Shown: in pieces, positions 1 through 64,000 of the stretch | How the letters are laid out: each line of letters starts with the position of its first letter | Position numbering within the stretch: the stretch's first letter is position 1 | From: Niabella soli DSM 19437 | GTDB taxonomy: Bacteria; Bacteroidota; Bacteroidia; Chitinophagales; Chitinophagaceae | Direction of reading: 5' to 3' | Assembly (NCBI RefSeq): GCF_000243115.2 | Contig: NZ_CP007035.1 | Coordinates: 3,038,001-3,102,000 of the forward strand | Length of the DNA: 64,000 bases | Made by a program: the position numbers and the translations under genes | The notes under the pieces: generated by a model | What the model was told of the DNA's origin: nothing | The model's database searches: none | The model's input: only the letters and a program-made list of their open reading frames with translations

Positions 1-323
1 GGTATATTACACCCACTTCCCGCATTGTATTTATGGGGTCCTGCGGCGGATTTAACCTGATTGATTCTATTCTGAAAAAATCAAGCGACGCGCATATTAT
101 CACGTCCAAGCAAACAGGGTACAGAGACATTAACCTGCCGTTTATACGTATATTATTAGAAACATTACGGGATCAGCACGATATTGACTGGATGCCCTTC
201 TGGAAAGAATTCAGGGAAAAAGCCCACGTAACAGGGTTAGAAGACTATATTCCTCCCTATAAAAACCTGGGCGCCCTCTTCATTAAAGCCTATAAAAAAG
301 AAATGGGAGAGGATGATCTGTAG
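1..323 (+). CDS. Hypothetical protein, C-terminal part (gene enters from left edge)
   Basis: The frame is open to the left edge (first full codon at 3), so the ATG at 33 is probably internal and only about 107 C-terminal residues are present. A hydrophobic strand (RIVFMGSCGG) leads into a GSCGG turn, followed by mixed helical sequence rich in charged and aromatic residues (DWMPFWKEF). I recognise no domain for certain. The strand-GSCGG pattern resembles the catalytic-Cys turn of some cysteine hydrolases, but no partner His is visible in this fragment. It ends about 100 nt before a convergent kinase gene. Function unknown. Confidence 0.65.
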   Translation, partial: YITPTSRIVFMGSCGGFNLIDSILKKSSDAHIITSKQTGYRDINLPFIRILLETLRDQHDIDWMPFWKEFREKAHVTGLEDYIPPYKNLGALFIKAYKKEMGEDDL

Positions 324-337
324 TCTAACATAAAAGT

Positions 338-388
338 CACTGAGGCACAGCATCACGAAAATTTTTCAGAGGGTTCTGTGCCTCAGTG
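338..388. terminator. 13-bp perfect inverted repeat between convergent genes
   Basis: Arms at 338-350 and 376-388 are perfect reverse complements (CACTGAGGCACAG) around a 25-nt loop. It lies between two convergent stop codons, so it probably ends both transcripts. There is no clear T-run on either side, so intrinsic termination is an inference. Confidence 0.5.
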
Positions 389-424
389 GCCATATCCTTA
401 ATTCCTCAATGATTTAGCCACCTT

Positions 425-1117
425 TTACTGCTTCCACAACTGAACGCCGCCATCTATCCCGTCTTCATTAGTAACGATGCTCATAGTGGCATCCAGTTCA
501 AAGGTTATTTTCTTTGCGTTTCCGCCACCAATAAATAAATGATCATAGTTAAACGTGGTTTTCAGAATCTTCAGGATCTTTTCCAGGCGTTTATTCCAAT
601 CTTTTTTCCCCAGGGCATCATAGGCTTTTTGGCCGATACAGTGGTCATAGGTCTTACTATCAAAACAGGGATGTTGCCCTATTTCCAGGTGAGGCAATAG
701 TTTTCCGTTCAGAAAAAAAGCCGTTCCAAAACCGGTGCCCAGGGTGATCATCATTTCGAACCCATTCTCTTTTATACAACCCAGGCCCAGCATATCAGCA
801 TCATTCACCACCCGTGCCGGTTTGCCCAGCGCTTTTGTAAGCAAGGTAGCCAGGTCCACCTTATCCCAGTATTTTGAGCCAAGATTAGGCGCAGTATGAA
901 CAATATTATCCCGTACATACCCAGGAAACCCGGCAGCGATCCTGTCGTAGGTAAATCCCTTTACTAATTCCTTTATCGTTTGTATAAGATTTTGCGGCGT
1001 AGCCGGGTCCGGCGTGGGGAGTTTTATATAGTCGTGCACCAATTGCCCCTTTTCGTTCAATGTGCTCGCCTTTACTTTGGAACCGCCAATATCAATTGCT
1101 AAGGTAATTGCTCCCAT
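425..1117 (-). CDS. ppgK: ROK-family kinase, polyphosphate glucokinase type
   Basis: Cytosolic sugar kinase expected to phosphorylate glucose, probably from polyphosphate or ATP. The N-terminus has the ROK/hexokinase phosphate-binding motif (IDIGGSKVKAS), a central substrate strand with VNDADMLGLG, and the second phosphate loop LGTGFGTAFF followed by LPHLEIGQHP, typical of the polyphosphate glucokinase branch. The C-terminus has the conserved FIGGGNAKK turn. About 230 residues fits that family. I start at the Met at 1117 because the DIGG motif follows within about ten residues; an upstream Met at 1147 is possible. It is transcribed alone, divergently from the ABC exporter. The polyphosphate donor is inferred from similarity. 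Confidence 0.8.
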   Translation of the reverse strand: MGAITLAIDIGGSKVKASTLNEKGQLVHDYIKLPTPDPATPQNLIQTIKELVKGFTYDRIAAGFPGYVRDNIVHTAPNLGSKYWDKVDLATLLTKALGKPARVVNDADMLGLGCIKENGFEMMITLGTGFGTAFFLNGKLLPHLEIGQHPCFDSKTYDHCIGQKAYDALGKKDWNKRLEKILKILKTTFNYDHLFIGGGNAKKITFELDATMSIVTNEDGIDGGVQLWKQ

Positions 1118-1221
1118 TTCTGCTGTTTTGAGCGAAAAGATACGCAAGATTCTATGCCCTTTAAAAAAAATTGTGCGGATAATTACGCATAGATTTTAGA
1201 ACCGTTGCCTATACGAGTAAA

Positions 1222-1350
1222 CCACGAACCGAAAACCGCCACGAATTCCATCGTTCTGCATTGCAGGCATTAAAAAATTAACAGGCAGACAACAGAACCA
1301 TTTTATGCGTCCGCCCTGCTCCTTTTTGACCTTTCATCTTTCACTATTCA
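1222..1350. repeat. Degenerate 7-nt periodic words upstream of ABC exporter
   Basis: Two short blocks lie in the divergent spacer: 1222-1249, with words such as CCACGAA and CCGAAAA, and 1330-1350, with CCTTTCA, TCTTTCA and CTATTCA, each in 7-nt register. They belong to the heptad arrays described in the findings. No gene is visible in the spacer 1148-1374 apart from a weak TATCTTG -7-like box at 1361. Confidence 0.45.
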
Positions 1351-1374
1351 CGGGAATAACTATCTTGCAGGTTC

Positions 1375-3144
1375 ATGACCGAGGCAAAAAAAACTTTTTT
1401 CGATATTTCCAAGTTAAGACGCATTTTCCACTATGCAGCTCCCTACAGGAAAAAATTCTATTTGTCGGTCGCCCTGGCTATTCTGCTGGCCCTCATCACG
1501 CCCCTCCGCCCCTTGCTGATTCAACTGACCGTTGATAAATATATAGCTCATTCCATTCCCCGTATGGTAGTAGCCATCACCCTTATTCAGGGAATCATCA
1601 TTCTGATAGAAACGGCCATGCGTTTTTCTTTTTCTTTTACCACCGCCTGGCTGGGGCAGGCCGTGGTAAAAGATATACGCGATGGTGTTTATAAAAAAAT
1701 ACTGAACCTGAACCTCAGGCAATTTGACCGTACCCCCATCGGAACACTTACCACCCGGACCATTAACGATATTGAATCCATAAATGATATTTTTTCTGAC
1801 GGACTGATCCCTATTGTTGCCGACCTGCTTTCCATACTTTGTGTGCTGGTTTACATGTTTTGGGTCGATTGGCAACTGACGTTGATAGCCCTGATCCCCT
1901 TCCCGATCATGATCATCGCCACCTATTATTTCAAAGAGAGTATTAACAGGTCTTTTTTTAAAGTACGTAATGCTGTAGCCGCACTAAATGCTTTTGTACA
2001 GGAGCATTTATCGGGCATGAGCGTGGTGCAGGCCTTTCATTCTGAAGGACGGGAGTTTAATAAATTCAATGCCATCAACAGACAGCACCGCGACGCCAAT
2101 ATCAGATCTATTTTTGCCTACTCTGTTTTTTTTCCTGTAATTGAAGTAGTGCTGGCCCTTTCCATCGGGCTGGTGATCTGGTACACGGCGGGCAAAGCGC
2201 TGGACCTGAAGCAGGAACAGCAGGGTGTCATCGTGTCCTTTATCCTTTGTTTGAACTTATTGTTCCGCCCCCTGCGAATGCTGGCTGATAAATTCAATAC
2301 CGTGCAAATGGGCATAATAGCCAGTGACCGCGTCTTTTCTGTTCTGGATAATACCGATGTAACGTTGCCGCCCGCCGGCGGATATGCAGCTCCCCGCCAC
2401 CGGGTGAACGGCGCTATTGGTTTTGAAAAGGTATGGTTTGCTTATGTAAATGAGAATTGGGTATTGAAGGACATTAGTTTTCTTATTGAGCCGGGTGAAA
2501 CCGTTGCCATTGTAGGCCACACCGGAAGCGGCAAAACCACCATTACCAATTTATTGAATCGCTTTTACACCATTCAACAAGGGATCATAAAAATTGATGA
2601 CCGTGATATCATGCGCTTATCTCCGGAATACCTCAGAAAAAATATTGGTGTGGTGTTACAGGATGTTTTTTTATTCTCCGGATCTGTTTTAGATAATATT
2701 ACCCTGCGCAATCCGGCCATTTCCAGAGAGCAGGTAGTGGCTGCCGCCAAAATGATTGATATGCACGATTTTATTATGCGGTTACCCGGCGGCTATGATT
2801 ATAATGTAAAAGAACGGGGCGCCACCTTATCATTAGGACAGCGACAGTTACTGTCGTTTATTCGCGCGCTTTTATACGATCCTTCTATCCTTATCCTGGA
2901 CGAGGCCACCTCTTCTATTGATACCGAAAGCGAATTGCTCATTCAAAAAGCAACCGAAACATTGGTGAGTGGCCGCACGTCTATTGTTATTGCACACCGG
3001 CTGAGTACCATCCGCAAAGCGGATAAAATAATAGTGCTGGATAAAGGCATATTGGTGGAAATGGGCACCCATGAAGCGTTGATGGAGAAAAATGGGTTCT
3101 ACGCGCGGTTGCACCGGATGCAGTTTCAACACCAGGAAGCTTAA
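1375..3144 (+). CDS. ABC exporter, fused permease and ATPase (MsbA/MdlB type)
   Basis: Half-size exporter of 589 residues in the inner membrane that would work as a dimer. Residues about 25-320 form the six-helix type I exporter domain, including the WLGQAVVKDIRDGVYKKIL coupling region. The ATPase domain covers about 345-585: Walker A GHTGSGKTT with Lys387, signature LSLGQRQ (a Leu replaces the first Gly of LSGGQ), Walker B ILILDEATS and switch His in IAHRLST. The substrate (lipid, drug or peptide) cannot be told. The start ATG at 1375 follows a TATCTTG box closely. The signature variant also occurs in MdlB/YheH-like exporters, so it is not a defect. Confidence 0.88.
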   Translation: MTEAKKTFFDISKLRRIFHYAAPYRKKFYLSVALAILLALITPLRPLLIQLTVDKYIAHSIPRMVVAITLIQGIIILIETAMRFSFSFTTAWLGQAVVKDIRDGVYKKILNLNLRQFDRTPIGTLTTRTINDIESINDIFSDGLIPIVADLLSILCVLVYMFWVDWQLTLIALIPFPIMIIATYYFKESINRSFFKVRNAVAALNAFVQEHLSGMSVVQAFHSEGREFNKFNAINRQHRDANIRSIFAYSVFFPVIEVVLALSIGLVIWYTAGKALDLKQEQQGVIVSFILCLNLLFRPLRMLADKFNTVQMGIIASDRVFSVLDNTDVTLPPAGGYAAPRHRVNGAIGFEKVWFAYVNENWVLKDISFLIEPGETVAIVGHTGSGKTTITNLLNRFYTIQQGIIKIDDRDIMRLSPEYLRKNIGVVLQDVFLFSGSVLDNITLRNPAISREQVVAAAKMIDMHDFIMRLPGGYDYNVKERGATLSLGQRQLLSFIRALLYDPSILILDEATSSIDTESELLIQKATETLVSGRTSIVIAHRLSTIRKADKIIVLDKGILVEMGTHEALMEKNGFYARLHRMQFQHQEA

Positions 3145-3146
3145 AC

Positions 3147-3154
3147 TAACTTTG
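3147..3154 (+). promoter_or_regulatory. Candidate -7 box for the ECF sigma operon
   Basis: TAACTTTG matches the Bacteroidota -7 consensus TAnnTTTG. It lies directly after the exporter stop codon, about 115 nt ahead of the sigma gene. No good -33 TTTG is visible. Confidence 0.35.
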
Positions 3155-3271
3155 TTACAATTCTTATGTACTTGCCATCCCTTTTAAAAAATTATTTTTT
3201 TACAGGCAACCCATTTAAGAATCTTCTTGTATATATATACATAAACCTTTTCGTAACCTTATAAATATTGT

Positions 3272-3850
3272 TTGTCAGTATTGCACAAGACCGGGTATAG
3301 CCTGTCAGAGATCATAGGTGGCTGTAAGTTGGGGAACCCCACCTGGCAGAAGGCGCTGTATGAACAATATTACGGGTTCGCCCTTGCCGTTTGTCTGCGT
3401 TATGCAGTATCAGAGCAAGTGGCCTTGGAGATTGCAAACGACGGGTTTGTAAAGGTATTCAGGGGAATGCGGGAGTTCAATGAACCGGCGGATGCGTTAC
3501 AGCTATCAAAAACGTTTATGTCGTGGTTTAAAAAAATAATGATCAATACCAGCATCAACTATACTAAGTCTGCTTTAAGCAAAGAAAGTGCCCGCTTAAA
3601 AAGTGGCAGTCCGGAAGATCTTGAAGCAGACACGCGCGAATCTGCGTTCGACGAGTTGGCGTACAGAGACCTGGTGCGGCTGATACAACAGCTAAGCCCG
3701 GCCTATAGAAATACCTTTAGCCTGTATGTTATTGAAGGCTATACGCATGATCAGATAGCAAGCATTCTTGGAATATCTGTTGGGGCTTCAAAATCAAATT
3801 TACTTAAAGCACGAAAAAACTTAAGAGCGTTATTGGATAAACTTAAATGA
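3272..3850 (+). CDS. RNA polymerase ECF-type sigma factor
   Basis: Sigma-70 family factor of 192 residues with region 2 (about 25-95, including the polymerase-binding stretch EIANDGFVKVFRGM) and region 4 (about 130-188, with the helix-turn-helix YTHDQIASILGISVGASKSN). It should redirect RNA polymerase to envelope-related promoters. The frame has a stop at 3254 and no ATG before region 2, so the start is most likely the TTG at 3272 (or the TTG three codons on). It overlaps the next gene by four bases (ATGA), implying translational coupling with its likely membrane regulator. It heads a seven-gene same-strand run and may autoregulate it. Confidence 0.88.
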   Translation: MSVLHKTGYSLSEIIGGCKLGNPTWQKALYEQYYGFALAVCLRYAVSEQVALEIANDGFVKVFRGMREFNEPADALQLSKTFMSWFKKIMINTSINYTKSALSKESARLKSGSPEDLEADTRESAFDELAYRDLVRLIQQLSPAYRNTFSLYVIEGYTHDQIASILGISVGASKSNLLKARKNLRALLDKLK

Positions 3851-5100
3851 GCAAATTCACAAATATGAGTGATGAAGAGTTGGATAAACTCTTTCGCGAT
3901 GCGGCGGATCGTTTTCAACCACCCGATGCCCCGGAAGGCGCCTGGGAGGATTTTTACAAAACAAAGCTCCTTAGGGAGGGGCAGCAGCCGGCAGCGGCGG
4001 GCATCCCATGGAGGAAAAAGCTACTGGCTTTTCTGATCCCCGCACCCTCCTGGCAATTTGCTGCATCCTGCTTGTTTGTTGTTTTAGCGGCCTGGTTTTT
4101 TCTGAACAAAGAAAAGCCAACCGGATCTGTGGCAGCTATTCAAACTGAAAACAGGCCTGCCAGGGTTACAGGTACTGATACCACTGATCAATCGAATAAA
4201 AAGGAGCATAATAATACAACAACTGAAACCGCTGGCGCTAACAATGCACTTATAATGCCGCAGCGTCAGCCGGAAGAAGTCATCAGCGCACCCGTTCGCG
4301 AAGAACCGGTTAGCGGGTTAATCACAAACACAGCGCCGCTGAAGTTTTCGCCCGGGGCAAATGGTTTCGTTAAAAAAGATTCCGTGCTGCCCAGGCAGCC
4401 GCAACAAGGGATACTTTCATTAAGAGGGAACCCGGAGGAAAAGGATAATAAACCTGTTTATCATATAAATCCGCAATGGGAGCCGCAAACCGAAACGGCC
4501 GGCAACAGCCGCAGTCCGGGTTTCAAATGGCAGATCGGCGTACAGGGCGGTTCCAACCTGGGTATGGTTAAGGGCGATGTATCTAAAAAACCGGGAGTGA
4601 ATGCTGGAGTTGTTGTACAAAGAAAATTAGGAACCTCCAGGTTTTCACTGGAATCGGGGGTTATGTATGAATCGATGACATATGCGGTAAATAACGAGGA
4701 TTTTACGCCTAACGGGTACCCCGTATCTACAAAAGTGTCCAATATTGAAGGCTCCTGTTCTATGATCGATGTTCCGGTAAATGTGCGGTACGATGTGATA
4801 TCCTCTAAAAAGAACAAGGCATTTGTAAGCACAGGTGTGTCGCCTACTATGATCGTAAAACAAAGCTACGTGTACGACTATGATAAAGGAGACGGGCCGG
4901 CCCGGATCGACAGGGACGTTTCGGGAAAAGGGAATAGTGTTTATGCTGTAGCCAATCTGTCAATAGGATATGAGCAAAAGTGGAATCACATTTCTGTTCA
5001 GGTAGCCCCTTATGTCAAAATTCCAATGGGCGAAATCGGTTATGGCAATTTAAGTCTGGGCGGCATTGGCACCCAGATATCGATAAAAAAAGATTTGTAG
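3847..5100 (+). CDS. Anti-sigma-like membrane protein with C-terminal beta-barrel-like domain
   Basis: A 417-residue protein. Residues 1-60 are charged and cytosolic-looking (MSDEELDKLFRDAADRF), one transmembrane helix lies at about 68-87, a Pro/Thr/Gln-rich linker runs from about 90 to 220, and from about 225 to the end are alternating strands (WQIGVQGGSNLGMVKG, YAVANLSIGYEQKW) like PorT-type outer-membrane barrels. The four-base overlap with the ECF gene implies that it controls that sigma factor. An inner-membrane helix followed by a barrel-like domain is topologically odd: the domain may stay periplasmic, or the protein may span the envelope. The anti-sigma role is inferred from position and layout; I see no zinc-binding ZAS motif. 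Confidence 0.7.
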   Translation: MSKFTNMSDEELDKLFRDAADRFQPPDAPEGAWEDFYKTKLLREGQQPAAAGIPWRKKLLAFLIPAPSWQFAASCLFVVLAAWFFLNKEKPTGSVAAIQTENRPARVTGTDTTDQSNKKEHNNTTTETAGANNALIMPQRQPEEVISAPVREEPVSGLITNTAPLKFSPGANGFVKKDSVLPRQPQQGILSLRGNPEEKDNKPVYHINPQWEPQTETAGNSRSPGFKWQIGVQGGSNLGMVKGDVSKKPGVNAGVVVQRKLGTSRFSLESGVMYESMTYAVNNEDFTPNGYPVSTKVSNIEGSCSMIDVPVNVRYDVISSKKNKAFVSTGVSPTMIVKQSYVYDYDKGDGPARIDRDVSGKGNSVYAVANLSIGYEQKWNHISVQVAPYVKIPMGEIGYGNLSLGGIGTQISIKKDL

Positions 5101-5143
5101 CCAGTCATTGATCCGTATCTATTAATTCTAAAATAACAGTATT

Positions 5144-5521
5144 ATGAAACAGGTAAAAAAAACCTTCGCGTTTTTTGGTGTGCTACTTTTTGCCCTGACT
5201 GTACTATCGAGGTGCTCAGGAAAAAAAGATAGTGTCAGCACCAACCCTCCGGGAGGTGGAACCGACTGCTCCACCATACAGGCAAAATTCGCCGCCAATG
5301 TGTACCCCATCATCCAGCAGTCCTGCCAGCTATCGGGTTGCCACAATAACACGGACAGGGCCGGAGGCCATGCCTGGACTTCCTACGCTGAAATATCGGC
5401 GAGCGCTTCGCTCATAAACTCCGATGTACAGTCTGGTAAAATGCCCAAAACAGGCTCCCTCACTGCTGCACAAAAAAGTATTATTAATTGCTGGGTGAAT
5501 TCAGGGGCTTTAAATAATTAG
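5144..5521 (+). CDS. Small exported cytochrome c-like protein with CX4CH site
   Basis: 125 residues with an N-terminal hydrophobic export segment (FFGVLLFALTVLSRC) that may end at a lipidated Cys. After a Gly/Pro linker comes a cytochrome c-like fold: VYPIIQQSCQLSGCHNN, where the two Cys are four residues apart before the His (CX4CH rather than CXXCH), and a later GKMPKTG that fits a distal Met ligand. A C-terminal IINCWVNSGA segment is also typical of such domains. It sits in the ECF operon four bases before the OB-fold gene. Heme attachment through CX4CH is known in some multiheme cytochromes, but binding here is unproven. Confidence 0.65.
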   Translation: MKQVKKTFAFFGVLLFALTVLSRCSGKKDSVSTNPPGGGTDCSTIQAKFAANVYPIIQQSCQLSGCHNNTDRAGGHAWTSYAEISASASLINSDVQSGKMPKTGSLTAAQKSIINCWVNSGALNN

Positions 5522-5524
5522 AAA

Positions 5525-5944
5525 ATGAAACGCCGGATAAAAATCCTGTTGCTTGTAATAATAGCAATGGCAGGTGTATTGTATGGACTATACTGGTACT
5601 ACAAGAAACCGGAAGATATAAGAAGCGCGGTTCCACAGTTGGAAAGTACCGCCGCGGGGATCATAGCAGACTTTAATAATGACGAACAGGTGGCCACGAA
5701 AAAATATGTAGACAAGGTTATTTTAATCAATGGTAAGGTTACCGATATAAAAGTTGAACAGAATGGGACTGCTACTGTTTTCCTGGACGGCAATGACCCC
5801 CTGGCTTCTGTTACCTGCAGCTTTTATAACAACGAAGCCGGCAATTTAAAAACGATAAAGCCCGGCGCTATGGTAAAGATCAAGGGCGTTTGCACCGGCA
5901 AGCTTATGGATGTCGTATTCAATAAATGTAGTATTGTTCCCTAA
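5525..5944 (+). CDS. Membrane-anchored OB-fold protein (tRNA_anti-like)
   Basis: 139 residues with a signal anchor at about 5-24 (ILLLVIIAMAGVLYGLYWYY) followed by a small beta-barrel domain. Its strands (KVILINGKVTDIKVEQNG, ATVFLDGNDPLASVTCSF, MVKIKGVCTGK) match the OB-fold tRNA_anti-like family found in Bacteroidota envelopes. The molecular role of these proteins is not known. It is packed between the cytochrome-like gene (3-nt gap) and yceI (15-nt gap), so it should be co-transcribed. Confidence 0.7.
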   Translation: MKRRIKILLLVIIAMAGVLYGLYWYYKKPEDIRSAVPQLESTAAGIIADFNNDEQVATKKYVDKVILINGKVTDIKVEQNGTATVFLDGNDPLASVTCSFYNNEAGNLKTIKPGAMVKIKGVCTGKLMDVVFNKCSIVP

Positions 5945-5959
5945 CAAAATAATTTTAAA

Positions 5960-6508
5960 ATGAAAACCGGACTATTCATCATCAGTTTTTTGCTGTTGAG
6001 TGTTGCAGCATTTTCACAAAAATACTTTACTAAAAATGGTACCGTTTCTTTCCAGGCCGGCACCGCCCTGGAAGATATCGATGCTACTAATAAATCGGCC
6101 GCCAGTGTTTTGGATGCAGCCACCGGTCAAATTGAATTTGCTGTTTTGATAAAGGGTTTTGAATTCCGGCGGGCCCTGATGCAGGAACATTTCAATGAGA
6201 ATTATATGGAAAGCAATAAGTATCCCAAGGCCGTTTTCAAAGGGAAAATAACCAACCTGCAAAGCATTTCCTTTCAAAAACCCGGTTCCTATCCGGCAGC
6301 GGTATCCGGCGTCCTGGAAATACACGGCGTAAAAAAACAGGTAACAGCAAACGGCACCCTGAAAGTATCGGGAACTTCAGTTCAGTCACTGGCGAAGTTC
6401 TCCGTTAATATCAATGACTATAACATTGCCATTCCCGGTATTGTAAGAGATAAGATTGCCCAGACGGCGGTAGTTACGGTAAACTGTTCCTATACCCCTT
6501 TACATTAA
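5960..6508 (+). CDS. YceI family periplasmic lipid-binding-like protein
   Basis: 182 residues with a cleavable signal peptide (FIISFLLLSVAAFSQ) and a lipocalin-like YceI barrel. Typical features are the middle helix-turn FEFRRALMQEHFNENYM, the strand KYPKAVFKGKITN and the GVLEIHGVKKQV strand. YceI proteins bind isoprenoid quinone-like lipids and are often found beside cytochromes, which fits the heme-like neighbour two genes upstream. It lies in the ECF-headed operon, 30 nt before the DUF5777 barrel gene. Confidence 0.85.
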   Translation: MKTGLFIISFLLLSVAAFSQKYFTKNGTVSFQAGTALEDIDATNKSAASVLDAATGQIEFAVLIKGFEFRRALMQEHFNENYMESNKYPKAVFKGKITNLQSISFQKPGSYPAAVSGVLEIHGVKKQVTANGTLKVSGTSVQSLAKFSVNINDYNIAIPGIVRDKIAQTAVVTVNCSYTPLH

Positions 6509-6538
6509 TCCATTTACTAATTTCTTAAACCTTTACGA

Positions 6539-7447
6539 ATGAAATATTTAATCACCGCCAGCCTGCTCTTTGCCATTACACACCTGCAGGCACAGGATAA
6601 CGACCCGATGCAGCACTTGCTGGATTCGGCCAGCACGCCTCAAAAAGAATATGTTACCGGCGCCTTTAAATCAAGCCGGGTCATCAATGATCACTCGATG
6701 GAATTCATCGGCAAGCATGTACTGGATGTAAGGATCCTGCACCGTTTTGGAAGAGTCAACGATGGAATTAATGAATTCTTTGGCCTCGACCAGGCCAGCA
6801 TGCGCCTGGGGTTCGATTATGGCCTGGGCAAAAATCTTACGATCGGTGTGGGCCGCAGCACTGCCGAAAAAGAACTGGACGGTTTTATTAAATACCGCCC
6901 CATTCAGCAGGCTGTGGGCGGAAAAGGCGCTTCCCCCGTTTCAGTGGTGTTGGTGACCGGCGCCGCATTGACCACCATACAGTTTCCGTCTGATGCAAAA
7001 TATACTTCCACCACGGATCGTATGGCTTATTATAATGAGGTTATCGTAGGCCGGAAATTCAGTGAAGCGTTCAGTTTACAAGTATCTCCTATATATGTGC
7101 ACCGCAACCGGGTGCCCGACCAGGCGGATTTTAATGATACCTATGCTGTGGGGATCGGCTCAAGATTAAAACTTTCCAAACGGGTAGCTTTTGTTGCTGA
7201 TTATTGCTATGTGGTAAGCGGGCTAAACAAAGATGTCTACAAAAATCCGCTTTCGGTGGGTTTTGACATTGAAACCGGGGGCCACGTATTTCAGTTGCAT
7301 TTCACCAACTCTACGGGGATGAACGAAAAAGCATTTATTACCAATACTACGGATAGCTGGGGAAAAGGAGATATACGATTTGGCTTTAACCTTTCACGGG
7401 TCTTCACCATTGGTGGTAAAAAGAAAAAAACTGCTCCCGAGGCGTGA
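6539..7447 (+). CDS. DUF5777 family outer-membrane beta-barrel protein
   Basis: 302 residues with a signal peptide (MKYLITASLLFAITHLQAQ) and long alternating strands through to the end. The start of the mature part (VINDHSMEFIGKHVLDVRI, then HRFGRVNDGINEFFGLDQAS) is characteristic of DUF5777 barrels of Bacteroidota. These often sit beside YceI and cytochrome-like genes, as here. Function is unknown; a role in outer-membrane quinone or redox-linked transport is only a guess from neighbours. The C-terminal lysine-rich tail (GGKKKKTAPEA) is probably outside the barrel. Confidence 0.75.
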   Translation: MKYLITASLLFAITHLQAQDNDPMQHLLDSASTPQKEYVTGAFKSSRVINDHSMEFIGKHVLDVRILHRFGRVNDGINEFFGLDQASMRLGFDYGLGKNLTIGVGRSTAEKELDGFIKYRPIQQAVGGKGASPVSVVLVTGAALTTIQFPSDAKYTSTTDRMAYYNEVIVGRKFSEAFSLQVSPIYVHRNRVPDQADFNDTYAVGIGSRLKLSKRVAFVADYCYVVSGLNKDVYKNPLSVGFDIETGGHVFQLHFTNSTGMNEKAFITNTTDSWGKGDIRFGFNLSRVFTIGGKKKKTAPEA

Positions 7448-7493
7448 TCCCTGAACCGGGTAATAAATCTCAACTAACAAATAAAATATAAAT

Positions 7494-8411
7494 ATGAAAT
7501 CGCATTTTTTAACTCAACAATTAAGCGGCAAAACAGGCGCCGTCCTGTTTATTGCGCTGGCTGCTACAGCCTTCATTTTTTCCGGTTGCAGCGCCGATAA
7601 TGCCTACCAGGCCCCCGCACAAATGGAAATCCAATTACAAACAAGTGCTACCCTGGGCAGTTATCTTACCGACAAAGATGGCAGAACCCTTTACTATTTT
7701 GCAAACGATTCAGCTACGGTAAATACCTGTACCAGCGCCGCCTGTATGGGAAAATGGCCCGTATTTTACAGTGAGAAGCTAAGTGCTTCCACGACGGGTA
7801 GCGGACTTACCTTTTCCGATTTCGGCGTAATAACCACCGCCGGCGGCGCTAAACAAAGTACCTATATGGGCCGGCCATTATATTACTATGCACCGGCGGG
7901 TGATGGGGTGCGGGAAGCCGTTGGCGCTACCAGCGGGGAAAAGGTGGGTAATGTATGGTTCGTGGCAAAACCCGACTATACGATTATGATCACCAACGCA
8001 CAGTTAGTAGGCGCTAATGGTAAAAATTACACGTTCACGATCACCTCCCCAACCCCTACTTATGTGGAAGGCAATGGAAAATCGGCTTATTTTACTGATG
8101 CCCATGGCGTGGCATTGTATATTTTTAAGCCCGACAAACAAAACACGAATACTTTTACAAAACCCGATTTGTCTAATAACGCGGTATGGCCGGTTTACGA
8201 GATGGATAAAATTGTGGTGCCGTCTCTGCTGGACAAATCACTATTCGGGGTTATTACGGTTTATGGCAAAAAGCAAATGACTTATAAAGGATGGCCCTTA
8301 TATTATTTCGGGCAGGATGCCATGACGATGGGCCTCACCAAAGGGGTATCGGTGCCCAGCCCGGGTGTATGGCCGGTTGCGACCAAGGACCTGGTGCCGG
8401 CAACCCCTTAA
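7494..8411 (+). CDS. Lipoprotein with two secreted repeats (COG4315 family)
   Basis: 305-residue lipoprotein: an export segment, then the lipobox IFSGC at about residue 32. The rest holds two copies of the Lipoprotein_15 repeat: YLTDKDGRTLYYFANDSA with a following GKWPVFY, and the second half with YFTDAHGVALYIFKPD and VWPVYE. Each half also contains a YMGRPLYYY or YKGWPLYYF element. The family is found at bacterial surfaces and has no settled function. It is the last gene of the ECF-headed run and is followed by a clear terminator. Confidence 0.8.
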   Translation: MKSHFLTQQLSGKTGAVLFIALAATAFIFSGCSADNAYQAPAQMEIQLQTSATLGSYLTDKDGRTLYYFANDSATVNTCTSAACMGKWPVFYSEKLSASTTGSGLTFSDFGVITTAGGAKQSTYMGRPLYYYAPAGDGVREAVGATSGEKVGNVWFVAKPDYTIMITNAQLVGANGKNYTFTITSPTPTYVEGNGKSAYFTDAHGVALYIFKPDKQNTNTFTKPDLSNNAVWPVYEMDKIVVPSLLDKSLFGVITVYGKKQMTYKGWPLYYFGQDAMTMGLTKGVSVPSPGVWPVATKDLVPATP

Positions 8412-8444
8412 CCGGACTAAGGATAGGTTCGATAGGTTTATAGA

Positions 8445-8482
8445 AAAGCCGTCTTCTAAAAAAATTGAGGGCGGCTTTATTG
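8445..8482 (+). terminator. Terminator of the ECF-headed operon
   Basis: Arms 8445-8456 (AAAGCCGTCTTC) and 8467-8478 (GAGGGCGGCTTT) pair over 12 positions with two G-U pairs around a 10-nt loop, followed by an A/T-rich stretch, about 35 nt after the last stop codon. Confidence 0.65.
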
Positions 8483-8691
8483 TTGCATTAGTGAATTGCA
8501 TACCAAGGAGCCGTAAAGACCATAATATGTTATTTTGCAATGTATTACAACTTACTGCCTCAACGCCTTTTCGGCCAAAAAATATTTTTATTTTCTTTGA
8601 AGACTGCTTAATAGTGGCTGGTTTTAGATTTATGTATATGCCCTACTACAATACATTGCTGACCCCAAAATATTTAGTAAATTGTATCGTC

Positions 8692-8972
8692 ATGGCAGAC
8701 GAAAAAAAATATACCAAAAATGACAACCCCTTACCCCTGTTACAGGAGCCGGGTGCTGTTATGAAAACTTTTTCCAGCCAGGAAGAGGCAGAACTGTACC
8801 GTTTAAAAAGAAATCTTGCCCGTACGGATATGGAACGTTTCCAGGTAATGTGCCGTTTGATCCGGGTTGGCAAAATGCTTTCAAGGCCGTTAACCGGCCC
8901 AAGGACCAGATCGATGTTATAGAACTGGAGCGGATCAAAAAAATCCTGGAAGATCAGGCTGAAAAACTGTAA
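8692..8972 (+). pseudogene. Small charged protein gene, apparently frameshifted
   Basis: From the ATG at 8692 the frame encodes MADEKKYTKNDNPLP and continues to MERFQVMCRLIRVGKML, then degenerates into SRPLTGPRTRSML before a stop at 8920. A different frame takes over exactly there with natural-looking sequence (KAVNRPKDQIDVIELERIKK) ending at TAA 8970-8972. One missing base near 8881-8884 (for example CAAGG for CAAAGG) would join both halves into about 94 residues. The family is unknown to me. It may be a broken gene, a sequencing error, or a true -1 shift; no classical slippery heptamer is visible. Confidence 0.55.
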
Positions 8973-9011
8973 ATTCCCTCTATAAATTCCCTTTTTTATC
9001 AGTTTCAGCCT

Positions 9012-9019
9012 TATCTTTG
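9012..9019 (+). promoter_or_regulatory. Candidate -7 box for the atp operon
   Basis: TATCTTTG fits TAnnTTTG and lies 19 nt before the atpB ATG, giving a very short leader. The -33 region is only T-rich. Confidence 0.5.
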
Positions 9020-9038
9020 CCGCAAATTTCAGAGCAGT

Positions 9039-10441
<1,403 letters not shown>

Positions 10442-10461
10442 TAGCTTCACCAAAACAATTT

Positions 10462-10500
10462 ACTGCATCTAAAGCAAAGGGCGGCGGATGCAGTATTTTT
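10462..10500 (+). terminator. Stem-loop with T-run between atpE and atpF
   Basis: Arms 10462-10469 (ACTGCATC) and 10487-10494 (GATGCAGT) are perfect, with a 17-nt loop, followed by ATTTTT. It lies inside the operon and may act as a partial terminator that favours expression of the multicopy c subunit. Confidence 0.45.
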
Positions 10501-10517
10501 CGGTTTTTAGTTTACAT

Positions 10518-10586
10518 GTTTAAAAGTTAACCAGTTAGCAGGTTTGGTCTTGTTAACTTAGCAACTTATCAACCTTTCAACTTTAT
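10518..10586. repeat. Heptad array upstream of atpF
   Basis: Seven-base words run in register from 10518 (GTTTAAA, AGTTAAC) and turn into the opposite-strand type (AGCAACT, TATCAAC) in the second half, ending five bases before the atpF start. Confidence 0.5.
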
Positions 10587-10590
10587 AAAA

Positions 10591-11085
10591 ATGGGATTAC
10601 TTACTCCTGATCTGGGTTATTTCTTCTGGATTTTCGTAGCTTTTGTTGTGGTATTTTTAGTGCTTAAAAAATTCGCCTGGAAACCCATCATCAAATCATT
10701 AAACGAGCGCGAGCAAACCATTGCGGGTGCCATCGCTTCTGCTGAAAAAGTAAAGGCAGAAATGGCGCAGTTGCAAAGCGAGAATGAATCCTTGCTTGCC
10801 AAAGCGCGTGAAGAGCGTTCCCAACTGCTGAAGGAAGCACGCGAAACCAAGGACAAGATCGTTAATGAAGCAAAAGAACAGGCAAAAACAGAAGCCAGTA
10901 AGATCATTGCCGATGCACAGCAGGCCATCAACGCTCAAAAAATGGCGGCCCTTACCGAAGTGAAAAATGAAGTGGGCAAAATGGTGATCGAAGTAAGCGA
11001 AAAAGTGCTACGTCAGCAATTGAGCGGAGAAGCCAAACAAGAAGCGTACATCAATGGCCTCGTTGACTCGGTTAAGCTGAACTAA
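10591..11085 (+). CDS. atpF: ATP synthase F0 subunit b
   Basis: 164-residue stator subunit: one N-terminal membrane helix (YFFWIFVAFVVVFLVLKK) followed by a long alpha-helical, Ala/Glu/Lys-rich stalk (about 40-160) that dimerises and reaches F1. The membrane-proximal LKKFAWKPI segment is conserved. The start at 10591 directly follows a heptad array. It continues to atpH after a 57-nt spacer. Confidence 0.93.
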   Translation: MGLLTPDLGYFFWIFVAFVVVFLVLKKFAWKPIIKSLNEREQTIAGAIASAEKVKAEMAQLQSENESLLAKAREERSQLLKEARETKDKIVNEAKEQAKTEASKIIADAQQAINAQKMAALTEVKNEVGKMVIEVSEKVLRQQLSGEAKQEAYINGLVDSVKLN

Positions 11086-11100
11086 TCCTGTCGGAACCGT

Positions 11101-11121
11101 TTTACATTTTACATTTTACAT
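11101..11121. repeat. Three exact TTTACAT heptads upstream of atpH
   Basis: TTTACAT occurs three times in tandem without mismatch, in the 57-nt atpF-atpH spacer. Confidence 0.6.
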
Positions 11122-11142
11122 TCGTTATTCTACATTTAAGAT

Positions 11143-11706
11143 ATGCCAAATCCCCGTTTAGCCTCCCGATATGCAAAAGCCTTGTTAGACCTGTCGAAAG
11201 AAAAGGATCAGGTGCCCCAGGTATTTGCTGATGTACAGTGGTTGCAAGCTGTATGCAAGGGGAGCAAAGATTTTGTAGACCTGCTGCGCAGTCCCATTAT
11301 TAAGGCTGATAAAAAGAAAAGCATTGTGAGTGCCATTGCAGGGAATAATATTGGTGCCATCACCAAAGGATTTGCCGATCTGCTGATTGCAAAGAACAGG
11401 GAAGCTATTCTGCCTGAAATTCTTTCGGCATTCGTCGATCAATATAAAATACTGAATAATATTCACACGGTAAAGCTGACCACTGCAGTACCGATAAGCG
11501 ACGAGGTAAAAAACAATATCATTAACCAGGTGAAAAAAGCCAGCGGTGAACAGAATATTGAACTGGAAGCTTCGGTAAACCCGGATATCATTGGTGGTTT
11601 TGTTTTGGAAATGGGCGATAAAATGGTGGACGCCAGCGTTAGCTATGACCTCAAGGCTATCGCAAAGCAATTCAGGAACAACGATTTTATCTACAAAGTA
11701 CGTTAA
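11143..11706 (+). CDS. atpH: ATP synthase F1 subunit delta
   Basis: 187-residue OSCP/delta subunit that ties the b stalk to the top of F1. The N-terminal helical bundle begins NPRLASRYAKALLDLS, and the C-terminal domain has the family signature region ASVNPDIIGGFVLEMGDKMVDASV. It is the last gene of this atp group: a terminator follows and the next gene is on the other strand, so the alpha and gamma genes must lie elsewhere. Confidence 0.93.
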   Translation: MPNPRLASRYAKALLDLSKEKDQVPQVFADVQWLQAVCKGSKDFVDLLRSPIIKADKKKSIVSAIAGNNIGAITKGFADLLIAKNREAILPEILSAFVDQYKILNNIHTVKLTTAVPISDEVKNNIINQVKKASGEQNIELEASVNPDIIGGFVLEMGDKMVDASVSYDLKAIAKQFRNNDFIYKVR

Positions 11707-11728
11707 ACTTTATTATAATAAATTGGAG

Positions 11729-11758
11729 AAGCCTGTTCCAAAAGAACGGGCTTTTTTA
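11729..11758 (+). terminator. Terminator after atpH
   Basis: Stem AAGCCTGTTC / GAACGGGCTT (11729-11738 and 11744-11753) with one G-U pair and a 5-nt loop, followed by TTTTT. Confidence 0.75.
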
Positions 11759-11813
11759 TTGTCTGCCGGTAAGGCGTTGAGACGGCATATAAAACATTTC
11801 CGCATTTTCCGCT

Positions 11814-11860
11814 GTGCGAGGCTTGCAGCCTCGCACTTTTATTCTATCGCTTTGAGCGAT
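11814..11860. repeat. Tandem triloop hairpins in the atpH / HAD convergent spacer
   Basis: A perfect 10-bp stem (11814-11823 with 11827-11836, GTGCGAGGCT / AGCCTCGCAC, loop TGC) is followed by TTTT and then a second small hairpin (ATCGC / GCGAT, 11846-11860). The first could also act as a terminator. Its shape matches the hairpin clusters at 36.9 and 41.7 kb. Confidence 0.55.
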
Positions 11861-11868
11861 GAAAAATA

Positions 11869-12483
11869 TTATTGTAAGATTTCCAAATGCTCAATCCGTT
11901 CCTCCGGTAGCAGCAGATGCGTTTGAATACCCAATTCTTTTGCAGCCGGAAAATTGGTGTAGCTGTCGTCAATAAACAAAGTTTCATTTGCCGCAATACC
12001 TGCGTCATTCAATACAAATTCATAGGTTTCCTTATCGGGTTTGCGTAAATGTATTTCGTGCGAAAGCCAGGTTTTGGTAAAAAAGGATTCCAGCGAGGGG
12101 TAGCCGGTCTCTTCCCGCAATGTTTCCGAAAAATGATCGTAATGTATTTTGTTCGTATTGCTCAGTAAGAACAACCGGTGCTTTTTTGCCAGGGGAACTA
12201 AAAAATCAAGGCTATGCTTACGGTAATCCAGCAACATCGCGTTCCAGGCAAATTCCAGGTCATTATCGGGAATATTTTTTTTTAGCAGCATCCGTAATCC
12301 ATCATAAAATTCTCCGGGGGTGATCAATCCCTTTTCAATTTTTCGGAACAAAGGATCAGCAGTGTACTGCGAAAATTGCTTTTCGAAATCAGCAAAGCCC
12401 AGGTCTTCAAAGGCACGGAAGGTGCGGTTAAAATCGAGGTTCAGTAATACCCCGCCAAAATCGAAGATTACATTCTTAATCAT
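11869..12483 (-). CDS. HAD superfamily hydrolase (class IA)
   Basis: 204-residue cytosolic phosphatase-like protein. Motif I is VIFDFGGVLLNLD with the nucleophile and acid Asp positions, motif II Ser/Thr is in LFLLSNTNK, the motif III Lys is in HLRKPDKETYEF, and motif IV is LFIDDSYTN. The inserted helical cap (about 20-90) is of the C1 type seen in YihX/epoxide hydrolase-like members. The substrate cannot be predicted. It is convergent with atpH and has its own -7 box right at the start codon. Confidence 0.85.
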   Translation of the reverse strand: MIKNVIFDFGGVLLNLDFNRTFRAFEDLGFADFEKQFSQYTADPLFRKIEKGLITPGEFYDGLRMLLKKNIPDNDLEFAWNAMLLDYRKHSLDFLVPLAKKHRLFLLSNTNKIHYDHFSETLREETGYPSLESFFTKTWLSHEIHLRKPDKETYEFVLNDAGIAANETLFIDDSYTNFPAAKELGIQTHLLLPEERIEHLEILQ

Positions 12484-12488
12484 AGATA

Positions 12489-12496
12489 CAAAGATA
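12489..12496 (-). promoter_or_regulatory. Candidate -7 box of the HAD gene (near-leaderless)
   Basis: CAAAGATA on the plus strand reads TATCTTTG on the minus strand and ends six bases before the ATG, so the transcript would be nearly leaderless. Confidence 0.45.
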
Positions 12497-12553
12497 GACG
12501 GGAGGAAATGTAAAATAAGAAATACCGAATAATAAATGTAAAACGGCAGTCCG

Positions 12554-12650
12554 CCATGACCTACAGACTATGAACCATTGGCCCATTCTCATATTTCCAA
12601 ATTTTCACATTTCCAAATTTTCATATTCCCACATTTCCACATTATCCCAT
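12554..12650. repeat. Heptad words followed by octad words
   Basis: Five 7-nt words (CCATGAC ... CCATTGG) at 12554-12588 run into 8-nt words (CACATTTC, CAAATTTT) to about 12650. A 16-nt unit at 12590-12605 is repeated at 12606-12621 with one mismatch. Confidence 0.55.
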
Positions 12651-12658
12651 TAAATTTG
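12651..12658 (+). promoter_or_regulatory. Candidate -7 box of the CDGSH gene
   Basis: TAAATTTG, 22 nt before the ATG at 12681, directly after the repeat block. Confidence 0.4.
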
Positions 12659-12680
12659 CCGGCAAATAAATCAACAATAG

Positions 12681-12908
12681 ATGGCTACAACGAAGATTAC
12701 AGTAAACAATAATGGCTCATTAAGAATTGACGGCGATTTTGAAATCGTGGATAAAGAAGGCAACCCTTACGACCTGGGCGGCAGAACAGTAGTGTCGCTT
12801 TGCCGCTGTGGCAAATCTATCAATAAACCTTTTTGCGACGGCAGTCATAAAGGGCATTTTGAACATGAGGCAGTAGCTTTTGCCCTTCCTCCTAAAAAGA
12901 CGGTCTAA
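12681..12908 (+). CDS. CDGSH iron-sulfur domain protein
   Basis: 75-residue protein with one CDGSH-type motif, CRCGKSINKPFCDGSHKG, giving the three-Cys one-His set that binds a redox-active 2Fe-2S cluster. It starts with a short beta-rich N-terminus (TTKITVNNNGSLRIDGDF), and the motif is at about residues 42-58. Such small soluble proteins are common in Bacteroidota; the electron partner is unknown. It ends 27 nt before rsmA. Confidence 0.85.
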   Translation: MATTKITVNNNGSLRIDGDFEIVDKEGNPYDLGGRTVVSLCRCGKSINKPFCDGSHKGHFEHEAVAFALPPKKTV

Positions 12909-12923
12909 ACAAACGCTGCGGCG

Positions 12924-12931
12924 TAATTTTG
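12924..12931 (+). promoter_or_regulatory. Candidate -7 box of rsmA
   Basis: TAATTTTG fits TAnnTTTG and ends four bases before the rsmA ATG; a leaderless transcript would result if used. Confidence 0.35.
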
Positions 12932-12935
12932 CAAT

Positions 12936-13688
12936 ATGTACACATTAAAAAAGTCGCTGGGCCAGCATTTTTTAAAAGATGAAAACATCTGCCGGAAAAT
13001 TGTTGACGCGGTACAGGCTGAGCATCCCGCTCAATTACTGGAAGTAGGTCCCGGCGGCGGCGCCATTACCAAATACCTGATTGCTTTAAACGGCGTGGAC
13101 TTTAAAGCTATTGAGGTGGATGCAGAAAAAGTACAATACCTTACCGCTACTTACCCCGCGTTACAGGGAAAGATCATTCATAAAAGCATACTGGATGCCA
13201 CAGCGCCCTTTACCGGCGGCTTTCATATTGTAGGAAATTTCCCCTACAATATCTCCACCCAGATTCTTTTTAAAATACTGGACTGGAAAGAGCAGGTACC
13301 CGTGATCACGGGCATGTTTCAGAAGGAAGTAGCACAGCGGATTGCCGCCACGCCCGGTTCAAAAACCTACGGCGTCACCAGCGTGCTGATGCAGGCATTC
13401 TATGATGTAGCTTACCTGTTCGATGTAAGTGAGCAATCCTTTAACCCGCCACCCAAAGTAAAAAGCGGGGTCATCCGGTTAAGAAGGCGGGAAACAACAG
13501 AACCCATGAAAACGGCAAAGGCATTTACCCTGCTGGTAAAAACGGCTTTTAACCAAAGAAGAAAAACGTTGCGCAATGCGGTACGGTCATTATTTACGGA
13601 AGAAATACTGAAAGACGCTATTTTTACCAAACGCGCAGAACAATTATCGGTTGCTGATTTTGCACAGCTGAGCTTTAAAATGAATTAA
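12936..13688 (+). CDS. rsmA: 16S rRNA (adenine-N6,N6)-dimethyltransferase
   Basis: 250-residue KsgA/RsmA enzyme that dimethylates two adjacent adenines in the 3' hairpin of 16S rRNA using SAM. It opens with the family-typical KKSLGQHFLKDENI, has the SAM motif LLEVGPGGGAITKYL at about 35-50, the catalytic NFPYNIS motif at about 102-108, and the C-terminal helical domain with KTAFNQRRKTLRNAV. Length is as usual. Confidence 0.95.
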   Translation: MYTLKKSLGQHFLKDENICRKIVDAVQAEHPAQLLEVGPGGGAITKYLIALNGVDFKAIEVDAEKVQYLTATYPALQGKIIHKSILDATAPFTGGFHIVGNFPYNISTQILFKILDWKEQVPVITGMFQKEVAQRIAATPGSKTYGVTSVLMQAFYDVAYLFDVSEQSFNPPPKVKSGVIRLRRRETTEPMKTAKAFTLLVKTAFNQRRKTLRNAVRSLFTEEILKDAIFTKRAEQLSVADFAQLSFKMN

Positions 13689-13711
13689 CGGCTTATAAAC
13701 AAAAGAAACCA

Positions 13712-14647
13712 ATGAAGGAAAAAGTAATCATTACCGGCAATGCCCACCCTTTTTTAGAAAAAACACTTGCAGAAAAAGGATATGATGTACGCTACCAGCC
13801 CCTTATTACTTATGAGGAGCTGACGAACGAAATAGCAGATTGCACCGGCCTGGTACTGACCACACGTATTACAGTAGACAAAAAACTGATCGACGCCGCT
13901 CCCCAGTTAAAATGGATCGGCCGCCTGGGCAGCGGACTGGAACTGATCGATATTCCCTACGCAGAGAGTAAAAATATCCTTTGTGTCAGCAGCCCGGAAG
14001 GCAACCGGAACGCCGTAGCGGAGCACAGCCTGGGCATGCTGCTGATGCTGCTGAATAAAATGAATACCGCCCCGGCAGAAGTGCACGATTTTATCTGGAA
14101 GCGCAATGAGAACCGAGGAACGGAACTTTCCGGCAAAACAGTAGGCATCGTCGGTTTTGGAAATACGGGCGGCGCTTTTGCCAAACTATTGCAGTCATTT
14201 GATGTGACTGTTTTAGCCTACGATAAATACAAAAACGATTTCGGGCAGGGCTATATCAAAGAAGCCTCATTGGAACAGGTTTGCAGGTATGCCGAAGTCA
14301 TTAGTTTTAACGTACCGCTGACGGCGGATACCAAAGGTATGTTGACACTGGACCTGATGAAAAGCATGCAGCAACAACCCATCATCATAAATGCCAGCCG
14401 TGGAAAAGTTATTCATCTGCCCACCTTAATAGAAGGGCTTAAAAAAGGATATATCTCCGGTGCCTGTCTGGATGTATTGGAAAACGAGAAGCTGGACACT
14501 TACACCGCGGCCGAAAAAGAGCAGTTACAATGGCTTACTAATCAACCCAATGTAGTTATTACACCTCATATTGCCGGGTATAGCCATGAGGCCTTTTTAA
14601 GAATGCCTACGGTTATGTTAAAAAAGTTGGGTATCACCGCCCCATAA
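13712..14647 (+). CDS. D-2-hydroxyacid dehydrogenase (phosphoglycerate dehydrogenase-like)
   Basis: 311-residue NAD-dependent oxidoreductase. The split catalytic domain flanks a Rossmann domain with VGIVGFGNTGGAFAKLL at about 146-162. Catalytic Arg is in NASRGKVIHL, the Glu in LDVLENEK and the His in TPHIAGYSHEA. It lacks the regulatory ACT domain of full SerA proteins, so the substrate (3-phosphoglycerate, glyoxylate or another 2-ketoacid) is open. Probably co-transcribed with rsmA, with a 23-nt gap. Confidence 0.82.
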   Translation: MKEKVIITGNAHPFLEKTLAEKGYDVRYQPLITYEELTNEIADCTGLVLTTRITVDKKLIDAAPQLKWIGRLGSGLELIDIPYAESKNILCVSSPEGNRNAVAEHSLGMLLMLLNKMNTAPAEVHDFIWKRNENRGTELSGKTVGIVGFGNTGGAFAKLLQSFDVTVLAYDKYKNDFGQGYIKEASLEQVCRYAEVISFNVPLTADTKGMLTLDLMKSMQQQPIIINASRGKVIHLPTLIEGLKKGYISGACLDVLENEKLDTYTAAEKEQLQWLTNQPNVVITPHIAGYSHEAFLRMPTVMLKKLGITAP

Positions 14648-14658
14648 GGTTTTTTCAG

Positions 14659-14666
14659 TATATTTG
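14659..14666 (+). promoter_or_regulatory. Candidate -7 box upstream of greA
   Basis: TATATTTG fits TAnnTTTG. It lies before the stem-loop at 14683-14721, so that hairpin would be in the greA leader. Confidence 0.4.
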
Positions 14667-14682
14667 TGAGAATAGTAAAAGG

Positions 14683-14721
14683 CAACGTCTCAGTTAATAC
14701 TGGGGCGTTGTTATTTTTTTT
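14683..14721 (+). terminator. Intrinsic terminator or attenuator ahead of greA
   Basis: An 11-bp stem (14683-14693 with 14700-14710, two G-U pairs, 6-nt loop) is followed by TTATTTTTTTT. It ends about 20 nt before the greA ATG and can either end the dehydrogenase transcript or attenuate greA. Confidence 0.75.
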
Positions 14722-14742
14722 GTTTATTCTAAAGGAATAGCT

Positions 14743-15213
14743 ATGACGATACAATATGTAACAAAGGAAACGCTGGAGCAAATGAAGGAAGAGCTGCAAC
14801 ACATGAAGGGGGTAGAACGCCCTGCAGCCAGCCGGGCTATTGCTGAGGCACGTGAAAAAGGCGACTTAAAGGAAAACGCTGAGTATGACGCCGCGAAAGA
14901 GGCCCAGGGCATCCTGGAAGCCAAAATAGCCGCCCTGGAAGGCGCATTGGCCAATGCCCGGGTGGTAGATGAATCTACTATTGACACCAGCAAAGTGTCT
15001 ATCCTTACCAAGGTAAAGCTCACCAATCTGAAAACAAAGAAACAGGTGATCTACCAGTTGGTAAGCGAGCAGGAAGCCGATCTGAAGTCGGGTAAAATAT
15101 CCATCACCTCTCCTATAGGAAAAGGTATCCTGGGTAAAGAGCCCGGCACCATAGCCGATGTGCAGGCCCCCGCCGGCGTCATCCAATTTAAAATTGAAGA
15201 GATCAGCATATAA
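14743..15213 (+). CDS. greA: Transcription elongation factor GreA
   Basis: 156-residue factor that rescues backtracked RNA polymerase by stimulating transcript cleavage. The N-terminal coiled coil holds the conserved basic and acidic-tip region (AREKGDLKENAEYDAAKEAQ), and the C-terminal FKBP-like globular domain includes ITSPIGKGILGKEPG. Length is typical. The leader contains a terminator-like hairpin, discussed in the findings. Confidence 0.94.
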   Translation: MTIQYVTKETLEQMKEELQHMKGVERPAASRAIAEAREKGDLKENAEYDAAKEAQGILEAKIAALEGALANARVVDESTIDTSKVSILTKVKLTNLKTKKQVIYQLVSEQEADLKSGKISITSPIGKGILGKEPGTIADVQAPAGVIQFKIEEISI

Positions 15214-15293
15214 TTTTATACAGCCGGCTGCAGTACAGATGGCATCATCGTTGTGTCACACTCTTGTACTTCAGTGCTGATGGCAACTTTTTA

Positions 15294-15327
15294 AAACCGC
15301 CCCCATTAAACCGGGGCGGTTTTTTTG
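15294..15327 (+). terminator. Terminator after greA
   Basis: GC-rich stem AAACCGCCCC / GGGGCGGTTT with an approximately 8-nt loop and a run of seven T, about 80 nt after the greA stop. Confidence 0.85.
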
Positions 15328-15335
15328 TAGCTTTG
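15328..15335 (+). promoter_or_regulatory. Candidate -7 box of the HIT gene
   Basis: TAGCTTTG directly follows the greA terminator, about 54 nt before the HIT ATG. Confidence 0.45.
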
Positions 15336-15388
15336 AGAAAACAGGTACATAACGATAAACGGCAAACACATAATAATAAATAATTAGC

Positions 15389-15778
15389 ATGACGATCTTT
15401 TCAAAAATCATCGCAGGCGAGATCCCTTCTTATAAAATTGCAGAAAACGACCGGTTCTATGCGTTCCTGGATATTTTTCCTTTGCGCAAAGGCCACACCC
15501 TTGTCATTCCTAAAATTGAAGTAGATAATTTATTTGATGTGCCGGATGAATACCTGGGCGAACTGCTGGTGTTTGCCAAACCCATTGCAAAAGCCATCGA
15601 AAAAAGTTTTAACTGCAACCGCTGCGGCGTAAGCGTAGTAGGCATAGAAGTACCGCATGCGCACGTACATTTAATCCCCCTGAACAATGCCAACGATCTC
15701 AACTTCACACAACCCAAATTAAAGTTATCGCCCGAAGAAATGAAAGAAATCCAGGAACTGATCGTAAAAAGCCTATGA
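15389..15778 (+). CDS. HIT family nucleotide-binding hydrolase
   Basis: 129-residue histidine-triad protein of the Hint branch. The N-terminus IFSKIIAGEIPSYKI and the later strand FPLRKGHTLVIPK are typical, and the active site is HAHVHLIPL at about residues 88-96, where the middle His forms the nucleotidyl intermediate. It probably cleaves adenosine phosphoramidates or similar compounds. It is transcribed alone; its stop codon lies inside a bidirectional terminator stem. Confidence 0.9.
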   Translation: MTIFSKIIAGEIPSYKIAENDRFYAFLDIFPLRKGHTLVIPKIEVDNLFDVPDEYLGELLVFAKPIAKAIEKSFNCNRCGVSVVGIEVPHAHVHLIPLNNANDLNFTQPKLKLSPEEMKEIQELIVKSL

Positions 15779-15798
15779 GGTTTACAAAACCTCATAGG
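15772..15798. terminator. Bidirectional terminator between HIT gene and tnaA
   Basis: Perfect 11-bp arms CCTATGAGGTT (15772-15782) and AACCTCATAGG (15788-15798) with a 5-nt loop. The left arm includes the HIT stop codon; tnaA ends just to the right. Confidence 0.7.
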
Positions 15799-15799
15799 T

Positions 15800-17176
15800 T
15801 TAACTAACCGGTCTCAGTCTCGCTGTAAAATGCCGCAGGAGCGGCGCTTCATATGCTATTTCATAACCTTTTACTGACGCGCGCTTATTGAACACTTCAA
15901 TAATGACCTCCGCCACATAATCAATATGACTTTGGGTGTACACCCGGCGTGGAATGGCCAGTCGCACCAGCTCCATTGGCGCGGGGATTAAAGCCCCATC
16001 TTCCGCATATTTGCCAAACATCAGGGAGCCGATCTCCACACTCCTTATCCCTCCTTCAATATACAATTCATTGCTCAGCGCCAGACCGGGATATTGATGC
16101 ACCGGCACGTGCGGCAGAAAGGCTTTAGCATCCAGATATACTGCGTGCCCGCCCACCGGTTTTACAAAGGGTATGCCCGCGGCTTCCAGCTTTTCGCCAA
16201 TATATTCCATGCTTCGGATACGGTATTTCAAATAGTCCTCCTGCACAATTTCTTCCAGTCCCACAGCAATGGCTTCCAGGTCGCGCCCGGCAAGGCCGCC
16301 ATAGGTAGGAAAGCCTTCTGTAATAACCAAAAGATTCCGGCATTCCTGTGTTAAGGCGGCATCATTCAGCGCCAGGAATCCCCCAATATTGGCAAAAGCA
16401 TCTTTCTTGGCGCTCATGGTACAGCCATCGGCACAAGAAAAAAGCTCATTGGCAATTTCGAGGATGGTCTTTTGCGCATAGCCCTCTTCCCGTTGTTTTA
16501 TAAAATAACAGTTCTCCGCAAAGCGACAGGCATCAATAAAAAAGGCCACTCCGTATTTCTTACAGATCCGACTGGCCGCGCGGATGTTTTCCATACTTAC
16601 CGGCTGCCCGCCGCCGGAATTATTGGTAATGGTAATAATGACCATCGCAATATTTTCGGCCCCTTTTTCCAATATTATTTTTTCCATCGCTTCCAGATCA
16701 ATATTGCCTTTAAATGGAGCAGGAACAGAAGGTTGTAAACCTGCTTCCGTCAACAGATCAATCCCCGTAGCTCCGGAAAACTCAATATTGGCGCGGGTGG
16801 TATCAAACAACGTGTTACTTAAAAAGTATTTCCCTTTTCCTCCGGTGATGGTAAATAATATTTTTTCAGAAGCCCGGCCCTGGTGGGTGGGAATGATGTT
16901 TTTCATGCCGGTGATTTTTTGCACAGCCGTTTCAAAGCGATAAAAGCTTTTACTGCCGGCGTAGGATTCATCGCCTTCCATCATCGCCGCCCATTGCCGG
17001 CTGCTCATGGCAGACGTACCGCTGTCCGTCAGCAGATCGATCAGCACATCATCTGCACGTACTAAAAACGGGTTATAAAAGGCCTCTTCTAAAATTTTTA
17101 TTCGTTGCTCACGGCTGGTAAAACGTAAGGGTTCTACCGATTTTATGCGAAACGGTTCAATAATGGTCGTTGCCAT
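15800..17176 (-). CDS. tnaA: Tryptophanase (PLP beta-eliminating lyase)
   Basis: 458-residue PLP enzyme that splits tryptophan to indole, pyruvate and ammonia. The family signatures LLTDSGTSAMS, IPTHQGR and the PLP-lysine region MSAKKDA are present. Tryptophanase and tyrosine phenol-lyase differ at a few sites. Here Asp follows the tryptophanase pattern (LFDTT, not FTTT), Ile follows GIRSVE (not Arg), and His is present in LLRHFTARL near the C-terminus (not Phe). All three favour tryptophanase. No leader peptide of the enterobacterial TnaC type was found in the roughly 230 nt upstream; the gene stands alone. Confidence 0.87.
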   Translation of the reverse strand: MATTIIEPFRIKSVEPLRFTSREQRIKILEEAFYNPFLVRADDVLIDLLTDSGTSAMSSRQWAAMMEGDESYAGSKSFYRFETAVQKITGMKNIIPTHQGRASEKILFTITGGKGKYFLSNTLFDTTRANIEFSGATGIDLLTEAGLQPSVPAPFKGNIDLEAMEKIILEKGAENIAMVIITITNNSGGGQPVSMENIRAASRICKKYGVAFFIDACRFAENCYFIKQREEGYAQKTILEIANELFSCADGCTMSAKKDAFANIGGFLALNDAALTQECRNLLVITEGFPTYGGLAGRDLEAIAVGLEEIVQEDYLKYRIRSMEYIGEKLEAAGIPFVKPVGGHAVYLDAKAFLPHVPVHQYPGLALSNELYIEGGIRSVEIGSLMFGKYAEDGALIPAPMELVRLAIPRRVYTQSHIDYVAEVIIEVFNKRASVKGYEIAYEAPLLRHFTARLRPVS

Positions 17177-17417
17177 AAATTATTTTTTGATGGGTCAATG
17201 ATTAGCCGGAAAAACGGGAAGGCGGTAAAATAGCGTCTTCCTGCTTGTAATTTTGCCGGCCATTTTTAGTCGACTGCAATGATATTTATAAAGAAGGGTA
17301 CGCAGCGGTACGCTTTCCTGCGGGGTGCAGGAAAATCAGGTAGGACTTTTTATGACTTTTTGCCAGAGCGGGAGCATCAGCAATATTAGGAAAGTTTCGG
17401 CAAAAAAAGACGTCTGC

Positions 17418-17912
17418 CTAAAAAGGCTCATCGGCGCTGGGGCCGTAGCTACCAGGGATCGGCACCTCCAGCAGCCGCAGGAATACACCCAACTGTGCAC
17501 GGTGGTGGATGATCTGAGATAAGGATATTCGGATCATATCGGCTTTTGGATCGGCGCTGTAAATCTTTTCCCCTTTGCGCATTATCCAGGGTGTGTCCAA
17601 AACAGCCTCCGTTGCTTTTGCCAGGTTTTCGCGGCCCTCCAATACGCTTTTTTCAAAGAGTTCCATCAGGGACCGGGTATCATTAATGGGTGTAGGTTTA
17701 TAGTCCATCGTGGCAAAATCAACCCCATCGGTATTGAGTGCCATGCTAACCCAGGCGGGTAGTTCTGCAATATGCGTTGCCAGTTGGCGAACGGTCATGC
17801 TTTTGGGGTGTGGCTGCCAATCGTATTTATCATCCGGCACAATAGATAAAAACTTACGGGTAGTGGCCATTTCTTTTTCAAAATCACGCTGAAAAACTTC
17901 GACGCTGTTCAT
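17418..17912 (-). CDS. DinB-like four-helix metal-binding protein
   Basis: 164 residues from the Met at 17912 (MNSVEVFQRDFEKEMA); an upstream in-frame Met at 17993 would overlap the next gene. The DinB/YfiT layout is clear: a first helix with FEKEMATTRKFLSIVP, DKYDWQPHPKSMTVRQLATHIAEL with the first metal His, and a late IIHHRAQLGVFLRLL helix with the second His pair. Such proteins bind a divalent metal, and many act as thiol-dependent transferases. The substrate is unknown. It is preceded by a small HMA-like gene on the same strand. Confidence 0.8.
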   Translation of the reverse strand: MNSVEVFQRDFEKEMATTRKFLSIVPDDKYDWQPHPKSMTVRQLATHIAELPAWVSMALNTDGVDFATMDYKPTPINDTRSLMELFEKSVLEGRENLAKATEAVLDTPWIMRKGEKIYSADPKADMIRISLSQIIHHRAQLGVFLRLLEVPIPGSYGPSADEPF

Positions 17913-17931
17913 AATATTATATTTTTTGATT

Positions 17932-18153
17932 TTAAGAAAGTATTGTTGCAGCAAAACCATTTTGCCGCATAAGATGGGTAACCTCCAGGACATTTACCGG
18001 CACGGAAGTTTCAATACGCAGTATGTTATCACAATCCTCCAGATCAAAGTTTATTTTAGACCCCGGCAGCAACTGCTTCAGGCTTCTTACTAATAATTTG
18101 GCAACGGGCGGTTCCAAAACATTGGTCTTAAATATTGCTACAGATGATTTCAT
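17932..18153 (-). CDS. Small HMA-like fold protein without metal cysteines
   Basis: 73 residues from the Met at 18153 (MKSSVAIFKTNVLEPPVAKL); the frame also allows a Met at 18186. The pattern of strand, helix, strand (KINFDLEDCDNILRIETS), helix and strand fits a ferredoxin-like heavy-metal-associated fold, but the CxxC metal loop is missing. It sits 19 nt upstream of the DinB-like gene and is probably co-transcribed with it. Function unknown. Confidence 0.6.
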   Translation of the reverse strand: MKSSVAIFKTNVLEPPVAKLLVRSLKQLLPGSKINFDLEDCDNILRIETSVPVNVLEVTHLMRQNGFAATILS

Positions 18154-18224
18154 TTTGACGAGGTTTAATGATCGTTTCCTGTACAAAATAAAACCAGGGT
18201 AGTGACAGCAGTGTGTCAGGAGTA

Positions 18225-18294
18225 GTTAATAGTGAACAGTGAATAGTCAATGGGCACATCACTATGCACTATTGCCTATTGGCCATTGCCTTTG
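18225..18294. repeat. Ten-word heptad array overlapping the 3' end of ruvC
   Basis: Ten 7-nt words run in unbroken register from 18225 (GTTAATA, GTGAACA) to 18294 (GGCCATT, GCCTTTG). The first half is of GTGAATA type and the second of CACTATT type, so AATAGT at 18242-18247 can pair with ACTATT at 18268-18273. The last words encode the final residues and stop codon of ruvC. Confidence 0.65.
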
Positions 18295-18875
18295 ATCTTC
18301 TGAGGGTTCTTTTTTATAAAATCTTCCCAGCCCTTAAACCCTGCTTTTTTTTGAAGGGGCGAGCTGATCTGGTAATGATGGCATAACGCCACCGCAAGCG
18401 CATCGGTAGCATCAAAATGCTCCGGAGCTTCTTTTAATGACAGGATCTGCTGCAGCATTTTCCAAACCTGTTCTTTGGCGGCGTTCCCGTTGCCTGTTAC
18501 AGATTGTTTTACTTTCCGTGGCGAATATTCTGTTACCGGTATATGGTGCTGCATGGCTGCTGCAATGGCCACTCCCTGTGCCCGGCCCAGTTTGAGCATA
18601 CTTTGCACGTTCTTTCCAAAAAAGGGTGCTTCGATGGCGAATTCGTTCGGTTGATGGGTGGTAATTAATGCCACTACCTGTTCATGAATCCGGCTCAGCC
18701 GTTCATAATGATCCAGGCGCGCGGAAAATTTTACAGCATGCATTTCGCGCAACTGTACCTTATTATGCCGGCATTCAATGATGCTGTAGCCCATAATCAG
18801 CGTACCCGGATCAATGCCCAATATTATTTTGTCGTCTGATTGATGGCCGGGTATTAATTTTGCGTTTGATTTCAT
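18276..18875 (-). CDS. ruvC: Holliday junction resolvase RuvC
   Basis: About 199 residues from the Met at 18875 (MKSNAKLIPG). RuvC nicks Holliday junctions as part of the RuvABC resolvasome. Catalytic acidic residues are visible: Asp in ILGIDPGTLIMGYS, Glu in FAIEAPFFGKN, and the C-terminal acidic pair in HFDATDALAVALCHH. A Met at 18908 would add 11 hydrophobic residues that are unlikely to belong. Its start codon overlaps the start codon of the divergent flippase-like gene, and its last residues are encoded by a heptad array. Confidence 0.93.
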   Translation of the reverse strand: MKSNAKLIPGHQSDDKIILGIDPGTLIMGYSIIECRHNKVQLREMHAVKFSARLDHYERLSRIHEQVVALITTHQPNEFAIEAPFFGKNVQSMLKLGRAQGVAIAAAMQHHIPVTEYSPRKVKQSVTGNGNAAKEQVWKMLQQILSLKEAPEHFDATDALAVALCHHYQISSPLQKKAGFKGWEDFIKKNPQKIKGNGQ

Positions 18876-19875
18876 GAAGATTAGCAAAAATATCAAATTA
18901 TTTTTCAATTATTTTTTAGGCCCTCTGCTGTTTGTGTGGCTCTGCTGGTCTATTTACAAACAGGTGCGCAGCCAGGAGAATCTGGTGGCTTCCTGGCAAC
19001 AGATTAAGGCTTCTTTAACAAGTTCCAAAATTATTTACCTGGCGGCAGTTATTGCGTTGATGTTTATTAACTGGGCAACGGAAGCCTATAAATGGCGATT
19101 GGCAATAAGGACGGTACAAAAAATTTCATTACCCCGCGCCTTCAAAGCGGTGTTATCAGGGGTATCCTTTTCGGTAGCAACCCCTAACAATATTGGAGAT
19201 TATGTGGGGCGTATTTTATATGTGGAAGAGGGTAAGCGTATAAAAGCAGTCACACTCACTATTGTAAGCAATGCCAGCCAATTGCTGATAACCATCCTGA
19301 TGGGTTTAATAGGGCTTTATTTTTTAAAGGATCCCATCGTGCAGTCGGGTATGATATCCCCCATATGGTTTGATGCGTTGTTTTATGGCATCGGGTTCTG
19401 TACGGCATTGTTATTGCTTCTTTATTTTCGCGTATCCTGGATGGTAAAATGGATCGACCGGCTTCCGGCCAGTAGGAAATTTTCCTGGTCTATTGAAGCG
19501 CTGGAAAATTTTAATGCAACGATACTGATCCGGTTGCTGTCTTTATCAGTAACAAGGTTTTTTATCTTTACCCTGCAGTATTATTTATTGCTTCAGTTAT
19601 TTGAGGTTACTGTCAGTTTCTGGCAATGCTGGATGGGAATAAGCGTAATGTTCCTGATACTTGCAATTATACCCACTATTGCCATTTTTACTGATCTGAG
19701 TGTGAGAAGTAGTATAAGTTTACCTATATTAGGGTTGTTCAGCAGCAATCAGTTGGGCATCAGTTTAACCTCTGCCGGCATTTGGCTGATTAATATGATC
19801 ATACCGGCACTGATAGGAAGCGTGCTGGTATTGGGAATTAAAAAAATATTTAAAAGCAAAAATGAAAACGCTTAG
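18874..19875 (+). CDS. Flippase-like integral membrane protein (LPG synthase TM family)
   Basis: 333 residues with about eight membrane helices, of the family found in the membrane half of lysylphosphatidylglycerol synthase (MprF). The conserved segment AVLSGVSFSVATPNNIGDYVGRILY, early in the protein, matches the family. Members translocate or modify lipids; the substrate here is unknown. The start ATG at 18874 shares two bases with the ruvC start codon on the other strand. It overlaps the DUF3108 gene by 14 nt, so the pair is likely translationally coupled. Confidence 0.78.
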   Translation: MKISKNIKLFFNYFLGPLLFVWLCWSIYKQVRSQENLVASWQQIKASLTSSKIIYLAAVIALMFINWATEAYKWRLAIRTVQKISLPRAFKAVLSGVSFSVATPNNIGDYVGRILYVEEGKRIKAVTLTIVSNASQLLITILMGLIGLYFLKDPIVQSGMISPIWFDALFYGIGFCTALLLLLYFRVSWMVKWIDRLPASRKFSWSIEALENFNATILIRLLSLSVTRFFIFTLQYYLLLQLFEVTVSFWQCWMGISVMFLILAIIPTIAIFTDLSVRSSISLPILGLFSSNQLGISLTSAGIWLINMIIPALIGSVLVLGIKKIFKSKNENA

Positions 19876-20686
19876 TTTATTTCTGGCTCCGTTTCTGTTT
19901 ATGTTCCTGCAGGGTGAAAAAACACCGGTGGCACAGGAGGAGCACGCTACGGTTGAGGGAGGCTGCGCTATTCCTAATACTGCATTTCAGGCCGGAGAAA
20001 AAGTAGGGTTTACGGTGGGTTATAGCGTAGGCGGCGTTTTTGTTCCGGCAGGCACCGGAGCGTTTGTCACCACCTTAGAAAAATTAAACGGCCGGTCCGT
20101 TTATCATATCACCGGTACCGGAAAAACATTATCCTCCTATGAATGGGCCTACAAGGCCAATGACACGTATGAAACCTATATGGATGTAAATACGATGCAG
20201 CCACTCAAATTTATACGAAACATTAGTGAAGGGGGGTATAAAAAATACCAGAATGTAAGTTTTAACAAAACGGCGAATACTGCGGTAAGCGGCGATGGTG
20301 TTTTTAAAATTCCTGCCTGTGTACACGATGTGGTGAGTTCCGTTTTTTATGCGCGCAACATCGATTATAATTCCCTGAAACCCGGCGACCGCATTGCGTT
20401 TAACCTCTTTCTGGACAATGAGATCTTTAATATGTACATTCGTTACCTGGGCAAGGAAACCATCACTACCCGGTACGGCAAATTCAAAACAATAAAAATA
20501 AAGCCGCTTACCATAAAAGGAACCATTTTTGAGGGTGGTGAAAAAATGACGGTGTGGGTCTCTGATGATGCTAACAGGGTGCCGGTGCGCGTGGAAAGTC
20601 CGATCATTGTCGGTAAGGTTAAAATCGACATGACGAGCTTTGAGAACCTGAAAAACCCGATGACGGCGTTGATTAAAAAGAACTGA
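19862..20686 (+). CDS. DUF3108 domain exported protein
   Basis: 274 residues with a short signal peptide (MKTLSLFLAPFLFMFLQG) followed by a beta-rich DUF3108 domain: FQAGEKVGFTVGYSVGG near the start, then strands such as YKANDTYETYMDVNTMQPL and a late KPLTIKGTIFEGGEKMTVWV. These proteins lie in the periplasm or at the outer membrane; some bind lipid-like ligands, but no role is established. Coupling to the flippase-like gene suggests a shared lipid or envelope function, which is inference. Confidence 0.75.
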   Translation: MKTLSLFLAPFLFMFLQGEKTPVAQEEHATVEGGCAIPNTAFQAGEKVGFTVGYSVGGVFVPAGTGAFVTTLEKLNGRSVYHITGTGKTLSSYEWAYKANDTYETYMDVNTMQPLKFIRNISEGGYKKYQNVSFNKTANTAVSGDGVFKIPACVHDVVSSVFYARNIDYNSLKPGDRIAFNLFLDNEIFNMYIRYLGKETITTRYGKFKTIKIKPLTIKGTIFEGGEKMTVWVSDDANRVPVRVESPIIVGKVKIDMTSFENLKNPMTALIKKN

Positions 20687-20693
20687 GCAAGTA

Positions 20694-20795
20694 GTTGTTA
20701 GTCTTCAGTTTTTAGTTTATCAGCTTTCGGTCTTTTGAACAACGCATATCCGGAATTTGCTTGCTGTCTGTTGACTATTCACTTTTCACCATTAT
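20694..20795. repeat. Two heptad blocks in a convergent spacer
   Basis: Words of GTxxxxA type (GTTGTTA, GTCTTCA) at 20694-20729 and of CTxTTCA type (CTATTCA, CTTTTCA) at 20768-20795, each in 7-nt steps apart from one 8-nt word. The spacer 20687-20834 holds no gene. Confidence 0.5.
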
Positions 20796-20834
20796 TACCC
20801 TTTTTTTGGGAACCCTGTTTAAGAGTAAATTTTC

Positions 20835-21704
20835 TTAATGAATCTGATGACGGGCTATAAAGGCCTGCGTTTCCTGCCACCAGGGGCTATTTTCATCCCA
20901 ACTGATCGTTGACCCACCGGCCGCCTTATTGCCGCTCCAGATCACTACACCATCCGTAAGCGGGTACAATGTTTCCAATTCAAACTTCCAGACAGCCGCC
21001 GGGACAAACTGCAGGTCCAGGCCGGTGCCTTCATGAAACTGGGGCCATATATAAGCGTAAATGTGTTTGCCGGTATTATATTTTTTTGCTTCAGATACTA
21101 CTGCTGTAACAAAGTTCTTCCACGCCAGGGTGTCCGTATTAAAGGTATAACAAGCAGGAAAAAATATATCGACCACATTGGCCAGCGGCGTCAGGGCATT
21201 ATTCGTTTTTTGCCAGTTTACATAGTTTGCGCTTCCCACAGGCTGAATATTGTTCCAGTTATATTTATTCTGTGGTATAGCCCCGTAGTAACCGACCGGG
21301 GATTGCGGGTTTGTCTTCTTAAAAATTTTCACTACCTGGATGTATCTTTCTATCGTGGTGGGGAGCTGTGCAGCGGCATAAGACCAGGATTCTATATCCA
21401 GCGTTACCGGCGTATTGGTATTTGATAAACTTTTTTTGGCCGCCGCAACTATTTTTGTTGAGTCCGGCAATTTATCCGTCGGGTTAGCAGGATCCGGAGT
21501 GATCAATGCGTTCTCATAAAAAATATTCAGGGCATGTACACCCTTACTGGTAAGATCCGGGGTATTCGAATAATGGATCGAATTAAAGATCTTAAATGAG
21601 GAAGCTGCGGGAGATTGAACCTGAGAAGCCCCTTTAGAACATCCCATAAAAAATACAAAAACGGAACATCCTGCTACGATCAGAAATAATGACTTATTGT
21701 GCAC
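20835..21704 (-). CDS. Lipoprotein with GH56 (hyaluronidase)-like TIM barrel
   Basis: 289 residues with the lipobox FFMGC at about residue 22, so it is probably anchored to a membrane and may face outside. The body looks like a glycosidase barrel: VTLDIESWSY could hold the acid pair, SPVGYYGAIPQ and VVDIFFPACYTF follow as later strands, and YPLTDGVVIWSG matches the GH56 hyaluronidase pattern (GVIIWGS). This assignment rests on motif likeness only; another GH-like fold is possible. It stands alone on the minus strand. Confidence 0.5.
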   Translation of the reverse strand: MHNKSLFLIVAGCSVFVFFMGCSKGASQVQSPAASSFKIFNSIHYSNTPDLTSKGVHALNIFYENALITPDPANPTDKLPDSTKIVAAAKKSLSNTNTPVTLDIESWSYAAAQLPTTIERYIQVVKIFKKTNPQSPVGYYGAIPQNKYNWNNIQPVGSANYVNWQKTNNALTPLANVVDIFFPACYTFNTDTLAWKNFVTAVVSEAKKYNTGKHIYAYIWPQFHEGTGLDLQFVPAAVWKFELETLYPLTDGVVIWSGNKAAGGSTISWDENSPWWQETQAFIARHQIH

Positions 21705-21855
21705 GGGAAGTAATTGTAATTCAAATAACCGCCAAAACTGCGCCGAATTTCCTTTGCTGCGCTTATTACCTGCTTATAAATCATTTTGCTTAAAATAGAT
21801 TTTATCTCCAAGGTCCCGCAGATGGCGCTGATCTTGCGCAGAATAAATTGGGTTT

Positions 21856-22716
21856 TCAAAGCTCATTCAATTTAAAAAACTGGTCGGCCCGGATGCCACG
21901 TGGCGTTTCGCGCAGGGTACAGCATTCTATTTCTGGATCGTGCTCAAAAAAGAGCACGTAATTATTTGCAACAGCTTCTTTCAAAAAAGCTTCTTTTTCC
22001 GTCATAGTAATTAACGGTCGCGTATCATAAGCCATTACGTAAGGCAGGGGGATGTGCCCCGGGGAAGGCAGCAGATCCGCCATAAATACAATCGTTTTTT
22101 CTTTATACTGCACCTGGGGCAACATCATAGCATCGGTATGGCCGTTGGCAAACCGAATGGAAACATTTTCCAGAAACAATGCAGTATCGAACTGCACTGC
22201 ATCACTGGTTATATCGTCAATGAACTTTAATCTGCCACTTTCCTGTATGGGCAGAATATTCTCCTTCAGGAAGGAGGCCTTCTCTCTTGGATTGGGGTAC
22301 ATCGCCCAGTTCCAATGTGCTTCATTGCTCCAGTAAACTGCATTCTTAAATGCAGGAACTAATTTATCATCTTCTTTTTTAATAGCCCCGCCACAATGGT
22401 CAAAATGCAGGTGAGTCAGGAACACATCAGTAATATCATCCCTATGAAAACCGTTCGCCGCCAATGATCGGTCCAGGTTGTCGGAGCCATGCAAGTAATA
22501 ATACCCAAAGAATTTTTCACTTTGCTTATCGCCCATACCACAGTCCACCAGGATCAGCCGGTTACCCGTTTCAATCAATAAACTTCTGGTCGCCCAACTG
22601 CACATATTATTTTCATCTGCAGGGTTCAGCTCGTTCCAGATGCTTTTGGGCACCACTCCGAACATCGCGCCCCCATCTAATTTAAAATGTCCGCAATTAA
22701 CTGTATATAGATTCAT
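21856..22716 (-). CDS. Metallo-beta-lactamase fold hydrolase
   Basis: 286-residue soluble MBL-fold enzyme. The dinuclear zinc motif is THLHFDHCGG, an Asp/Gly-rich strand ILVDCGMGDKQSEKFFGYY precedes it, and the later FANGHTDAMML and FFEHDPEIECC supply further ligand His positions. The layout resembles lactonase-like and other small hydrolases of the family; no substrate can be named. It is divergent from the phosphoesterase lipoprotein gene, with an A/T-rich promoter spacer between them. Confidence 0.8.
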   Translation of the reverse strand: MNLYTVNCGHFKLDGGAMFGVVPKSIWNELNPADENNMCSWATRSLLIETGNRLILVDCGMGDKQSEKFFGYYYLHGSDNLDRSLAANGFHRDDITDVFLTHLHFDHCGGAIKKEDDKLVPAFKNAVYWSNEAHWNWAMYPNPREKASFLKENILPIQESGRLKFIDDITSDAVQFDTALFLENVSIRFANGHTDAMMLPQVQYKEKTIVFMADLLPSPGHIPLPYVMAYDTRPLITMTEKEAFLKEAVANNYVLFFEHDPEIECCTLRETPRGIRADQFFKLNEL

Positions 22717-22767
22717 AAAACTGTGTTATAAGCTTATAATATTATAATAAATAATAATATACATAAC

Positions 22768-22775
22768 TACTTTTG
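22768..22775 (+). promoter_or_regulatory. Candidate -7 box of the phosphoesterase gene
   Basis: TACTTTTG fits TAnnTTTG, 10 nt before the ATG at 22786 and 25 nt before the ATG at 22801. Confidence 0.45.
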
Positions 22776-22785
22776 GGTTCAGAAA

Positions 22786-23748
22786 ATGCCAAAAAAAATA
22801 ATGAACCAAGTTAAACATATTTTGGTATTCTTCCTTCTATTGGTGGGAATTGCAGCGTGTCGCAAAAGAGACCCGGCTGGTCTCTTCCCGGCAAAGACGA
22901 ACCCTGCGGCTACTCCAACTCATACCCCAACACCAACTCCAACCCCCAATCCTACTCCCAATCCTGGCACCGTTCCTACGCCTGATCATGTGGTAGTGCT
23001 GATAATGGAAAATCACTCCTACTCCCAGGTCATAGGTTCTTCGAGCGCCCCCTATATCACAGCGCTTGCATCGGCTGCAAACAGTACATCATTTATCAGT
23101 TCATATGCTATTGAGCATCCGAGCCAGCCAAATTATCTGGATTTGTATTCTGGCAACAACCAGGGCGTAACCGACGACGAGGTTCCTGCGGGAATACCTT
23201 TTACCACGCCCAACCTTGGAAGACAACTGCTGGATTCAGGAATGACCTTTACAACTTTTTCTGAAGATCTTCCCAGCGTAGGATACAACGGCGCCACTTC
23301 CGGACAGTATGCAAGAAAACACAATCCTGCTGCCAACTGGATGGGCACGGGAAAAAATCAGATACCGGCAACAACCAATCAGCCGCTCACCGCCTTTCCG
23401 GGCGATTTTACCAAATTACCCACCGTTGCCTTTGTTGTTCCAAACCTGATCAATGATATACATGATGGCACGGTGGCCCAGGGAGATTCATGGGTAAAGA
23501 ATAATTTTGACGCCTATATTCAGTGGGCCAAAACGCATAACAGCGTTTTAATACTAACTTTCGATGAAGATGACAACAATCATAAAAATCAAATACCCAC
23601 CATATTTAGCGGTCAACATGTAAAAACGCTCCAGGACGCAACGAATATCACCCATTATAGCGTATTGCGCACCATCGAGGAAATATACCATTTGCCCTAT
23701 ATAGGCAATGCGACAAATGCAACTACCATTGTGGATTGCTGGCAGTAA
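22786..23748 (+). CDS. Phosphoesterase family lipoprotein (acid phosphatase-like)
   Basis: 320 residues; a second start at 22801 gives the same signal sequence. Lipobox VGIAAC, then a Thr/Pro repeat linker at about 45-70 (TPTPTPTPNPTPNPG). The catalytic domain matches the alkaline-phosphatase-like phosphoesterase family: HVVVLIMENHSYSQVIG with the nucleophile region, YAIEHPSQPNYLDLYSG and the metal site ILTFDEDDNN. It likely removes phosphate from extracellular substrates; phospholipase C-type activity is also possible in this family. Confidence 0.8.
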   Translation: MPKKIMNQVKHILVFFLLLVGIAACRKRDPAGLFPAKTNPAATPTHTPTPTPTPNPTPNPGTVPTPDHVVVLIMENHSYSQVIGSSSAPYITALASAANSTSFISSYAIEHPSQPNYLDLYSGNNQGVTDDEVPAGIPFTTPNLGRQLLDSGMTFTTFSEDLPSVGYNGATSGQYARKHNPAANWMGTGKNQIPATTNQPLTAFPGDFTKLPTVAFVVPNLINDIHDGTVAQGDSWVKNNFDAYIQWAKTHNSVLILTFDEDDNNHKNQIPTIFSGQHVKTLQDATNITHYSVLRTIEEIYHLPYIGNATNATTIVDCWQ

Positions 23749-23749
23749 G

Positions 23750-23802
23750 GTAATCGTGAAACGTCAACCGATAAACGAGAAGTTCTCCCGCTTATCGGTT
23801 GA
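23750..23802. repeat. Heptad array forming a bidirectional terminator-like hairpin
   Basis: Four words ending in CG (GTAATCG, TGAAACG) run from 23750 to 23777. TCAACCGATAA at 23764-23774 then pairs perfectly with TTATCGGTTGA at 23792-23802, with GAGAA/TTCTC pairing inside the loop. It lies exactly between two convergent genes. Confidence 0.6.
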
Positions 23803-25110
23803 CTACTCCCCGCAGGCTATCCTTTTTTGCTTTACCAATGCCGAATAGAGCCAGAAAAGGCCGATTACAAAAAAGAGCACTAAAGATAAAATAGAATTCT
23901 TCATGTTGCCGGTAACCTCCTCAATAAACCCGAAGCAGAAAATGCCAAATACGATGGCCAGTTTTTCGGTAAAATCATAATAACTGAAAAAGGAAGCCGT
24001 ATCCCGCGTATCAGGCATCAATTTGGAATAAGTGGACCGGCTTAAGGATTGTATACCTCCCATTACCAGGCCTACGGCCGATGCCAGTGCATAGAAATAA
24101 TATTCCGTATTCATTCCTTGTTCTGCCAACTGGGCGGTATAAAAAGCAGCAATACAGATCAGTATCCAGAAAACTACCACGGCCATCAGCACCACCAGGT
24201 TTCCCAAACGGGCAGACAGGCGCGACATAAACCAAGCGCCCAGAATGGCTACCAGTTGTATGACCACCACTGTAACAATCAGTTTGGTATCAGGAAGTTT
24301 TAGAACCTTGCTGCCAAACAATGTGGCGGCCAGCATTACGGTTTGCACGCCCATACTATAAAAAAAGAAGCCCCGCAAAAAGCGTTTTAATACCGGCAAC
24401 TGTTTTACCAACAGGTACACTTTTTTTATTTCGGAGAACCCCTCTTTGAAAGCATTACCTTTAGTTACTGCTGGTCGTTTTATTTCCGGTACCCGGTTAA
24501 ACGTAAGTTGTGCAAAACCCAGCCACCAGGCACCTACTAATAAAAATGTAATGCGTGTAGCCCATCCACTATCTTTCATGGTAACCACCAACGCAAAACC
24601 CACCAGTTGCATAATAACGCTGCCGATATATCCAAAAGAAAAGCCCCGGGCACTTACCCTGTCCTGGTCTTCCGGCGCCGCGATCTCCGGCAAAAAGGCG
24701 TTGTAAAAAACAAGGCTTCCTACATAGCCCATAGCAGCCAGCATAAAAGCCAGGATGCCCAACCCCAGCGTATCGCTTTTGAAAAAAAACAATGCGCTGC
24801 AACCCAATGCCCCCATATAGGTAAAAAAGCGCATAAAGTTTTTCTTGTTGCCCCGGGTATCTGCAATAGATGTTAATACGGGGTAGAGCAGTGCTATAAA
24901 CAAGTAGGCTACCGACAAAGTGTAATCGTATAAAGAAGAGTTTACAAAATCCCTGCCCAGGAAATGCACTTTATGCCCATCTGCCGACCCGCCGGTAACG
25001 GCTAAAAAATAGATGGGAAAAAAGGTAGTGGTAATAACCAGATTATAAACAGAATTGGCCCAGTCAAACATCGCCCAGGCATTGATCACTTTCTTAGAAG
25101 CCGTTTGCAT
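23803..25110 (-). CDS. MFS transporter, UMF1/Atg22-like
   Basis: 435 residues from the Met at 25110 (MQTASKKVINAWAMFDWANS); the open frame extends 49 codons further upstream without a membrane-protein character. The N-terminal WAMFDWANSVYNLVITTTFFP is the hallmark of the UMF1/Atg22-like branch of major facilitators, followed by about twelve membrane helices. Related proteins export amino acids from vacuoles in yeast; bacterial substrates are unknown. A 14-bp direct repeat lies 77-107 nt upstream of the start. Confidence 0.82.
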   Translation of the reverse strand: MQTASKKVINAWAMFDWANSVYNLVITTTFFPIYFLAVTGGSADGHKVHFLGRDFVNSSLYDYTLSVAYLFIALLYPVLTSIADTRGNKKNFMRFFTYMGALGCSALFFFKSDTLGLGILAFMLAAMGYVGSLVFYNAFLPEIAAPEDQDRVSARGFSFGYIGSVIMQLVGFALVVTMKDSGWATRITFLLVGAWWLGFAQLTFNRVPEIKRPAVTKGNAFKEGFSEIKKVYLLVKQLPVLKRFLRGFFFYSMGVQTVMLAATLFGSKVLKLPDTKLIVTVVVIQLVAILGAWFMSRLSARLGNLVVLMAVVVFWILICIAAFYTAQLAEQGMNTEYYFYALASAVGLVMGGIQSLSRSTYSKLMPDTRDTASFFSYYDFTEKLAIVFGIFCFGFIEEVTGNMKNSILSLVLFFVIGLFWLYSALVKQKRIACGE

Positions 25111-25186
25111 CCTTGTTTTGTTTCTATAAAAATAGAAAATACCGGGTAAAGAACAATCTATTTCATTTGACGAGTCTGCTCCTAGT

Positions 25187-25217
25187 ACCCGCCTGTACCA
25201 TTCACCCGCCTGTACCA
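25187..25217. repeat. 14-bp direct repeat upstream of the MFS gene
   Basis: ACCCGCCTGTACCA occurs at 25187-25200 and again at 25204-25217, a 17-bp spacing. It could be a regulator site or a chance duplication. Confidence 0.45.
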
Positions 25218-25343
25218 AATGGCAGATTCGGGCGGGGCAGGCACGAATTAATAACACCGCCGCCCTCCAACATCGCTGATATTAGCCGCGGACAGGCATT
25301 TGGAAGGCCAACACACTAACAATAGGAACGGGGATATGATTGT

Positions 25344-25391
25344 TTTGTTGGTGATTTCGCTGCGCACCTGGCCACGCGCAACACCAACAAA
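25344..25391. repeat. 10-bp inverted repeat with internal stem
   Basis: TTTGTTGGTG (25344-25353) and CACCAACAAA (25382-25391) are perfect arms; inside the 28-nt loop TGCGC and GCGCA can also pair. The spacer 25258-25433 shows no gene. Confidence 0.45.
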
Positions 25392-25433
25392 GGAGAAAAC
25401 GCCCATATAACCAATCAGGACGCGGTTTTTATC

Positions 25434-25964
25434 CTATTTTACCTTTGCGTTTTCGAAACCGGCGAGCACCAGTTCCCGTAATTTTTCAAATTCGATATGC
25501 AGGAATTTTCCCGAAATACCAATTGGCGTTTTATAGAGTTGATAATTCAATTCCATTGCCCTTTTCTTTAAAGGGTTAATCTGATTTTGGATATACTCTA
25601 ATGGATTGGTTACCTCCAACATTAAAAACGGCTGAGCGGCTACCAACTCTGTGCGTATGCTTTTAATATCTTTCCATAAAACTTTTCCGGCGGCAATACC
25701 ACTGGATTGATCGATAATGCCCTCTTCGCTAAGCAGCAGTCCTTCTTTTTTATTTAAAAGTGTTTTTGTTAAAAAGATACTGATGACTCCAAAAAAGGCA
25801 ATGCACAAATACCCGATGGTGCGGATCATTGCCGGATCATCACTCCGGATAAACCAAAAGGGCTTTATAATAAATAATAGCCCCAATAGTACAATAAGCA
25901 TGGAAGCAGCAAAATTGCGCGTTGTTTTTTTCTTGTCGACCGGAATATTGATGGGATAATTCAT
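25434..25964 (-). CDS. STM3941-like membrane protein
   Basis: 176 residues with two membrane helices at about 18-40 (AASMLIVLLGLLFIIKPFWF) and 48-66 (IGYLCIAFFGVISIFLTKT), then a cytosolic PH-like domain with the typical GLLLSEEGIIDQSSGIAAGKV and a WKDIKSI strand. This fits the STM3941 family. Function is unknown. It is transcribed alone on the minus strand. Confidence 0.7.
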   Translation of the reverse strand: MNYPINIPVDKKKTTRNFAASMLIVLLGLLFIIKPFWFIRSDDPAMIRTIGYLCIAFFGVISIFLTKTLLNKKEGLLLSEEGIIDQSSGIAAGKVLWKDIKSIRTELVAAQPFLMLEVTNPLEYIQNQINPLKKRAMELNYQLYKTPIGISGKFLHIEFEKLRELVLAGFENAKVK

Positions 25965-26002
25965 TGTGTATTACTTAAAAAGAGAACAGCCTTAGAATAC
26001 CG

Positions 26003-26030
26003 ACAAACGAAAAACGTGAGACGTTAAATA
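26003..26030. repeat. Short heptad block (words ending in ACG)
   Basis: ACAAACG, AAAAACG and TGAGACG follow in 7-nt register just downstream of the four-helix bundle gene. Confidence 0.4.
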
Positions 26031-26042
26031 GCGCTTCTAAAT

Positions 26043-26396
26043 TCATTTTTCTATCATTTTTGAGATCATCGCAAAACAACGGTTAAGCAGCACTCCGATA
26101 TGATTAAGATCTTCTATTACAAAATAATTCAAATCGACTGCCGATTCAAGTGCAGCATCGATTTCAACTTCGGAACCCCTCGAAATTTCATAAAATCTTC
26201 TTCTTTCAGCTTCTGATTTTCTTGTAGACCCTTCTGCCAAATTTAGTTTGACTGAAATTGCCGCCCGGCGGATTTGCTGGATCATATTAAACCGCTCCTC
26301 AACAGGCAGAAGAATGTTTACTTTATACGTCTCTTTTACTAATTCCCTTATTACAAGATATACATCCAGCGATTTGTGTTTCAGGTTTAAAAACAT
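26043..26396 (-). CDS. Four-helix bundle protein (S23/IVS family), copy 1
   Basis: 117 residues, all helical: LKHKSLDVYLVIRELVKETY, a helix with RFNMIQQIRRAAISVKLNLAEG, the family-typical STRKSEAERRRFYEISRGSEVE and a last helix with LLNRCFAMISKMI. The family was named after proteins encoded in 23S rRNA intervening sequences and also includes the accessory protein of diversity-generating retroelements; neither an rRNA nor a reverse transcriptase is near. It is one of two paralogs flanking hemB. Likely a recent insertion into the heme cluster. Confidence 0.82.
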   Translation of the reverse strand: MFLNLKHKSLDVYLVIRELVKETYKVNILLPVEERFNMIQQIRRAAISVKLNLAEGSTRKSEAERRRFYEISRGSEVEIDAALESAVDLNYFVIEDLNHIGVLLNRCFAMISKMIEK

Positions 26397-26443
26397 AGAG
26401 GTGCTTTTTAGTATTAGAAAATAAACTTTATTAAAGATACCCT

Positions 26444-26464
26444 TTTATCGTTTATCGTCTCACC
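26444..26464. repeat. Short heptad block (TTTATCG)
   Basis: TTTATCG occurs twice in tandem followed by TCTCACC, close to the reverse complement of the block at 26003. Confidence 0.4.
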
Positions 26465-26483
26465 TCTGCCGCTTTTTAACCAA

Positions 26484-27470
26484 CTATTTCCCATTCAATA
26501 TCCGCACCGCGTCCTTTGCAAAATAAGTCGCAATCAGATCGGCCCCGGCTCTTTTGATAGAAGTAAGACTTTCAATAATCGCTTTATCTTCATCCAGCCA
26601 GCCCTTTTCCGCCGCAGCTTTGATCATAGCGTATTCGCCGCTTACATGATAGGCGCTTACCGGAACCGTAACTGCATTTTTTACTTCGCGGATTATATCC
26701 AAATAAGCCATCGCAGGTTTTACCATTACGATATCGGCGCCCTGCTCCACATCCTGCAGCGTTTCATTGATGGCTTCAATGCGGTTGGCATAATTCATCT
26801 GGTAGGTTTTTTTGTCGCCAAAGCCGGGTGCGCTATCCAGGGCATCTCTGAACGGACCGTAAAAGCAACTGGCATACTTGGCGGAATAACTCATAATGCC
26901 CACATCGGAAAAATTATTTTCTTCCAGCGCATTTCTGAAGGCACCAATGCGCCCATCCATCATATCGCTGGGTGCAATAAAATCGGCACCGGCAGCGGCA
27001 TGGGAAAGACTCATTTTTGTAAGCGCTTCCACAGTGGCATCATTCAGTATCGTTCCTTTTTCAACATCAACAATACCATCATGGCCGTAAACAGAATAGG
27101 GGTCCAGGGCCACATCTGTCATCACCACCATTTCGGGCACTTTATTTTTGATCGCCTTAATGGCCCGCTGCATCAACCCCTCAGGGTTCCAACTTTCCCT
27201 GCCGGCGTTATCTTTAGTATCGTCGTTGGCTTTTACAAAAAGCAATACAGCCTTAATGCCCATTGCCCAGATTACCGCTACTTCTTCCAACGTCTTATCT
27301 AATGAACGACGGTAATAGCCGTGCATAGACGAAATTTCCTCTACAACACCGTTGCCTTCAGTAATAAAAATGGGCAGGATGAAATCGTCAGGAGTTAATA
27401 CTGTTTCAGCCACCAATGCTCTTATTGCGGCGGACTTTCTTGTAATCCTGTTTCTTCTTTGTAAAATCAT
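26484..27470 (-). CDS. hemB: Delta-aminolevulinic acid dehydratase (porphobilinogen synthase)
   Basis: 328-residue enzyme that joins two 5-aminolevulinates into porphobilinogen, the second step of heme synthesis present here. Schiff-base lysines are in MSYSAKYASCF and DIVMVKPAMAYLDI. The metal loop reads MTDVALDPYSVYGHDG: Asp/Ala replace the cysteines of zinc-type enzymes, so it should be of the magnesium/potassium-dependent type known from plants and many bacteria. It is last of the minus-strand hem genes, separated from hemF by a four-helix bundle gene. Confidence 0.95.
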   Translation of the reverse strand: MILQRRNRITRKSAAIRALVAETVLTPDDFILPIFITEGNGVVEEISSMHGYYRRSLDKTLEEVAVIWAMGIKAVLLFVKANDDTKDNAGRESWNPEGLMQRAIKAIKNKVPEMVVMTDVALDPYSVYGHDGIVDVEKGTILNDATVEALTKMSLSHAAAGADFIAPSDMMDGRIGAFRNALEENNFSDVGIMSYSAKYASCFYGPFRDALDSAPGFGDKKTYQMNYANRIEAINETLQDVEQGADIVMVKPAMAYLDIIREVKNAVTVPVSAYHVSGEYAMIKAAAEKGWLDEDKAIIESLTSIKRAGADLIATYFAKDAVRILNGK

Positions 27471-27479
27471 AATTTTATT

Positions 27480-27514
27480 ATTTCTGATTTTTTGATGTCT
27501 GATTTATGATTTGT
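27480..27514. repeat. ATTTCTG-type heptads between hemB and the four-helix gene
   Basis: ATTTCTG, ATGTCTG and ATTTATG recur in 7-8 nt steps. The same word occurs in the block inside hemC at 33.9 kb. The last bases encode the C-terminus of the 27504 gene. Confidence 0.45.
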
Positions 27515-27866
27515 TGCGGTTCCATTTTGCCGTTTTATCTGTTGCAGCGAAAATTGCAGTCAAATGATTCGCCTCATCAGTTAAACGATCCAGTTCTTTC
27601 CCGCGCATTAATTCAGCTTCCTTGACAACTTCCAGCCAATAATGACTTTCATCTGCTTCCTCTAAAACGATTTCGATTTTATATATAAAGTCTGCGTTAG
27701 ATTTCGCCCTTGCCGTCGCCCGGTAATTTGCCCCAACACTTCCCGCAGACCGAATCAACTGTTTCGCTGTTTCAAAACCTGCAGCATTTCTGGGAAAATC
27801 TTCACAAAGTTTAATAATATCCACATGAAATCTTTTTGTTCTTTGTTGGAGTTCATTTCGTGTCAT
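27504..27866 (-). CDS. Four-helix bundle protein (S23/IVS family), copy 2
   Basis: 120 residues with the same family pattern as the 117-residue copy but clearly diverged: NELQQRTKRFHVDIIKLCED, then RSAGSVGANYRATARAKSNADF, then KIEIVLEEADESHYWLEVV. It sits between hemF and hemB on the same strand. No catalytic motif is present; the bundle probably binds nucleic acid or another protein. The two copies are not recent duplicates, judging from low visible identity. Confidence 0.83.
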   Translation of the reverse strand: MTRNELQQRTKRFHVDIIKLCEDFPRNAAGFETAKQLIRSAGSVGANYRATARAKSNADFIYKIEIVLEEADESHYWLEVVKEAELMRGKELDRLTDEANHLTAIFAATDKTAKWNRNKS

Positions 27867-27937
27867 AATGTTATCATTTAGGTTAGAGAATTAAGTCCCG
27901 CAAATTATATCGGAGATCAGACATCAAACATCCGGAT

Positions 27938-28906
27938 TTACGCCCACTCCCTCGGATGCTTGCACGCCTGCAACAATTGATCTTCCAAACTGCCGGGCTC
28001 GGGTTCATAATTATATACAAAACGCACGGTTGGCGGCAGGCTCATTAAAATACTTTCGGTACGGCCATTGGTTTTTAATCCAAACAATGTGCCTCTGTCG
28101 TGGATCAGGTTGAACTCAACATACCGCCCTCTTCTGATCTCCTGCCATTTTTTGTTGGCAGCATCAAAACTTGTATTTTTTCTTAACCGCACTATGGGAA
28201 GGTAGGCTTCCAGAAAAGCCGCTCCGTTAGCTTTCTGAAAAGCCAGCAACCTGCTTGCCTCTTCTTCGTCACTTAAATATAAATGATCGTAAAACACACC
28301 GCCCACGCCGCGCATTTCATTGTTGCGGTGCGCATTGGTAAAGTAGGCATCGCATTGTTTTTTATATAATGGATAAAGGTGCGCCCCGAAGGGATCAATA
28401 GCCTTCTTAAAACTACCGTGAAAATGTACCACATCCTCCTCAAATAAATAATAGGGCGTCAGATCGGCTCCGCCGCCAAACCAGCGCCGGATAACGGTTC
28501 CATTGGCATCATGCGCCTCAAAATACCGCCAGTTGGCATGGGTGGTAGGCACAAAGGGATTAAAGGGGTGTAATACCAGGCTGATACCACAGGCAAACCA
28601 GGTGCCGCCTGCTGCACTGTTTTTTTCCGAATCGGGAAGCTCAGCAAAAAGCACTTTAACCATTTTTTCTGTTATAGCGCCATAAACCACCGACACATTT
28701 ACACCTGCCTTTTCAAATACCGCGCCCTCCTCCATCACCCGGGAATGGCCGCCGCCGCCTTTTCCGTTTTCACCCCGCTGCCAGTTGTCTTCCCTGAATT
28801 TCGCTTTACCATCTTCCGCTTCCAGCGCGCTGCAAATAGTATCCTGCAGCCCATAAACATACTCGATCCATTCCTGCCTGAAAGCCTTTGTTGCTTCTAC
28901 CTTCAT
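27938..28906 (-). CDS. hemF: Coproporphyrinogen III oxidase, oxygen-dependent
   Basis: 322 residues. It decarboxylates coproporphyrinogen III to protoporphyrinogen IX using O2. Family features include the conserved RGGENGKGGGGHSRV-like segment (QRGENGKGGGG), FACGISLVLHPFNPFVPTTHAN, WFGGGADLTPYY and the ending YNYEPEPGS. The oxygen-dependent form implies aerobic heme synthesis. Its start overlaps the stop of the M1 peptidase gene by four bases, suggesting coupling. Confidence 0.95.
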   Translation of the reverse strand: MKVEATKAFRQEWIEYVYGLQDTICSALEAEDGKAKFREDNWQRGENGKGGGGHSRVMEEGAVFEKAGVNVSVVYGAITEKMVKVLFAELPDSEKNSAAGGTWFACGISLVLHPFNPFVPTTHANWRYFEAHDANGTVIRRWFGGGADLTPYYLFEEDVVHFHGSFKKAIDPFGAHLYPLYKKQCDAYFTNAHRNNEMRGVGGVFYDHLYLSDEEEASRLLAFQKANGAAFLEAYLPIVRLRKNTSFDAANKKWQEIRRGRYVEFNLIHDRGTLFGLKTNGRTESILMSLPPTVRFVYNYEPEPGSLEDQLLQACKHPREWA

Positions 28907-30780
28907 AGTTTGTAAACATTATCATTGGGTGTGGCATCCATAAAAATGCCTCCGTCAATTGTTACACTTTCAATAGCCCCGCCAACAGGAACGGTAAACG
29001 AAACCTTTGTTTCACCTTGCTTCCAGAGCTCCGGGGTATAATGATATTTTTTTTCTTTGCCTTTATCCTGCCGGATGATCACATCAAAAGGCACCGCGAA
29101 GCCGCCGATATTTTCAAGCGTTATAGAAGTACGGTTATTGCCTGGCTGAACATTGTCGATCTTAAGATCGATATAGTTGTTACTAAAGAACCAATTCCTC
29201 CAAAACCAGCTTAAATCCTGTTTAGTAGCCGCATTGAAGGAATAAAAATAATCCCAAGGAGTGGGATGCCTCCCGTTCCAGGTATCCATATACGACAGCA
29301 GCGCATGTTTAAATGCCACATCGCCCAAGAGATCTTTCAGCGCCAGGTACGACAGGGAGGCCTTTACATAAGAATTATTTCCGTAGCCGGCGCCGCTTAA
29401 CTGCGAGGACATTGTTATCAAGGGCTGATCATTTTCCGCAGCGGGGCTATTGATCCACCGTTTTACCCGGAAATTTTTATATGTTTCGTCAGCCAGTGTT
29501 TTCCCATTTTCCGCAATGCCGATCAGGTATTCAAAGGTGGTAGCCCACCCTTCATCCATATATGCGTAGCGGGTTTCGTTAATACCCATGAAAAATGGGA
29601 AATAGGTATGTGCAATTTCATGATCCAACACCAGCCGGGAAAAACTAAGATCCGATGTAGTGGCATCATTAACCATCATAGGATATTCCATATCTGCAAA
29701 GCCCTGTACCGCAGTCATAGTGGGATAAGGATAGGTAACGCCGGGCATATTATTGGAAAACCAACTGAGCGCGTCTTTGCCCCATTCCACTGCGTTCCTG
29801 AAATCTGCAGCCGTGTCTTTATACGCCGCCTGCACACTTACTCTTTTCAGCTCCTTTGCAGCCGCCAACGCTACACTGCCTCCATCCCAGACAAAATGGT
29901 TGCTGGTGGCAAAAGTGAAATCGGAAACATTATTTGCCGAGAACTTCCATTCATTCCATTCGCTGGAATTGGTTACGGCGCCCTGCTCCATGTCTTTTGC
30001 AGTAGCTACATGAATGATCTTATTGCTTGTCAGGGATTCCCGAAAACGTTTAAAGGCAGCGGGCTGCAACACATCTTTTGCGTTGTTGAGGGTGCCCGTA
30101 GCCCATACAACATAATTGGTTGGCACTTTAACCGAAACCGAATAATCGTTGAAGTCATTATAAAATTCACCTCCATCAGTGTGTGGCAGCCGATCCCAGC
30201 CATTATAATCATCATACACTGAAATACGCGGATAAAAATAGGCGCAGAAAAACGTATGGGGATCGATCTGCCCTTCCCTGCCACTCTGTTTTGAGAGCGG
30301 GTAACTCCATTCTATGTCAAAGACGGCACGGGCACCCGGCAGGATAGGGGTACGCAGCCTCACCGGATTCACCGTTCCCCAGTCGTTGCTGTTAACGGAA
30401 TAAGCAGCACTGTCAACGGCAAAGGATTGGATCTGCAGCCCCGTGGTCAAAAAGTCTTTTGCTACCTGTCCGGAGCGCGGGGTCTCCGGCTTATGGATAT
30501 TATTTACAAACCGGATAAAAACCACATGCAGCGTATCCGGGCTGTTGTTAGTATAAACAATTTGCTCCTTACCCGATACTGCTTTCTTAACCGGATCCAC
30601 GGCAGCACTGATCGAATAGTTGCCCCGGTTCTGCCAATACTTCACCCCCGGAACACCTGTAACCGTGCGGGTTTCATTTTTTATGGCATTTTGAATATTA
30701 CGTGGCATGTATAATGGTTGTCCAGCAATACTACCGTAAAAACAGATAAAGAGGACAGTTAAAAATGGTACTTTCTTCAA
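28903..30780 (-). CDS. M1 family zinc metallopeptidase, exported
   Basis: 625 residues with a signal peptide (PFLTVLFICFYGSIAGQ). The first half is the beta-rich M1 N-terminal domain. The catalytic domain has the exopeptidase-like motif as GFADMEYPMM in place of GAMEN, the zinc site LVLDHEIAHTYFPF (HExxH) and the third ligand in YMDEGWATTFEY. It is likely a periplasmic or surface aminopeptidase. It lies inside the heme gene run between hemE and hemF, overlapping hemF by four bases; any link to heme synthesis is unclear. Confidence 0.87.
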   Translation of the reverse strand: MKKVPFLTVLFICFYGSIAGQPLYMPRNIQNAIKNETRTVTGVPGVKYWQNRGNYSISAAVDPVKKAVSGKEQIVYTNNSPDTLHVVFIRFVNNIHKPETPRSGQVAKDFLTTGLQIQSFAVDSAAYSVNSNDWGTVNPVRLRTPILPGARAVFDIEWSYPLSKQSGREGQIDPHTFFCAYFYPRISVYDDYNGWDRLPHTDGGEFYNDFNDYSVSVKVPTNYVVWATGTLNNAKDVLQPAAFKRFRESLTSNKIIHVATAKDMEQGAVTNSSEWNEWKFSANNVSDFTFATSNHFVWDGGSVALAAAKELKRVSVQAAYKDTAADFRNAVEWGKDALSWFSNNMPGVTYPYPTMTAVQGFADMEYPMMVNDATTSDLSFSRLVLDHEIAHTYFPFFMGINETRYAYMDEGWATTFEYLIGIAENGKTLADETYKNFRVKRWINSPAAENDQPLITMSSQLSGAGYGNNSYVKASLSYLALKDLLGDVAFKHALLSYMDTWNGRHPTPWDYFYSFNAATKQDLSWFWRNWFFSNNYIDLKIDNVQPGNNRTSITLENIGGFAVPFDVIIRQDKGKEKKYHYTPELWKQGETKVSFTVPVGGAIESVTIDGGIFMDATPNDNVYKL

Positions 30781-30791
30781 GGTAATCGTTT

Positions 30792-31832
30792 TTAAATGTT
30801 AGAAAATGAGTATTCTTTAATAGTGTTAACAAACGCTTTTGCATGATCAACCGGCACATTGGGTAAAATACCATGACCCAGGTTGGCAATATGCCTTTCT
30901 TTTCCAAAAGCCTTCAGCATTGCTTTGGCTTCTTTTTCAATTTGCGAAACAGGCGCTAATAATTTAGCGGGATCAAAATTGCCCTGCAGCGTTACGTTAT
31001 TGCCTGCCAGCTTACGGGCCATTTCCGGTTCTATACACCAATCGATACCTAGCCCGGCCGCGCCGGTAGCTGCCATTTCTGACAAGGAACCCCACGCTCC
31101 TTTTGCAAAGACGATAACCGGGACCAATTCTTTTAATGCAGCAACGATCTGGCGGATATACTGAAGTGAAAAGGTCTCAAAATCCTGCTTGCCTAGCAAA
31201 CCTCCCCAACTATCGAACAGTTGCAAGGTATCAGCACCGGCCGCCACCTGGCCCTTCAGGTAGGCAATCGTAGTATCGGTGATCATTTGCAGCAAGGCAT
31301 GCGCCGTTTCCGGTTGCTGATAACAAAAGGCTTTTGCTTCATCAAATGTTTTACTGCCTTTACCCTGCACCATATAGCAAAGAAGCGTCCAGGGAGCCCC
31401 GGCAAAGCCGATCAGCGGCACGCGTCCGTTAAGCTCTTTTTTAATCAGTTTAATTGCATCAAAAACATAACCCAGCGTTTCGGCAACATCAGGAACCCGA
31501 ACGCGCTGCAGGTCTTTACCCGATTGGATCGGTTGGGGCAGCAAAGGCCCCAGCTTTTCTACTAATTGCACTTCCAGCCCCATGGCCTGCGGCACTACCA
31601 GGATGTCGGAAAAAAGGATCGCCGCATCCACTCCAATAATATCCACCGGCTGCAAGGTTATCACACAAGCGAGTTCAGGGTTCTGGCATCTTTCAAAAAA
31701 AGAATATTTTTCCCGCAACTGGATATATTCCGGCAAATACCGGCCCGCCTGGCGCATCATCCACACCGGTGTACGTTCTGTAGCTTCTCCGCGAAGCGTT
31801 CTTAAAATTAAATCGTTCTTTATATTGGTCAT
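30792..31832 (-). CDS. hemE: Uroporphyrinogen decarboxylase
   Basis: 346-residue enzyme that converts uroporphyrinogen III to coproporphyrinogen III. The N-terminal signature [16 protein letters not shown] is intact, with the [14 protein letters not shown] strand, [19 protein letters not shown] and the C-terminal [18 protein letters not shown]. Length matches the family. It is followed closely (11 nt) by the M1 peptidase gene and preceded by an HExxH membrane protein. Confidence 0.96.
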
Positions 31833-31847
31833 ACTCTTGTTTACAAT

Positions 31848-32645
31848 CTAAATCCCCAAAACCAAAAGCCGGTTAATAATTACCATAGCTGTAAAACCGG
31901 CTATAATTGCCGGAACCATTTTATGCGTACCTGCGAAAAATGGGTTACCATCAATATTGCGCTGTTTTCTGTTCAACATCGCTCCATAGATCCACATCAT
32001 TGAAAAAGGGCTGCATAACGGCGCTATCAGGCTTAACGTTGTGGGCACGGGAAGGTTGAGCAACGTAGTAATAATAATGCCGCCTAATAAAGGGTACAGG
32101 ATCACTGCCTTTGTGTAGCGGCGGCGCTCCGCAATATCTTTTATCGTTTCTTCATCTGCAAAACGAATGAATAGTACGGCCAGTTGACGAAAAACAAGGA
32201 ATAGTACGAAGGCTGCTGCCACGGCGATCACAATGATGAGCGCTACGGGAAAATGCAACTGGTTAAAAATAAGCCCCGTGTCGCCATAGGTAAAAAAAGG
32301 CGCTACCATCAGGTAACCTAAAAAGCCAATATACCCCGATGCAGACAGGTAGAGCAGGAACAAATAGCCATACTTCTTTACAGTGGCCTTTTTGCTAAAT
32401 AAATGAAATGATATACCGATAAGCAAGCTCACTAAAGGACCTGCAGCTGCAATACATAACCGTTGCGCAAAGCCAATGGAATTTTCATCAAAATCGACAT
32501 AGTTATGAAAAAGCTTAGCTCCGGCCGCATGAAAATAACGCGCCGTAACATAATGTCCGAATTCATGCAAGGTCATTTCCAAAATGGATGCAATGGAAAA
32601 AAGCAGGATGCTGTTTAGCGTGAGGGTTTTAAATGATCTTTTCAT
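31848..32645 (-). CDS. Membrane protein with HExxH motif (M50-like)
   Basis: 265 residues with about six membrane helices. The first helix pair carries LEMTLHEFGHYVTARYF, an HExxH zinc-peptidase motif within a membrane segment as in M50 site-2 proteases, followed by AAAGPLVSLLIGISFHL, which recalls the conserved AGP segment of that family. The usual second-site NxxPxxxLDG motif is not evident, so proteolytic activity is uncertain. It begins two bases after hemD ends, so it is part of the heme operon. Confidence 0.65.
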   Translation of the reverse strand: MKRSFKTLTLNSILLFSIASILEMTLHEFGHYVTARYFHAAGAKLFHNYVDFDENSIGFAQRLCIAAAGPLVSLLIGISFHLFSKKATVKKYGYLFLLYLSASGYIGFLGYLMVAPFFTYGDTGLIFNQLHFPVALIIVIAVAAAFVLFLVFRQLAVLFIRFADEETIKDIAERRRYTKAVILYPLLGGIIITTLLNLPVPTTLSLIAPLCSPFSMMWIYGAMLNRKQRNIDGNPFFAGTHKMVPAIIAGFTAMVIINRLLVLGI

Positions 32646-32647
32646 AG

Positions 32648-33346
32648 TTATGGCCGATTGAGGTTTAAATGTACTGCAAGTTGCAATAATTGTTTGAAGT
32701 CCGGCATCGGGCTTTCGATGATTTTATCCGTGTATTTTTTTAGCGCGCCGGTGGTAGACGGACCAATAGAGCAGGCAACCGTTTGAGCAGGAAGGGTATT
32801 GACTGAAAAAAAACTCTCTACGCCGCTGGGGCTGTAAAAAAGAACACCGTCATAACGCCCTTGTACCGGCTTTGGCGTTTCGATAGTATGGTATACGATA
32901 ATTTCCCTGCAGGGAATATGATGCGCTGCCAATGACTCCGGAATCGTGTTCAGCCGCCGGTTACCGCAGAAGAACAATAGTTCTTTGGGTGCATGAGCGA
33001 CGATCTGCTCCGCTAGCCGTGCGCCATTCGGGGCGGCAGCAATGATCGTTGATCCGGGGAAAGATACCTGTACCTGTTTTTTGGTGGCGGCCTCAATGCA
33101 AAATATATCCCAGTCGGTCTGCGATAAATTAGCTGCGGCAACGGCCTTTACGGCATTTTTGCTGGTAAAGATTATGGAGCGGGGAGCAGGAGCAATGGCT
33201 GCTACTGCACGTGCAATAGTATCAGGAGTTTCAGAACGGGTTTCAATAAAAGGAATACAATCGAGGTGGATTTGCCCCTCAACTGATGTTACCAGCTCTT
33301 CATCTAACAGGCCGGTGCTCAGGATATGAAGCGGTTTACCTGCCAT
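32648..33346 (-). CDS. hemD: Uroporphyrinogen-III synthase
   Basis: 232 residues. It cyclises hydroxymethylbilane to uroporphyrinogen III. Sequence is weakly conserved in this family, but the two-domain pattern is visible: SIIFTSKNAVKAV in the first half, CGNRRLNTIPESLAAHHIP in the second, and DGVLFYSPSGVESFF with VACSIGPSTTGALK near the end. It overlaps hemC by 11 bases, which fixes its place in the pathway operon. Confidence 0.9.
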   Translation of the reverse strand: MAGKPLHILSTGLLDEELVTSVEGQIHLDCIPFIETRSETPDTIARAVAAIAPAPRSIIFTSKNAVKAVAAANLSQTDWDIFCIEAATKKQVQVSFPGSTIIAAAPNGARLAEQIVAHAPKELLFFCGNRRLNTIPESLAAHHIPCREIIVYHTIETPKPVQGRYDGVLFYSPSGVESFFSVNTLPAQTVACSIGPSTTGALKKYTDKIIESPMPDFKQLLQLAVHLNLNRP

Positions 33347-34334
33347 CGTTCATTTTCGAAAGGACTGCCTTGGCTCCTTTTTCCAGGATTGATTGTGCGG
33401 CTTGCGTCCCGGGTGTCCTTGTTTCGTCAAGCCGGTACCATTCGTTCACTTCGATCTTTTCTGTTCCGTCCGGACTTACCACGCTTCCCCGGAACCGCAG
33501 TTGATCGTTCTCAAAAGCGGCCAGCGCGCTGATCGGCGTGCTGCAACCACCCATCAGCTCACTCAAAAATTCCCGTTCTGTCTTTACGCAAAAAGCGGTT
33601 TGCAGGTGATTGATCCGGTTGCAGGCCCTTAGCACACTGCCGTCGCCTTTTCTTGCCGTAACCATTATAGCTCCCTGGGCTGGCGCGGGCAGCATCCAGT
33701 CCAGATCGATGCTGTTGGCGGGTCTCAGCCCGATGCGTTCCAAACCTGCCGCGGCAAAAATGGCCCCAAACCAATTACTTTCCGACAGTTTTCTTAACCG
33801 GGTGTTTACATTGCCCCGGATATTTTCAATGGTGTGATTGGGAAAACGATTTAACCATTGTGCCTTACGACGCACGCTGCTGGTAGCAATGATCAGGTTT
33901 GAAATTTCTGATTTCTGATCCCGATAGCTATCGGAACTGATTTCTGATTTTTCGTCTCCGGCAATGAGATGTTTTAGGTCTTCCAAACTATAATCCGCCC
34001 CTGAAGCTTTCCAGTTTTCATTTAATACGAGAATATCTTTATACGAAGCGCGTTCCAGCACGGCGGCTTCTACAATGCCTTCCGGCAATTGCACCGGCAC
34101 GTCCTTCATGCTGTGCACGGCAATATCGATCTGGTTATTCAGCAACGCAATATCCAATGCCCTTGTAAATACTCCCTGAACACCCATGGCATACAAGGGG
34201 GTAACCAGGTCAACGTCTCCATCGCTCCTGATCGGCGTTAAAGACGCCGGAACACCAAAATTTTCTAAAAGATTTTTAACCTGGGTGGCCTGCCACAGGG
34301 CCAGTTGGCTCTCTCTGGTACCGATACGGATCAT
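33336..34334 (-). CDS. hemC: Porphobilinogen deaminase (hydroxymethylbilane synthase)
   Basis: 332 residues, about 20 longer than usual. It polymerises four porphobilinogens. The N-terminus MIRIGTRESQLALWQATQV is typical; the dipyrromethane cofactor Cys264 is in LMGGCSTPISA and the substrate Arg region in ATSSVRRKAQWL. Between DLKHLIAG and LIIATSS lies an extra serine/aspartate-rich stretch (about residues 128-146, containing KSEISSDSYRDQKSEIS). Its DNA is a palindrome flanked by ATTTCTG heptads, so it looks like a repeat element inserted in frame. The loop is probably on the surface. Confidence 0.93.
   Translation of the reverse strand: MIRIGTRESQLALWQATQVKNLLENFGVPASLTPIRSDGDVDLVTPLYAMGVQGVFTRALDIALLNNQIDIAVHSMKDVPVQLPEGIVEAAVLERASYKDILVLNENWKASGADYSLEDLKHLIAGDEKSEISSDSYRDQKSEISNLIIATSSVRRKAQWLNRFPNHTIENIRGNVNTRLRKLSESNWFGAIFAAAGLERIGLRPANSIDLDWMLPAPAQGAIMVTARKGDGSVLRACNRINHLQTAFCVKTEREFLSELMGGCSTPISALAAFENDQLRFRGSVVSPDGTEKIEVNEWYRLDETRTPGTQAAQSILEKGAKAVLSKMNDGR
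33902..33952. repeat. Repeat element inserted in frame within hemC
   Basis: The 14-bp palindrome CCGATAGCTATCGG (33921-33934) is flanked on both sides by ATTTCTG words in 7-nt steps (33904-33917 and 33939-33945). The same word type appears in the non-coding spacer at 27480. Confidence 0.65.
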
Positions 34335-34349
34335 AGTTGATGCACCCGC

Positions 34350-35600
34350 TTAGGGTATTTGCAGATAATCATTGATGCTGCTGATAAACTGACATCCCTT
34401 GTCGTGTTTCACTTTCAGGTTTACTGCCAGTTGCTTTACCGCTTTTTGTGCACGGGTGATGCGTTCCGTTTCGCTGATCAATGTTTTATCCTTATAAAAT
34501 TCGCAAACGGCTGTTTGCGTTAAATCAATTTCACAAAGTTTGTTTTTCCAGGTTTTGAGGTGGTGTGCGTAATGGTGCTCTCTCAGCCAGCTCAGAAACT
34601 CATTTTTAAAGTGGTCGATAATAGCACTGGCCTCGGGCACTTCTGCCTTACGGCGGGCAAGGGTTTTGTCCAGTATGGTGCTGGAAATGGCATCCACGTC
34701 AATCACGGTAATGCCTTCCCTGTCCTTTATTAACGGGTGCACATTCACCGGAACGGAAAGGTCCAGCAGTAATTTTTGCTTCCCCGCTTTTATATGCTCC
34801 GGCAACACGGTGGGCTCACTGGAATTGGTGCATACAATGATGATATCCGACGCATCAATAACCGCAGCCTTGTCATTATAGGGCGCAAAATTTATATTAT
34901 TGGCGAGCGCTACCTCCCGGGCCACCTCATCTGTGCGATTCATCAGGGTAATATTTGTTCCGGCTAAATAGGTATTAAGGTTCTTACAAACATTTACACC
35001 AAATTTCCCGGCCCCGATGATCAGGATCTTTTTTGCGGTAATGTCCTTTATATTTTGCAGCAATTCAATGGCTGCAAAGGAAACCGATACCGTACCATCG
35101 CTCAGGTTGGTTTCGGTCTTTATTTTTTTTGATGATTGAAAGGCGAAGTTCAGCATACGGTCCATCACCGGTCCGATCATATGCTGGCTACGGGCGGTAT
35201 CCACCGCGCGTTTCAACTGGCCCAGGATCTCATAATCGCCCAATATCTGCGAATCCAAACCTGCGGCAACGTCAAACAAATGCCGGAGGGCCTCCTCCCC
35301 GTTTTTAAAATAACCACATTCATACAACGCTGCCTTATCTCCGTTGGTATGCGGTACAAGCAATTCTACCAGTTGCATTACTGATTCGGCAAACCCATAA
35401 ATTTCGGTACGGTTACAGGTTGAAACAACGAAAACACTTTTTAATCCGGCTTCCTTTGCAGTTTTGCCCAGTGCAGCAAATGCATCATTATTTATAGAAA
35501 ACAGGCCTCTCGTAGCAGCGTCAGCTTTGTGATAGTTAATACCTGCAATGCAAAAGCGATCTAAAACCTGTTTTGAAATATGGAACTCCTCTATTGCCAT
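34350..35600 (-). CDS. hemA: Glutamyl-tRNA reductase
   Basis: 416-residue enzyme that reduces glutamyl-tRNA to glutamate-1-semialdehyde with NADPH, the entry to the C5 heme pathway. The catalytic Cys lies in VVSTCNRTEIYG, followed by LFDVAAGLDSQILGDYEILGQLKRA and the NADPH-binding ILIIGAGKFGVNV. The C-terminal helical dimerisation domain is complete. It is the first gene of the minus-strand hem run, with a -7 box only ten bases before its ATG. The partner hemL is not in this window. Confidence 0.95.
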   Translation of the reverse strand: MAIEEFHISKQVLDRFCIAGINYHKADAATRGLFSINNDAFAALGKTAKEAGLKSVFVVSTCNRTEIYGFAESVMQLVELLVPHTNGDKAALYECGYFKNGEEALRHLFDVAAGLDSQILGDYEILGQLKRAVDTARSQHMIGPVMDRMLNFAFQSSKKIKTETNLSDGTVSVSFAAIELLQNIKDITAKKILIIGAGKFGVNVCKNLNTYLAGTNITLMNRTDEVAREVALANNINFAPYNDKAAVIDASDIIIVCTNSSEPTVLPEHIKAGKQKLLLDLSVPVNVHPLIKDREGITVIDVDAISSTILDKTLARRKAEVPEASAIIDHFKNEFLSWLREHHYAHHLKTWKNKLCEIDLTQTAVCEFYKDKTLISETERITRAQKAVKQLAVNLKVKHDKGCQFISSINDYLQIP

Positions 35601-35610
35601 GATAACTGCG

Positions 35611-35618
35611 CAAATGTA
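35611..35618 (-). promoter_or_regulatory. Candidate -7 box of the hemA operon (near-leaderless)
   Basis: CAAATGTA on the plus strand reads TACATTTG on the minus strand. It lies ten bases upstream of the hemA ATG, so the leader would be only a few nucleotides. Confidence 0.45.
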
Positions 35619-35731
35619 AGAAGGATACGGCGCAGTAGCGTCATATTATTGTCACCGGATGATCATAAAAATATGATTTTTATCATTCAAAGTAGCATCC
35701 CCCGTCAGTAGCTTCGTCTTGGTTTAACCTA

Positions 35732-35739
35732 TATCTTTG
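35732..35739 (+). promoter_or_regulatory. Candidate -7 box of hemH
   Basis: TATCTTTG, about 90 nt before the hemH ATG. The leader contains short dyads (for example CCCG...CGGG near 35774-35789). Confidence 0.45.
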
Positions 35740-35828
35740 CCGGTTGTTATAACTGCTGATCAGTTACAACAACGCCCGGTTGGCAACGGGTAAAAATCTT
35801 AAGCGAACAAACGAATATTAGTTATACA

Positions 35829-36860
35829 ATGCGTAAAACCGGAGTGATTTTAATGAACCTGGGCTCTCCCGATTCAACATCCGTAAAAGATGTAAAAAAG
35901 TATCTTGACGAGTTTTTAATGGATGAGCGGGTGATCGACAAACCCTGGCTTTTACGTTTTTTATTAGTAAGGGGTATCATCAACCCTTTCCGCGCTCCCA
36001 AATCTGCTGAGGCCTATAAAGCCATCTGGTGGGATGAGGGTTCGCCGTTAATTGTTTTATCAAAGCAATTGCAGGAAGCGCTTCAACAGAAAACAACACT
36101 CCCTGTTGAACTCTCTATGCGTTATGGTACGCCTACTCCGGAGGCAGCTTATACTGCTTTACTAAACCGGATGCCGGATGTGGAAGAAGTGATCCTGGTA
36201 CCATTGTACCCACATTATGCTATGAGCAGTTTTGAAACAGCAGTGGAACATATGAAAGCCGCACATAAAAACAACAATTATGCTTTCAGGCTGAAAGTTG
36301 TACCGCCCTTTTATAAACACCCGGCTTATATAAACGCCCTGGCGGAAAGCATGCGCCCTTACCTGCAGGAAGATTTTGATCAGTTATTATTTAGCTATCA
36401 TGGTATTCCCGAGCGGCACATATTAAAAGCAGACCCCACAAAAAAGCATTGCATGCAGGTAGAAAATTGCTGCTTTAAGGCAAGCGATTCCCATCCCACC
36501 TGTTACCGGCACCAGGTTACGATTACCAGTGAACTGGTGGCAAAAAAACTGGGGTTGAAAAAAGAGCAATGGCAGCAAAGCTATCAAAGCCGGCTCGGGC
36601 GCGATCCCTGGCTGTTGCCCAACACCCAGGTCCGTTTGCCACAACTGCCAAAAGAACAGGTTAAAAAACTGGTAGTGGTCTGTCCTTCCTTTGTGAGCGA
36701 CTGCCTGGAAACCCTTGAGGAAATTGAGTTGCGCGGAAAGGAAGATTTTATGGCCCACGGGGGTGAACAATACACGTATATACCTTGTATGAATACCCAT
36801 GCACTTTGGGTGGATGCCCTGTTACAACTGATTGAAGAAACAATGGATAAGGACCGATAA
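35829..36860 (+). CDS. hemH: Ferrochelatase
   Basis: 343 residues. It inserts Fe2+ into protoporphyrin IX, the last step to protoheme. The N-terminus GVILMNLGSPDST, the active-site His in LLFSYHGIPERHI and the later VVCPSFVSDCLETLEEIELRG (with the catalytic Glu region) are all present. Length is typical for a soluble or peripheral bacterial enzyme. It is transcribed divergently from hemA across a 228-nt spacer, allowing shared control of the first and last steps. Confidence 0.96.
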   Translation: MRKTGVILMNLGSPDSTSVKDVKKYLDEFLMDERVIDKPWLLRFLLVRGIINPFRAPKSAEAYKAIWWDEGSPLIVLSKQLQEALQQKTTLPVELSMRYGTPTPEAAYTALLNRMPDVEEVILVPLYPHYAMSSFETAVEHMKAAHKNNNYAFRLKVVPPFYKHPAYINALAESMRPYLQEDFDQLLFSYHGIPERHILKADPTKKHCMQVENCCFKASDSHPTCYRHQVTITSELVAKKLGLKKEQWQQSYQSRLGRDPWLLPNTQVRLPQLPKEQVKKLVVVCPSFVSDCLETLEEIELRGKEDFMAHGGEQYTYIPCMNTHALWVDALLQLIEETMDKDR

Positions 36861-37191
36861 AACAGGCGTGTTCAATCGGGTTAATGTATACTTGCTACCG
36901 GTATATCTTAATAAGCCGGCATCAAAATTGTTTTTAAGGGGTGTACCTATAGCACACCACATGATCTGCGGCCGAATCAGTCTACCAACAGGTTGTTCCT
37001 ATGGAACAAAACAGTTTTGGTCTCCACAACACTTTATATCGGCAGCTTGTTGAATAATGCCTTCGGCATTACCCATTTTTAGAACCTTATAGTATAATGA
37101 TTGAACCTGCCGCGTAGTGGCTACCCATTGAGAGGAAATAATATTAATTTTGAGGCAGTTCAGTATCAGACGATCGGCACTACAGTCATCT
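36861..37191. other. Non-coding spacer with a hairpin cluster
   Basis: No gene is visible between hemH and the convergent OmpA-like gene. The stretch holds the motif CCGGCATCAAAATT (36916-36929) and three small hairpins to 37071, described separately. Confidence 0.6.
36916..37071. repeat. Triloop hairpin cluster, copy at 36.9 kb
   Basis: Hairpins: GGTGT/ACACC (36940-36958), TTGTTCC-TAT-GGAACAA (36993-37009) and TAATGCC-TTC-GGCATTA (37055-37071). The left-hand motif CCGGCATCAAAATT is shared exactly with 41687-41700. It looks like a degenerate REP-type element. Confidence 0.55.
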
Positions 37192-38103
37192 TTATAAAGC
37201 CGAAGCCAGGGGCAATACGATCCAGTAGCTTAAAACAATACGCCGCCGCTCGTCTGTTGGCTTATAGTCAGTGATCGTTGTAGAAGGATAGGCTTCCCCC
37301 TTCCCATATCCCATATACCCCAGTGTTAATGAATTAAAGTTCTCAAATTTTGACGAGCGGGCATTTATTACCAGTTTTATATTCCTTACCATTTCCTTTG
37401 CCCGCAAATCCGAAAGAATCTGGTTTAATTCTTCTTGCGTCGGATTTTCCTTGTTAAGGATCCCGCTCAGTTCCTTGTAAAGCGGCCCGGATTCCAATAC
37501 GGGTGTATCATCAGAGTATCCAACAAATACAATCCGGGCCTCCCGGGCAATTCCGGCATATTTATTTGAAAGCTGCGCAATAGAATCAATTACCGGTGCA
37601 AACTGCGTCGCAATAGTACCGATCGCTGCAGGGGGAATTTTATAAACCCCCGGATCAAAAAATGCTGCCAGGTGGTACATCCGGTATTTTGCTGTGCTTA
37701 CCGACTCTTTCAGCATAGTATACACTTCCTCGCGCCGCTTTCGCGCAGCATTGAATGAATCCAGCACAATCAGTTTCGTAAGAATATCAGGAGTTTCTTT
37801 TCGAAACCTTGCTTTGTCAGCCGCTGTAGCATCCAATAACAAAGCGAGCTGCTGTGCGCTATTGAGGCGGCTGTTCAATTTTCCTAATATCGTTTGTATG
37901 GCACTGTTGACAATACTATCAACCGCCAGGTTTTCCGTTTTTCCCTGAAGCATCCGCTGTATAGTGTCCAGTGCGGCTGACTCTTCTCTTACCATTTTTT
38001 TGGTGGTTGTACTGGCATTCCGGGTGGCGGTCATTTGTTTTTGCAAACCGCAGGAAACAAACAGCACCATACAAAAAAAGAACAAATAAAATTTCATAGT
38101 CAA
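37192..38103 (-). CDS. OmpA-like lipoprotein
   Basis: 303 residues with a lipobox (LFVSCGLQ, Cys at about 19). The middle is helical and charged (residues about 30-160). The C-terminal third resembles an OmpA peptidoglycan-binding domain: VFVGYSDDTPV, LRAKEMVRNIKLV, then YMGYGKGEAYP and DERRRIVLSYWI, matching the GxxD...RA...GxGE...RRV order of that fold. It is the last gene of a three-gene unit with a hybrid kinase and a one-helix membrane protein, with zero- to two-base gaps. It may sense or load cell-wall state; this is inference. Confidence 0.65.
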   Translation of the reverse strand: MTMKFYLFFFCMVLFVSCGLQKQMTATRNASTTTKKMVREESAALDTIQRMLQGKTENLAVDSIVNSAIQTILGKLNSRLNSAQQLALLLDATAADKARFRKETPDILTKLIVLDSFNAARKRREEVYTMLKESVSTAKYRMYHLAAFFDPGVYKIPPAAIGTIATQFAPVIDSIAQLSNKYAGIAREARIVFVGYSDDTPVLESGPLYKELSGILNKENPTQEELNQILSDLRAKEMVRNIKLVINARSSKFENFNSLTLGYMGYGKGEAYPSTTITDYKPTDERRRIVLSYWIVLPLASAL

Positions 38104-38484
38104 CTATTGAGGCACCTGTTTAATCATAAAACCCGTATGCCCGGCAGGTTCCGGTATTTTTGTTTTTTCTTCCAGCAAACGACGGTATATTTTTTTTCGC
38201 TGATCGGCAACCGCTTGCTGGTTAATGTCCCCGTTATTATTCAACAGGGAAGCTTCTTTTAGCTGCAAATTAATAAGGGTCACTTTATTGTTCTGCTTCA
38301 CATCACTAAAAGATAGAAGCATACGATCCAGCGACAGGTGTTTATAGCCGGCTTTTTCGTACCGGGGCGAAAACAGCGCAAAAATCAAAATTCCAGAAAC
38401 AAACCATAGCCCGCACAAGAGCAGCAGAATGGTTCTGTAAAACCGGTCCGTTGTCTTAGTGTTCTTTTTTGATTGGTTGCGCAT
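38104..38484 (-). CDS. One-helix membrane protein of unknown function
   Basis: 126 residues: a basic cytosolic N-terminus (MRNQSKKNTKTTDRFYR), a membrane helix at about 18-37 (TILLLLCGLWFVSGILIFAL) and a periplasmic helical tail. Topology recalls small envelope scaffold proteins such as TssO of the Bacteroidota type VI secretion system, but no other secretion gene is near, so I do not name it. It is tightly packed between the hybrid kinase and the OmpA-like lipoprotein. Confidence 0.6.
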   Translation of the reverse strand: MRNQSKKNTKTTDRFYRTILLLLCGLWFVSGILIFALFSPRYEKAGYKHLSLDRMLLSFSDVKQNNKVTLINLQLKEASLLNNNGDINQQAVADQRKKIYRRLLEEKTKIPEPAGHTGFMIKQVPQ

Positions 38485-38486
38485 AA

Positions 38487-40640
38487 TTAATTCTTTTCAA
38501 AAATAAAGCTCATTTCTTTATCAATACCCTTAATAACCCGGTCGCATTCTTTAATTATATCCCTGTCGTTTACAGATGCAATGTCGGTATTCAGCAATAC
38601 CAGAACAGAATTCCCCGGTCCAAAAACAGAAAAAGTGGATTTTGCCCGGTGCAGGATCCGCCCGGCTTCCTCCCTATTTCCCGTTTTGATCGCGGCTTTC
38701 AGTTCCAGCTTGTCTGCGCTCCACTGGGTTTTTATTTCGGCGAGCAATTCCTGCATGATCGATTCGTCTCCATTGGTCAGCTCCTTTAAAAAATCGATGC
38801 CGCTATTGCCGGCAGCGGTTCCTGCTAAATTGTTTTCCAGCGGCGGATAAAGGTACTTTGTAATCATAGCCACCAGCTCTTTTTCCTGTACCGGTTTCGA
38901 AATATAATCATTAAAACCGGAAGCGAAACAGCGCCTGATCTCGTTTTCCATCACATAGGCCGTCATTGCAATGGCCGGCGTATGCAACTGCAGCTCCTGT
39001 CGCATTGCCGTAATAGCGCTGTATCCGTCCATTTGGGGCATTTGAATATCCATTATAATAAGATCATAAGAGCGCTCTTTAACTTTTTCCAAGGCTTCCC
39101 TGCCATTTTCCGCCAGGTCGATATCCAGCTTATGCTTTCGCAGCAGCAGCTTAATTAATTGGCGGTTGGCACGGTTATCCTCTACCACCAGCACGGTGAA
39201 GCCGGAAAAATCCGCCGTTACCGCGGCGGCTTCTTTAGCAGTATTTTTTGCGGCAGCGGCAACTTCTTCAAATATAGCGGTAAAGGTAAACTCAGAGCCC
39301 TGCCCAACAATGCTTTGCACGGCAACCGCTCCGCCCATACGCTCCACAATGCTTTTTACAATACTGAGTCCCAGGCCTGTTCCCCCGTGCTGGCGAATGG
39401 TAGAATGCTCCAATTGCTCAAAACGGTCAAAAATAAGATGAAGCTTCTCTTCAGGGATTCCTTCCCCCGAGTCTTTTACGGTAAACAAAAGACGATGGCT
39501 GCCGGTCTTTTCACAGGGGAGCAGACCTACCTGAATGGCCACACCGCCATGAGCTGTAAACTTTATGGCGTTATTAATAAGATTTACCAGCACCTGCTTC
39601 AGCCGTTGCGGATCTCCTTTAAGGCTGCCGGGAACCTGGGCATCAATTGTCCATTGATAAAAAAGACCCTTCTCCCCTACAATTGCAGCAAACATATGCT
39701 CCAGATCATTAAAGAGCTCCTGTAAATTAAAGGGAACATTTTTTATACTGAGCTTCCCTGCCTCAATTGAGGAAAAATCCAGCACATCATTTACAAGATG
39801 TAATAAGTTGTAGCCATTGGAAACAATTGTATTGGTATATTCTTTTTGCTCTTTATTGAGCGGCGTATCGGCAAGCAAATTTCCAAATCCGATAAGTGAA
39901 TTAAGGGGCGTACGTAGTTCATGGCTCATATTTGCCAAAAACTCATCTTTTGCATTCTTGCTTTTAACCGCCACTTCCCGGGCAATGCTTAATTCTTTTA
40001 TCAGTACCCGCTGTTGCCATTGACGTATTACAATTATCGTGGTAAAAATAAGCACCACAATTACAACGGCAATTGCCAATATGCGGTTGTAAACGGAGAG
40101 CTTATCAGAGTGTTTTGTATTTGTTAGCAAGGTTTGCTGCAAATGCTGCTGCAGGAATTCCTCCACCTGCACACCATATTGGTAAACTGCTTCTCCGGGC
40201 TTATACTTTTTCAGCGCTTCAATGTTTTTTGCCAGCAGCCCTTCATCTTTTTTTTGACTAGCCGCTAAAACTGCGTAAGAAAGATCCAGTTGTTTATTTA
40301 CAGCCCCCATTAGCCGGTCCATGTCCGGAACCTGCCCTTTCTTACTAACCACATCATTCAGCACGTTCGCATTATATCCTAATACCGTAAGAGAGTCCTC
40401 CAAAACATTCAACGAATCCTTATCAGCCTTACTGATCCGCAGCAGCCGGGACTGCAATGTAAAAGAAAGATTAACCAGTTGTTGCACGGCGTCATTGGTC
40501 TTAAATGTTTCAACCGCTTCTATATTTCCGTTTTGCAGGGCATCAGTAGCCCGATCAGTAAGTTTTTGAGCAAAAACAATGCTTACGACCAGCACGAATG
40601 CAAAAAAGATAAGCAAAAAATAACTATACCTTTTTTGCAT
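38487..40640 (-). CDS. Hybrid sensor histidine kinase with receiver and HPt domains
   Basis: 717 residues. Membrane helices at about 7-25 and 186-208 enclose a helical periplasmic sensor. HisKA has the phospho-acceptor His240 in FLANMSHELRTPLNS; the ATPase domain has the N box (LVNLINNAIKFTAHGG) and DSGEGIPEE, GTGLGLSIVKS boxes. The receiver domain carries Asp531 in LIIMDIQMPQMDGYS, and a C-terminal HPt domain has His664 in ILHRAKSTFSVFG. It thus contains a full phosphorelay except for an output regulator, which is not nearby. It is co-transcribed with two envelope genes that may define its signal. Confidence 0.9.
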   Translation of the reverse strand: MQKRYSYFLLIFFAFVLVVSIVFAQKLTDRATDALQNGNIEAVETFKTNDAVQQLVNLSFTLQSRLLRISKADKDSLNVLEDSLTVLGYNANVLNDVVSKKGQVPDMDRLMGAVNKQLDLSYAVLAASQKKDEGLLAKNIEALKKYKPGEAVYQYGVQVEEFLQQHLQQTLLTNTKHSDKLSVYNRILAIAVVIVVLIFTTIIVIRQWQQRVLIKELSIAREVAVKSKNAKDEFLANMSHELRTPLNSLIGFGNLLADTPLNKEQKEYTNTIVSNGYNLLHLVNDVLDFSSIEAGKLSIKNVPFNLQELFNDLEHMFAAIVGEKGLFYQWTIDAQVPGSLKGDPQRLKQVLVNLINNAIKFTAHGGVAIQVGLLPCEKTGSHRLLFTVKDSGEGIPEEKLHLIFDRFEQLEHSTIRQHGGTGLGLSIVKSIVERMGGAVAVQSIVGQGSEFTFTAIFEEVAAAAKNTAKEAAAVTADFSGFTVLVVEDNRANRQLIKLLLRKHKLDIDLAENGREALEKVKERSYDLIIMDIQMPQMDGYSAITAMRQELQLHTPAIAMTAYVMENEIRRCFASGFNDYISKPVQEKELVAMITKYLYPPLENNLAGTAAGNSGIDFLKELTNGDESIMQELLAEIKTQWSADKLELKAAIKTGNREEAGRILHRAKSTFSVFGPGNSVLVLLNTDIASVNDRDIIKECDRVIKGIDKEMSFIFEKN

Positions 40641-40947
40641 AAGCTGACTTGTATTTTAACATGTAACAAGGGTTTTGAAAACCCTCCGGAGGCCTGTTTG
40701 CTTCTTTCATAAAACATACGGTTAGTAAAAGGTATTTCATTCAGAAGGGTCAAAAATATATATTCTGGGCGGAACATAAAAATATGTATACAGCACTGCT
40801 GATCCGGGTTGTTCTTTTTCGGGACTGTGCCAACGGTGAAAAGGGCTGGTAACGTTGGTGCACAGGCAACTGAAATTTTATTATTTTTGAACTCAAATAC
40901 AGCATTTTTATTAATGCTGGTTATTCTTTTGAAGTAAACCTATCACT
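40641..40947. other. Divergent promoter region between the kinase operon and hemJ
   Basis: No gene visible. It contains AGGGTTTT-G-AAAACCCT (40669-40685), the palindrome CCTCCGGAGG (40683-40692), a minus-strand -7-like box CAAAAATA at 40750-40757 and a plus-strand box at 40882. A CAGCATT/AATGCTG hairpin (40900-40919) lies just ahead of hemJ. Confidence 0.5.
40882..40889 (+). promoter_or_regulatory. Candidate -7 box of hemJ
   Basis: TATTTTTG fits TAnnTTTG, 58 nt before the TTG start. A 7-bp hairpin follows in the leader. Confidence 0.4.
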
Positions 40948-41502
40948 TTGGCGTATTTATATTTAAAAGCAGTTCACATTATCTTCGTGGTTACCTGGTT
41001 TGCCGGTCTTTTTTATATGCCCCGGCTTTTTATATACAATGTGGAAGCCAATGATAAACCACAGCCGGAACAGGAGCTGCTCCACGCCCAGTTTAAAAAA
41101 ATGATGAAACCCCTGTGGTATGGCATCACCTGGCCTTCGGCAATCATTACGCTTATTATGGGGCTGTCGGTGCTTTACAGCAGCGGCCTGTATGCTATTC
41201 TTTTTAAACCGGAAGGCTTTTGGCTGCTTTTGAAATTATTGCTGGTGATATTGCTTTACGGTTATCATTATTCCCTGCACCGCATTTTTAAACAGCAAAT
41301 GGCAGGTATTTATAAATATACATCTGATCAATTGCGGATGTGGAACGAGGTGGCCACCATCTTTTTAGTTGCCATTGTGCTGTTGGTGGTGGTAAAAAAG
41401 GAAATAAGTGTGATCTGGGGCCTGGCGGGAATGATCCTGCTGATCTTTGTACTGATGATCGCTATCCGTATTTATAAAAGAGTGCGTACGAAGAAACAAT
41501 AG
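40948..41502 (+). CDS. hemJ: Protoporphyrinogen IX oxidase HemJ
   Basis: 184-residue membrane protein with about four to five helices. It oxidises protoporphyrinogen IX to protoporphyrin IX in bacteria that lack HemG and HemY. The hallmark opening YLKAVHIIFVVTWFAGLFYMPRLF contains the conserved His, and LWYGITWPSAIITLIMG and LKLLLVILLYGYHY follow. A stop lies at 40930 and no in-frame ATG precedes the first helix, so the start is TTG. It supplies the heme step missing from the hem cluster 4 kb away. Confidence 0.88.
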   Translation: MAYLYLKAVHIIFVVTWFAGLFYMPRLFIYNVEANDKPQPEQELLHAQFKKMMKPLWYGITWPSAIITLIMGLSVLYSSGLYAILFKPEGFWLLLKLLLVILLYGYHYSLHRIFKQQMAGIYKYTSDQLRMWNEVATIFLVAIVLLVVVKKEISVIWGLAGMILLIFVLMIAIRIYKRVRTKKQ

Positions 41503-41686
41503 AGAGTATTGGCCTGCCGGAAAGACGGTGAGTTTTTGAACAATTTTTTCTGTCTTTCCGCGTTCCCGGCGAATGATTAGTACGTGGCTTTTTGATCGCC
41601 CCGCAGCTATGTTCCATTCCTGTTTTTCTGCGACAGTCTTCCCTGGCGGGCACACCCGCAAAAATCCTCAGCGTTTTTATAGTGAA

Positions 41687-41899
41687 CCGGCATCAAAATT
41701 ATCATAATGAGCGTAGGCTCCCCGCTTCCATTGCTATCAATTGGGTATGGTGGCAGACAATTGAGAAAAGAGGTAGGGTTCCTGCAGCCCGGCATTACTT
41801 TCAAACGCAAATGGGTCGTGCCGATGGCACTTAATTCTCGGCTCAGCTCTTCAATCCGGAATAAATTCCGGATTTACCTGATGAACAAGCCTCTGGCTT
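41687..41899. repeat. Triloop hairpin cluster, copy at 41.7 kb
   Basis: It begins with CCGGCATCAAAATT (41687-41700), as in the 36.9-kb copy. Hairpins: GTGCC-GAT-GGCAC (41818-41830), AATCCGGAAT-AA-ATTCCGGATT (41853-41874) and AAGCC-TCT-GGCTT (41887-41899). Confidence 0.55.
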
Positions 41900-42013
41900 T
41901 CTGTGGCATAAGGAATGTCATTGTACCGGACCAGAACTCACCCCCACCCATGAACATACAAGAGGTATGGCCTCGGTTTAACAGGTTCTTATTATGCCGC
42001 TGTGGAAAAAGGG

Positions 42014-42050
42014 GCAAAAAAAAGCTGCTCCAAAACCGGAGCAGCCCTTT
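42014..42050 (-). terminator. Terminator of the act-cox operon
   Basis: Stem GCTGCTCC / GGAGCAGC (42024-42031 and 42038-42045), which on the minus strand is followed by eight T. It lies about 25 nt beyond the last gene of the operon. Confidence 0.8.
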
Positions 42051-42071
42051 TCAAAAAATTATACCTATTCT

Positions 42072-42548
42072 TTATTGCCGCTGACCCTTCTGAATAGTGT
42101 TATACCGATGCGTATCAGAAGGTATATCCGGGTACCCGGCTGGCGTTGTAGACTCCTTAAAATAAGGATCATATTTATTCCTTAAGTTCTTGTAGGAATC
42201 ACCATCCGCCAGGAAGGCGATAATAAACCAGATGAACAACATCAGAGGAATTAAAATGGTCATCGTAAAATTGCGGATCTCATCGCCCAGGTGCATAAAT
42301 ATGGAAACAATGTAAAATGCTTTCCCCAGGGTTAAGATGCAAATCACTCCTTTTATCAGTAATAAAAATCCCTGGCTGGGCATTCCCTTGTGCAATACAT
42401 AAAGGGTAAACCCAAGGGCCAGTTCTATAAGCGTGAATACAGAAAGGATAATGGTGGTTCTAATTATACGACGTTTAAAAGTAGCATCATCCATATGATG
42501 TTCAAAAGTGATCTCGGATGATGTTGCTGTGTGTGGATCGTGACTCAT
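42072..42548 (-). CDS. Cytochrome c oxidase subunit IV (prokaryotic COX4)
   Basis: 158 residues with three membrane helices at about 30-110 (RTTIILSVFTLIELALGFTL, FLLLIKGVICILTLGKAFYI, IPLMLFIWFIIAFLADGD) and the family-typical FMHLGDEIRNF between them. It is a small structural subunit of the aa3-type oxidase. The His-rich N-terminus and the tail are soluble. Last gene of the act-cox operon, followed by a strong terminator. Confidence 0.85.
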   Translation of the reverse strand: MSHDPHTATSSEITFEHHMDDATFKRRIIRTTIILSVFTLIELALGFTLYVLHKGMPSQGFLLLIKGVICILTLGKAFYIVSIFMHLGDEIRNFTMTILIPLMLFIWFIIAFLADGDSYKNLRNKYDPYFKESTTPAGYPDIPSDTHRYNTIQKGQRQ

Positions 42549-42588
42549 TATTATAGCTTTATAATTCGGTTAAAGTTAAGATTAAACA

Positions 42589-43461
42589 TCAGATAAGGTA
42601 AAAGGCAAGGAATACAAATACCCATACCAGATCCACAAAGTGCCAGTACAAACCGATTTTTTCGATCATCAGGTAATGCCCCCTGCGCTCAAAAACACCC
42701 ATTTTTGTTTGTATTAACATGATAATCAAAAGTATAACACCTATAGATACATGGAAACCATGAAAACCGGTAATGCCGTAAAAGAAGCCTCCAAATGCTG
42801 TAGGACCTGCCTTGCGCACCACCATTTCACTATTGGATAACATTTGCACCAACTGCTCCTTAGGTGTTTGCAGTAACTGCGCATAAGAAAGATGCGAGGC
42901 ATGTTCCTCCTGAACCAGTTTTGCCAGCGTTTCGGGGGAAGATTTCAACAAGGCCGGTGTTACTTCATGTGGCAGTACTAATTCGCCCCAGGGGTTTGAT
43001 CCGTTCCTTTGTGTCAGTAATTCAATATGATCGCCCACCAAAGCCGGATGTCCTTCTGTAAGCAGGTGATGCCATTCCCAGGCCTGGCAGCTCAGGAAGA
43101 TCAAACCGCCGATGATGGTCAGGATCAGATACTTTTCAACGCCTTTTTTATCCCGGTTATGCCCTGCGTGTACCGCCAGCACCATGGTAACGGAGCTGAT
43201 GATGAGCACGAAGGTCATCACACTCACAAAGGCCAATGGTAAATTAGCATGCCCTGCAAAGGGGAAGGTGCTAAATACAATACTGGGTTCCGGCCAGTAG
43301 TTCAAACCAAAACGAACGGTACCTAATGAGATCAGGAAGGCTCCAAAAGTAAAGGAGTCGCTCAATAAGAAGTACCACATCATTATTTTCCCATACTCAA
43401 TATTAAATGGGCTTTTTCCGCCGCTCCACCATTTGGTTTTATGTGTTACTGTTTGTTCCAT
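42589..43461 (-). CDS. Cytochrome c oxidase subunit III, long form
   Basis: 290 residues with about five membrane helices of the COX3 fold: KIMMWYFLLSDSFTFGAFL, SVTMVLAVHAGHNRD, then the conserved GFFYGITGFHGFHVSIGV and YWHFVDLVWVFVFLAFYL. A hydrophilic insert of roughly 80 residues (about 125-205, with LTQRNGSNPWGELVLPHE) separates helices 3 and 4 and should face one membrane side. It lies after the shorter COX3 paralog in the operon. Subunit III stabilises the proton-pumping core. Confidence 0.88.
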   Translation of the reverse strand: MEQTVTHKTKWWSGGKSPFNIEYGKIMMWYFLLSDSFTFGAFLISLGTVRFGLNYWPEPSIVFSTFPFAGHANLPLAFVSVMTFVLIISSVTMVLAVHAGHNRDKKGVEKYLILTIIGGLIFLSCQAWEWHHLLTEGHPALVGDHIELLTQRNGSNPWGELVLPHEVTPALLKSSPETLAKLVQEEHASHLSYAQLLQTPKEQLVQMLSNSEMVVRKAGPTAFGGFFYGITGFHGFHVSIGVILLIIMLIQTKMGVFERRGHYLMIEKIGLYWHFVDLVWVFVFLAFYLI

Positions 43462-43488
43462 ATTGATTACATCAATTTATAAAGTTGT

Positions 43489-44064
43489 TTATCCCAGAAT
43501 TAAGAAAAAGATCATTAAATAGAGCCATAATGCGTCCACAAAATGCCAGTAAGTACTCATTACTTCTACCGGCACCGGGTTGTATGCTTTTGTTTTCCCG
43601 AATACAGACCGGAAAAAAATAACCAATAAGGCAACGATACCGCCGATAACGTGTATGGCGTGCAATCCGGTAATGGGCCAGAAGAACTGACCGGCGCCGG
43701 ATGCCCCCTTAAATCGTACATTATTGTCCCACAGCGCTATAAAACCAAAGATCTGTGAAACCACAAAGCACATCCCCAGCACAAATGTTACACCCAGCAT
43801 TGCCCGGTATTGCTGCATATTACGGTTCTTAAAGGCCTTTACTGCCATTTGCATGGTAATACTGCTCACCATAATAATTACCGTTGACACCCAGAATATC
43901 TTAGGCATCACAAAACCGCGCCAGCCGGTTTGATTACTTTTAACGATATAAGCGCTTGTAAGGCCTGCAAACATCATTAAGATACTGGCAATTGCCACCC
44001 ACAAGGCAAATTTGTGCGGGTGTAACTTATTATGTTGCGGTCTGCTCACTATACTTGTACTCAT
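43489..44064 (-). CDS. Cytochrome c oxidase subunit III, short form
   Basis: 191 residues with five membrane helices, compact COX3 fold: FALWVAIASILMMFAGLTSAYIVKS, VSTVIIMVSSITMQMAV, FWPITGLHAIHVIGGIVALL and the terminal YWHFVDALWLYLMIFFLILG. It lacks the hydrophilic insert of the 290-residue paralog just downstream. Two COX3-type genes in a row are common in Bacteroidota oxidase operons. It follows ctaB by 23 nt. Confidence 0.88.
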   Translation of the reverse strand: MSTSIVSRPQHNKLHPHKFALWVAIASILMMFAGLTSAYIVKSNQTGWRGFVMPKIFWVSTVIIMVSSITMQMAVKAFKNRNMQQYRAMLGVTFVLGMCFVVSQIFGFIALWDNNVRFKGASGAGQFFWPITGLHAIHVIGGIVALLVIFFRSVFGKTKAYNPVPVEVMSTYWHFVDALWLYLMIFFLILG

Positions 44065-44087
44065 ACTAATTTAAAATTCATTTGGCT

Positions 44088-44987
44088 TTATGCTTTGGCC
44101 AGCAACAGCGCCAACAGCACAACCGGGAGGTGAATGTAGCTGCCAAACATTACTTTTCTTGCGGAAGGCACATCCATTTTTGAATAAAGCGTAATTGATC
44201 TTGCTATTAAAAAAATATTCGCAAGAACAATAAGCACTACCCCCACCACTCCTTTTACATTGCCATAATTACAAATACCCACAAAAAACGGGGCGATGGT
44301 AATGGGCAGCATCAGGAGTGAATAGATCACCGTTTGCAGGGCAGTAAATTTTGTCGGTCCTTTTTCACTGGGCAGCAATTTAAAGCCCACATTGCTGTAG
44401 TCTTTATGCGCCACCCAGGCAATAGCCCAAAAATGGGGAAATTGCCAAAGAAACTGGATGCCAAACAGCACAAAACCGCCCAACCAGTTAATCGGCTGCC
44501 CCGGAACAAAACCCGCTACCCAGCCAATTAAACAGGGCAACGCACCCGGAAACGCACCTACCAATACGGCAATAGAATTGACCTTTTTTAACGGGGTGTA
44601 GATAAAGGCGTATAAAAACAGACTAAACGCTGCCAGTATAGCTGCCGTCCAGTTGAAATAATAGCCCAATATAAACACGCCCAGGGCGCCGGTAAAAATC
44701 GCAAAGCCCCAACCCTGCTCCGGGCTCATCCGTCCGGAAGCTATCGGGCGCTTTGCTGTTCTTTTCATTTGCGCGTCTGTGTCTTTTTCCACTACCTGAT
44801 TGATGGTGTTAGCACTGCCTGTTACTAACATGCCACCTGCAAAGAGCAAAACGATCCTCCACCAGTCATACATCACATCGGGCACCAGCAGGTAACTGAT
44901 CACACTGCTGAAAACCACCATTATACTCAAAGAGGGCTTCATTAACTGAAGAAAATCTCGTATGCCACCCTCTTTTGAACTTTTCAA
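44088..44987 (-). CDS. ctaB: Protoheme IX farnesyltransferase (heme O synthase)
   Basis: 299-residue UbiA-type prenyltransferase with about eight or nine membrane helices. It adds farnesyl to heme B, giving heme O for the oxidase. The Mg-pyrophosphate motif ANTINQVVEKDTDAQMKRT and the second site YTPLKKVNSIAVLVGAFPGALP are intact. It sits between ctaD and the COX3 genes, directly linking heme supply to oxidase assembly. Heme A synthase (ctaA) is not in this window. Confidence 0.93.
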   Translation of the reverse strand: MKSSKEGGIRDFLQLMKPSLSIMVVFSSVISYLLVPDVMYDWWRIVLLFAGGMLVTGSANTINQVVEKDTDAQMKRTAKRPIASGRMSPEQGWGFAIFTGALGVFILGYYFNWTAAILAAFSLFLYAFIYTPLKKVNSIAVLVGAFPGALPCLIGWVAGFVPGQPINWLGGFVLFGIQFLWQFPHFWAIAWVAHKDYSNVGFKLLPSEKGPTKFTALQTVIYSLLMLPITIAPFFVGICNYGNVKGVVGVVLIVLANIFLIARSITLYSKMDVPSARKVMFGSYIHLPVVLLALLLAKA

Positions 44988-45050
44988 TTTATACTATTTA
45001 GTTTACAGTTAATGGCAAATGAGGTACTCCGCATTTCCCTGTTAACCGTA

Positions 45051-46880
45051 CTATTTCATTTGCGACTGATGATCAACATCCAGGCTTTCATTTTCACCAA
45101 TAGGCTCGGTTTGAGGAATAAAATCCCTGCCATCCTTGCCATAGTCATACGCCCAGCGATGTACTTCGGGGATCTCTCCTTCCCAGTTACCATGTCCCGG
45201 GTGAATAGGAGTAGTCCACTCCAATGTAGTAGCGCTCCAGGGATTCTGAGAACGCACCCTTCTTCCCTTGTACATTGAATAGAAGTAGTTAAATACAAAC
45301 ATCAATTGTACGGCGAATGCGATAATGGTAACAACACTGATCATAGCATCCAACCCATGGAACTGGCTGAAGCTTGCCCAACTGCTTTTATCCAGGTAAC
45401 GGCGAGGCATACCTGCCAGCCCCTGATAGTGCATAGGCCAGAAGATCAGATAAGCGCTGACAAGGGTTACCCAAAAGTGGATATAGCCCAGGGTATTATT
45501 CATGAAACGGCCAAACATTTTGGGATACCAGTGATAAATTCCCGCAAACATCCCAAAGAAAGCCGATACCCCCATCACAATATGGAAGTGCGCGATCACG
45601 AACATAGTATCATGCAGGTGAATATCGATAGTAGAGTTACCCAGCCAGATACCGGTTAAGCCACCGGAGATAAAGATGCTTACGAAGCCGATGGCAAAAA
45701 GCATGGCCGGCGTAAAACGGAGGTTCCCTCTCCAGATAGTGGTGATCCAGTTGAACACTTTAATGGCTGAAGGTATCGCGATCAAAAGCGTTAACAGAAC
45801 GAATACCGACCCCAGGAACGGATTCATACCCGTCACAAACATATGGTGCGCCCATACCAGGAATGCCAGTACGCAAATGGCCATCAGTGATGCGATCATT
45901 GCCATGTACCCAAAGATGGGTTTCCGGGCATTGATGGCCAGTATCTCTGAAACGAGGCCCATCGTGGGCAATATGATAATGTATACTTCCGGGTGGCCCA
46001 GGAACCAGAACAAGTGCTGGTACAGGATTGCGCTACCTCCTTCATTGGGCAAGGCCTGACCCGCTATATAAATATCGCTCAGGTAGAAACTGGTACCCAG
46101 GTGACGGTCAAACATCAGGAGCACCAAACCGGATAATAATACCGGGAAGGACAATACACCGAGGATAGCGGTAAATAAAAGCGCCCAGATCGTAAGTGGC
46201 ATACGGGTCATAGACATACCCCGGGTACGCATATTCAGGATCGTTGAAATATAGTTCAATCCGCCCAATAACTGAGAAGCCACAAAGAGCGTCATTGCTA
46301 TGATCCACAGATCCATCCCGCTTTTAGATCCCTGCGACGCCTGCGACAGTGCGCTCAGCGGCGGATAAACCGTCCAGCCCCCTGCTGCTGGTCCTGTTTG
46401 GGTAAACAGAGAAGAGATCATCACAATGCTTCCTGCAAAGAAGAACCAGTAAGAAAGCATGTTCATAAACGGAGAAGCCATATCACGGGCGCCCAACTGC
46501 AAAGGAATAAGCAGGTTGGCAAAGGTTCCGCTCAGGCCGGCTGTTAATACGAAAAAGATCAGCACTGTTCCGTGCATGGTGGTTAAGGCATAGTAAAATT
46601 CAGGTTTTATTTTACCCCCCTCGGCCCAGCGGCCAAAGATCGTTTCCAGGATCGGGAAGTTTTGATCAGGAAAACCTAATTGCAAACGGAAAAGCACCGA
46701 GAATAAACCACCGATAATTGCCCAGATAATCCCCGTCACCAGGAACTGCTTGGCAATCATTTTGTGATCCATACTAAAGATGTACTTAGAAATAAATGTT
46801 TCCTTATGATGATGCACATGCGGCTCCCCTGAATGGCCGTGGCTGGCAACTTCATGCTGTATATGTAACGTATCGCTCAT
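45051..46880 (-). CDS. ctaD: Cytochrome c oxidase subunit I
   Basis: 609-residue catalytic core with twelve membrane helices, binding heme a, heme a3 and CuB. Landmarks are TTMHGTVLIFFVLTAG (low-spin heme His), FWFLGHPEVYIIILPTMG (CuB His and cross-linked Tyr), VWAHHMFVTGM (CuB His pair) and HFHIVMGVSAFFG (heme a3 and a His). The HPEVY motif marks the A-type oxidases. The C-terminal soluble tail is about 70 residues. It lies just after coxB in the operon. Confidence 0.97.
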   Translation of the reverse strand: MSDTLHIQHEVASHGHSGEPHVHHHKETFISKYIFSMDHKMIAKQFLVTGIIWAIIGGLFSVLFRLQLGFPDQNFPILETIFGRWAEGGKIKPEFYYALTTMHGTVLIFFVLTAGLSGTFANLLIPLQLGARDMASPFMNMLSYWFFFAGSIVMISSLFTQTGPAAGGWTVYPPLSALSQASQGSKSGMDLWIIAMTLFVASQLLGGLNYISTILNMRTRGMSMTRMPLTIWALLFTAILGVLSFPVLLSGLVLLMFDRHLGTSFYLSDIYIAGQALPNEGGSAILYQHLFWFLGHPEVYIIILPTMGLVSEILAINARKPIFGYMAMIASLMAICVLAFLVWAHHMFVTGMNPFLGSVFVLLTLLIAIPSAIKVFNWITTIWRGNLRFTPAMLFAIGFVSIFISGGLTGIWLGNSTIDIHLHDTMFVIAHFHIVMGVSAFFGMFAGIYHWYPKMFGRFMNNTLGYIHFWVTLVSAYLIFWPMHYQGLAGMPRRYLDKSSWASFSQFHGLDAMISVVTIIAFAVQLMFVFNYFYSMYKGRRVRSQNPWSATTLEWTTPIHPGHGNWEGEIPEVHRWAYDYGKDGRDFIPQTEPIGENESLDVDHQSQMK

Positions 46881-46928
46881 AATAATTTTTTTAAAAAACC
46901 TGCTTATTTCAATTATACCCGTTCAACA

Positions 46929-48017
46929 CTATTTTGCTGTAATATCTTTTTTTGCTGCTGAATCTTTAACAGCAGCGGCGCCTGTTGAGTCTTTTGCTGC
47001 TGGTGCGGCGGCCGGTGCCGGCGCTGCATCCTCCTTCATTTGTACATACTTGGGCTTTTGAGAAGCCATCCACTGATCAAATTCTTCCTGGGTTTCCACT
47101 ACAATCTCTCCGCGCATTCCTGTATGCCCCTGTCCGCACATCTGATCACAGGCTATTTCATACACAAATTTACTATTTCCTGTTTCTTCCGCCATTTGCT
47201 TGGTGGTTTTTATCGGCGTAAACCACAAGGTAGTTGGTGTGCCGGGTACCGCATCCATCTTTAAGCGGAAATGAGGCAGCCCCACACTATGTATAACGTC
47301 CTTAGAACCAATGATCAGCTTCACCGGCTTATTTACCACCAGGTGCAATGCCTGGCCTGCCGGAAGGAAAATATCGTCATGATTCGCTTCGTCATCCCAG
47401 ATCTGTCCTAACGGATTATCGTGGGCTTCATCTATATTTTTATAATATTTTTTACCGAAAATACCGTCTTTCCCCGGGTAGCGGAACTCCCATTTAAACT
47501 GGCTTGCGGTAATTTCCACCTGCATGGCATCCTTCGGAGCCGCGCCCGTGATCCGGTACCAATACACTAAACCAAACCCGATCAGGATGGTGAGCACAAT
47601 TGCAGGAACCACTGTCCACAACAGTTCCAGCTTATTGTTATGCGGAAAATAATAGGCGGTTCTTTTATCAGACTCCTGGTATTTGAAGGAGTACCAGAAC
47701 AATAAGATCTGCGTTGCAAAAAATACGATACCGGTTGCGATAATAGTATACAGCATCATATTATCTACCAGGCGCCCGTGATCAGATGCAGAAGTACCGA
47801 TTTTCAGGATTTTATCGCCCAGGGTATGATGCGTCCAATACACACCAAATAAACCCAGTATTAAAAAAACCAGCAACAGGGCACCATTGATCTTATTGGA
47901 CTGCTTCCTGGTTTTTTCCTCGCCCCTGATTACTGACACAAATTCACTTGCCCTCGCAATCTGAAAGGTGATGATAAACCCTAAAATCAAAATGGCGAAT
48001 ATTAAAAAGTTTTGCAT
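46929..48017 (-). CDS. coxB: Cytochrome c oxidase subunit II
   Basis: 362 residues. Four hydrophobic helices precede the cupredoxin domain: two more than the canonical hairpin, at about 2-22 and 44-64. The CuA site reads CDQMCGQGHTGM, with the upstream His in GSKDVIHSVGLPHF. No CXXCH follows, so the subunit lacks the fused cytochrome c of caa3 enzymes and must receive electrons from separate hemes (ActA/ActE). The C-terminus is an Ala/Lys-rich tail (about 330-362) similar in style to that of ActE. Confidence 0.94.
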   Translation of the reverse strand: MQNFLIFAILILGFIITFQIARASEFVSVIRGEEKTRKQSNKINGALLLVFLILGLFGVYWTHHTLGDKILKIGTSASDHGRLVDNMMLYTIIATGIVFFATQILLFWYSFKYQESDKRTAYYFPHNNKLELLWTVVPAIVLTILIGFGLVYWYRITGAAPKDAMQVEITASQFKWEFRYPGKDGIFGKKYYKNIDEAHDNPLGQIWDDEANHDDIFLPAGQALHLVVNKPVKLIIGSKDVIHSVGLPHFRLKMDAVPGTPTTLWFTPIKTTKQMAEETGNSKFVYEIACDQMCGQGHTGMRGEIVVETQEEFDQWMASQKPKYVQMKEDAAPAPAAAPAAKDSTGAAAVKDSAAKKDITAK

Positions 48018-48037
48018 ACGCTATTGTTCTATTTTTC

Positions 48038-48060
48038 AGTTCAAAGTTTTAAAGTTCAAC
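48038..48060. repeat. AGTTCAA heptads upstream of coxB
   Basis: AGTTCAA and two related 8-nt words lie at 48038-48060, just upstream of coxB. Confidence 0.4.
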
Positions 48061-48105
48061 ATTTGCGGTCCGGGATCCGATGCAGGGTGCAACCTCAAAC
48101 ATCAT

Positions 48106-48130
48106 CCCGATAGCCCGGATAGCTGTCGGG
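48106..48130. repeat. CCCGATAGC dyad between actF and coxB
   Basis: CCCGATAGC (48106-48114) and GCTGTCGGG (48122-48130) pair with one G-U. It is close to the palindrome in the hemC insert (CCGATAGCTATCGG). Confidence 0.5.
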
Positions 48131-48150
48131 GGGACAAACCCCAAACACGC

Positions 48151-49398
48151 TTATGTGTGATGTATTACTGCTTCTTTTATAAAAGGATGGTTCCTGGCCG
48201 TTAACGGATACTTGCTCAGGGTTCTTCCGGTAACATACATAATAATACCTACAAAGCCCAGGCCCACACCCATATCAAACAGCATCATGGGCATTTTATC
48301 AGGAGAAACCCCGGGGAAAACCATTTGGTAATAATCCAGCCAGTGACCAAACAATACTATAACCGACACGACCGTAACCGTGGTATAATTTCTTTTCGAA
48401 TCGCGGCTCATAAAAATCAGGATCGGCGCCACAAAATTGATGGTCAGCATGATCCAGAATACGCCGGCATAAGGGCTAAAATGATAATCGTTGCCAATGC
48501 GGTTAATAAAATAGATCGTTTCTTCCGGCTGGTTACTATACCAGATCAGCATAAACTGTGCAAACCACAAATAGGTCCAGAAGATCGAGAAGGCAAAGAT
48601 AAATTTACCCAGATCATGCAGATGCTCCTTATTCACCAGCGGTAACGCCCCGTTATTTTTAAGGAATACCACGTATAATGCGATCAGCGACAGCCCTGCC
48701 ACAAACGTACTGGCGAAGTTATACCAACTAAACATGGTACTGTACCAATGTGCATCAATGCTCATTATCCACAACCAGGGAATAGAAGAGGCTACTGTTA
48801 GCGCAAACACCACAATAAACAAGGCGGCTATTACCGTATTATTCCAGATAAATTTCTTTCTTTTTTCGAGCGTGCTTACCACATCGCCTTCATCGGTTTG
48901 CAGCGACATCTGGCGCATCTTCCAACCCAGGAAGGACCATAAAACATACGTTAATATTGTTACCACCGCAAAAAAGCCTTTGTTCAAAAAACCGCTTTTA
49001 TGCTTCAGCGCTGCATCATGAGCTACATGCTCGGTATCGGTCCAATGGTAAATGGTGTGATGATCGCCAAAACACAGCGCCAATAAAATAACCACGGTAA
49101 TGAAGCCCACAACAGGAACACAGGCCGCAATGGCTTCTGTAACGCGGGTAAAAGCGATCTGAAAACCACCCCAGGCCAGCGTAGTAGCACACATAAAAAA
49201 CATTGCCGCGTTCACCACTAATAAAAAGTAAACGCTGTTCTGTAACAGGCTGGCCCAAAAACGCGCACGATTATCATGATTACCGTCACCGCCTGTAACT
49301 ACAAATAAGGAAATAGCGGCAATAACACCCACTACCATTAACGCCAGGGCTATTGTGTTATACTTTTTTGTAGGTATGAATTTTTCCGTAGTTGACAT
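48151..49398 (-). CDS. actF: Alternative complex III subunit ActF
   Basis: 415-residue integral membrane subunit with about ten helices, one of the two NrfD-related quinol-site proteins' companions in ACIII. Segments such as WASLLQNSVYFLLVVNAAMFF, IIALYVVF-like helices and FAFSIFWTYLWFAQFMLIWYSNQPEE are typical of ActF, which contributes a quinol-site/proton-pathway half-channel. It lies 39 nt after actE and is followed by the oxidase subunit II gene, the usual order in Bacteroidota. Confidence 0.85.
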   Translation of the reverse strand: MSTTEKFIPTKKYNTIALALMVVGVIAAISLFVVTGGDGNHDNRARFWASLLQNSVYFLLVVNAAMFFMCATTLAWGGFQIAFTRVTEAIAACVPVVGFITVVILLALCFGDHHTIYHWTDTEHVAHDAALKHKSGFLNKGFFAVVTILTYVLWSFLGWKMRQMSLQTDEGDVVSTLEKRKKFIWNNTVIAALFIVVFALTVASSIPWLWIMSIDAHWYSTMFSWYNFASTFVAGLSLIALYVVFLKNNGALPLVNKEHLHDLGKFIFAFSIFWTYLWFAQFMLIWYSNQPEETIYFINRIGNDYHFSPYAGVFWIMLTINFVAPILIFMSRDSKRNYTTVTVVSVIVLFGHWLDYYQMVFPGVSPDKMPMMLFDMGVGLGFVGIIMYVTGRTLSKYPLTARNHPFIKEAVIHHT

Positions 49399-49437
49399 TC
49401 GAATCTTTTATTAATAGTTCTGAGAATTTATTATTTC

Positions 49438-50103
49438 TTACTTTTTAGCTGTCGCTTTTGCATCAACCTTCGTTACTGTTTTTGCTGCTGCACTATCCGT
49501 TTTAGCCGCACCCGGAGCCGCCGCCGGTGCGCCGCCGCCTTGTTTCGATTTTATAAAGGCGATGATTTCCCAGCGCTGTTTAGGGCTTATTTGCGAAGCA
49601 TAGCTTCCCATTTGTCCTTTACCATATGTAACAGAATAAAACATTGTGCCGGGCGCCATTGCCTTCATATCCGCCGCCATAAAGTTTTTAGGTGCCGCAG
49701 TAAAAGGACCGTCGCCGCCTTTAAACAGCGGACCGTTACCATCCAGCTTTGCACCATGGCAAATACCGCAGTTCACCAGGTACAGCCGCTCTGCTTCTTT
49801 CATATCAATAGCGGTACCAGCCGAATCCAACGGGCTCTTCAACTGCGCAGACTGGGCGTAACCGGCTGAATCATGCGCCAAAGTGAACATATACTCGGCA
49901 TCTTCGCCTCTTGCCACCGTTCCCGGAACCGGTCTCCGGTTATAAAAAACACCTTCTTTTGTAAGGTCACTTGTAGAAGCGTAGGTTTCATAAGCCTGGC
50001 TATAGGTCATATCCGGCATATAGGAATGCCCCGGCTGTTTGTCTGCGCCGCAACCAACCAATATTGCGCTAAAAACTGCTATTGTCGTAAAATATTTATT
50101 CAT
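49438..50103 (-). CDS. actE: Alternative complex III subunit ActE (monoheme cytochrome c lipoprotein)
   Basis: 221 residues from the Met at 50103 (MNKYFTTIAVFSAILVGCGA), with lipobox ILVGC. One heme site, CGICHGAKLDGNGPLF, is followed by MAPGTMFYSVTYGKGQMGSYASQ, which supplies the axial Met. It is likely the electron exit of ACIII towards the oxidase. The last ~35 residues are an Ala/Lys/Asp-rich tail. The 50104-50183 spacer upstream is filled by a heptad array. Upstream in-frame Met codons at 50118 and 50163 lie within that array. Confidence 0.9.
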   Translation of the reverse strand: MNKYFTTIAVFSAILVGCGADKQPGHSYMPDMTYSQAYETYASTSDLTKEGVFYNRRPVPGTVARGEDAEYMFTLAHDSAGYAQSAQLKSPLDSAGTAIDMKEAERLYLVNCGICHGAKLDGNGPLFKGGDGPFTAAPKNFMAADMKAMAPGTMFYSVTYGKGQMGSYASQISPKQRWEIIAFIKSKQGGGAPAAAPGAAKTDSAAAKTVTKVDAKATAKK

Positions 50104-50120
50104 GTTTTCTTTTATCATTT

Positions 50121-50182
50121 GTTTGAGGTTTGAGGTTTGATGTTTGATGACCACATCAAACAATAAACATCGAACGATAAAC
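50121..50182. repeat. Inverted heptad array filling the actD-actE spacer
   Basis: Four words of GTTTGAG/GTTTGAT type (50121-50148), a 6-nt turn, then four words of the opposite type (ATCAAAC at 50155 to GATAAAC ending at 50182). GTTTGAT and ATCAAAC pair exactly, so the array can fold on itself. Confidence 0.65.
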
Positions 50183-50183
50183 T

Positions 50184-50771
50184 TTATACTGCAGCTACTT
50201 TTTTACCAAAAACAACAGACTCCCGGTCGTACCGGCCAAACCACCATCCGGTTTCTCTTTCCTGCACCTGTACTTCTTTAGCTCCGGCACTTTCCAAAAA
50301 AGCGATGGCTTCTGCTTCATTTGTTTTGTCGGTACATTCTACAGCCATTACAAATGTATCGTCCGTGCTGCGGGGGTTAAAATGATCCTTTTTTACAAAA
50401 GGCGCCAGTTGGCAAAGCCAGCAAAAAGTAAGCGTCATACCCACCGCCGAAAAAAGTACCGTCAGCTCAAACATAATAGGAATCCAGGCCGGCAGGGAAA
50501 AGAAAGGCTTTCCGCCAAAATTGATCTGCCAGTCGAGCGCCAACATCCAGCCAATAAAGCTGATGGCTACCGTAGTTCCGGTGATCCCGTAGATGAATCC
50601 GGCAATATGCAGGTCTGTGTCCTTCATTCCCAACTCCTTATCCAGGCCATGAATGGGGAACGGCGTGTACACGTCCTGTATTTTGTAACCGGCACGGCGC
50701 ACTTTTTTCACAGCAGGAAACAACACTGCTTCATCGTAAAAATTGCCTGTTATAAACTTCTTGATTGCCAT
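50184..50771 (-). CDS. actD: Alternative complex III subunit ActD (DUF3341)
   Basis: 195 residues from the Met at 50771 (MAIKKFITGNFYDEAV). DUF3341 pattern: a short soluble start with YKIQDVYTPFPIHGLDKELG, two membrane helices (FIYGITGTTVAISFIGWML and IPIMFELTVLFSAVGMTL), then a C-terminal ferredoxin-like domain (FVMAVECTDKTNEAEAIAF). It is a structural membrane subunit of ACIII. Confidence 0.9.
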   Translation of the reverse strand: MAIKKFITGNFYDEAVLFPAVKKVRRAGYKIQDVYTPFPIHGLDKELGMKDTDLHIAGFIYGITGTTVAISFIGWMLALDWQINFGGKPFFSLPAWIPIMFELTVLFSAVGMTLTFCWLCQLAPFVKKDHFNPRSTDDTFVMAVECTDKTNEAEAIAFLESAGAKEVQVQERETGWWFGRYDRESVVFGKKVAAV

Positions 50772-50786
50772 ATTTATTTTTTGTTT

Positions 50787-50878
50787 AAGGTTCAAAGTTT
50801 AAAGTATAAACTGCGTCCCTCATTATTTCTTTCTGTTTATTATTTCAAATCGTTCAACGGTTAACGTTGAACTTTAGA
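50787..50878. repeat. Heptad arrays in the actC-actD spacer
   Basis: AAGGTTC/AAAGTTT-type words at 50787-50814, and CGTTCAA/CGGTTAA/CGTTGAA words at 50851-50878, both in 7-nt register. TTCAAAG-like and CTTTGAA-like strands face each other in part. Confidence 0.55.
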
Positions 50879-50885
50879 ACTGCTG

Positions 50886-52331
50886 TTAGTGATGCGCGTT
50901 TTCGTGCTCAAATGCTTCCAGCGTTTCATTTTCATCTTTCGCCATGTTATCCTTAAAGGTATCCCCGCTGCGTTTCAGAATATGCTTGATCTCTGCCATA
51001 GCAATAACCGGGAAGAACTTGGAGAACAGGAAGTAACAGGTAAAGAACAGCCCGAACGTACCCAGGTAGAACCCGATTTCCCAAATGGAGGGGGAGTAAT
51101 AGGTGCTCCAGGAGCTGGGAAGATAATCACGGTAGATAGAAGTAACGATGATCACAAAACGCTCGAACCACATACCAACGTTCACCAGGATACTCATAAA
51201 GAAGGTCACCAAAAGATTTCTCCTCATTTTGCGGAACCAGAAGATCTGGGGCGACAATACGTTACAACCCATCATCAGGTAGTAGGCCCAGCCATAGGGG
51301 CTTGTCAGGTTTACCCTGTTTTCTTTAAAGGCAAACCACTCATATTCCACGTGGCTGTACCAGGCAATGAATAACTCTGTTAAATAAGCGATGCCCACAA
51401 TAGAGCCGGTTAATACAATAACCTTATTCATTACATCAATATGCTCAAGAGTAATATATTCTTCAAGATGCAGTACTTTTCTTGTTACCAGCAACAGTGT
51501 TTGCACCATTGCAAAGCCGGAGAATACTGCACCCGCCACGAAGTAGGGAGGAAAGATCGTTGTATGCCATCCGGGAATAACCGATGTGGCAAAGTCGAAG
51601 GATACGATGGTATGTACCGAAAGTACCAGCGGTGTAGCCAAACCGGCCAACACCAGTGATAAGGCCTCGTGCCGCTGCCAGTGCTTGGTGCTGCCGGTCC
51701 ATCCGAAAGAAGCCACACCATAAAAGAATTTACGCCATTTCAGTTTAGCCCGGTCGCGCAGTGAGGCCAGGTCGGGCAATAAACCGGAATACCAGAATAA
51801 TAAGGAAACGGTAAAATAGGTAGAGATCGCAAACACGTCCCAAAGTAAGGGCGAGTTAAAGTTTACCCACAACGGACCGCGGGTATTGGGATAAGGCATC
51901 ACGAAGAAGGCATTCCATACACGTCCCATGTGCCAGATCGGGAACTGCCCCGCGCACATTACCGCAAAGATCGTCATCGCCTCAGCCGCACGGTTTACCC
52001 CAGTTCTCCATCCCTGGCGGAACAGCAACAAGATGGCCGAGATCAGGGTTCCGGCGTGACCAATACCCACCCACCATACGAAGTTGGTAATATCCCATCC
52101 CCAACCGATCGTCTTATTCAGGTTCCACTGGCCGATACCGTACGTAACATCCATGTAAATAGAAACTACGCCGAATATTAAAAGGCCCACAGAAATGATA
52201 AACCCGATCCACCAGAGTTTGCTTGGCTTGTCTTCTACCGGGCGGCAAATATCTTCCGTGATCTGATGATAATCCTTACCTCCTTCTACCAGCGGTCCCC
52301 GTACTTGCGATTCGTATCTGTTTAATGACAT
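50886..52331 (-). CDS. actC: Alternative complex III subunit ActC (NrfD/PsrC family)
   Basis: 481-residue membrane protein with ten helices of the NrfD family, holding a quinol-binding site next to the ActB Fe-S domain. Typical segments are WNLNKTIGWGWDITNFVWWVGIGHAGTLISA near the N-terminus, FAVMCAGQFPIWHMGRVW and STKHWQRHEALSLVLAGLATPLVLSVHTIVS in the middle. The C-terminus ends in an acidic, His-containing tail (ETLEAFEHENAHH), resembling the ActB ending (KENAHH). Confidence 0.93.
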   Translation of the reverse strand: MSLNRYESQVRGPLVEGGKDYHQITEDICRPVEDKPSKLWWIGFIISVGLLIFGVVSIYMDVTYGIGQWNLNKTIGWGWDITNFVWWVGIGHAGTLISAILLLFRQGWRTGVNRAAEAMTIFAVMCAGQFPIWHMGRVWNAFFVMPYPNTRGPLWVNFNSPLLWDVFAISTYFTVSLLFWYSGLLPDLASLRDRAKLKWRKFFYGVASFGWTGSTKHWQRHEALSLVLAGLATPLVLSVHTIVSFDFATSVIPGWHTTIFPPYFVAGAVFSGFAMVQTLLLVTRKVLHLEEYITLEHIDVMNKVIVLTGSIVGIAYLTELFIAWYSHVEYEWFAFKENRVNLTSPYGWAYYLMMGCNVLSPQIFWFRKMRRNLLVTFFMSILVNVGMWFERFVIIVTSIYRDYLPSSWSTYYSPSIWEIGFYLGTFGLFFTCYFLFSKFFPVIAMAEIKHILKRSGDTFKDNMAKDENETLEAFEHENAHH

Positions 52332-52350
52332 ACTTATTTATATGTTTTTG

Positions 52351-52420
52351 GTTTGATGTTTATAGTTTGCTGTTAACACCCTGTAAACCCTTCAACCTAT
52401 TAACTTTTAATACTTCTTTT
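52351..52420. repeat. Heptad array in the actB-actC spacer
   Basis: GTTTGAT, GTTTATA, GTTTGCT and GTTAACA lie in register at 52351-52378. Words of the opposite type (TTCAACC, TATTAAC) follow near 52390-52404. Confidence 0.55.
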
Positions 52421-52465
52421 TCTGCCTATATGTTACGGCTTTAAACCCGTAATTTTCAACTCTTA

Positions 52466-55400
52466 TTAATGATGTGCATTTTCTTTAGCCGGCTCCATCA
52501 ATCCTTTCTTCCTGTCTTCCGGATCCACTACGTCATCTTCACCACCGGCGATGATCTCATCGGTATTCCTTATTTTGGAGAAATAGCTTACGTTAGGCAA
52601 CACGTGCAGTTGTTCTAAAGAATAGAACAAACGCTGCGGATTGTTCAACCGTACCTGGGCGATCGCGCTTTCCTTATCCCGTACATCACCAAAAACGATT
52701 GCGTTAGTAGAACAAGCCTGCTGACAAGCGGTTTTTGCTTCGCCATCTTTAAGCGGACGGTCGGCTTTCTTTGCTTCCAGTTTTGCATACTGCAAACGCT
52801 GCACGCAGAAAGAACATTTTTCCATTACGCCTCTTGAACGAACCGTAACATCCGGATTTAATACCATCCGGCTTACCGCATCATTCATCTGATGTACTAC
52901 GGGATCCAGCACGCCTACCACTTTTTGATCCTGGTTGTTCGGGAAGGAGTCAGCCCCTGTATAATCGGCCCAGTTAAAGCGACGTACTTTAAACGGACAG
53001 TTATTGGCGCAATATCTTGTACCGATACACCGGTTATAAGCCATCTGATTCAATCCTTCGGAGCTATGGTTGGTAGCTGCCACCGGGCAAACATTCTCGC
53101 AGGGGGCATTATCGCAATGCTGACAAAGCATGGGCTGGAACACCACTCCTTTTAAATTATCCGGGTTGGCATCATCGCTTACAAAATAGCGGTCAATGCG
53201 CAACCAGTGCATATCATGAAACCGTAATACTTCACTTTTACCTACAACCGGAACATTATTTTCGGCATGACAGGCCACCACACAGGCGCTACAGCCGGTG
53301 CAGGCATTCATGTCGATATTCATGCCCCACTTAATACCGGGTTTATCATGTTCTCCATAAAGGGTTCCTTCTCTTCTGAAGTCACCGGTGGTACGGGCAT
53401 AAGTGGCCGCAAGATGTTTCCTGAAATCCAACACCTCGTTGGGTGTTTTACGATACGTAGCCAGCGTGGTTTCGCGCAGTACTTCCACCCGTCCTTCGTA
53501 GGAATTGTGGATCTGCATTTGTGCGATCTTTTCTTTTCTACCGGCATTCTCGATAGTGATATTCGGAACAGAGTAGCTGATGCTGCCGCTTTGTGATAAA
53601 GAAGTGAAGGGGAAGACGTTTTTACCAACACCAGCCGCCGTTTTTCCTAATTTTTCATTTCTTCCGTAACCCAACGCTACCGCGATGGTGTTGGCGTTCA
53701 TGCCCGGGATTACCAGTATCGGCAATTCGATAGTCGTTTTGCCATTGCTGATCTTAATCACCGGTTTATCGGGATAATATTCATAATCCACGCCCGTATC
53801 GATTCCCAGTTCTTTTGCCTTGGGTATGGAAATTAACGCGTAGCTTCCCCAGCAGGCTTTTGATATGGAATCCGGAAGCTCCATCAACCAGGGATTTGTT
53901 GCCCCGGAGCCTGCGCCAATCGCAACGGTTTGGTACAACGCTAATTCATCTTTACCGCCGATGGCAGTATGTTGAATTGCTATTGATGCTGCTGCCACCG
54001 CGCCGCCGTTATAGGTGCCGGTACCGGAAGCCGCGTCTTCCAACACGCCGTTTTCCAGCGCTTTGTGATAGGCTGTTTCGCCCCCTGTTTTCTGGCTCCA
54101 GTACGCTCTGGTATATGCCTCATAATCCTGGGCGTTACCAAACCATTTCAATAAGGAAGTTTGATAGTCACGGGTCTTAAACAGCGGGAAAATAGTAGGC
54201 TGTATAAAGCTGTATACGCCGGTTCTGGGCTCCGCATCACCCCAGCTTTCCAGGTAGTGATGAGAAGGGATAATATATTTGCACAGTTGGGTGGTTTCGT
54301 CCATCCGGTATCCAAACGACACTGTTGTTTTTACATTTTTCAATGCATTGGCAAAACGGGCGCCATCAAAATAATCATAAACGGGGTTGGCATCATGTAC
54401 CAGTAAAGCGCCTACCTGTCCGCCTTCCATTTGGGTCAGCAGGTCTGCAAACTCTTTATCGGTTGCTTTATGAGCATTATCTGCTCTTGACCAGTCGATA
54501 GTAGTACCATAAGCCCCGATAGCGGCATTGATCGCATTTACAAAAATCTGTATATTGACATCATTGCTGCCGCAAACCACCAGGGCCTTGCCCGATGCGG
54601 CTTTCAGCTCATTGGCAACTTTGGTGATGCCGGCATTCAGTTTAGCGTCTTTAAATAGCGGCGCAGGCGGAGTAGGGCTAGTATTAGTTAAAGCGGCTAA
54701 AAGCGCGCCCGCCACAAGACCGGTTTCTGATGGACGATGCGTAAAACGCTCATCTGCATTAGAACCAGTAAGGCTCAGGAAGGATTCAAACTGGTAATGT
54801 TTGCTCATTGCCGGGCTGGCTTCGTTAATTCTTCTGCCCACGGCATAACCGGCGGCATTTTGTTCGCCATTCAGCCAGGTGCCCAGGAAATCGGCGCCAA
54901 GGCTTACAATTACTGAAGCCTGGTCAAATTTATAAGTAGGTATCTTTCTTCCAAAGCCAGAAGCTTCATTGGCTAAAAGCATCCCGTTATAGCTGATCGC
55001 ATCATATTGTACGTGGCGGATCTTGGGGTTTTTAGCAATAATATCCAGTGTGGTGGGAGAATTGATGGTGCTGGTCAATAATACGATGGAACCTGCGCCC
55101 GCCAATTCAGCAGTTATGGCTTTATCAATAAAATCAAAAGTGCTTTCTTCAAATTTGCCGGCTACCTGTCTTTGCGGAAAACGCAGGCGGTGCATATCAT
55201 ACAGGTCCAGCACAGAAGCCTGTACTCTTGCAGAAGTACCGCTGTTAGTAGTAGACAGGTAATCGTTCCCCTCTATTTTGATCGGGCGTCCGTCCCGCAC
55301 TTTGGCAACAACGGGCACGGCATCACCACCCTCAACGAATGTGGTGGCATAATATTTCGCTTCACCGGGGGTCAGGTTTTCCGGCTTATTGCCGTAAGGG

Positions 55401-55621
55401 ATCGCCTCGCGCAATCTTGTTTTACAGCTTGCAGCCAGGGTAGCCGCGGCGGTACTGAAACCCAGATATTTTAAGAAATCCCTCCGGGGAGCTTTTGCAT
55501 CCAGTAAACTGGTATTATCGAAATCTTCAAAGGGGAGCTCATCACGAAACTCATCCTGAACCCGCTTTTGAAATTTTTCGGATTTATTAAATTCGCCGAA
55601 ACCTTGCCAATATTTACTCAT
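52466..55621 (-). CDS. actB: Alternative complex III subunit ActB (Mo-enzyme-like and Fe-S protein)
   Basis: 1051 residues. A twin-arginine signal lies near residue 48 (RRDFLKYLGFSTAAATLAAS). Residues about 80-700 follow the molybdopterin oxidoreductase fold, which in ACIII carries no cofactor. The C-terminal ferredoxin-like part has four cysteine clusters: CTGCSACVVACHAEN, CQHCDNAPCENVCP, CIGTRYCANNCPF and CSFCVQRLQ with CQQACS, predicting Fe-S clusters that take electrons from quinol. It is the periplasmic electron-transfer core beside ActA and ActC. Confidence 0.95.
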   Translation of the reverse strand: MSKYWQGFGEFNKSEKFQKRVQDEFRDELPFEDFDNTSLLDAKAPRRDFLKYLGFSTAAATLAASCKTRLREAIPYGNKPENLTPGEAKYYATTFVEGGDAVPVVAKVRDGRPIKIEGNDYLSTTNSGTSARVQASVLDLYDMHRLRFPQRQVAGKFEESTFDFIDKAITAELAGAGSIVLLTSTINSPTTLDIIAKNPKIRHVQYDAISYNGMLLANEASGFGRKIPTYKFDQASVIVSLGADFLGTWLNGEQNAAGYAVGRRINEASPAMSKHYQFESFLSLTGSNADERFTHRPSETGLVAGALLAALTNTSPTPPAPLFKDAKLNAGITKVANELKAASGKALVVCGSNDVNIQIFVNAINAAIGAYGTTIDWSRADNAHKATDKEFADLLTQMEGGQVGALLVHDANPVYDYFDGARFANALKNVKTTVSFGYRMDETTQLCKYIIPSHHYLESWGDAEPRTGVYSFIQPTIFPLFKTRDYQTSLLKWFGNAQDYEAYTRAYWSQKTGGETAYHKALENGVLEDAASGTGTYNGGAVAAASIAIQHTAIGGKDELALYQTVAIGAGSGATNPWLMELPDSISKACWGSYALISIPKAKELGIDTGVDYEYYPDKPVIKISNGKTTIELPILVIPGMNANTIAVALGYGRNEKLGKTAAGVGKNVFPFTSLSQSGSISYSVPNITIENAGRKEKIAQMQIHNSYEGRVEVLRETTLATYRKTPNEVLDFRKHLAATYARTTGDFRREGTLYGEHDKPGIKWGMNIDMNACTGCSACVVACHAENNVPVVGKSEVLRFHDMHWLRIDRYFVSDDANPDNLKGVVFQPMLCQHCDNAPCENVCPVAATNHSSEGLNQMAYNRCIGTRYCANNCPFKVRRFNWADYTGADSFPNNQDQKVVGVLDPVVHQMNDAVSRMVLNPDVTVRSRGVMEKCSFCVQRLQYAKLEAKKADRPLKDGEAKTACQQACSTNAIVFGDVRDKESAIAQVRLNNPQRLFYSLEQLHVLPNVSYFSKIRNTDEIIAGGEDDVVDPEDRKKGLMEPAKENAHH

Positions 55622-55623
55622 AC

Positions 55624-55748
55624 TAATGTGATAAATGTGTTATAATGTGTAAATGTGCTGAATGTGTTAATGTGCAAATAGGATAATAATTAAAAACTGA
55701 TGATCCCTACATTCTCACATTTCCATATTCCCAAATTTCCTAATTTCT
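55624..55748. repeat. Inverted 8-nt word array in the actA-actB spacer
   Basis: AATGTG recurs six times at 55624-55677 in roughly 8-nt steps. After a short gap, CACATTTC/CATATTCC/CAAATTTC words follow at 55716-55747. AATGTG and CACATT are complementary, so the two halves can pair. The second half shares words with the block at 12590-12650. Confidence 0.6.
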
Positions 55749-57039
55749 AATAGTGACATTTCTGACACTCCGTTCCACCAATGTCTTTTACTGTTACGCT
55801 ATCCATTTTTCCAGACTTAATATCGTCATGGAATTTCTCATATATGCTGTAAAATTTATTGCCGCTGGTAGAATCCACGTTAAAGTTCACTTTTGTATTC
55901 CGGTGACAGTTGACGCACCATCCCATGCTTAATTCTGCAAACTGATGTACTTCGTCCATCGCAGTAATTTCACCATGACAGGTCTGGCACTGTACGTTCC
56001 CTACCCTGATGTGTTGGCTGTGGTTAAAATATACGTGATCGGGCAGGTTGTGGATCTTGGTCCATTCGATGGGCTTGGCATCATTAGGGTTCCATGCTTC
56101 GGGCGCCTGGGGATTAAACCCGGCGTATTTGTACAGTTTTGCAATTTCAGCCGTACCGTCAATTACATTGCCTTCCTGGTCTTTCAGTTCCGGACCGCTA
56201 TATTTCTGGATGTTTTTATGACAGTTCATACAAACATTTACAGAAGGAATGGCCGCTGTTTTGCTTTCCCAGGCATTGCCGTGGCAATATAAACAGTTGA
56301 TCTGGTTAATGCCTGCGTGCACGCGGTGCGAGTAGAAAATAGGCTGCCGGGGTTCGTAGTTCTTCTGGCGGTTCATGTTGATCATGGCCTTGGTATTAAA
56401 ATACCCGCTCACAATAAATAACAGGATGGCAATAGTTGCCAGGTACACTTTATTTCTAAGGAATGGAACCGCAGCGGGTGTTTTTTTGCCATCTGCTTCG
56501 TCGGCAATTTTTTTCAGGCTGCTGTTTACATAAAGCAGGATCACGGCGCCAAGGGCCAAAATCAATGTAATGATTCCATATAATAAAGGGTGTTGTTTGG
56601 TGCTGTCTTCCTCTGCAGCTTGTCCGGCAGCAGCGGCTGCACCGCCTTTGGCATCCAGCTTACCACTTCCTTTATCGTCTATATATTTTAAAATAGCATC
56701 GATCTGCGGATCTGTAAGATCCTGAAACACAGACATTACGTTCGGTGTCAGTTTGGAGGTTTCCACCGCCTGCGGGTAACCCGAAGCTATCAGCTTTTGG
56801 TTATTCCGGATCCACTCATGCAGCTTTCCCTGATCGGACCATTGCGCCTGTACGCCAAAAAGACCCGGACCGGTGCTCATTGTTTTCATATCGCCGGAGT
56901 GACAACTCTGACATTTGCTGATAAACAACTGCTTACCTTCCGCATCGTCCTGCGCTATTGTAACATTAAACTTGGAAAAGGTAAAAAGCGTTAGTATGAT
57001 TAAGAAAAGCCGGTTACTTATATACTTAGAAATAGTCAT
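55747..57039 (-). CDS. actA: Alternative complex III subunit ActA, with extra N-terminal cytochrome c domain
   Basis: 430 residues. A signal-like helix is followed by a monoheme cytochrome c domain (CQSCHSGD, distal Met in the SKLTPNVMSVF area). Then come hydrophobic helices at about 150-172 and 190-210, then five further CXXCH sites: CLYCHGN, CMNCHKN, CQTCHGE, CVNCHRN and CQKCHY at the very C-terminus. Known ActA is pentaheme, so this one appears to be a cytochrome c-pentaheme fusion with six sites. It is the first gene of the operon and passes electrons from ActB Fe-S clusters outward. Confidence 0.93.
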   Translation of the reverse strand: MTISKYISNRLFLIILTLFTFSKFNVTIAQDDAEGKQLFISKCQSCHSGDMKTMSTGPGLFGVQAQWSDQGKLHEWIRNNQKLIASGYPQAVETSKLTPNVMSVFQDLTDPQIDAILKYIDDKGSGKLDAKGGAAAAAGQAAEEDSTKQHPLLYGIITLILALGAVILLYVNSSLKKIADEADGKKTPAAVPFLRNKVYLATIAILLFIVSGYFNTKAMINMNRQKNYEPRQPIFYSHRVHAGINQINCLYCHGNAWESKTAAIPSVNVCMNCHKNIQKYSGPELKDQEGNVIDGTAEIAKLYKYAGFNPQAPEAWNPNDAKPIEWTKIHNLPDHVYFNHSQHIRVGNVQCQTCHGEITAMDEVHQFAELSMGWCVNCHRNTKVNFNVDSTSGNKFYSIYEKFHDDIKSGKMDSVTVKDIGGTECQKCHY

Positions 57040-57085
57040 AAACGCATTAAATCTAAAAATGTGGATAAATGTCTCTGATCGACTG

Positions 57086-57093
57086 CAAAAATA
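57086..57093 (-). promoter_or_regulatory. Candidate -7 box of the act-cox operon
   Basis: CAAAAATA on the plus strand reads TATTTTTG on the minus strand, about 47 nt before the actA ATG. A weak TTG (CAA at 57116 on the plus strand) lies at a plausible -33 distance. Confidence 0.45.
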
Positions 57094-57264
57094 AGGCTCG
57101 GGCTTAACAAATCAGCAACATTTTAAAAATTTTTTAAACCCGCTCCCACACTGCGTTTCAGCCGATTTCAATGGTCAAAAAAATTTTTGCCAAAAATGTT
57201 TGTCATTAAAAAGTCATTGGTTTTCATAACACTAATAGTTGTTAACAAGTGGTTTAGGAAACTG

Positions 57265-57341
57265 ATACGAGATACTGGATGCTCGATACTCGATTTCAGA
57301 ATCCAGCATCCAGTATCCAGAAACTAGTAACCAGAATCTGT
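57265..57341. repeat. Eleven-word heptad array upstream of purN
   Basis: From 57265 every seventh base restarts a similar word: ATACGAG, ATACTGG in the first half; AATCCAG, CATCCAG, TATCCAG later. GATACTGGATGCT (57271-57283) is the perfect reverse complement of 57305-57317, so the array folds as a 13-bp hairpin. The register holds for 77 nt. Confidence 0.75.
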
Positions 57342-57393
57342 TCCAAAAACATTTGGAAGCTTGGTTATTTTGTAAAATCTTTGATCCCTTATT

Positions 57394-57966
57394 ATGAGCA
57401 AAAAAAATATAGCCCTATTCGCCAGTGGCGCCGGCTCCAACGCACAAAAGATCATTGATCATTTCCGCCACCATGCTTTTGTTTCGGTTGGGCTTATTGT
57501 GTGCAATAAACCGGACGCAGGAGTTACCAAAATTGCTGCAACCGAAGGCATTGAACTGTTGCTGATTGACAAGGCCGAACTGCAATCATCCTCGTTTCCT
57601 TCACTTTTACAGGAAAAAGGAATAGATTTTATTATTCTTGCCGGTTTTTTACTAAAAATACCAGCCTCCCTGGTTGAAGCATACCCCAGGCGCATTATTA
57701 ATATTCACCCGGCCCTGCTGCCAAAATATGGTGGAAAAGGAATGTATGGCCATTTCGTACATGAGGCAGTTATTAACGCGGGGGAAAAAGAAAGTGGCAT
57801 TACGATTCATTATGTTGATGAGCAGTATGACCATGGCGCTACTATTTTCCAGGCTACCTGCGCCGTTTTACCAGCCGACACCCCTGATCTACTGGCGCAA
57901 AAGGTTCATTTACTTGAGCATCAGCATTTTGCAACGGTAATTGAGGAATTGATCGCTGGTAAATAA
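57394..57966 (+). CDS. purN: Phosphoribosylglycinamide formyltransferase
   Basis: 190-residue enzyme of purine synthesis that transfers formyl from 10-formyl-tetrahydrofolate to GAR. The phosphate loop ALFASGAGSNAQKI opens the protein; the catalytic set follows in INIHPALLPKYGGKGMYG (His) and ITIHYVDEQYDHGATIF (Asp). Length is as usual. It stands alone and is followed by a strong bidirectional terminator. Confidence 0.94.
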   Translation: MSKKNIALFASGAGSNAQKIIDHFRHHAFVSVGLIVCNKPDAGVTKIAATEGIELLLIDKAELQSSSFPSLLQEKGIDFIILAGFLLKIPASLVEAYPRRIINIHPALLPKYGGKGMYGHFVHEAVINAGEKESGITIHYVDEQYDHGATIFQATCAVLPADTPDLLAQKVHLLEHQHFATVIEELIAGK

Positions 57967-58005
57967 ATTAGTATACAGACGATACTATTTTCATAGAAAC
58001 AAAAA

Positions 58006-58036
58006 AGAAGGTGTCTGAAAACAGACACCTTCTTTT
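58006..58036. terminator. Bidirectional terminator after purN
   Basis: Perfect 12-bp stem AGAAGGTGTCTG / CAGACACCTTCT (58006-58017 and 58022-58033) with an AAAA loop, an A-run before it and TTT after it. It separates purN from the convergent susCD operon. Confidence 0.88.
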
Positions 58037-58085
58037 GTATTGCATTGAGACCCCGCAATTTTCTGCTAACACAAACCCGTTATTG

Positions 58086-58817
58086 CTATTTAGGATAGCT
58101 CACTTCTTTATAGGGGGTATAAAAATAATCTATGACGGTTGGGGTAGGTTTGTATACGGTGCGATATTTTATTATACTTGGATTTTTGATGCCCCCCATT
58201 TGTGCAACTTCCTCATAAGGGGTGATCCGAACCGTAACCGTATCTCCGATGGTAGTAACATAATTAACCTCTGTAAACTGCATAGGGTAAAAATTGCCCA
58301 GTCGCGGCAGGTTAGGCTCCCTGGCAAAAACGGCATAAGGAACATTTACGGTTGCGTCCGGACCGGCAAATTTCAAAAAAGACCGGTTCGTTAAAGTGCT
58401 TATATAACTCTGGCCATAAATAAACTGGCTTGCTGTAACGGCCCTTGAACTATCCTTTTCACTGGCAAATGTCCGGATGTCGATAGTATAAGTAGCTTCT
58501 TCAAGGTTATCAAGTGCATACTCTTTTATTTTACCGTAGTCGCCCTGTGTCACCGGAAAAGTAAGAACGGTTTGATTGGGAGAAAGGCTGTTCCGTACGA
58601 AGGCTTTAATCGTTTGTATTTTGGGGTCCGTTGTCATCCGGAAGCGGAGGACCGCTTTCCGGTCTCCCGGGATAATAGACAAAGAATCGATCCGCCCGGG
58701 GTAATAAATTTCTCCGTTTTTAAGATAATCCCTGTAATATTCATCTGACCGGGTACATCCGAATAATACCAATATTACAGATAAAATGACTATTATATTG
58801 TTCAATAATTGTTTCAT
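58086..58817 (-). CDS. DUF4998 lipoprotein of the susCD operon
   Basis: 243 residues with lipobox VLFGC at about 21. The N-terminal beta domain (EIYYPGRIDSLSIIPGDRKA, then VLRFRMTTDPKIQ) matches DUF4998, a fibronectin-III-like domain of lipoproteins encoded behind SusC/SusD pairs. It is probably exposed at the cell surface and helps bind a glycan. It lies two bases after the DUF4959-like gene and is last in the operon. Confidence 0.78.
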   Translation of the reverse strand: MKQLLNNIIVILSVILVLFGCTRSDEYYRDYLKNGEIYYPGRIDSLSIIPGDRKAVLRFRMTTDPKIQTIKAFVRNSLSPNQTVLTFPVTQGDYGKIKEYALDNLEEATYTIDIRTFASEKDSSRAVTASQFIYGQSYISTLTNRSFLKFAGPDATVNVPYAVFAREPNLPRLGNFYPMQFTEVNYVTTIGDTVTVRITPYEEVAQMGGIKNPSIIKYRTVYKPTPTVIDYFYTPYKEVSYPK

Positions 58818-58819
58818 AA

Positions 58820-60127
58820 CTAGTTGATGTATTTGCCAAATAATTTTAATTCAGAAATAGCCACTGTAAGGGCATTGCCCAACTCCTGCTCGCGAATGCC
58901 GTTCCAGGTACAGTTTATTTTTATTCTTATATACCTGAATCCGCCCGGTAGTTCCCAATCCACTTCATAATCTTCACCCTTTCTTGCATATTCCTGGTCT
59001 TCAGCTGTAGCATTTACTCCAAATGCCAGGCCCGAAGGGCGCACTCCTTCATAAGTGCCGATATAGGTCCAGGAATCCCAGGATCCGTCTGCCGCAGGGC
59101 TATTACTGCCGTATACTTCAAATTCCTTTGGGTGCGTAGCCTGGAAGAGCAACGAATAGTTGTCATTACGGCCCCACATTTTTATCCGGCTCAATTGCAC
59201 TTTTTTCCCCAGGTCCATTGTAAACTGCAGGGGAACAGGTGCAGCTTTCCCCCACCATTGTTTTCCGGTATTGTAAAAAGGCTGTGCATCAAACCCATCA
59301 AACAAAGACACCTGCATTTCGGCGCTGCCGCTTTGAGAAGACCAGTTAGCGATATAATCTCCATTCCGGTTTGCGGTGGAGTAGGTTTCTATTCCGCGGT
59401 AGATAAGGATATTCTTAAATTCCAGCTCTTCCAGTGGGGTCAATGTGCGCACAATGGTATCCGATGTATTTTTCCACTGATCCCGAACCACGATCCCATA
59501 CCTGGTTGCCACGGGCTTTTCTCCCCGCACCCGTATGATCCCTTCCCTGGCCTTTGTGTACGTTTCATTAACCGTATTCCAGGCCCACTGATTTTTTGCT
59601 GTATCCAGCTCATACTTATACAGCCTTAGTATAATGTTGGCCGCATTGTCATTTTTGTAAAGCAGGTTGATGCCTCCAAAAGTGCTGAAAAAGTTGCTGT
59701 CGGACTTAAAGGATTCCGCCAATACCTGGTAGGTCGGCTTTCCGGTAGTAATTTTCAGGTGCACCGGGTCTGACTCCACATCGCCTACGCTCACCGCTTT
59801 TAACTCCACATCATACTCACCGATTTTTGCAAAACCTTCCACGAGCAGTTTATTATCATACATACTGCCTTTGGTAGTCATTTTACTGCCATTATCTAAT
59901 GTATAAACGGCGCTTACATAACGCAGGTCGGGGGTAGTAGGCAGATCATAAGAGATCAGCGCCCCCCCGGGTGTTGGCTCGAAGCTAAGATTCGTTAATG
60001 CGGTAGGCTTTTGGCCCATTCTTGCCGGCTGGATGCCCAGATCCTGTTTGCAACCAACCAGTACCATAAGCTGCACGAGGAGGATGCTGCATATTGCGTT
60101 GAGAGATATTTTATTTAAATTTTTCAT
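58820..60127 (-). CDS. Surface lipoprotein with DUF4959/DUF5126 and discoidin-like domain
   Basis: 435 residues with lipobox MVLVGC at about 26. An Ig-like N-terminal part (TALTNLSFEPTPGGALISYD) is followed by a second beta domain, and the C-terminal third from about 265 looks like an F5/8 type C (discoidin) carbohydrate-binding fold: LQFTMDLGKKVQLSRIKMWG, HPKEFEVYGSN, WTYIGTYEG. This order matches DUF4959-DUF5126-DUF5000 proteins of polysaccharide utilisation loci. Likely a surface glycan-binding protein. Confidence 0.8.
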   Translation of the reverse strand: MKNLNKISLNAICSILLVQLMVLVGCKQDLGIQPARMGQKPTALTNLSFEPTPGGALISYDLPTTPDLRYVSAVYTLDNGSKMTTKGSMYDNKLLVEGFAKIGEYDVELKAVSVGDVESDPVHLKITTGKPTYQVLAESFKSDSNFFSTFGGINLLYKNDNAANIILRLYKYELDTAKNQWAWNTVNETYTKAREGIIRVRGEKPVATRYGIVVRDQWKNTSDTIVRTLTPLEELEFKNILIYRGIETYSTANRNGDYIANWSSQSGSAEMQVSLFDGFDAQPFYNTGKQWWGKAAPVPLQFTMDLGKKVQLSRIKMWGRNDNYSLLFQATHPKEFEVYGSNSPAADGSWDSWTYIGTYEGVRPSGLAFGVNATAEDQEYARKGEDYEVDWELPGGFRYIRIKINCTWNGIREQELGNALTVAISELKLFGKYIN

Positions 60128-60160
60128 ATTCTTCCTGTTTTTTGAAATCGCATATATAGT

Positions 60161-62071
60161 TTACCATCCCGCGCTTTGAACCAGGTTGGGGTTTCTTCTT
60201 CTTTCGTTCAGGCTGATGGGCCAGAAGTAATCCCGGTCCATAAAAGATCTTGTATAGAACAGCGTAGTCCTGTAATAAGAGCCGGGGGTAGATTGATTGA
60301 TGTCCCAACCCAGAATGGGGCTGTTCAATTCCTTTACGGCATCCTTCCATCTCCGCAAGTCCCAAAAACGCACGCCTTCCAGCGCGAACTCACTTGTTCT
60401 TTCGCTTTTAATGATCTCCCTGAGGCCTTCTTTTGTAGCAGGTTTGGTAGGGTTAATTGAAAAATTGGCCCAGGACTCAACGACTCCTTTAAGACCTACT
60501 CTTTGCCTTACCCTGTCAATATATGAGTACGCTTCAGGTGTTGGTCCGCTTATTTCGTTCAGGGCCTCAGCATAATAGAGATACAAATTAGCCAACCGCA
60601 TGATCGGGAAACCAAAAGATCGTGCAGTATAGGCGCTGCTTGCCCCCACGGTGTTTTGGTAATTATAGAATTTTTTTGCCGCATAGCCCGTCCAGTTATA
60701 ATAGTTTGGGTCAACCTTTCCTGAGGGGCCGGCATATTTCATATCGATATTATAGGCATTAGCATCTGATCCGGCCTGATTCATGTATAAACGGCCGGCA
60801 TCAAAAATCAATGTGCCATAAAAGCGATTTTCCCGGTCCATATTCATCCGCACGGTTGTAGCGCCGGCAACCAGGTCATATTTATACGCATCGGTGCTGG
60901 GTACGGTTACCAGGTCGAACCGGGTGGTATAGGGATAAGATTTATCTTCTTCTATGGGCACCCCGTTTTTGGAGTAAAATTTCTCTACAATATTCAGTGT
61001 GGCAGACATAAAACCTAAAAGGGAGCCAGAGGTAGCATTAGCGGTATACCTGGGCAGCATAAATTGTCCCTGCACTCCGCCTGTTGCAATAGACCGGGTA
61101 TCCAGCCACAGAATTTCAGGATTATCCGAAGATTCGCTCACAGCGGCCCGGATATTCATTTGATATTTTGTGCTGGTTTGAGGAGCGCCTGCTGGTGTCC
61201 AGTAATAGAGTTTTTTACCTAATCCTTCTGCATAATCAATAGCCTCCTTACAAGCGGTAGCCGCCAATTGCCACTTATCCGCTGCATAGGTATGATTAAA
61301 CAGTTCTTTTCCATCGGCATTCTTAAGGGCGGCTTCCGGCCCGTTATTGCCATTAAATAAAGGGCTGGCGGCATACATCAGTATTTCGGCTTTCATCGCT
61401 TTCGCTACCAGCTTGGTAATCCGCCCGGTTTCCTGGTTGGCGGCCGTAACATCATCCATGAGATACTCCATACCCCCATCAATTAACTTAATAATATAGG
61501 CAAAACACTCATCAACAGCGTTTCTGGGCAACTGGCTGGAGCCCGGGGCATCATAAATAGGAATATTTTTATCCATAATGGGAATGGGCCCATAACGCTT
61601 TAACAATTGAAAATGGTAATACGCTTTCAAAAAATTCACCTCTGCCGTCCAGGTTAATTTTTCCGCATCACTCATGTCAGGTACTTTCTGAATGTTCTCT
61701 AAAAAAGTATTACAGTTGGTGATACCCACCCAAAAACTGGGGGCGGTTGGATTATTGCCATCCCAGGTATTTAACAGCGGGCTGTCGCCGTTTTGGCCAC
61801 CCAGCGCAATCTTCCAGTTATTATAACCCGAATAGGTCGATTGAGAGCTTAGCCAGAATTCATCGCCCGAAAGAAAGCCCGGGTTACTGGAAATAGAAAA
61901 ATTTTGAGGCAGGGTGCTGTAACAGGTAACAAGATAGCGCTCGGCCATGGTACGCATGGCAAAAGCCTGGTCCAATACCGGTGCATTATCCGGAACCACA
62001 TCCAGAAACTTATTGCAGGAAGTGAGGGAGATCCCAATTAACAGGCCTAATATAGTTTTTTTAAAATTCAT
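60161..62071 (-). CDS. SusD/RagB family nutrient-binding lipoprotein
   Basis: 636 residues from the Met at 62071 (MNFKKTILGLLIGISLTSC); a Met at 62083 overlapping the susC stop is also possible. Lipobox LTSC, then the SusD helical TPR scaffold: FLDVVPDNAPVLDQAFA at the start, WTAEVNFLKAYYHFQLLKRYGPIP, and the C-terminal SERTSEFALEGVRFWDLRRW typical of the family. It forms the lid of the SusC transporter and captures substrate at the surface. The substrate class cannot be read from sequence. Confidence 0.94.
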   Translation of the reverse strand: MNFKKTILGLLIGISLTSCNKFLDVVPDNAPVLDQAFAMRTMAERYLVTCYSTLPQNFSISSNPGFLSGDEFWLSSQSTYSGYNNWKIALGGQNGDSPLLNTWDGNNPTAPSFWVGITNCNTFLENIQKVPDMSDAEKLTWTAEVNFLKAYYHFQLLKRYGPIPIMDKNIPIYDAPGSSQLPRNAVDECFAYIIKLIDGGMEYLMDDVTAANQETGRITKLVAKAMKAEILMYAASPLFNGNNGPEAALKNADGKELFNHTYAADKWQLAATACKEAIDYAEGLGKKLYYWTPAGAPQTSTKYQMNIRAAVSESSDNPEILWLDTRSIATGGVQGQFMLPRYTANATSGSLLGFMSATLNIVEKFYSKNGVPIEEDKSYPYTTRFDLVTVPSTDAYKYDLVAGATTVRMNMDRENRFYGTLIFDAGRLYMNQAGSDANAYNIDMKYAGPSGKVDPNYYNWTGYAAKKFYNYQNTVGASSAYTARSFGFPIMRLANLYLYYAEALNEISGPTPEAYSYIDRVRQRVGLKGVVESWANFSINPTKPATKEGLREIIKSERTSEFALEGVRFWDLRRWKDAVKELNSPILGWDINQSTPGSYYRTTLFYTRSFMDRDYFWPISLNERRRNPNLVQSAGW

Positions 62072-62082
62072 TTTTATAAGCA

Positions 62083-64000
62083 TTATAAAGTTGCATTAAT
62101 ACCAATATTCAATACCTTTTGCAGCGGATAATTCAATGCATTTCCGCCCATTTCCGGATCCCAGAGTTTAAAGGAGCTGACCTGAAAAAGGTTGGTAGCA
62201 CTTAGATATATCCTGAATGTTTTGAATTTATAGCGTTGCATTAAATGTTTGTTCAAGGTATACCCCAGTTCCAACTGTTTCAGGCGTAGAAAGGCTCCGT
62301 CCCGCATCCAATACGTACTTTGCACGGTATTGTTCGCCATGGGGAGCACGCTCAACCGGGGCCATGCGGCATAAATATTTTTATTACTTTCAGACCAATA
62401 ATTGTCTGCCCATGCCTGCAGCACCGCATTGGGCGCAAACTCATTTCCAAAAGGAGCTACTCCTTTTTCACTAGTTGTATTATTGGTCGTTGGATTAATA
62501 AACAAGGAAGTTCTGCCCACGCCGCTGAAGAAGAAGGAAAAATCTACTGATTTATACCCGGTGCTCAGTCCAAAACCATAATTGACTTCAGGCGTTGTGG
62601 GGTACCCGATCGGCATTCGGTCGTCGTCATTAATTACTCCATCGCGGTTAACATCCAGGTATTTAATGTCGCCTCCCAGCACTACCGAACCGAACTCCTG
62701 GCTGGGGGCATTATAAACTTCGTTATCATCAATAAATAACCGCTCCGCTACGTAGCCAAATACCTGTTTAGCGCTGGTACCAAAGCGGGTACTATAGGCA
62801 TTTGCATATTTAGGTTCTTCATAAAATACGTATTTGCCCGTAGCGAAAGTAAAGGTTGACCGTCCCTGGAACCACAGGTTGGCATTCACATTTTTATTAT
62901 ACACCAGTTCCCCGTCAAACCCTTTACTTCTGTACTTGCCCACATTCGCATATACGCCGGCGGTGAGGCCGTTAATATTGGCTATTGACCTTTGCTGTAC
63001 GATATTGCTTCTTAGCTGATCATAATAATCACCGGTAAAAGTCAGCGCCCCATTAAACAAGGACAAATCAATTCCGTAATTCGTTTGCCGGGAAATTTCC
63101 CAGCGAATATCGGGGTTTGCATATCGGTTCACCACCACCCCGTTCACTGTATAGCGGCTGGCATCTGCAGGAAGGCCAAAGGTATAACCATAGTTGGCGG
63201 AATTAAGATTTACGTCCGACAAATAAAAGAAACGGGTATCCAATATTTGATCATTCCCCAAAAGACCGCGGGTGAAGCGGAACTTCAGGTTACTGATAGT
63301 GGGTTTAAGCGGCTCAAAGAATTTCTCGTTTGAAACATTCCATGCCACGCCCACAGAGGGAAAGAATCCCCAACGGAACTTTTCTGAAAACCGCTCGGAA
63401 CCGTTGTATCCAAATGCAAATTTGAAAAGGTACCGGCTGTCGTAGCCATAATCAAAGCTGCCCGAAAAAGAAACGTTTCTGGAAGGCAGTGTATTAATAA
63501 GGGAAATATTATTATCTACCGGTGTACTAACGTTATCTCTGATGGTATTGATCACCATTGCAGATACATTGTGCACGCTATTAAATATCCGTTGATAGGT
63601 CAACTGGTTTTCCATATAAAAAACAGACGCCTGCTTTCTTTCTCCGGGAACAAAATTCAGGTATTCCGTTCCTGTAGCGGGGTTCAGCTCCTGGTACATA
63701 TAGGTGTTGGTGGCAGGATCCAAACCAATCGGCTGATAGTAAAAGGGGTTATAAACCCGGGATTGATTGAAGTTTGAATTTCTTTGGAGGTTAACCATTC
63801 CGCGATAGCTTAACCCTTTGGTAATAAAGGGCGCCAGGTCTTGTTTCAACTCTACCTGAACCTGCACATCGCTTCGTCTTCTTTCAGAATAACCTCTCAT
63901 AATTTCCGCATAAGGGTTGAGGTAGCGGGCATCCTGTCCAAAGTTTCCAAATAAAGGGTGTTGAAGATAAGATTGTGCAGCCCCAACCTGATACACGGGT
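62083..64000 (-). CDS. SusC/RagA TonB-linked outer-membrane transporter, C-terminal part
   Basis: About 639 C-terminal residues are visible; the frame continues past the right edge, so the plug domain and TonB box are missing. The barrel strands show the family style (FKFAFGYNGSERFSEKFRWG, then FFPSVGVAWNVSNEKFF), the conserved GGDIKYLDVNRDGVINDDD loop and the terminal region FKTFRIYLSATNLFQVSSF with GINATL at the end. It imports oligomeric nutrients with the SusD lid encoded directly downstream. Confidence 0.95.
   Translation of the reverse strand, partial: PVYQVGAAQSYLQHPLFGNFGQDARYLNPYAEIMRGYSERRRSDVQVQVELKQDLAPFITKGLSYRGMVNLQRNSNFNQSRVYNPFYYQPIGLDPATNTYMYQELNPATGTEYLNFVPGERKQASVFYMENQLTYQRIFNSVHNVSAMVINTIRDNVSTPVDNNISLINTLPSRNVSFSGSFDYGYDSRYLFKFAFGYNGSERFSEKFRWGFFPSVGVAWNVSNEKFFEPLKPTISNLKFRFTRGLLGNDQILDTRFFYLSDVNLNSANYGYTFGLPADASRYTVNGVVVNRYANPDIRWEISRQTNYGIDLSLFNGALTFTGDYYDQLRSNIVQQRSIANINGLTAGVYANVGKYRSKGFDGELVYNKNVNANLWFQGRSTFTFATGKYVFYEEPKYANAYSTRFGTSAKQVFGYVAERLFIDDNEVYNAPSQEFGSVVLGGDIKYLDVNRDGVINDDDRMPIGYPTTPEVNYGFGLSTGYKSVDFSFFFSGVGRTSLFINPTTNNTTSEKGVAPFGNEFAPNAVLQAWADNYWSESNKNIYAAWPRLSVLPMANNTVQSTYWMRDGAFLRLKQLELGYTLNKHLMQRYKFKTFRIYLSATNLFQVSSFKLWDPEMGGNALNYPLQKVLNIGINATL

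Follow-up and report, generated by a model that had tools for sequence, protein, structure and literature searches.

Between two divergent genes of Niabella soli lie eleven consecutive 7-nt words that resemble each other without being identical, which raises the question of whether such degenerate arrays are a real intergenic element and how they could be formed. The locus is part of a window of 64,000 nucleotides, the whole stretch of DNA analyzed (3038001–3102000 of the 4,697,343-base single-contig genome). Its flanking genes are predicted to encode a QrcA-like multihaem cytochrome (55747–57039, minus strand; 55.1 bits) and a PurN-like protein (57394–57966, plus strand; 140.2 bits), both being family matches under the curated cut-offs.

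The focal array was delimited at 57264–57338, with all eleven words in a single frame. The lag-7 score of 30.0 was accompanied by a score of 22.1 at lag 14 and by at most 5.1 at the remaining lags from 4 to 15. A preliminary description of this DNA had reported eleven words without a phase slip and a 13-bp perfect inverted repeat, and both were recovered. Its 15 sites with arrays were tested as 110-nt segments against 2000 dinucleotide shuffles: 12 gave p < 0.01, and 48038 and 55624 gave p 0.014 and p 0.041, whereas 52351 (p 0.146) was unsupported by this segment test. The arrays and arms are given below in window positions, without strand unless stated; array score thresholds varied between analyses from 10 to 16.

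10496–10588: 8-nt array, stopping 2 nt short of the ORF start at 10591; lag-8 score 24.2
11098–11142: single-arm 7-nt array (TTTTACA), adjoining the ORF start at 11143; lag-7 score 17.1 inside the spacer, no fold
12571–12652: 8-nt array of the ATTTTCAC/ATTTCCAA class; lag-8 score 32.2
18221–18256: 7-nt array of the AATAGTG/C class; lag-7 score 15.7
20758–20793: 7-nt array, the one array behind the previously listed sites 20694 and 20768; score 11.9, p 0.0005 for the 20768 segment
23752–23781: weak 7-nt array; score 9.7, p 0.002
25995–26028: weak 7-nt array; score 9.9, p 0.0065
27474–27514: 7-nt array of the TTTATGA class; score 13.1
50121–50182: two-armed GTTTGAG/CATCAAAC array, flanked by same-strand genes; left-arm score 20.1, 22 of 29 arm positions paired (counted in spacers of up to 420 nt)
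50771–50812: 7-nt array of the AGGTTCAAAGTTTAA class; score 16.0
55703–55747: 8-nt C-skewed array of the ATTTCCAA class; lag-8 score 18.0
57264–57338: focal two-armed heptad array, word class GGATACT/CCAGTAT; lag-7 score 30.0
57271–57283, plus strand: left arm of the 13-bp perfect inverted repeat, G-skewed words; fold, z −5.2 compared to shuffles
57305–57317, plus strand: right arm of the 13-bp perfect inverted repeat, C-skewed words; fold

A G-skewed AATGTG stretch near 55624–55688 had weaker support, in line with the p-value of the 55624 segment. At 50772–50885, the non-repeat center between two arms was found to be alike in N. soli and the genomes G010, G014, G005, G009, G006, and G015, and to differ in G016 and G011, which are the nearest relatives of N. 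soli. Exchange, loss or constraint are candidate explanations for this distribution.

Abundance, placement and words of the arrays

Genome-wide figures were obtained from 864,000 of the 4,697,343 bases. Genes were predicted by a home-made hexamer caller, so that the spacer borders are approximate. In 271 spacers from 464 kb, the match rate at lag 7 was 0.2856 compared to 0.2654 in shuffled sequences (z 10.8), with echoes at lag 14 (z 7.2) and lag 21 (z 5.6), and lags 2 and 3 were also above shuffles (z 9.3 and 15.4). The lag-7 peak was absent from coding DNA in the match-rate autocorrelation of the same 464 kb. The 864 kb contained 131 arrays with lag 7 or 8 compared to 5.0 expected. Lag 7 accounted for 105 array segments and lag 8 for 39, compared to 3 to 8 for each of lags 5, 6, 9, 10, and 11, the expectation at the same threshold being about 1 to 2 per lag in 464 kb. 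Thus, the arrays show the excess over shuffles by which the preliminary description had proposed to judge them, as well as the 8-nt step that it ascribed to some of them, and they are confirmed to be a real intergenic element and not chance periodicity.

By orientation of the flanking genes, arrays were present in 17 of the 70 convergent spacers in the 864 kb, in 73 of the 332 codirectional ones and in 12 of the 82 divergent ones. No preference for starts or stops was found: a start lay within 15 nt of 28 of the 56 arrays and a stop within 15 nt of 25, with 21.7 expected for each. A start-codon element was rejected on these counts.

The words had been supposed to be private to each locus, which was shown to be wrong, since a few classes are common to many loci. 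At a score of 14, 88 of 91 N. soli arrays matched another array, with 469 matching pairs compared to 9 in shuffles, and four word classes fitted 67 lag-7 arrays with an EM score of 1891 compared to a mean of 1398 in six column permutations. None of the classes was built on a G-tract. The order of variant heptads also recurred between loci: among 2145 pairs from 66 arrays, 39 scored at least 23 compared to 7.5 with heptads permuted, a control that loses the likeness of neighboring heptads. Eight pairs scored at least 30 compared to none when permuted, five of these eight best pairs each lying within one 20-kb stretch (three in L236, two in L009). In L236 (1580001–1600000 of the genome), several adjacent spacers contain array blocks that closely resemble each other and keep one order, which looks like the outcome of a tandem duplication of a spacer or gene. 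Of 8209 array pairs within the genome, pairs less than 12 kb apart on one stretch being left out, 19 had an exact 18-mer in common, as had 4 of 3013, 0 of 2751 and 6 of 3144 pairs between species. Copying is thus not clearly within-genome, and wholesale within-genome copying was dropped as an explanation. A third small repeat family, similar to CCACGAAGACACGAAG and apart from the heptad and octad classes, was observed in three arrays of the 864-kb sample.

Words common to several loci would be expected if the arrays were binding sites for DNA- or RNA-binding regulators, one for each word class. We regard this as improbable, because there are several word classes, start codons are not preferred, divergent spacers hold the fewest arrays, and 200-kb samples of the congeners G011 (5 arrays, 1.4 expected) and G004 (1 array, 0.7 expected) were almost free of arrays, although spacers in the act operon of G004 are array-like. 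The best reading is that the arrays are spacer elements at the DNA level and not the binding sites of one regulator.

Array-rich samples were also found in the genus, with 23 arrays in G005 (340 kb), 21 in G009 (350 kb) and 24 in G006 (340 kb), where 1.4 to 1.8 were expected. Outside the genus, 42 of 72 loci not titled Niabella contained an array (66 lag-7 and 27 lag-8 segments compared to 0.2 and 1.0 expected), often with words different from those of N. soli. These 72 loci were used out of 80, seven Niabella-titled loci and L102 being set aside and spacers containing NNNN skipped; all were fetched by one act-operon protein, so that many represent the same region in related genomes. In the act operon of G002, G003, and G012 (L094, L093, and L092), several genes look fragmented, probably due to errors in draft assemblies.

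Direction of the words and relation to known heptamers

Among the 131 N. soli arrays, 23 were two-armed (21 with G-words followed by C-words and 2 in the opposite order), 82 had one detectable arm and 26 had no clear skew. The change of word type at the center, previously described for many arrays, therefore holds for 23 of them but not for the single-arm and skewless ones. The arms were found to follow a direction rule, in that the G-rich strand is oriented from the gene edge toward the spacer interior in 77 of 100 arrays. This count includes 100 of the 144 array segments, those with little skew being left out. The G-words pointed inward from the nearer gene edge at starts (32 of 41, p 0.0004) as well as at stops (45 of 59, p 0.00007). 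In the 464 kb of N. soli, the GC skew of arrays was +0.29 where they lay in the first fifth of the spacer and −0.35 where they lay in the last, compared to a flat skew without polarity in non-array spacer DNA. At the loci not titled Niabella, 45 of 56 arrays pointed inward (37 skewless ones left out), a nominal p of 0.000005 for what are not 56 independent events, since many of these loci represent one operon as found in related genomes. Within the genus, 33 of 51 arrays from the homologous samples of G005, G009, and G006 did so (p 0.049).

Heptameric repeats of a similar kind have been published. Rehm et al. (2015; PMC4692102) describe intergenic GGGAATC and GGGGA(C/T)T repeats in Xanthomonas and Nostoc, which are underrepresented between divergent genes, vary in length and sequence between relatives and may include heterogeneous units. 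Convergent inverted pairs numbered 70 in Xcc and 75 in Xac, with few inverted pairs in Nostoc, and the placement of the G strand relative to the ORF corresponds to that in Niabella. The N. soli arrays thus share with the repeats of both genera, as far as described there, the excess of a 7-nt unit, the location in spacers and a G strand leading away from the ORF, and with those of Xanthomonas the convergent pairs. They differ in that the published repeats are built from G-tract words that could form quadruplexes and reach long perfect runs (14 units in Xcc), whereas many words in N. soli are AT-richer, 8-nt units occur too, and neither a G-tract class nor a perfect run of 3.5 copies was found among the 91 arrays. 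For lack of this G-tract trait, we consider the Niabella arrays a variant of the heptameric kind and not members of the GGGAATC family; with the same strand placement, they represent a degenerate, many-worded variant of what is known.

A second published repeat, TAACTGA, was reported from Beggiatoaceae, cyanobacteria and five Bacteroidetes, some of the latter having different heptamers as well, and differed mostly by 7-nt-step indels between two close Cyanothece strains (MacGregor, 2015; PMC4679880). It resembles the Niabella repeats in consisting of intergenic 7-nt direct repeats. Unlike these, it has one fixed word and, in the Orange Guaymas genome, is described as mostly immediately preceding start codons, a placement not preferred by the 56 N. 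soli arrays compared with starts and stops. Across a wide range of prokaryotes, heptamers have been reported to be the commonest tandem repeats between genes, without clear hints of what they do (PMC6344855). The literature matches listed included none that treats degenerate arrays from Niabella or Chitinophagaceae, most subscription journals being outside the search. The possibly undescribed class of intergenic element suggested in the preliminary description is therefore genuine as a class with units of 7 and 8 nt, but its kind was already in print (PMC4692102, PMC4679880, PMC6344855).

The polarity is the same at starts and stops, extends to loci with different words beyond Niabella, and matches the one described in Xanthomonas and Nostoc. 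A function at start codons or promoters is thereby made less likely, and an origin at the DNA level from both sides of the spacer gains support.

Folding, RNA hairpins and mobility

Two-armed arrays were found to fold beyond shuffles (57264–57345, z −5.2 and −5.4; 50115–50185, z −3.6 and −5.2, on both strands). No fold was found for the single-arm stretches 12554–12660 and 11098–11146 (z +0.24 and +1.19) or for the pair at 55620–55750 (z −0.47). Across 35 arrays, nested pairing of the arms was slightly above that of permuted units (Wilcoxon p 0.0009), with 3 of 35 below 0.05 singly, and the two arms of an array were sometimes of different word classes. Heptanucleotide units in hairpin arms, including degenerate ones, are also found in cyanobacterial STRR and in the degenerate repeats of the cyanobacterial tRNA-Leu intron. 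A search against Rfam gave no match in the window at gathering score, and the focal spacer gave five weak matches to miRNA models far under the gathering scores.

Strong folding and nested arms could point to arrays kept as intercistronic RNA hairpins that adjust how operon mRNAs are degraded, processed or translated, and some act-operon spacers are apparently conserved above the synonymous level. As a general explanation this is unlikely, because the two single-arm stretches and the 55620–55750 pair were unfolded, convergent spacers are as array-rich as codirectional ones, and orthologous spacers of relatives have no array or one of another class. The act-operon array spacers that look more conserved than synonymous sites are likewise replaced in G016 and G011. 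Column identity between G005 and G009 was 0.659 in arrays and 0.689 in other spacer columns, and the conservation of 13 array spacers (median 0.59) was not significantly different from that of 108 others (median 0.85; p 0.18). As a general rule, selection for structure with 7-nt spacing, raised as a possibility from the sequence earlier, is thus unsupported. Probably the arrays have no general function in the cell, and individual ones may be retained as hairpins between cistrons.

REP palindromes, which are associated with RAYT transposases, are dispersed and intergenic as well, and a 7-nt periodicity is not expected of them. A dispersed, often palindromic family could be composed of mobile hairpins moved by a RAYT-type transposase, or of repeats written by a reverse transcriptase or by Ku end joining. 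Like REP/RAYT hosts, N. soli has Y1_Tnp genes (10 matches; present in 16 of 17 genomes of the genus) as well as Ku, and two of the three N. soli Y1_Tnp neighborhoods scanned contained a weak array-like stretch, which is about the expectation from array density. Unlike REPs, the arrays showed no link to Y1_Tnp genes: only 7 of 31 neighborhoods scanned in all had an array-like stretch, the N. soli copy L277 is flanked by different, GC-rich palindromes, G004 has seven Y1_Tnp matches and Ku with few arrays, and target-site duplications were not noticed by eye at eight copies. RAYT mobility was rejected on this lack of linkage. Reverse-transcriptase templating was also rejected, since RVT_1 matches, present in 7 of 17 genomes of the genus, numbered zero in N. 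soli, G006, and G004, and Ku end joining was rejected since Ku, found in 12 of the 17 genomes, occurs in the array-poor G004 and G011. We therefore find an explanation by mobility or by these enzymes highly improbable. L277 itself (1063958–1064302 of the genome, viewed with 1.5-kb flanks), a RAYT-like Y1_Tnp gene with short palindromes unlike heptad arrays, is probably a true REP/RAYT system of Niabella.

Age and formation of the arrays

The units of the N. soli arrays differed by transitions in 45% of substitutions at lag 7 and 50% at lag 8, where composition predicts 31 and 33%. Transitions made up 54% of substitutions in 96 aligned spacers and 38% of the unit differences in G006. Columns along the heptad were uneven in only 7 of 53 arrays (p < 0.05), and a strong fixed core inside the heptad was therefore rejected. 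The median mismatch between units was 0.27, and it was below 0.10 in one of 92 arrays; corresponding young arrays numbered 1 of 17 in G005, 0 of 15 in G009 and 3 of 19 in G006 (one at 0.00), giving 5 of 143 for the four genomes together. A simple simulation of slippage and decay with uniform ages gave a fraction of 0.30 young arrays. The near-identical units of a simple slippage microsatellite (VNTR) are thus not a feature of the N. soli arrays, in agreement with the earlier remark that ordinary slippage does not fit, and plain ongoing slippage explains this genome poorly.

Comparison with relatives showed how single arrays change. At the focal site, G016 contains a 122-nt array of other words adjoining a common left flank (identity 0.922). 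The mismatch between focal units (20 of 68) is lower than the four-fold difference between N. soli and G016 (0.404), so that decay from perfect copies is possible at this site. Gain or loss of whole heptads between close strains, which had been suggested as a check, was seen once, as an indel of exactly 7 nt within an array aligned between G005 and G009, but a 13-nt change was seen as well, and 7-nt indels were not enriched in array spacers (2 of 55 indels compared to 14 of 379 in other spacers). Lag identity was 0.60 at the array center and 0.49 to 0.57 five or more heptads out, a weak youth gradient (27 arrays).

The main rival to a two-sided origin at the DNA level is decayed slippage: polymerase slippage would make perfect 7- or 8-mer arrays which neutral point mutation then decays, the arms would come from quasi-palindrome template switching, and the polarity would be incidental. 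Transition-rich differences, almost evenly mutated columns, the whole-heptad indel, array columns without extra conservation, the focal mismatch, which is compatible with the age of the split from G016, and the young arrays of G006 and G005 are all consistent with it. The scarcity of young arrays compared to the simulation, perfect runs shorter than 3.5 copies in all 91 arrays and the unenriched 7-nt indels argue against it, and it predicts neither the shared heptad order nor the polarity; the lack of young arrays could, however, reflect a burst that is over. On balance, we regard decayed slippage as possible but doubtful.

We tentatively favor another reading, in which the arrays are the Niabella (Bacteroidota) form of heptameric intergenic repeats and heptads that are varied from the outset are seeded by a process at the DNA level and later remodeled by slippage and point mutation. 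We infer that this process could start with a spacer that is broken or in which a replication fork has stalled. Two facing 3′ ends would then be extended in steps of about 7 nt, sometimes 8 nt, possibly with the end's own last unit or short pieces of other arrays as template, the newly made strand being the G-richer one. Where the ends meet, the top strand would change, read from left to right, from G-words to C-words, giving a foldable head-to-head array. Later, point mutation would diversify the units, heptads would occasionally be gained or lost, and a spacer could be refilled with another word class.

Such an extension of ends is supported by a period of almost wholly 7 or 8 nt with no lag-7 peak in coding DNA, by the polarity together with an array presence not tied to transcription, and by the transition-rich units, the 7-nt indel, the word swap in G016, the shared heptad order and the nested arms. 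The unenriched 7-nt indels, 18-mer sharing that is not clearly within-genome, the weak youth gradient, the few singly nested arrays, arms of different classes, the weaker polarity in G005, G009, and G006 (33 to 18), the low share of transitions in G006, a focal mismatch that permits decay from perfect copies and the apparent conservation of some act-operon spacers count against it. A more specific version, which appears quite unlikely, is end-lengthening by a cellular polymerase without an RVT_1 domain that would add error-prone G-rich units of 7 or 8 nt onto each 3′ end at a break in the spacer before the ends are joined. Each array would then be a head-to-head, telomere-like fusion, and the same process would underlie the heptamers of Bacteroidota, Xanthomonas and cyanobacteria.

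We conclude that the arrays are a real, widespread, degenerate and polar variant of heptameric intergenic repeats, for which a two-sided origin at the DNA level is, tentatively, the best supported reading. Niabella thereby adds to the known heptamers a case in which the units are degenerate and many-worded and yet keep their phase and follow one direction rule. Besides, the array-rich and almost array-free samples from congeners provide a natural comparison for finding the gene responsible.
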